This document shows, in pieces, positions 1 through 20,599 of a DNA stretch of 20,599 nucleotides (the stretch's first letter is position 1; each line of letters starts with the position of its first letter). The notes below the pieces were generated by a model. That model worked only from the letters and a program-made list of their open reading frames with translations. It made no database searches and was not told where the DNA came from. A program made the position numbers and the translations under genes. This DNA is from Candidatus Fermentibacterota bacterium (GTDB taxonomy: Bacteria; JAFGKV01), in NCBI GenBank assembly GCA_030620115.1, contig JAUXFG010000064.1, positions 1-20,599 of the forward strand, given 5' to 3'.

Positions 1-1
1 C

Positions 2-1159
2 GCCTTGGGCAGGCTCCGCGAGTTCCAACAGATCCTCCAGGCGGCAACCCTTGGTCTGGTGGCGGCCATGACGCTCTCGTTCGCGTTCAAAGAGCTGGAT
101 ATCGCCAGAGCGGTGGTCTTCTTTGCCGCGGGCTTCAACCTCCTTTTCCTGACCGCGGAGCGGAATATTGTACGACGGTGGGCCGGCGCCAGGGCGAGGG
201 CGGGAAAGCCACTGGTTCGTACCGTGCTTCTCGGTGACGGGCCGGCGGCGAAACGGATTGCGGAGCGGTTGTTATCCGCAGAAGACTGTGGCCAGCGTCT
301 CATAGGGCTCGTGGGCCCGCGCGAGAAGGGTACAATGCCGGCCGGTCTCCCTTGGCTTGGAGAGACCCAGGAGTTGCCAGGCATCTTGGAGACACATGGA
401 GTGCATGAAGTGTTCGTGGCTCTGCCCGAACTGCCCCACCAAGAGCTTCTTGATCTTGTGGCTCGCTGCAAAGGGAGAGAGATCACCTTCAAGGTGGCTG
501 CGGATCTCTTTGAGGTGGTGGCGCGCCAGGGCTCTATCGACGAGACCGCCGGTATTCCAATAATCGAGCTTGGGCCGGGGGTCCTGTCGCCGGGTGAGTC
601 CTTGGCCAAGCGAGTGCTTGATCTGACCCTGGCGTTGGTGCTCGGTGTAGTGAGTTTACCTTTGGCGGCTGCAGTGATGGTGCTCATCAAGCTGAACTCC
701 AGAGGGTCCATCGTGTTCACGCATACAAGGGTCGGCAAGGATGGGAAACATTTCACCATGCTGAAATTCAGGACCATGTATCAAGACACGCCCCCATCCG
801 AGCGAGCACCTCGCGATGACCAGGATCCCCGGATTACACGCATCGGGAGATGGCTTCGAAGGACAAGTCTTGACGAATTGCCGCAATTGGCGAATGTGTT
901 GAAGGGAGACATGAGTTTCGTGGGGCCCAGGCCCGAGATGCCTTTCATTGTCGAGAAGTACCAGAAGTGGCAGATGCAGCGACTCAGCGTAAAACCTGGA
1001 ATCACCGGGCTTTGGCAGATCATGGGAAGAAAGGATCTCCCGTTGGAAGACAACCTTGAATACGATTTCTACTATATCAGGAACCAATCCGTTCTTCTTG
1101 ACATAACCATTCTGATGAAGACGATCCCCACCGTACTTCTGGGCAAGGGGGCATATTGA
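2..1159 (+). CDS. Polyprenyl-phosphate glycosyl-1-phosphate transferase (WbaP/EpsE-like), 5' partial
   Basis: Initiating transferase that would move a sugar-1-phosphate from a nucleotide sugar onto undecaprenyl phosphate at the inner membrane, starting assembly of a surface glycan. The reading frame is open to the window edge. A TTG at position 5 could serve as a start, but the family normally has four to five N-terminal membrane helices and about 460 residues, so the gene very probably begins upstream. The visible part (about 385 residues) has the last hydrophobic segments (about 15-50), a Rossmann-like region with the glycine motif LLGDGPAAKRIAE (about 75-87), and a C-terminal bacterial sugar transferase domain from about residue 202. 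That domain starts with a membrane helix after KRVLD, then has KFRTMY, DPRITRIGRWLRRTSLDELPQ and GDMSFVGPRPE, all hallmarks of the family. Its TGA stop overlaps the next gene's ATG by one base, so the two are translationally coupled. The sugar donor cannot be told from sequence. Confidence 0.93.
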   Translation, partial: ALGRLREFQQILQAATLGLVAAMTLSFAFKELDIARAVVFFAAGFNLLFLTAERNIVRRWAGARARAGKPLVRTVLLGDGPAAKRIAERLLSAEDCGQRLIGLVGPREKGTMPAGLPWLGETQELPGILETHGVHEVFVALPELPHQELLDLVARCKGREITFKVAADLFEVVARQGSIDETAGIPIIELGPGVLSPGESLAKRVLDLTLALVLGVVSLPLAAAVMVLIKLNSRGSIVFTHTRVGKDGKHFTMLKFRTMYQDTPPSERAPRDDQDPRITRIGRWLRRTSLDELPQLANVLKGDMSFVGPRPEMPFIVEKYQKWQMQRLSVKPGITGLWQIMGRKDLPLEDNLEYDFYYIRNQSVLLDITILMKTIPTVLLGKGAY

Positions 1160-2148
1160 TGTCCGAGAACACCAAGGGAACGACCATAAGTATCATTATT
1201 CCTGTGCTGAATGAGGAAGAGAATATCCCGGTGCTTCACCGCGAGCTCCGTGAGGTGATGGATGGATTCGCTCGCCCTTATGAGCTGATTTTTGTCGACG
1301 ACGGATCCAAGGACGGGAGTTTCGATATTCTCAAGGAACTGGCTCGGAAACACCGCCGGACCAGGCTCATTCGATTCAGGCGTCGCTTCGGCCAGACCGC
1401 CGCCCTGGTGGCTGGTATCGACCATGCCAAGGGTGAGGTGATCATCACCATGGATGGGGATCTCCAGAACGATCCTCGGGACATTCCCGCACTCATCACC
1501 AAACTTGAAGAGGGATATGATTTGGTGAGCGGATGGCGCATCAAGCGCAAGGATCCTTTTTTTGCGCGGCGACTGCCGTCCATGTTTGCCAACCGTATTA
1601 TCTCCAAACTCACGGGCGTTCACCTGCATGATTACGGCTGTACGCTTAAGGCGTACCGGGCTTCCGTGCTGAAATCAGTGAAGCTGTATGGTGAGATGCA
1701 TCGGTTCATCCCTGCGCTGGCGAGCTGGCTTGGCATCGAAGTGGCTGAGATCCAGGTGAACCACCGCTCACGGATTCATGGGAAGTCGAACTACGACATC
1801 TCACGGGTTGTTCGCGTGGTGCTCGATCTCATCAACGTCAAGTTTCTGCTTACCTACTCCACCAGACCGATCCAAGTATTCGGGTTTTTCGGCGTGCTTG
1901 GTTTCCTCGGCGCGACGGTAGGGCTCGTGATTGTTGCCGTGCTCAGGCTCCACGGTGTCGACATCACAGGCAATCCCCTCTTTCTCATCAGCATCATGCT
2001 CTTCCTCATGGGAATGCAGTTTATCACCATGGGGCTCTTGGGTGAGATCAGCATACGGACCTATCATGAAGCGCAGAACAAGCGCATCTACGTGGTTCGA
2101 GAGATCATCGATGGTTCGAATGGTGGTGATCCAGGAGCAGAGCACTAG
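1159..2148 (+). CDS. GT2 polyprenyl-phosphate glycosyltransferase (GtrB/ArnC/DPM1-like)
   Basis: Membrane-bound family 2 glycosyltransferase of 329 residues. Relatives make polyprenyl-phosphate-linked monosaccharides used as donors on the outer face of the membrane. The GT-A domain opens with ISIIIPVLNEEENIP, followed by FVDDGSKDGS (D47, D48) and the metal-binding TMDGDLQNDP (D99-x-D101). The HGKSNYDISR segment typical of the ArnC/GtrB group lies just before two membrane helices (about 239-262 and 272-294), and a short cytoplasmic tail follows. Length and layout match the family. I place the start at the ATG at 1159, which overlaps the preceding TGA by one base and has an AAGGGGG ribosome site upstream; an in-frame TTG three bases earlier is less likely. 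Coupling with the preceding transferase suggests one pathway: one enzyme starts the repeat unit and this one supplies a lipid-linked decoration. The sugar is unknown. Confidence 0.95.
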   Translation: MSENTKGTTISIIIPVLNEEENIPVLHRELREVMDGFARPYELIFVDDGSKDGSFDILKELARKHRRTRLIRFRRRFGQTAALVAGIDHAKGEVIITMDGDLQNDPRDIPALITKLEEGYDLVSGWRIKRKDPFFARRLPSMFANRIISKLTGVHLHDYGCTLKAYRASVLKSVKLYGEMHRFIPALASWLGIEVAEIQVNHRSRIHGKSNYDISRVVRVVLDLINVKFLLTYSTRPIQVFGFFGVLGFLGATVGLVIVAVLRLHGVDITGNPLFLISIMLFLMGMQFITMGLLGEISIRTYHEAQNKRIYVVREIIDGSNGGDPGAEH

Positions 2149-2151
2149 GCA

Positions 2152-3252
2152 GTGGTTGCTACACGGTTGAGACAGGCTCTTCAAGCGGTTCTTTTCTCCC
2201 TGGGGAGGAGGCGGCCGCTCCTGGGACCGGCCAAGTTAGCGTGGGAGGTGACGGAGGCCTGTAACTCGAGATGCCTCACGTGCAGCCGGCGCGAGCAGCC
2301 AGCCCCCGGCGAGTTGGACACCAGGCAGGGATTGGATCTTATCGATCAGATACAAGATCTTGGGGTGCTCTCGTTGTCCTTCAGCGGCGGCGAGCCGCTG
2401 GTTCGGCGTGACTTTCCTCTCCTGGTGGCGCATGCGGCCAGACGTGGGCTGCATACCAGTGTATCAACCAATGGGCTCTTGCTCAAGGGCGATATGCTCT
2501 CGCGTCTCCTCGATGCCGGGCTCTGCAGCGTCTATCTCTCCCTGGACGGGGCCTGCGCAGAGACCAATGACAGACTACGTGGCATTTCAGGGGGCTTCTC
2601 ACGTGTGTGTGCCGCGGCGGAGGAGCTTCTCACCCGGCGGCGCCAGGGGCGTCCCCGGGTGTTCTTCAACACCACGGTGAGCAGAGCCAATGTGGACGAG
2701 CTGCCGGCCTTGGCGGACCTTGCCGTCAGTACCGGAGTGGACGGCCTTACGCTTCAACCGGCACAACTGTTTAGCGAGGCCCGTCTCGAACCTGACTCGG
2801 ATCTTGTGCTCTCCGCCGCGGATGCCCCCCGTGTGGAGGCCGCTCTTCAGGCGATTTTGGCGGCGCATCCTCGGCTTATCCCGTTGCCGGCGCCCTATCT
2901 TGAGAAGATGGATTCTTTTATCGAGTCACCAGAGGTCGTGCTTTCGATTCCCTGTGTTGCCGCCTATATGCACGCAGTCATAGGGAGTACGGGGACAGTG
3001 TATCCCTGTCCCGTGGAGTTTGCGCCCATGGGAAACGTCAAGGAGCAAAGCCTCAGGGAGATCTGGTGGGGAGCCGATGCCGCTGCGCTCAGGGAGAGGA
3101 TTGCCCGGGGCGATCACCCGGCGTGCTGGTTCAATTGCATCGTGCCCGCATCGTTGATCCTGCACGATCTCCTGCCGTTTGGCTGGCTGCGTTTGCTCGG
3201 GTCTCCTGCCGGGGGTCATCTGATAAGAAGGCTCAAAGGAACACCGCCATGA
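2152..3252 (+). CDS. Radical SAM protein with SPASM/twitch-type C-terminus
   Basis: Protein of 366 residues expected to cleave S-adenosylmethionine with a [4Fe-4S] cluster and start radical chemistry on an unknown substrate. The cluster motif is C37-x3-C41-x2-C44 (CNSRCLTC), and the SAM-binding motif SGGEP follows at about residues 78-82. STNGLL and LSLDG are the usual barrel motifs. C-terminal cysteines C268, C286 (in TVYPC), C325 and C329 could bind one auxiliary cluster, as in SPASM/twitch proteins. The start is the GTG at 2152, three bases after the preceding stop, with AGGAG at 2133-2137; this spacing is rather long. The stop overlaps the next gene's ATG (ATGA). Members of this family mature peptides or modify sugars and cofactors. 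No precursor-peptide gene is adjacent, so the glycan-locus context makes a sugar or lipid-linked substrate possible, but this is inference. Confidence 0.9.
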   Translation: MVATRLRQALQAVLFSLGRRRPLLGPAKLAWEVTEACNSRCLTCSRREQPAPGELDTRQGLDLIDQIQDLGVLSLSFSGGEPLVRRDFPLLVAHAARRGLHTSVSTNGLLLKGDMLSRLLDAGLCSVYLSLDGACAETNDRLRGISGGFSRVCAAAEELLTRRRQGRPRVFFNTTVSRANVDELPALADLAVSTGVDGLTLQPAQLFSEARLEPDSDLVLSAADAPRVEAALQAILAAHPRLIPLPAPYLEKMDSFIESPEVVLSIPCVAAYMHAVIGSTGTVYPCPVEFAPMGNVKEQSLREIWWGADAAALRERIARGDHPACWFNCIVPASLILHDLLPFGWLRLLGSPAGGHLIRRLKGTPP

Positions 3253-4280
3253 ACGCGCTTCGACATGGGGTGACCATGGCGCGGGCGTATTTGAGCTATG
3301 TACGCGGAAAGGAGCCCTCGTATCCGCCCTTTCGGATCTGGGTAGAACCTTCGAGTCTCTGCCAGCTCCGCTGCGTCATGTGCCCGAACTCGGAGCTGCC
3401 CAAGGAGCAAAAGGGCTCCATGAGCCTCGAGACCTACCGGATGATCATCGATCAGTGCCGGGCATATGCCTATGACGTGAACCTCACTCATCGCGGAGAG
3501 CCCCTCTTGAATCCCCACATCGTGGAAATGGTGGCCTACGGTGCTGCCGCGGGGCCAAAGATCAGACTGCATACCAATGCCATGACCCTCACGCGGGAGC
3601 TTTCGAGAGAGCTGATCAAGGCCGGCCTGCAGCTCATGTCGTTCTCGGTGGACGGCTTCACCAAGGAGTGCTACGAAGGCATAAGGATAGGTGCTTCCTG
3701 GGAGAGGGTGCTTGGCAACATCCAACTTTTCCTGGAAGAGAAGGCTCGGCTCGGATCTCGACGACCCTACACGATCATACAGGTGATTGAAGTACCGGGA
3801 TTCGATGCCGACGAGAAGCAGCGCCGCAACTTCATGGCGCGGTTTCAGGGCTTACCCGTTGATGAGATCTACGTAAAACAGCCCAGCAACTGGGCGGGAA
3901 GTTACGGAGCTGAGATCTGCCACGAAAAGCCGAAGACTCCATGTGCGTTTCCGTGGTACGCGATGACCATTTGCTGGGACGGCATTATTGTACCGTGCCC
4001 CCAGGATTTCTTTTGCAGGATCCCTTTGGGCACAGTAGAGGAGGATGGCCTAGATGGCGCGTGGCATTCGAAGGCAATGAGAGAGCTTCGTTCGGCCATG
4101 GCAGATCGGCGATTCCAGGAGCTTGACCCGTGTTTCACCTGCGATAGACTGCGAAGACCCCGCAAGATCGGATTGCCGGCCACCAATATCTCGGTCTTCC
4201 TCGTGGAGAACCTTCTCGGCTACACAAAGTGGAAAACCCGCCTTTTCGCCGGCAAAGACGGCGCGGTCCGAACGAAGTAG
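3249..4280 (+). CDS. Radical SAM protein with SPASM C-terminal domain (second of tandem pair)
   Basis: Protein of 343 residues, clearly different in sequence from its upstream neighbour but of the same superfamily. The cluster motif is C38-x3-C42-x2-C45 (CQLRCVMC), preceded by WVEPSSL. The usual GGEP is replaced by HRGEPLLNP. The SPASM-like tail carries C232, C242, C250 (in IIVPC), C256, C295 and C298 (PCFTC), enough for at least one auxiliary iron-sulfur cluster. The reading frame is open further upstream, but the ATG at 3249 is preferred: it has AAAGGA upstream and forms an ATGA overlap with the previous stop, and the upstream extension lies inside the neighbouring gene. It is the last gene of the packed 2-4280 operon. 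Similar proteins occur in surface-polysaccharide loci, usually without known function. The substrate here is unknown. Confidence 0.92.
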   Translation: MNALRHGVTMARAYLSYVRGKEPSYPPFRIWVEPSSLCQLRCVMCPNSELPKEQKGSMSLETYRMIIDQCRAYAYDVNLTHRGEPLLNPHIVEMVAYGAAAGPKIRLHTNAMTLTRELSRELIKAGLQLMSFSVDGFTKECYEGIRIGASWERVLGNIQLFLEEKARLGSRRPYTIIQVIEVPGFDADEKQRRNFMARFQGLPVDEIYVKQPSNWAGSYGAEICHEKPKTPCAFPWYAMTICWDGIIVPCPQDFFCRIPLGTVEEDGLDGAWHSKAMRELRSAMADRRFQELDPCFTCDRLRRPRKIGLPATNISVFLVENLLGYTKWKTRLFAGKDGAVRTK

Positions 4281-4366
4281 GACCGCATCAAGAAGTCCAC
4301 CGGCATGATCGTTCTTCTCAGCCCTTGCGCGTAAGAATCGTTTGATTGGCCACGGGAGAGAATGGC
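4281..4366. other. Intergenic gap between radical SAM gene and SGNH gene
   Basis: About 86 bases separate the tightly coupled glycan operon from the next gene. I see no U-tract terminator. A weak inverted pair (AAGAA near 4291 and TTCTT near 4313) is too short to call. The following gene may be in the same transcript or have its own promoter. Confidence 0.5.
4354..4360 (+). promoter_or_regulatory. Ribosome binding site GGGAGAG fixing the GTG start at 4367
   Basis: A GGGAGAG sits six bases before the GTG at 4367. It lies downstream of the alternative TTG at 4346, so it supports the later GTG start, which also puts the hydrophobic anchor at the very N-terminus of the protein. Confidence 0.65.
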
Positions 4367-5557
4367 GTGACAAGAATCACCCGCATTCTATTGTTTATCG
4401 GATCACTGGTTGCGGCCTTTTTCTTGGCTGAGATCGGGGCCCGGATCTACATGTCTGTTATTGGGAGCTCAGAGGAGTACACATGGGAAGCGGCCTCTAG
4501 GTGGCGGGGTATCCACAGGCTTTCAGACAATCCCGATCTCCTCTATGACCTTGAGCCGAGTTCCCAGATCGCCGTGGATTACGGGAGAATGGGCACGGTC
4601 AGATACCACATCTCAAGCCAAGGAATGCGTGATAATGAGTACGCAATCCCCAAGCCCGAGGGAGTGGTACGAATCCTGGTGCTGGGGGACTCGGTGACAT
4701 TCGGGTATTACGTTCCTGTAGAATCGACTTTCGTGGAATTGACGAAAAATTGTCTCGCCTCGCAGTTCCAGAAGGTTGAGATCTTGAACGCCGGCGTTGG
4801 TGGATACAATACGCATAACGAAATTGCGTGGTTTATGGAACATGGCCTCCGCCTTGAGCCGGATATTATTGTTCTCGCCTTTTGTCCCAATGATGTGGAT
4901 AACCCCTACTTTCACTTCGCATGGCACACTCTTGATAAGTTGGGATCTCTCCCGCTCCAACTGCTTCCAGACCCGTCGACTATGGTTGGCACTAGACCGG
5001 AAACGCCTTCGGGACTTGTTGTCTCTCTCGGCAGGAGGTTCAAGGTGGTGTTCCTGATTCAGCAGAGACTGAGGATTCTCCGGAATGCTCTGGACGAAAG
5101 CGCGGCGCGAAAAAGCGGAGAAGAGGCTGAGAAAGCGCTCGCCCAATTACCGTTTGGAGACTGCCTGCTCTCTCTCTGCGAGGAGGGATCTCCCCGTATC
5201 TCGTGGCTTGACAATGAATTGACCTTACTAGATTCGCTGGCAGCTTATCACAGGTTTAGATGGGGGCTTCTCGTCCTCCCGGTGAGCTATCAGAGGCCCG
5301 AAGCTCCGGGGCTTTGCGCAAGACAGGCACTCGAAGATTTGGCTGCGGACCACCGGATTCCATTCATGAATCCTTTGGAGACGCCCCCCGCCTCGTTTGC
5401 GGGCCTGTTCCTGGATGTCACTCATCTCAGCCCGGCCGGGCATAGGTGGATCGCGGAGACGTTATGTCGAGAACTAGAATTTCTGATTGCGCGCGAGGTA
5501 GATGGATCGCCAATGGATAACAGCATACCAATTCCCGTAGAAGGGAGTGGATGGTGA
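4367..5557 (+). CDS. Membrane-anchored SGNH-hydrolase-fold protein
   Basis: Protein of 396 residues with one N-terminal membrane anchor (about 7-21, ending FFLAE) and a periplasmic SGNH/GDSL-type domain. The four blocks are visible: LVLGDSVTFG with the nucleophile S109, GVGGYNTHNE (block II glycine), CPNDVD with N175 for the oxyanion hole, and DVTHLSPAGH with D350 and H353. A complete triad suggests a real esterase or acyltransferase, most plausibly removing or adding acyl groups on glycan. A middle insertion (about 185-300) is not recognised. The start is the GTG at 4367. The 3' end overlaps the next gene by seven bases, so the two are coupled. It is a paralogue of the protein at 8477-9655, with the same anchor style and the GDSxTFG and GVGG motifs. 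The exact substrate is unknown. Confidence 0.88.
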   Translation: MTRITRILLFIGSLVAAFFLAEIGARIYMSVIGSSEEYTWEAASRWRGIHRLSDNPDLLYDLEPSSQIAVDYGRMGTVRYHISSQGMRDNEYAIPKPEGVVRILVLGDSVTFGYYVPVESTFVELTKNCLASQFQKVEILNAGVGGYNTHNEIAWFMEHGLRLEPDIIVLAFCPNDVDNPYFHFAWHTLDKLGSLPLQLLPDPSTMVGTRPETPSGLVVSLGRRFKVVFLIQQRLRILRNALDESAARKSGEEAEKALAQLPFGDCLLSLCEEGSPRISWLDNELTLLDSLAAYHRFRWGLLVLPVSYQRPEAPGLCARQALEDLAADHRIPFMNPLETPPASFAGLFLDVTHLSPAGHRWIAETLCRELEFLIAREVDGSPMDNSIPIPVEGSGW

Positions 5558-8142
5558 CGCCCCCAATATTTACTGCGCTTGCGGCAATCGCCTGTCTTGT
5601 CTTCAATCCACAAGCAGAGCTCGGGAGCATCATGCCCACAGGGAACTCTATTACAGAGGGTGACTATTCCAGTGATTGGTTGGGATTCAGAAGGCCGCTC
5701 TATGAGCTTCTTGTAGCCCAAGGTCACGATTTCACCTTTGTAGGAGACACCATCGGTGATGCCGGAGATGAGCGCTACCCCGGTCATTTCCGTGGTGGAA
5801 GCAGGATCGAGGAGTTCTACCCGCCTGGTTTTGGAAACGGATGGGGAACCGGGAGTTTTGATATCGGCCCGGTATTGCGCGACCTCCACCCCGATATTAT
5901 CCTTATTCACCTTGGTACAAACAACATGCCACAGCAGACAACCCCACTTGGCCCCTACTCGTTTGACGGGGGCGCAACGCTTCACGAATCGTATGCCGGC
6001 TATATGGCAGAGCTGCTCATGTACATTGTTGAGCAATATGACGGCTATCCTTCGGAAACGCCGCTGATTGTGCTCTCACTGATCATTCCTATGAGGGGCA
6101 TTGTTGCCCGGGTCGCACAGTACAACGGGTATCTGGAGGAGTTGGCTCTCGATATGGCATACGGGCAGGTCACGGGCGACCCTCTACACGTAGTGACCTG
6201 TGATCACTTCACCCCGTTCATCGAGAACCCGCTCCTGTTCACCGGCGAGCCGGGAGACTACATGTTTGATGCTGCTCATCCCAATGATCTCGGATATTCC
6301 GTGATGGCGGAGACATATCTCAGTTCCCTCATGGATGAGACACCACCCGCCCCGGTCACCGATCTTACGGTTTGGGGGCAAGGAGCTCATAACGCGAAGC
6401 TCTGGTGGACTGCATCAGGAGACGACATTCTGAGTGGAACGGCCTCAGTGGTAGAGTTCAGGTTCTTCCGCGATCCTATTCTAGATGAACAGCTCTTCTC
6501 TCAAAGCTGGGAACTTGTTCCGCACATGGAGTCGATTCCGGGAGGATCCGTCCAACAACTCATCGCTGGTGGCCTGGCGGGAGGCGAGGAGTACTGGTTC
6601 GCCTTGAAGATCGTCGATGATGCGGGGAATGTGTCGGAGATCTCCAACTCTCCTTCCGTACGGATTTCCCTTTGCGACAGCCTCGTCGAGGAGTTCGACG
6701 AAGAGCCTCTTCCTTCCGTATGGGCTTTGGGTCCCCACTATTTCGTGGACAACGGCATGCTGAAACCGGCCAACCCACAACCAATATGGCTTCCGCCGGC
6801 AGTCTTTGTGGGAGAAAGCTCTCCCTGGGAGAGTGAGCTGGAGCTGCCGGTCGTCTGTCCTCCGGGCGAGACGAATCTTGCGGGATTGGTGGTGGCCGCC
6901 GATGCCCCGGACCAGGCGGTTGATGGGTATGTCGTTTTCTATGAGGACGGCATTGTGCGGCTAAGAATTCTCGAATCAGGCGTCTTGGGCGCGGTCATCG
7001 ACACCGCAACTTCGCGGTATGGTCAATTGGCGCCGGGAGATCGGCTGGGAGTATTGCCTTTCGATTTCAAAGGAGAGCTCCTCATTCGGGTCATGAGGAA
7101 CGGCTCACCGGACCGAGTCCTGGATACCGGAGCGCCGGTTTTCCAGATTCCTACTCCTCGTTACGCGGGCGTCATCATGCGTGGTGGGCTTGGCTGGGGG
7201 ATCGAGCGTTTCAGGCTGGGAGGCCCCGGACTCTGGGAAGCGCCGCAGCCGTTCCATCTCCTCAGTCCGGACTCAGGCGCGGTGGTGGAAGATCCTCCTC
7301 TTTTGACCTGGGATCAGAGCTCCGATCCGGACCCTTGGGATGCCATCTCTTATTCAGTCATCTGGTCGACTCTTCCGGGTTTCCCGGTCGAGGATACATA
7401 TGAGATTCTCTGCGAGAGTGACACATCGCATGCATTTCCCTCCGATGAGTTCATTCAAGGAGAGACGTATTACTGGCGTGTGAGAGCCACGGATTCAATG
7501 GGCCTGGAAACGCTTTCTATAGAGCAGGATTGGTGTTTTACGGCTTCCACTAACCACTCCCCATCCGCATTTGCGCTCATCTATCCTGCGCATGGGGAGA
7601 GTATCACAACCAGATCGCCTGTTCTGCTCTGGAGCAGCTCAACTGATCCCGATGATGATGCGATAACCTACACCGTTGCCGCGGATCTCGATTCGACCTT
7701 GCTGAATCCCTCTGTCTTGGTTGAAGGCGTGACTGATACGTTCGTTCAGGTGGGGCCGCTCCCATCCAGCGGACCGTGGTACTGGACGGTAGTTGCGCGG
7801 GATGAGGAAGGCGCAGCCGCGTATGCCGATACAGGGATGTTCTTCATCGAAGGTTCGAAATCCCCACCGCCCGTGCCCTCCCGCGTGGTGGTCTTCCCTC
7901 CCGCGCCCAATCCGACCTCAGGGAGGGTGGTACTGAGGATGAGTCTCATCGAATGCAGCATCGTCAGGCTCGAGCTCTTCGACACGGGAGGCAGGTCGGT
8001 GGCGTTCCGAAGCGAAACGTACGGTCCCGGAGAGCAGTCCGTCTCCTGGGCGATTCCTGATCGAGTTCCGGACGGCGCCTATCTGCTAAGGGTTGCCATC
8101 AATGATAGACCGTACAGGGCTTTCCTCACAGTGAAGAGATGA
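5551..8142 (+). CDS. Secreted multidomain SGNH/GDSL-type protein with C-terminal FlgD-like sorting domain
   Basis: Protein of 863 residues. The N-terminal SGNH domain (about 26-260) has MPTGNSITEG (S33; the usual Asp is Asn), LGTNNM (N124) and DAAHPNDLGY (D240, H243), so the Ser-Asp-His set is present. It is followed by an FN3-like domain (about 263-375, opening TPPAPVTDLTV), a beta-sandwich region resembling a LamG/concanavalin fold (about 378-560), two more FN3/Ig-like modules (about 566-668 and 669-768), and a C-terminal FlgD-like module (about 775-863) with PPAPNPTSG, LFDTGGRSV and DGAYLLRV. Such C-terminal modules are used for export and surface sorting in FCB-group bacteria. The signal sequence is weak: MVTPP has no positive charge, and the hydrophobic run 6-18 ends only about 15 residues before the nucleophile. 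The ATG at 5551 (or GTG at 5554) follows AAGGGAG and overlaps the upstream gene. A likely role is a surface esterase acting on acylated polysaccharide. Confidence 0.9.
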   Translation: MVTPPIFTALAAIACLVFNPQAELGSIMPTGNSITEGDYSSDWLGFRRPLYELLVAQGHDFTFVGDTIGDAGDERYPGHFRGGSRIEEFYPPGFGNGWGTGSFDIGPVLRDLHPDIILIHLGTNNMPQQTTPLGPYSFDGGATLHESYAGYMAELLMYIVEQYDGYPSETPLIVLSLIIPMRGIVARVAQYNGYLEELALDMAYGQVTGDPLHVVTCDHFTPFIENPLLFTGEPGDYMFDAAHPNDLGYSVMAETYLSSLMDETPPAPVTDLTVWGQGAHNAKLWWTASGDDILSGTASVVEFRFFRDPILDEQLFSQSWELVPHMESIPGGSVQQLIAGGLAGGEEYWFALKIVDDAGNVSEISNSPSVRISLCDSLVEEFDEEPLPSVWALGPHYFVDNGMLKPANPQPIWLPPAVFVGESSPWESELELPVVCPPGETNLAGLVVAADAPDQAVDGYVVFYEDGIVRLRILESGVLGAVIDTATSRYGQLAPGDRLGVLPFDFKGELLIRVMRNGSPDRVLDTGAPVFQIPTPRYAGVIMRGGLGWGIERFRLGGPGLWEAPQPFHLLSPDSGAVVEDPPLLTWDQSSDPDPWDAISYSVIWSTLPGFPVEDTYEILCESDTSHAFPSDEFIQGETYYWRVRATDSMGLETLSIEQDWCFTASTNHSPSAFALIYPAHGESITTRSPVLLWSSSTDPDDDAITYTVAADLDSTLLNPSVLVEGVTDTFVQVGPLPSSGPWYWTVVARDEEGAAAYADTGMFFIEGSKSPPPVPSRVVVFPPAPNPTSGRVVLRMSLIECSIVRLELFDTGGRSVAFRSETYGPGEQSVSWAIPDRVPDGAYLLRVAINDRPYRAFLTVKR

Positions 8143-8271
8143 GGCAATCCATGGCCGGGAAAGCAGTGTCGCATAACGGCCCAACAAAACAAGTAGTCGA
8201 AGGAATCCTCATGGTCTCTGGAGGGGGGTTGCTGATCTCCACATCTCTGGCCCGACCGAGGCCGTGACAGG

Positions 8272-8460
8272 CGCCACCCCGCATTTCTCACCAGATTCCT
8301 ACTGCGAGGGTCGAAATGCCCGTGTCTGCTTCGTTACGCTCCTTCGGACTCCTCGACGTATCACAGCGAATACGACTGCGGGGTCCTCGGTCGCAAGCCT
8401 CGCTGCCACAACGATCTCGACCCTCTCGCGACGAAAGCTGGTGAGAAATGCGGGGTAGCG
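8272..8460. repeat. Long imperfect palindrome (MITE-like or REP-like element)
   Basis: The outer arms 8272-8294 (CGCCACCCCGCATTTCTCACC then AG) and 8438-8460 are inverted copies matching at 22 of 23 bases. Pairing continues inward: GCGAGGGTCGAAAT near 8304-8317 matches the complement of 8415-8430 with a two-base gap, and weaker matches follow. The structure closes on a 5-bp stem CGTAT/ATACG (8357-8361, 8370-8374) with an 8-base loop, exactly at the midpoint of the outer arms. The bases CAGG occur directly before the left arm (8268-8271) and one base after the right arm (8462-8465), which might be a short target duplication or chance. There is no transposase. As RNA it would fold into a hairpin of about 190 nt just before the next ribosome site. 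A non-autonomous mobile element or dispersed palindromic repeat is the best reading. Confidence 0.75.
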
Positions 8461-8462
8461 TC

Positions 8463-8468
8463 AGGAAG
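8463..8468 (+). promoter_or_regulatory. Ribosome binding site AGGAAG for the GTG start at 8477
   Basis: AGGAAG lies eight bases before the GTG at 8477 and only two bases beyond the long palindrome, so folding of the palindrome in mRNA could influence access to it. That last point is inference. Confidence 0.55.
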
Positions 8469-8476
8469 CACGCCAC

Positions 8477-9655
8477 GTGACCAAGAATATTCTTCTCCTT
8501 CTCGTGTCGATGCTGGTTGTTTTTGTGCTGGCCGAAATGGTCCTCAGGTATCTTCTCCCTCTTCCCGTGACTGAGGAGTACAGTGATAGAACGCCAAAGG
8601 CGAAATGGTATGGATGGGCCCCTCCGTGCAATACCGAGCTTAGATCAATCAGTCCCGATGACGGCAGCGTTTCCACGTACAGAATGAATTCGCAGTGCTG
8701 GAGAGATGTGGAACATCAGTTTGAGAAACCGGATAGTGTCACGCGGCTTCTGTTTCTCGGTGACTCGAACACCTTTGGAGTCGTGCATTTCGATGACTTG
8801 TACACGCGTCAAGTGGAACGATTGCTCAGCAAAGGTGGGATGCGGGATATTGAAGTCATCAGTATTGGTGTCGGCGGCTGGGGCACGGACCATGTCTTGG
8901 AGGCATTGCTGAACGAGGGCCTGCGTTATGATCCGGATGTCGTGATCTATCAGTTTTGCGGAAACGATATTACTGACAATACCGCCTCGTTTGTGCACTA
9001 CGATAAGGTAGTCAGATATGAATTACGGGAGGGGGAACTAACACGAGTAGTACTTGGGGGGAGCAAGAGAGGCATCCGATCAAGAGTCAAAGCATTTCTG
9101 GCACCACGGGAGATCGCTCACGCCTTGAGAAGACTCCGAGGTCTTATCCATAATCTTTCCGGCGGTGTGGGCGACATCAAGTACGAAGGCAAAAGAACTA
9201 TTCATTGGTGGGAGGATTATCCCCTCGATCCGACATCCCCCTACAACTGGCGCATACCGCTCAATCAATCCCAGTACATGAGGGATGCCTGGGCGCTTTT
9301 TGATGCACTGCTTGCGCGAATCAAGGTGGTCACCGAGAACGCGGGAGCCCAATTCATTGTACTATCCGAAGAAGGAGAGCAGGGCAAGAGGCATTGGCAT
9401 CTGAGATGGAATAGAATCCTCAACGATGGGATGGGGGACTATGTGCTCTGGGAGGGGAAACGCTATCCGATTGACTGGAAGCTACCGCTGCGAAATCTGT
9501 CGGAGGTATGCCGCAGGCATCGCATTCCCCTGATTGAACCAAAAAGGGTATATGAGCGCTATGTGTACGATCCTCATCCAAATGCTGTCGGTAATCTTGC
9601 CATGGCCCAGGACATAGTTGATTTCCTGGCTGACTCAGTGTTCGTGATGTGGTGA
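8477..9655 (+). CDS. Membrane-anchored SGNH-hydrolase-fold protein (paralogue of the 4367 gene)
   Basis: Protein of 392 residues with an N-terminal membrane anchor (about 5-19, ending VFVLAE) and a periplasmic SGNH domain. Blocks: LFLGDSNTFG (S97), GVGGWGTDH, FCGNDITDN (N163) and YDPHPNAVGN (D365, H367). The acid-histidine pair is D-x-H rather than the commoner D-x-x-H, a spacing found in AlgJ/AlgX-like relatives, so an O-acetyltransferase or deacetylase role is possible. A basic middle region (about 190-240) and a tryptophan-rich stretch near 245-265 are not recognised. The start is GTG with AGGAAG upstream. It shares the anchor style and block I/II motifs with the protein at 4367-5557, so the pair probably arose by duplication. 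No MBOAT acyltransferase partner is visible in the window. Confidence 0.87.
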   Translation: MTKNILLLLVSMLVVFVLAEMVLRYLLPLPVTEEYSDRTPKAKWYGWAPPCNTELRSISPDDGSVSTYRMNSQCWRDVEHQFEKPDSVTRLLFLGDSNTFGVVHFDDLYTRQVERLLSKGGMRDIEVISIGVGGWGTDHVLEALLNEGLRYDPDVVIYQFCGNDITDNTASFVHYDKVVRYELREGELTRVVLGGSKRGIRSRVKAFLAPREIAHALRRLRGLIHNLSGGVGDIKYEGKRTIHWWEDYPLDPTSPYNWRIPLNQSQYMRDAWALFDALLARIKVVTENAGAQFIVLSEEGEQGKRHWHLRWNRILNDGMGDYVLWEGKRYPIDWKLPLRNLSEVCRRHRIPLIEPKRVYERYVYDPHPNAVGNLAMAQDIVDFLADSVFVMW

Positions 9656-9990
9656 AGCAACGCGCCAGAGCGAAAGAGTCCCAATCGTTCTCCACGGATC
9701 GATGATATAGAGGGACGAAGTGTCAGGATATATCAGGAGTTGGGCTGGACGTTGCCCGATGCGCGTGGTATTTTGACCGGCCTGTTCATGCATATGTAGG
9801 GTGAATCGAGATCTATCGCGGAATGCCGAATGGATGCCAATACTGAATACGCAACGCTGCTGCATTCTCGGAGTGGCGGAGCTCACCCTTGTCAGAACAA
9901 GGAGAGACATGCGGATAATTCCATTTCTTTAGCCGGGGCTGGTGCGGGGGCGAAGATCGCCCAGACGCTGTTTCTGAGGAGATTATCGAT
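9656..9990. other. 335-bp intergenic region, no gene seen
   Basis: No supportable coding sequence. Two small perfect hairpins are present: CCTTGT-CAGA-ACAAGG (9887-9902) and GGGCGA-AGA-TCGCCC (9948-9962). Neither is followed by a T-run, so I do not call a terminator. A TTGACC at 9773-9778 with TAGGGT 18 bases downstream is a weak promoter candidate. The next gene's ribosome site GAGGAG is at 9976-9981. Confidence 0.6.
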
Positions 9991-12900
9991 ATGAGAGTGC
10001 TCATTTACTCTTTCATTGTCAGTATCCTATTATTCATTCTCGGATGCTCAGAGGAGACCGTGACTGACCCAGACGATGGAATACGTCCGACAATCACCGA
10101 TCCCCTCTCCGGCCGAATCATTCATCGGCTGAAGCTCAGTGTCAGTGGGACGGCCGAACCAGACCGCGCGGTGGAGATTATCCTCGATGATCTGAACAAC
10201 TCTACTGTCGTATATGCTGATCATCAAGGCCATTTTGCGCTCCAGGATTTATCACTTGGTGGTCAAGGGGGTCGAGTCATCTGGGCACGGATGGCGAATG
10301 ACACATCCCTGGTGAGCCATCCCGTGGTGGTGAACGTGGATTTCTCGTGGCTCACTGCGCCACTCATCCTGTTCCCCCCCCATGAGGCCAAGATTCCAGC
10401 AACTCAGATACCAGTGAGTGGGCTGGTTCCCCCGGATGTCTCAGAGGTTGAGATCTACCGAAACGACGCACTGATCGCCACGGTGGCTGCTGAGGATGGG
10501 GCATTTTTCTGGTCCGGCTTGGATCCCGTGGGGAGCGGAAGGATATGGCTTTGGACGCGAGGACTCATTGCCGGCGGTGGGTACACCTCCTATGGGGAGA
10601 GCATATACGTGTCACTTGGTGGTGGCGAGAACCCGTCGCTCGGCGAGATACAAGGTCCGGCGCAGGATGCGATGATCTCCGCCAGTGGCGTGGTGGTGCG
10701 AGGAACCGCAATCGGGGAGCACTCGTTGGTGCTCTATATGAATGGCGGTGATACCGGGTTGCGTGCAGACCCAGTTGATGGTGACTTTGTGTTTCAGTCA
10801 TATTCCCTCTTGGAGGAAGGGCCCGCCATACTCGGGATTGCCACCATTCGAGAGCAAGAGGTAGTTGCCGAGGGGTGTGTACGGATCACCGTTGACAGGA
10901 TCGCACCGTATCCACCAACCTTTCTTAGGCCTTCTCCCGGCGAGCTATACAGATCTGGCGGGGTGGCGGTCGAAGGCGCTTCAGAGGCTGGGGCCGTTGT
11001 CCACATTTGTGTTGACGATGAGTGGGTGGATACGCTCTCGGTCTCTTCGACCGGAGCAGTCGCCTGCACTCTTTCCTTGCCCGGTGATGGACAGTATCGG
11101 CTTGCGGGGCTGACAGAGGACCTATCCGGGAATCAGAGTACGCTCTCCACCGAGTTATTGGTGGTTGTTGATCAATCCGCCCCCGCGGCTCCTAGTCTGC
11201 TTTCTCCGTCTGCGGGTGAGCTGATCATGAGCGAATCATTCTCCATATCAGGCGAAGCCGACATCGGGTCATGGCTCGAGGTCCTGCTTGATGGCGGCAT
11301 CATCGCCGCCATGGAGATCGATGGTCAGGATGCTTTCGAGCTAACGATTCCGTCACCGTCTCCCGACGGCACGCATTGTGTGTCGGTGCGGGCATCGTCT
11401 GAGCCGGGAGCCGGCTGGGTTAGAGGCGACTCGGTTGTGATATATGTGGACCTGATCGCACCGGCGGCACCGATTATCCTGTATCCGCCTGAGAGCACTC
11501 TGGTTGCCCAAGCAACCATAAGCGTCGCGGGCGCTGCCGAACCGAACGCCTCTGTCATACTTCTGGTGGATGGAGTTGGGACTTCTCCCGTAATGGCAGA
11601 TCAGCAGGGCACATGGGAAAGGCTCATCACATGCCCCAGTGTCGATGGGGCCATGGTCCTACAAGCTTCATCCACGGATAGTGCAGGGCATGCTGGGCCA
11701 ATGAGCTCGCCCTATGTGCTCATCATTGATCAAACTCCCCCCGACCTCACCATTGATGAGCCAGACCAGGGGGCGCTCCTCAACGAAAGCCCGGTCCTAA
11801 TCAAGGGGCAGGCAGAAGTGGGAGCGCTTGTGTGGATCGATGGCAGCAGTGTATCCATTGATGATCAGGGGTCATTTGAACGCTCGGTGTCCCTGTCCGA
11901 AGGAGTAGATTCGGTGATCGTGTCTGCCGCGGACGCCGCAGGCAACCGCACATCACTGCCGTTGATCGTGAGGTTGGACACCACTGCACCGTTCATTGAA
12001 TTGATCAGTCCTTCGGACAGTCTTATTACCCAGAGCACTCATGTGACAGTGGAGGGAACCACGGAGATCGGCGCCTCCGTCACCGTACAGGGGGCCCCGG
12101 TGAGCGTTGATGCCACTGGCGCCTTCAACAGCGTCGTTGGGTTGACTCACGGGTGGAACAAAATCGAGATCAGAGCAGAAGATCAGGCCGGATGGACAAC
12201 GCAGGTCACAAGAACCGTCATCGTTGATGCGGTGCCGTCGGAACCGGAGCACCTTGCGCCTACAGGAGGAGCTCTCGTTTCCACGGGTCGCCCCATTCTT
12301 TCCATGGATCCGGCCTCGGATGCCAACGGGGATGTGCTCAAGTACTCCATTGAGGTGTATGAAGACGAGGGATTGGAGAGGCTCGTGGCTTCCAGCCCCG
12401 ATCTATTCGAGTCAACCGGTGATATCGTGTGGGTCGTCCAGCCGGAGCTTTCGCTTGATGGAGCCGTCTACTACTGGAGAGGGCGCGCATTCGATGGCGT
12501 GCTCCCCGGTCCCTGGAGCGAGACGGCCAGTTTCACCATGCCTGATATTGGCTCCAGGGATCCCCATGGATTCTTTGGCTACGGCGATAGTATCACAGAG
12601 GGAGCCCAGAAGTACGGAGGAATGTGGATACCCACGGTCGGCTACAGGGAGGATCTCGAATTGGCACTTTCCGTGTTTCTGGGGGGGGCGGTGGTGGACC
12701 GAACCTACATCCCGGCAGGAGCGACTGCTGATGGAGTGGCGAATATCGAATCCGATCTGGCGGATGAGAATGAAGGATATCTACTGTTGCTTTTCGGCGT
12801 CATTGATGCCCTGAACCTCATCGATCCCCAACAGTCGGCTTCGAATATCTCCTTCATGGTCCAATATGCGAAGTCCACCTTGGGGATGATCGTGGTGGTG

Positions 12901-13212
12901 GGGACACTGCCTCCGAACCTGAATCCCGAGGTAAACGACCGAGTCATAGAATTGAACGCATTGATCGCGCAGGCGGCCCAAGAACAAGGATTTCTCTTAG
13001 CTGATCATTACTCGGCAATGGTCGAAGCCGCGATGGGTGATCTGTCGGACGTTCTCTGTGAAGATGGGACCCATCCCAGCGATCTTGGGTACTCGGTAAT
13101 GGCCGAAACTTGGTATAAGGCCATCATCGGGAGTGATGATTTTCCTCTTCCTCTCGTCGCCAAACGCGGGAGCACCGAAGAGTCCACAATCGCTACAGTC
13201 TTAGAGAGGTGA
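9991..13212 (+). CDS. Giant lipoprotein: eight Ig-like repeats, FN3-like module, C-terminal SGNH domain
   Basis: Protein of 1073 residues. The N-terminus is a lipoprotein signal with lipobox ILGC (C19, followed by SEE), so it should be lipid-anchored, probably in the outer membrane. Eight Ig-like modules of about 83-93 residues start near 31, 121, 214, 304, 396, 489, 582 and 665. Most open with a proline-rich linker such as APAAPxxLxP and carry VxGxAE. An FN3-like module follows (about 748-855). The C-terminal SGNH domain has GYGDSITEG (S867) and CEDGTHPSDLGY (D1025, H1028). Where the family has GTND it reads FGVIDAL, so the oxyanion-hole Asn is Ile938. The SGNH end resembles that of the protein at 5551 (both HPxDLGYSVMAET) but is placed at the opposite end of the chain. 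The ATG has GAGGAG nine bases upstream. The stop is four bases before the next GTG, so the two form an operon. Likely a stalked surface esterase or a glycan-binding pseudoenzyme. Confidence 0.88.
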   Translation: MRVLIYSFIVSILLFILGCSEETVTDPDDGIRPTITDPLSGRIIHRLKLSVSGTAEPDRAVEIILDDLNNSTVVYADHQGHFALQDLSLGGQGGRVIWARMANDTSLVSHPVVVNVDFSWLTAPLILFPPHEAKIPATQIPVSGLVPPDVSEVEIYRNDALIATVAAEDGAFFWSGLDPVGSGRIWLWTRGLIAGGGYTSYGESIYVSLGGGENPSLGEIQGPAQDAMISASGVVVRGTAIGEHSLVLYMNGGDTGLRADPVDGDFVFQSYSLLEEGPAILGIATIREQEVVAEGCVRITVDRIAPYPPTFLRPSPGELYRSGGVAVEGASEAGAVVHICVDDEWVDTLSVSSTGAVACTLSLPGDGQYRLAGLTEDLSGNQSTLSTELLVVVDQSAPAAPSLLSPSAGELIMSESFSISGEADIGSWLEVLLDGGIIAAMEIDGQDAFELTIPSPSPDGTHCVSVRASSEPGAGWVRGDSVVIYVDLIAPAAPIILYPPESTLVAQATISVAGAAEPNASVILLVDGVGTSPVMADQQGTWERLITCPSVDGAMVLQASSTDSAGHAGPMSSPYVLIIDQTPPDLTIDEPDQGALLNESPVLIKGQAEVGALVWIDGSSVSIDDQGSFERSVSLSEGVDSVIVSAADAAGNRTSLPLIVRLDTTAPFIELISPSDSLITQSTHVTVEGTTEIGASVTVQGAPVSVDATGAFNSVVGLTHGWNKIEIRAEDQAGWTTQVTRTVIVDAVPSEPEHLAPTGGALVSTGRPILSMDPASDANGDVLKYSIEVYEDEGLERLVASSPDLFESTGDIVWVVQPELSLDGAVYYWRGRAFDGVLPGPWSETASFTMPDIGSRDPHGFFGYGDSITEGAQKYGGMWIPTVGYREDLELALSVFLGGAVVDRTYIPAGATADGVANIESDLADENEGYLLLLFGVIDALNLIDPQQSASNISFMVQYAKSTLGMIVVVGTLPPNLNPEVNDRVIELNALIAQAAQEQGFLLADHYSAMVEAAMGDLSDVLCEDGTHPSDLGYSVMAETWYKAIIGSDDFPLPLVAKRGSTEESTIATVLER

Positions 13213-13216
13213 TATC

Positions 13217-16200
13217 GTGAAGCTCGCACGCCTTACTGCTTTTCTGGTTGTCTTTTCGTCCATACTTCTTCTTGGGATTTTCGGATGTGGGAAAGATAGC
13301 CCGTCCGAGCCGGTAACCGACACCACGCCGCCTCCGGATCCCACAAACATGTCCATCACACAAGAACAATTGGGATTGCGTCTGGACTGGGATATTCCCC
13401 TCATAGACAGCGAACCGGTACCAGACCTCAAGGGATACAGGGTCTATCGTGAGCCTGGATTCTCCGCTGCGGGCAAGGCGCCCACGGATTCTGCTGATGC
13501 CTCCAAGGCCCCTGAGAATGGAAATGACTATATCTTTGCCCTGGAGAGCAACTACTTCGATAGGAGTGTCGTGGAGGGCGGCGCATACACGTATTCCGTT
13601 ACCGCCATCGACGATAGCCTGAACGAGAGTGGGGCGCTGGAGTCCGATCTAGTGGTCTTTGATACAAAGGGTCCCCTGGTGAGAATTACCTCGCCCATCA
13701 CAGGATTTGTGACCAATGCGCCCAACCTTATGGTGGCCGGAACAGTGGCGGACAGTCAACAAGTCGGTACCGCCTCTGTGTACGTGAACGACACGATTGC
13801 CGCCCAGCCCACGGTTGATGCAGCAGGTGCATTCAGCGCCCAGGTATCGTTGGAGATCGGCCAGAACACACTCAAAGCCGGGGCCACCGACCCCAATGGC
13901 AATGTGGGCGTGAGCTCTGAGGTGAGCGTGGTCTATGACACCAGTGGCGTAGTGGTTCAGATACTCTCACCAGAGGATGCCTCCATCACCAGGGAAGAAC
14001 GAGTTGCGGTTTCAGGCTCGGTGAGCGATCCATCCATCAACCAAGCGACGCTCAAGGTCAATGGTACCGAAACCACCATCGAGGTGACCGGTGGGCAGTT
14101 CTATGCGAATGCGGAGCTCGAAGAAGGCTTCAACACCATCTACGTCTCGGCCACGAATGATGCGGGTACTACCGGCACCTCGGCCGCAGTGCGCGTCACT
14201 AGGGATACCATCTTTCCGGTGGTGTACATCGTCCAGCCGATAGACGGGACACCGTTCCAGGAAAGCCCCATCCTCGTATCGGGAACGGTTGCCGACGCCA
14301 ATCCCCCTGACAGCGTTTCCTTGAGTCATGGCGGAACGCTGAAGAAGCTCATCCTTATGGCCGGTCAGTTCCAGGCGTGGGTCGAGCTGAATGAGGGAAC
14401 AAATCAACTTACGGTGTCCGCCATTGATTTGGCGGGTAATATCGGTTCGAACAGCGTCACCGTGTACCTAAACAGCTATGGCCCTACCGTTCGCATCACC
14501 ACGCCACAGAATGACGCTCTTCTCAATGATCCCGATATTGATGTCGGTGGTACGGTGACTGATCCCAATATCAGCAGCGGGATCCTTTTCGTGAATGGTG
14601 TTCCACAGGTGATCTCTATTGAGAGTGGAATTTTTCTTGTACCAGTGACGCTTTCGAGTGAAGGGAGCAACAATCTCTGGGTGGAGGTGGTGGATGAGTA
14701 TGAGAGACCCGGCGTCTCGGACACGGTCACGGTCATTCTCGATACCACCCCGCCGACCATCATCATCACCACCCCTGCGGACAGCAGCATGGGCAACAGC
14801 CCATCCATATCGGTGGCCGGGCAGATTGATGATGAGGAAGTCGAGACCGTGAACGTGTACGTGAATGATTTTGCGGTGGAAGCCACAGTTCACGATGAGG
14901 CATTCAGCACGCAGGTCACATTGCTGGAAGGGTGGAATGCTCTCTACGCCAAAGGCACGGACATGGCAGGCAATACCGGTCAGAGCAGCTCCCTCGCCGT
15001 TTTCTTGGACACACAGGCCGAGATCAGCTCGGTAGACCATGACGCCGCCGGGGAGATATTAGAGATCGGTGATCATGTGATGTTCTGGGTTGATGCCGGC
15101 GAACCCAACGGGACTGCCACCATCGATATAGGCGATGTCCATATGGGAATCGAATTGTATGACGATGGAACGCATGGCGACACGGACGCGGGAGACGGCC
15201 TCTATACCCGTGACTATACCATACAAGCCATGGACGAAGCATCGGATGCCCAGGTGATCGGACATTTCACCGATCATGTGGACAATGTGGCGCTGGACAA
15301 GGTTGCGGACGCCACCATCACCATCAATGTGCCTCCTGGCGCAGTTACCCTGTTCGAGCCTAGTTGGACGGATGTCAGCAGTTCGGCAGTAAATCTAAAA
15401 TGGACCGCAAGTACTTCGGCCGACTTCCAAGATTACAGACTCTACAGGGACACATCCCCAGGCGTGAATACCTTATCCACGCTGGTCACGACAATCACGG
15501 ATGCCGGGCAAGACACCGTCCGCTACACCGACATGGATCCTGCATTGAGCCCAGGATCAACTTTCTACTATCGTGTCTATGTTCGTGATCTACTTGGCGC
15601 GTCAATCGCGAGCAATGAGGTGAGCGCTACACTGGATAATTGGCCGACCCATCAGAAACTGGTCATCCCAAGTGGAAATTACCCCACATTCATGGATCGG
15701 ATCGAGGTGAATGCCAACCAGTATGTGATGGTTTCTCATCTCACCGAGGCCGATGGCCAGATCAGGATCATCAATATGCTCACCGATGCGGTGGTGAAAA
15801 CACTGGAAGTTGGTGGGTCAACGGTTGGTGTTGCCAACAACCCATACAGAGAGGTCCTCGTTGCCGGGTTTTCGGAAGGCAAAGTGTATCGAGTACATGG
15901 ATTCGACCTTGATTTCACGGAAACCCCTTTTGATGTCGGCGGCAATGTTTGGGATGTGGAATCGGCCTGGGGGCCCGGCGACACTCTCTATGCTTTTTCT
16001 GGTGTAGGCGATAGTATCGTGGTTATGAACTGTTGGACAGGCGAGGTCGATGCCAAGTTCTACGCCGGGGGCGGCGGCAGATACATCCACCTGGGTGCGA
16101 GCCCCGACAGGAATACGATCTATGCAGGCACTCGGAATGTAGATCCTGGCACCATTGCTATCATCGATCCCATGAGCTGGTCTATCACACAGCAGCACGG

Positions 16201-16546
16201 GGGATTCCTGAACATACAGGATATGACCGTCACGGAGAACTACATCTTCCTCGCGCACGAAGCCCAGGATCGGGTCACCGTGGTAAACAGGTGGAACATG
16301 CAACAGGAACAGCAGCTTATCGCTGTTGGTGGGCCATCACATTGTATGCTTCTTCCTGGGGATCGGTACCTCTATGTGAGCTGCAAGGCAGCAAGTCTGG
16401 TCCGCATCTTTGACACGCAGAGCTGGCAGGAGATCGACCGGGTATCTGTGGCCACGCCCAATGGTATGGTAACCAGCAACGATGGCCAGAAGGTGTACGT
16501 CACTCGGATCGCATGGAATGGAGGAATAGTAGTGCTCGGCATGTAG
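13217..16546 (+). CDS. Giant lipoprotein: FN3, five Ig-like repeats, C-terminal beta-propeller
   Basis: Protein of 1109 residues with lipobox IFGC (C24, followed by GKD), so a lipid-anchored surface or periplasmic protein. In order: FN3-like domain (about 35-150; GYRVYRE, YTYSVTAID), five Ig-like modules starting near 153, 245, 334, 423 and 513, each with the pattern ITxPxx and VxGTVxD, a beta-rich module (about 602-710) with DDGTHGDTDAGDGLYT, a second FN3 (about 712-805), and a C-terminal region of about 300 residues (about 808-1109). That last region has repeats like IRIINMLTDAVVKTLEVG and IAIIDPMSW, typical of a seven-bladed YVTN-type beta-propeller. No catalytic residues are recognised; binding or adhesion is more likely than catalysis. 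The GTG start has AGAGG seven bases upstream and lies four bases after the preceding stop, so it is co-transcribed with the Ig-SGNH lipoprotein. The partner of the propeller is unknown. Confidence 0.87.
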   Translation: MKLARLTAFLVVFSSILLLGIFGCGKDSPSEPVTDTTPPPDPTNMSITQEQLGLRLDWDIPLIDSEPVPDLKGYRVYREPGFSAAGKAPTDSADASKAPENGNDYIFALESNYFDRSVVEGGAYTYSVTAIDDSLNESGALESDLVVFDTKGPLVRITSPITGFVTNAPNLMVAGTVADSQQVGTASVYVNDTIAAQPTVDAAGAFSAQVSLEIGQNTLKAGATDPNGNVGVSSEVSVVYDTSGVVVQILSPEDASITREERVAVSGSVSDPSINQATLKVNGTETTIEVTGGQFYANAELEEGFNTIYVSATNDAGTTGTSAAVRVTRDTIFPVVYIVQPIDGTPFQESPILVSGTVADANPPDSVSLSHGGTLKKLILMAGQFQAWVELNEGTNQLTVSAIDLAGNIGSNSVTVYLNSYGPTVRITTPQNDALLNDPDIDVGGTVTDPNISSGILFVNGVPQVISIESGIFLVPVTLSSEGSNNLWVEVVDEYERPGVSDTVTVILDTTPPTIIITTPADSSMGNSPSISVAGQIDDEEVETVNVYVNDFAVEATVHDEAFSTQVTLLEGWNALYAKGTDMAGNTGQSSSLAVFLDTQAEISSVDHDAAGEILEIGDHVMFWVDAGEPNGTATIDIGDVHMGIELYDDGTHGDTDAGDGLYTRDYTIQAMDEASDAQVIGHFTDHVDNVALDKVADATITINVPPGAVTLFEPSWTDVSSSAVNLKWTASTSADFQDYRLYRDTSPGVNTLSTLVTTITDAGQDTVRYTDMDPALSPGSTFYYRVYVRDLLGASIASNEVSATLDNWPTHQKLVIPSGNYPTFMDRIEVNANQYVMVSHLTEADGQIRIINMLTDAVVKTLEVGGSTVGVANNPYREVLVAGFSEGKVYRVHGFDLDFTETPFDVGGNVWDVESAWGPGDTLYAFSGVGDSIVVMNCWTGEVDAKFYAGGGGRYIHLGASPDRNTIYAGTRNVDPGTIAIIDPMSWSITQQHGGFLNIQDMTVTENYIFLAHEAQDRVTVVNRWNMQQEQQLIAVGGPSHCMLLPGDRYLYVSCKAASLVRIFDTQSWQEIDRVSVATPNGMVTSNDGQKVYVTRIAWNGGIVVLGM

Positions 16547-16714
16547 AGAATAGGTATGCTTCCGGGTGGGTGGATACGGTGCACGCAGACGGCTCCTTTG
16601 CGCATGACCTCATTCAGCGTATCCATACGAATGTTGGAATCTGTTGTGTCCTGGGTTGTGGAATCCACGCGTCACCGCTCTCGAGATGTGTTGAATAGTA
16701 CTCGAGTGACTTTG

Positions 16715-16743
16715 TTGACAGCGATTTCCGATGCCGATACTTT
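16715..16743 (+). promoter_or_regulatory. Candidate sigma-70-type promoter
   Basis: A perfect TTGACA (16715-16720) is followed after 17 bases by TACTTT (16738-16743), which keeps the first, second and last bases of TATAAT. It would drive the gene at 16894 with a leader of about 140 bases. The match is by eye only. Confidence 0.4.
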
Positions 16744-16754
16744 GGCACACCAAA
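16741..16754. promoter_or_regulatory. Small palindrome TTTGG-CACA-CCAAA over the candidate -10 region
   Basis: A perfect 5-bp inverted repeat with a 4-base centre overlaps the end of the candidate -10 box and reaches the expected transcription start. Its position would suit a repressor operator, but 5-bp arms can arise by chance. Confidence 0.25.
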
Positions 16755-16878
16755 CCTGATTGATTTTCTGTTGAGATCGGACGTTCGAGTCCATTCCCTC
16801 GACAGTGGATTGCTTCTTGCCGTAGCCTTCGACATTTTGAGCGATGAGGTTTAGGCCTGAGGAGCGCAATGATTCATG

Positions 16879-16884
16879 AGGAGG
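16879..16884 (+). promoter_or_regulatory. Shine-Dalgarno AGGAGG fixing the ATG start at 16894
   Basis: A consensus AGGAGG is nine bases before the ATG at 16894. An earlier in-frame ATG at 16876 overlaps this site and has no ribosome site of its own, so the later ATG is preferred. Confidence 0.75.
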
Positions 16885-16893
16885 TTACTCACA

Positions 16894-19482
16894 ATGAGAC
16901 AGTCCGTTTACATCATGCAACGATCATTCTTGGCTCTTCTTCCCGGGATTCTATTCGCTCTCTGGCTCGGCATATTATCAGGAACGGCACACGCGGAGAC
17001 TGCGATAGGTCAGAATGCAGTCTATGCGCAATCGGCGGTAGATAGCGAAGGGAATTTGCATATTGTATATATGAGCCAGGGCTGGGCGGGATCGTGCTAC
17101 TATATGAAATACAATGGGTCGACATGGGTTGGTCCCACGTATCTTCCCAATTCCTACCCCAGTTGGAAACCATTCACGTTCCCGAGAATCGATGTTGGTC
17201 CTGATGGGAGAGCCCAGGTCGTATATGGCGTTAGGACGGGGGACTATCCGGATGATCTCCTTTATTTGTGGTACGCCAAAGCCGACGACGCGAATGGGAC
17301 AAGTTTCAGTGTTCAGCAACTCGGCGACGACGGGTTTCGCCGGGGCAGTTATGATATAGCAGTTGATGAGAGTAACCAACCGCATATCTGCTATGGCAAG
17401 ACGAATAAGTATGAGCCGTATTGGTGGAATATCATCTATCGGAGGACTGATGGTACGGAGAAGGTCATTGATACTGGCGTTGACGGGAGCCGTGTTCTGA
17501 AGCCTGCGATTGCCTTCGAGAATGGTCTTGTACACTTGACTTGGTACAAGCAGAGTCCCGGGACTACGAATATGCGATATGCTGTTGATACACCCTATGG
17601 GGACGGATTTCCGATTGAACAACTTACTAACAATTCGAGTGGTCACCAAGTGGAATCGCCGGACATTGCAACGGCGCCTGACGGTCATGCGGAGATTGTC
17701 TACTTCGCGGCCGATTGGACTGGCGCGGAACCGCACTACGAAGGCCTATGGCTCGTGCGGCCCGGCTCCGCTCCTGTAATGCTCGAACCAACCTATGCTG
17801 ATATCGATCACAGCAATGAAGATTTCCCCCCCAACATACGAATCGACAACGATGGCGACCGATATGTGGGGTGGTCTCATTATACGTGGGGTGAGAGTCT
17901 CTACAAGATCAACTGGGAGGAGAAGGAGGGCCTCAGTCCCTATGGGAATATAGCGATAGCTGCAGGCAACGGTGCGTATTATGTTCGAACGCATGGCTGC
18001 CCGGGGACGCTCTACTTTCAGGAATTGGACGGAGGAGGGCCGCCGAACGAATCACCCGTTGCGCTCTTCGACTATTCGCCGACTACCGGAGATATCACCA
18101 CCACATTCTCCTTTGATGCATCCGATTCATATGATCCAGACAATAATTTGCCGCTCACTTATCGCTGGGACTGGGAAAGCGATGGTCATTTCGATCTCAT
18201 CCAAGAGGGAGTAGCTACAGCCGAGCATATCTTCTCTTATCCGGGCGAGTACCAAGTGAGGCTGGAAGTCGTTGATGATCTCGGAGCCTCAGACACGACG
18301 CAAGAGACTCTTGAGGTCATCAATCATCCGCCTGTTGCGGCTTTTGATGCCGTGGCCCAGGGTCCCCTGACCATCGAGTTCGATGCTTCCGGATCCCACG
18401 ATTTGGAGGATGGTACTTCGCTCGAGTATAGCTGGGACTTCGAGGGTACCGGGGATTTCGAGCGGTGGACGATTTTCAATACCACACAACATGTATATGA
18501 TGAGCCTGGAGACTACGATGTGGTACTGAGAGTTCGGGATCAGCTAGAGGCGATTGATGATACAACCATGACGGTGTACGTGCCCGGTTTGCCGCCTGAA
18601 CCGCCCGAGTCGTTGGTGGCTATAGACTTTCCCGATGATCAAGGCGGCGTCATCCTTGTGACCTGGGGGCTTTCTCCTGACGATACGCTGCGCGGAGCGA
18701 TCACCAACTATTTCATTCGAAGAACTCCTGAGGGACAGAGCGAGTATGTCGAGTTTACCGTTGCAGCGGGTGATTCGAGTTATCACGACTCCGTGTCCAC
18801 CGGTGAATCATTCCTCTATAGCATTGCTGCATATGACGGTGAGAGTTACTCGGAGTGGGTCGATGCAGAGGAACCGGCTCAAGCCATAGACAACCTCGCC
18901 CCCGAAGCGATTACCGGGCTGGCCGCGGTGATTGAGCCGATTGACTCGGCATGGAGAGTATTACTCACCTGGACTCCTTCGGTTTCGGAGGATGTGGTTA
19001 CACAATCCATCTATCGATCAGTTGGTGACGGGCAGTGGGTGGGGCTCGCGACCATACAGCCCACGGAAGCCGCATTTGCGAATACCATCTACGAGGTCGG
19101 CACGTACTTCTATAGAGTGGGAAGTTCTGATTTTGAGCACATTACCTTCTCAGACTCTGTTGACGTGGAAGCCGCGGGTACTGAAGTCACACCCGGACTT
19201 CCCACGGCACTGAAGTTGGCATCAGTATCGCCCAATCCGGCAAAAGATCTGTTGTGCGTACGTTTTGGCGTTCCGACTTCCTCTTCCGCGTCGCTCTCGC
19301 TTCACGATATCAGCGGGCGCAGGATATCGCTTATTCGATTCGACTCCATCCCTCCTGGGTGGCATAACGAGATATGGAAGCTGCACGACGAAGAGGGCAA
19401 TCCTCTTCCTGGCGGGGCCTATGTCATCCGGCTATGTCAGGGTAATTCAAGCATCACGACACCCCTTGTCATTACACGATAG
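16894..19482 (+). CDS. Secreted sialidase-like/PKD/FN3 protein with C-terminal sorting-like domain
   Basis: Protein of 862 residues. A signal peptide (about 1-34) ends in a good cleavage site, TAHA before ET. Residues about 35-375 hold repeated BNR-like segments such as SAVDSEGNLHIVY, IDVGPDGRAQVVY and IAVDESNQPHICY, which suggest a sialidase-type beta-propeller. I do not see a convincing catalytic set, so it may only bind. Two PKD domains follow (about 386-475, with YRWDWESDG; about 476-568, with YSWDFEGTGD), then two FN3 domains (about 568-665 and 670-768). The C-terminal module (about 769-862) has SPNPAKD, LHDISGRRI and GGAYVIRL, the pattern of FlgD-like/type A sorting domains. The same kind of tail occurs on the protein at 5551. 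A candidate promoter lies upstream and a strong hairpin follows the stop, so it is probably a single-gene unit. A role in surface carbohydrate binding is inference. Confidence 0.88.
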   Translation: MRQSVYIMQRSFLALLPGILFALWLGILSGTAHAETAIGQNAVYAQSAVDSEGNLHIVYMSQGWAGSCYYMKYNGSTWVGPTYLPNSYPSWKPFTFPRIDVGPDGRAQVVYGVRTGDYPDDLLYLWYAKADDANGTSFSVQQLGDDGFRRGSYDIAVDESNQPHICYGKTNKYEPYWWNIIYRRTDGTEKVIDTGVDGSRVLKPAIAFENGLVHLTWYKQSPGTTNMRYAVDTPYGDGFPIEQLTNNSSGHQVESPDIATAPDGHAEIVYFAADWTGAEPHYEGLWLVRPGSAPVMLEPTYADIDHSNEDFPPNIRIDNDGDRYVGWSHYTWGESLYKINWEEKEGLSPYGNIAIAAGNGAYYVRTHGCPGTLYFQELDGGGPPNESPVALFDYSPTTGDITTTFSFDASDSYDPDNNLPLTYRWDWESDGHFDLIQEGVATAEHIFSYPGEYQVRLEVVDDLGASDTTQETLEVINHPPVAAFDAVAQGPLTIEFDASGSHDLEDGTSLEYSWDFEGTGDFERWTIFNTTQHVYDEPGDYDVVLRVRDQLEAIDDTTMTVYVPGLPPEPPESLVAIDFPDDQGGVILVTWGLSPDDTLRGAITNYFIRRTPEGQSEYVEFTVAAGDSSYHDSVSTGESFLYSIAAYDGESYSEWVDAEEPAQAIDNLAPEAITGLAAVIEPIDSAWRVLLTWTPSVSEDVVTQSIYRSVGDGQWVGLATIQPTEAAFANTIYEVGTYFYRVGSSDFEHITFSDSVDVEAAGTEVTPGLPTALKLASVSPNPAKDLLCVRFGVPTSSSASLSLHDISGRRISLIRFDSIPPGWHNEIWKLHDEEGNPLPGGAYVIRLCQGNSSITTPLVITR

Positions 19483-19505
19483 TCTCTCTATTGACCATCT
19501 TGTTT

Positions 19506-19536
19506 TAGGGCGAAGCCGCTTGACGGCTTCGCCCTA
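19506..19536. terminator. Perfect 13-bp hairpin, probable terminator or palindromic repeat
   Basis: TAGGGCGAAGCCG (19506-19518) and CGGCTTCGCCCTA (19524-19536) pair perfectly around the loop CTTGA. It starts 24 bases after the stop of the secreted PKD protein and ends before the next gene. No T-run follows on either strand, so it is not a textbook intrinsic terminator. It could also act as a 3'-end stabiliser or be a REP-type repeat. Confidence 0.6.
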
Positions 19537-19583
19537 TCCGCTGCTCATCTCGATTGATTGGCGGCTAATGAGCTTTTTCAGAC

Positions 19584-20599
19584 ATGGACCTCTCACGAGC
19601 ATTTTTCGCTAGCCACACAAGCTGCAGCCTGCTTGTGAGACGCGTTATGCTATGCGGGATAGGTGTACTTCTCAGTTGCTCCGGGCAAACTCCACCGAAT
19701 ATTGTTCTGATCGTCATGGACACGGTTCGTCAGGATCATCTGTCGTGCTATGGATATGACATCGACACCTCACCCAATCTTTCAGAACTGGCCAAGACAT
19801 CGACCCTTTTCTTCAATGCGTACTCCACCAGTTGCTGGACTGCGCCGGCTCATGCTTCGATGTTCACAGGGCTATTCCCCGTTGCGCATAGATCGACTCA
19901 GGAGAACCCGGATCTGCAATTGGAATTGGTGACGCTCGCGGAGGTTCTTTCTGAAAGGGGCTATCAGACATTCGGCATCACGGAGAATGGAGTCCTCCAT
20001 CGGAGAAGCAACTTCGGCCAGGGCTTCTCGGAGTATTACGAGACTTGGGCAATGGAAGAAGAAACGACCGGGGACAATTTGTCCCATATGCTCTTTAGAA
20101 GGATTTTAAGAGACCGGAATGGACGAAGCCCATTTTTCATGTTTGTCAATCTGATTGAAGCACATGCTCCGTATGAACCACCGGACGAATACTATGCCCG
20201 CCTTTCAGGGGGCAGCGCTCCCCTGGCCAGCTGTTCAGGAGAAACATGGAGCGATCATTTCCTCGGACGAATCATCCATTCGGAAGAGGAATTCGATTGC
20301 ATGCGAGCTCACTACGATGCGGAAATTCTTCATGTTGACCACATCGTTGGAAGTATGATGAAGGAGCTCCAAGCCCTGGGAGAATGGGAGAGGACGATGT
20401 TCGTGGTGACTTCTGACCACGGGGAGAACCTCGGTGACCACGACATGCTGTTTCATGTGTTCAATCTGTATGAGACCAATACAAAGATCCCATTGATCAT
20501 TCATTACCCAAGGCTTTTCCAGCCTGGTGCAAAAGACCATCGCATTGTGCAACTTGTTGATCTCTACCCGACTATTTTGTCGATCGCGGGCATAGAACA
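19584..20599 (+). CDS. Sulfatase/alkaline-phosphatase-superfamily lipoprotein, 3' partial
   Basis: The reading frame stays open to the window edge (338 codons seen). The core starts NIVLIVMDTVRQDHLSCYGY, with metal-binding D46 and D51, and continues to VTSDHGENLGDHDML (D278, H279), typical of the sulfatase fold. The nucleophile region reads CWTAPAHASMFTGLFP: the position that is Cys or Ser (converted to formylglycine) in true sulfatases is Thr86, as in LtaS and phosphoethanolamine transferases. It may therefore be a phospho-group transferase or hydrolase rather than a sulfatase. GVLLSC just before the core is a good lipobox (C32), so it should be lipid-anchored. The ATG at 19584 is the first start after an in-frame TGA at 19569, but no strong ribosome site is seen; GTG 19635 or ATG 19647 would give a shorter signal peptide. 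It follows the hairpin and is probably a separate transcription unit. Confidence 0.85.
   Translation, partial: MDLSRAFFASHTSCSLLVRRVMLCGIGVLLSCSGQTPPNIVLIVMDTVRQDHLSCYGYDIDTSPNLSELAKTSTLFFNAYSTSCWTAPAHASMFTGLFPVAHRSTQENPDLQLELVTLAEVLSERGYQTFGITENGVLHRRSNFGQGFSEYYETWAMEEETTGDNLSHMLFRRILRDRNGRSPFFMFVNLIEAHAPYEPPDEYYARLSGGSAPLASCSGETWSDHFLGRIIHSEEEFDCMRAHYDAEILHVDHIVGSMMKELQALGEWERTMFVVTSDHGENLGDHDMLFHVFNLYETNTKIPLIIHYPRLFQPGAKDHRIVQLVDLYPTILSIAGIE

Follow-up and report, generated by a model that had tools for sequence, protein, structure and literature searches.

A 20,599-nucleotide stretch of a Candidatus Fermentibacterota genome, referred to here as the window, carries a large palindrome that fills the gap between two genes, and the question is whether such a symmetric fold belongs to a mobile element or to the RNA of an adjacent gene. 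The earlier note, made from the letters alone, proposed a non-autonomous dispersed palindromic element and, with equal weight, a structured leader RNA. Our analysis assigns the palindrome to a small, gene-less mobile element that is present in several hundred intact or broken copies.

The palindrome and its copies in the host genome

The inverted repeat at 8272-8460 proved to be real, since both strands fold far better than shuffled sequences, with z-scores of -6.3 (plus strand) and -8.2 (minus strand) and none of 200 shuffles as stable. The folding energy is -102 kcal/mol for the minus strand and -85 kcal/mol for the plus strand. A small hairpin is centred at 8366, the midpoint, as previously described, and the outer arms, reported as 23 bases long, are indeed strongly complementary (92%), their extent here being 26 nt (8272-8297 against 8435-8460). 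The length of 189 bp did not hold for the element itself: alignment with other copies places its boundaries at 8278-8454, which gives 177 bp. The features are as follows.

8278-8454, minus strand (the better-folding strand, complement of TCCTCGACGTA): element proper, 177 bp; copy alignment A1 and R1 match at 8274-8458, 190 bits
8278-8297, plus strand: left terminal inverted repeat (TIR), family consensus CCCGNACTTCTCACC...; arm pairing and genome-wide TIR matches
8435-8454, minus strand: right TIR; arm pairing and genome-wide TIR matches
8274-8277, no strand: left 4-bp target site, decayed to CCAC (family YTAR); family flank statistics and empty sites
8455-8458, no strand: right 4-bp target site, GTAG; family flank statistics and empty sites
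8350-8383, minus strand: conserved central hairpin, plus-strand form TCCTCGACGTAT-loop-ATACGACTGCGG; core in at least 120 foreign loci and covariation beside the core
5551-8142, plus strand: upstream neighbour, SGNH-like secreted protein with an Ig-like domain; context only
8477-9655, plus strand: downstream neighbour, GDSL/SGNH hydrolase with a GTG start; context only

The copy search that had been recommended for the host genome (4.10 Mb, 296 contigs) revealed a dispersed, high-copy repeat. BLAST yielded about 40 scored places with 76-91% identity from 277 candidates, and a covariance model built from 26 copies gave at least 147 matches, nearly all of them intergenic. The terminal repeat TARCCCGNANTTCTCACC had 302 + 332 = 634 matches genome-wide (2 mismatches), in comparison to a single one for the reversed-pattern control. 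Sampled stretches totalling 734 kb contained 46 paired elements; extrapolation to the whole genome gives some 250 paired copies, with truncated copies on top. In the element set, which includes 130 paired copies, the most frequent length is 177 bp, bounded by CCCG and CGGG; there are also forms of 38-66 bp that consist of the arms only, as well as enlarged forms combining the element with other short palindromes.

The short palindromes TCCCGCGTCCGACGCGGGA and TCCGCCAGCTGGCGGA lie inside many element copies (L204, L211, L214, and L219) and apparently represent a nested repeat class. At L204:2262-2640 and L214:16712-17053, one element copy sits inside another, at the same position at both loci, which suggests nested insertion and possibly a duplication of the composite.

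Insertion at a TA-centred site

The joined flanks of two element copies (C134 and C17) match a second dispersed repeat, about 25 uninterrupted copies of which read CAGGG-TTAY-GCCC; the site variants among the parsed ones were TTAC (9), TTAT (2), CTAC (1), and GTAC (1), with one locus counted twice. Only the C134 and C17 copies of this repeat are split, by the element, exactly at the TTAY site. Because the other copies, about 25 in number, are empty at that site, members of the element family must have inserted there. The second repeat itself (GCCCTGTCAGGGCTGAGGGCATTTT...), which served as the yardstick for empty sites, is present in about 26 copies (L233-L252 and C134:8370-8651).

The element flanks generally prefer YTAR. 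TA occurs in both flanks of 77 copies. The two NTAN sites of a copy agree fully in 22 of these, where 12.6 would be expected (p = 0.003), and 39 have the same base preceding TA in both flanks, compared with an expectation of 26.8 (p = 0.001); the same positions show no excess of complementarity. These data support a TA-centred target duplication of about 4 bp that has decayed in old copies. Since the target copies are decayed at both empty-site cases (GCAA/TTAG and TCAC/ATAT, against TTAY), the size within the range of 2-4 bp rests on these statistics. The flanks of the window copy, CCAC and GTAG, are among the decayed target sites. The CAGG words at 8268-8271 and 8462-8465, suggested earlier as a short target duplication, were rejected in this role: they lie outside the aligned ends and their 4-bp sites, and other copies lack them. 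The proposal of a non-autonomous mobile palindrome, on the other hand, is now backed by the copy number, the related empty sites, and the TA-centred duplication.

A shared core and a preferred folding strand

The exact 35-bp pattern had no match in the genome contig collection, and therefore a degenerate core pattern, TCCTCGACGTAN{4,14}TACGCCTGCGG, was used; it matched at least 120 foreign loci, in nearly all of which the core forms the centre of a palindrome, typically of 120-200 bp. The central hairpin TCCTCGACGTA-loop-TACGCCTGCGG occurs in at least 46 genomes from about ten phyla, with up to 64 exact copies each. The record titles include Desulfobacterota, Planctomycetota, Acidobacteriota, Nitrospirota, Aegiribacteria, Spirochaetes, Actinomycetota, Bacillota, Binatota, and Gammaproteobacteria, most records being drafts, so that a lone match from one phylum could reflect contamination; the carriers nevertheless include isolates such as Geomobilimonas luticola and Oryzomonas japonica. 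The exact core was present in 46 of the 48 queried genomes (45 chosen for core presence, G037, and two same-family genomes) and absent from reversed controls, and a relaxed core was found in 10 of 145 relatives spread over the domain. The genome G037, from another group, had 34 matches, almost all spanning the full length, and its TIR is TAGCCCGGATTATTCATGA; of the two same-family genomes (G001 and G002), one had a single weak match and the other none. Viral contigs and plasmid and phage collections gave no match. The patchy distribution of the element fits horizontal spread.

The terminal repeats differ among subfamilies, two of which are held by the host genome. The second one (G000: C11, C134, C172, C177, and C211; for example, L008:1100-1130 and L209:7897-7923) has the common core CTCGACGTAGCTTGGACTACGCCTCCG and arms resembling TTAGGGCTC...AATAACTT, the type seen in Desulfobacterota.

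Within the host genome, 15 of 44 pairs show compensating changes on both sides. The alignment A2 joined the window copy to 51 foreign loci, 52 sequences in total; the 22 invariant core letters had served as the search pattern, so their invariance is no evidence and only the flanking covariation was considered. The pairs beside the core covary, with 164 double-change cells against 57 in shuffles and a covariation score of 0.426 against about 0.11 (0.108) in shuffled and 0.06-0.11 in slid controls. The earlier note had reserved a chance or locus-specific repeat for the case of neither copies nor covariation or conservation in relatives; copies and covariation were both found.

The complement strand (5'-CCGCAGGCGTA...TACGTCGAGGA-3') is the more stable one in 50 of 50 own and 102 of 107 foreign copies, by about 16 kcal/mol, in comparison to 22 of 59 for control DNA. 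The same bias is obtained with DNA parameters, so that folding does not separate RNA from single-stranded DNA. In addition, on the plus strand A-C exceeds G-U at 34 pairs against 12 (p = 0.0016; pairs picked only by Watson-Crick frequency). Compensatory changes keep the long hairpin intact, and it is always the same strand, minus in the case of the window copy, that is defined as the better folder.

Almost all copies (81 of 83) lie between predicted genes, in a sample that is 83% coding according to a home-made gene caller. Their distribution over tandem, divergent, and convergent gaps (46/14/10) follows the background (219/57/47), and next to tandem genes the two orientations are equally frequent (23:23). 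The polarity, taken together with this random orientation, suggests that the folded strand is important for the element itself and not for a host gene.

The best reading of these results, and one that we consider probable as a whole, is that 8278-8454 represents one old copy of a MITE-like, non-autonomous family with a structure selected in single-stranded form: gene-less, dispersed in high copy, inserted at a TA-centred 4-bp site, and almost exclusively intergenic. A transposase supplied in trans would recognise the TIRs, and insertion would take place at YTAR with a 4-bp duplication. The conserved central hairpin, which contains a bulged A and a G-A mismatch, would act single-stranded, either in a folded DNA intermediate or in the element's own RNA; a protein would bind it while the element moves, and it would not serve the neighbouring gene. 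The family would have been passed horizontally between phyla.

If the TIRs alone drove transposition, however, conservation of the centre alongside diverging ends would be unexpected. It is possible, though we find it considerably less convincing, that these elements constitute a cross-phylum mobile class moved as a folded single strand, with an enzyme that reads the polarised central hairpin, the bulged A, and the G-A mismatch and with TIRs that diversify freely; such a class would differ from both classic MITEs and REPs.

Known systems and the remaining alternatives

The MITE-like reading agrees with the short modal length, the lack of genes, the high copy number, the TIRs, and the insertion with a duplication of 2-4 bp. 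ERIC, Correia/NEMIS, RUP, and other bacterial MITEs are likewise gene-less, intergenic elements of 100-200 bp with TIRs, TA at the termini, target duplication, one long stem-loop, and tens to hundreds of copies (PMC2229807; PMC10969869). In contrast to them, our element is G+C-rich, shares its central hairpin across phyla while the terminal repeats differ, and has a consistent strand polarity, with no mobiliser identified. The resemblance to ERIC, a 127-bp enterobacterial consensus, is architectural only (PMC2229807).

The core was noted in a 2009 paper on Geobacter metallireducens as 24 "predicted short RNA elements" (PMC2700814). The central palindrome of that intergenic, multicopy family, GRCGTAGCGCTGCTACGCC, is the core seen here in Desulfobacterota elements, and related sequences were reported in Desulfotalea; the window copy has the core family in common with it and differs in loop and terminal repeats. 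The paper presents an alignment only, and terminal repeats, target duplication, empty sites, polarity, and spread beyond Deltaproteobacteria do not figure in its main text. The Chunjie MITE of Geobacter uraniireducens, compared here by description only, is intergenic and 178-235 bp long, with TIRs and direct repeats (cited in PMC10969869), and its host genus carries the core. A literature search by core letters found no description, and neither the cross-phylum family nor the mobility evidence, empty sites, polarity, or conserved-centre/variable-ends pattern was found in the searchable literature. Overall, the family is a scarcely described, widespread class of structured jumping DNA, MITE-like in architecture and behaviour.

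If this is true, one name and one structural signature would cover abundant intergenic palindromes of Desulfobacterota, Planctomycetota, Acidobacteriota, Nitrospirota, and others, which are now unannotated or labelled "predicted RNAs" genome by genome. A centre conserved instead of the ends, a fixed polarity, and a random gene orientation also raise the question of whether the element moves as a single strand and what enzyme is responsible.

The search for an autonomous partner in the host genome was negative: none of the eight DDE_Tnp_1 loci and none of the Y1 loci examined is bracketed by element TIRs. An IS630-type partner was rejected because no DDE_3 transposase gene was detected in the host genome. 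Long TIR pairs were sought in sampled stretches of the genome; two facing TIRs in L197 form a 990-bp pair that encodes a PTS-like protein and no transposase.

The core might instead be a repetitive extragenic palindrome moved as a folded single strand by a Y1 (HUH) REP-associated transposase (RAYT). REP/REPIN palindromes and their RAYT "TIRtrons" are likewise extragenic in many phyla and act as a folded single strand (PMC3733652); the hairpin described here is strand-specific with conserved mismatches, four Y1_Tnp genes exist in the host genome, and such a gene is present in 42 of the 48 genomes surveyed. We nevertheless regard this explanation as unlikely and rejected the RAYT partner, since the presence of Y1_Tnp does not track the element. 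Six carrier genomes lack Y1_Tnp, and four of them (G071, G085, G093, and G097) have at least 12 exact core copies, although these drafts may be incomplete, whereas G001 and G002 have Y1_Tnp yet almost no element. REPs are palindromes of 20-40 bp with a GTAG/CGTC tag, while our core hairpin lies inside the long stem of a five-fold longer, 177-bp element with a 4-bp TA target duplication, neither this size nor the duplication being a REP feature (PMC3733652). Finally, the one Y1_Tnp gene examined in detail (L189) has its own terminal repeats, unrelated to the element TIRs. This RAYT-type transposase (L189:700-2000) has GGGGTCAG in its repeats, which match the published TIRtron motif GGGGWSAS, and a 67-bp arms-only element copy adjoins it.

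Quasipalindrome correction by template switching during replication occurs in bacteria, and the element is a long inverted repeat, so the compensation could in principle be neutral and the fold not selected. This appears very unlikely: the mismatches should then vanish, yet the G-A mismatch and the bulged A persist in the core, and the nearly universal strand bias relative to the core is not predicted.

The least probable explanation is a cis-acting RNA of the adjacent genes (leader, attenuator, terminator, or mRNA-stability structure), for which the intergenic position, the very stable fold, the one-strand covariation, and the end just before a ribosome site in the window could be cited, but against which speak the random orientation, where a leader or terminator acting in cis should have left a bias, the occupation of divergent and convergent gaps at background frequency, the near absence from same-family genomes, the antisense position of the better-folding strand to both window genes, and the lack of any Rfam match above the curated gathering score in the window or 14 foreign loci (best weak match, E = 0.34).

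The part of the window around the palindrome (4346-13212) holds a cluster on one strand, made up of four genes for proteins like SGNH/GDSL hydrolases, some of which have Ig-like domains.
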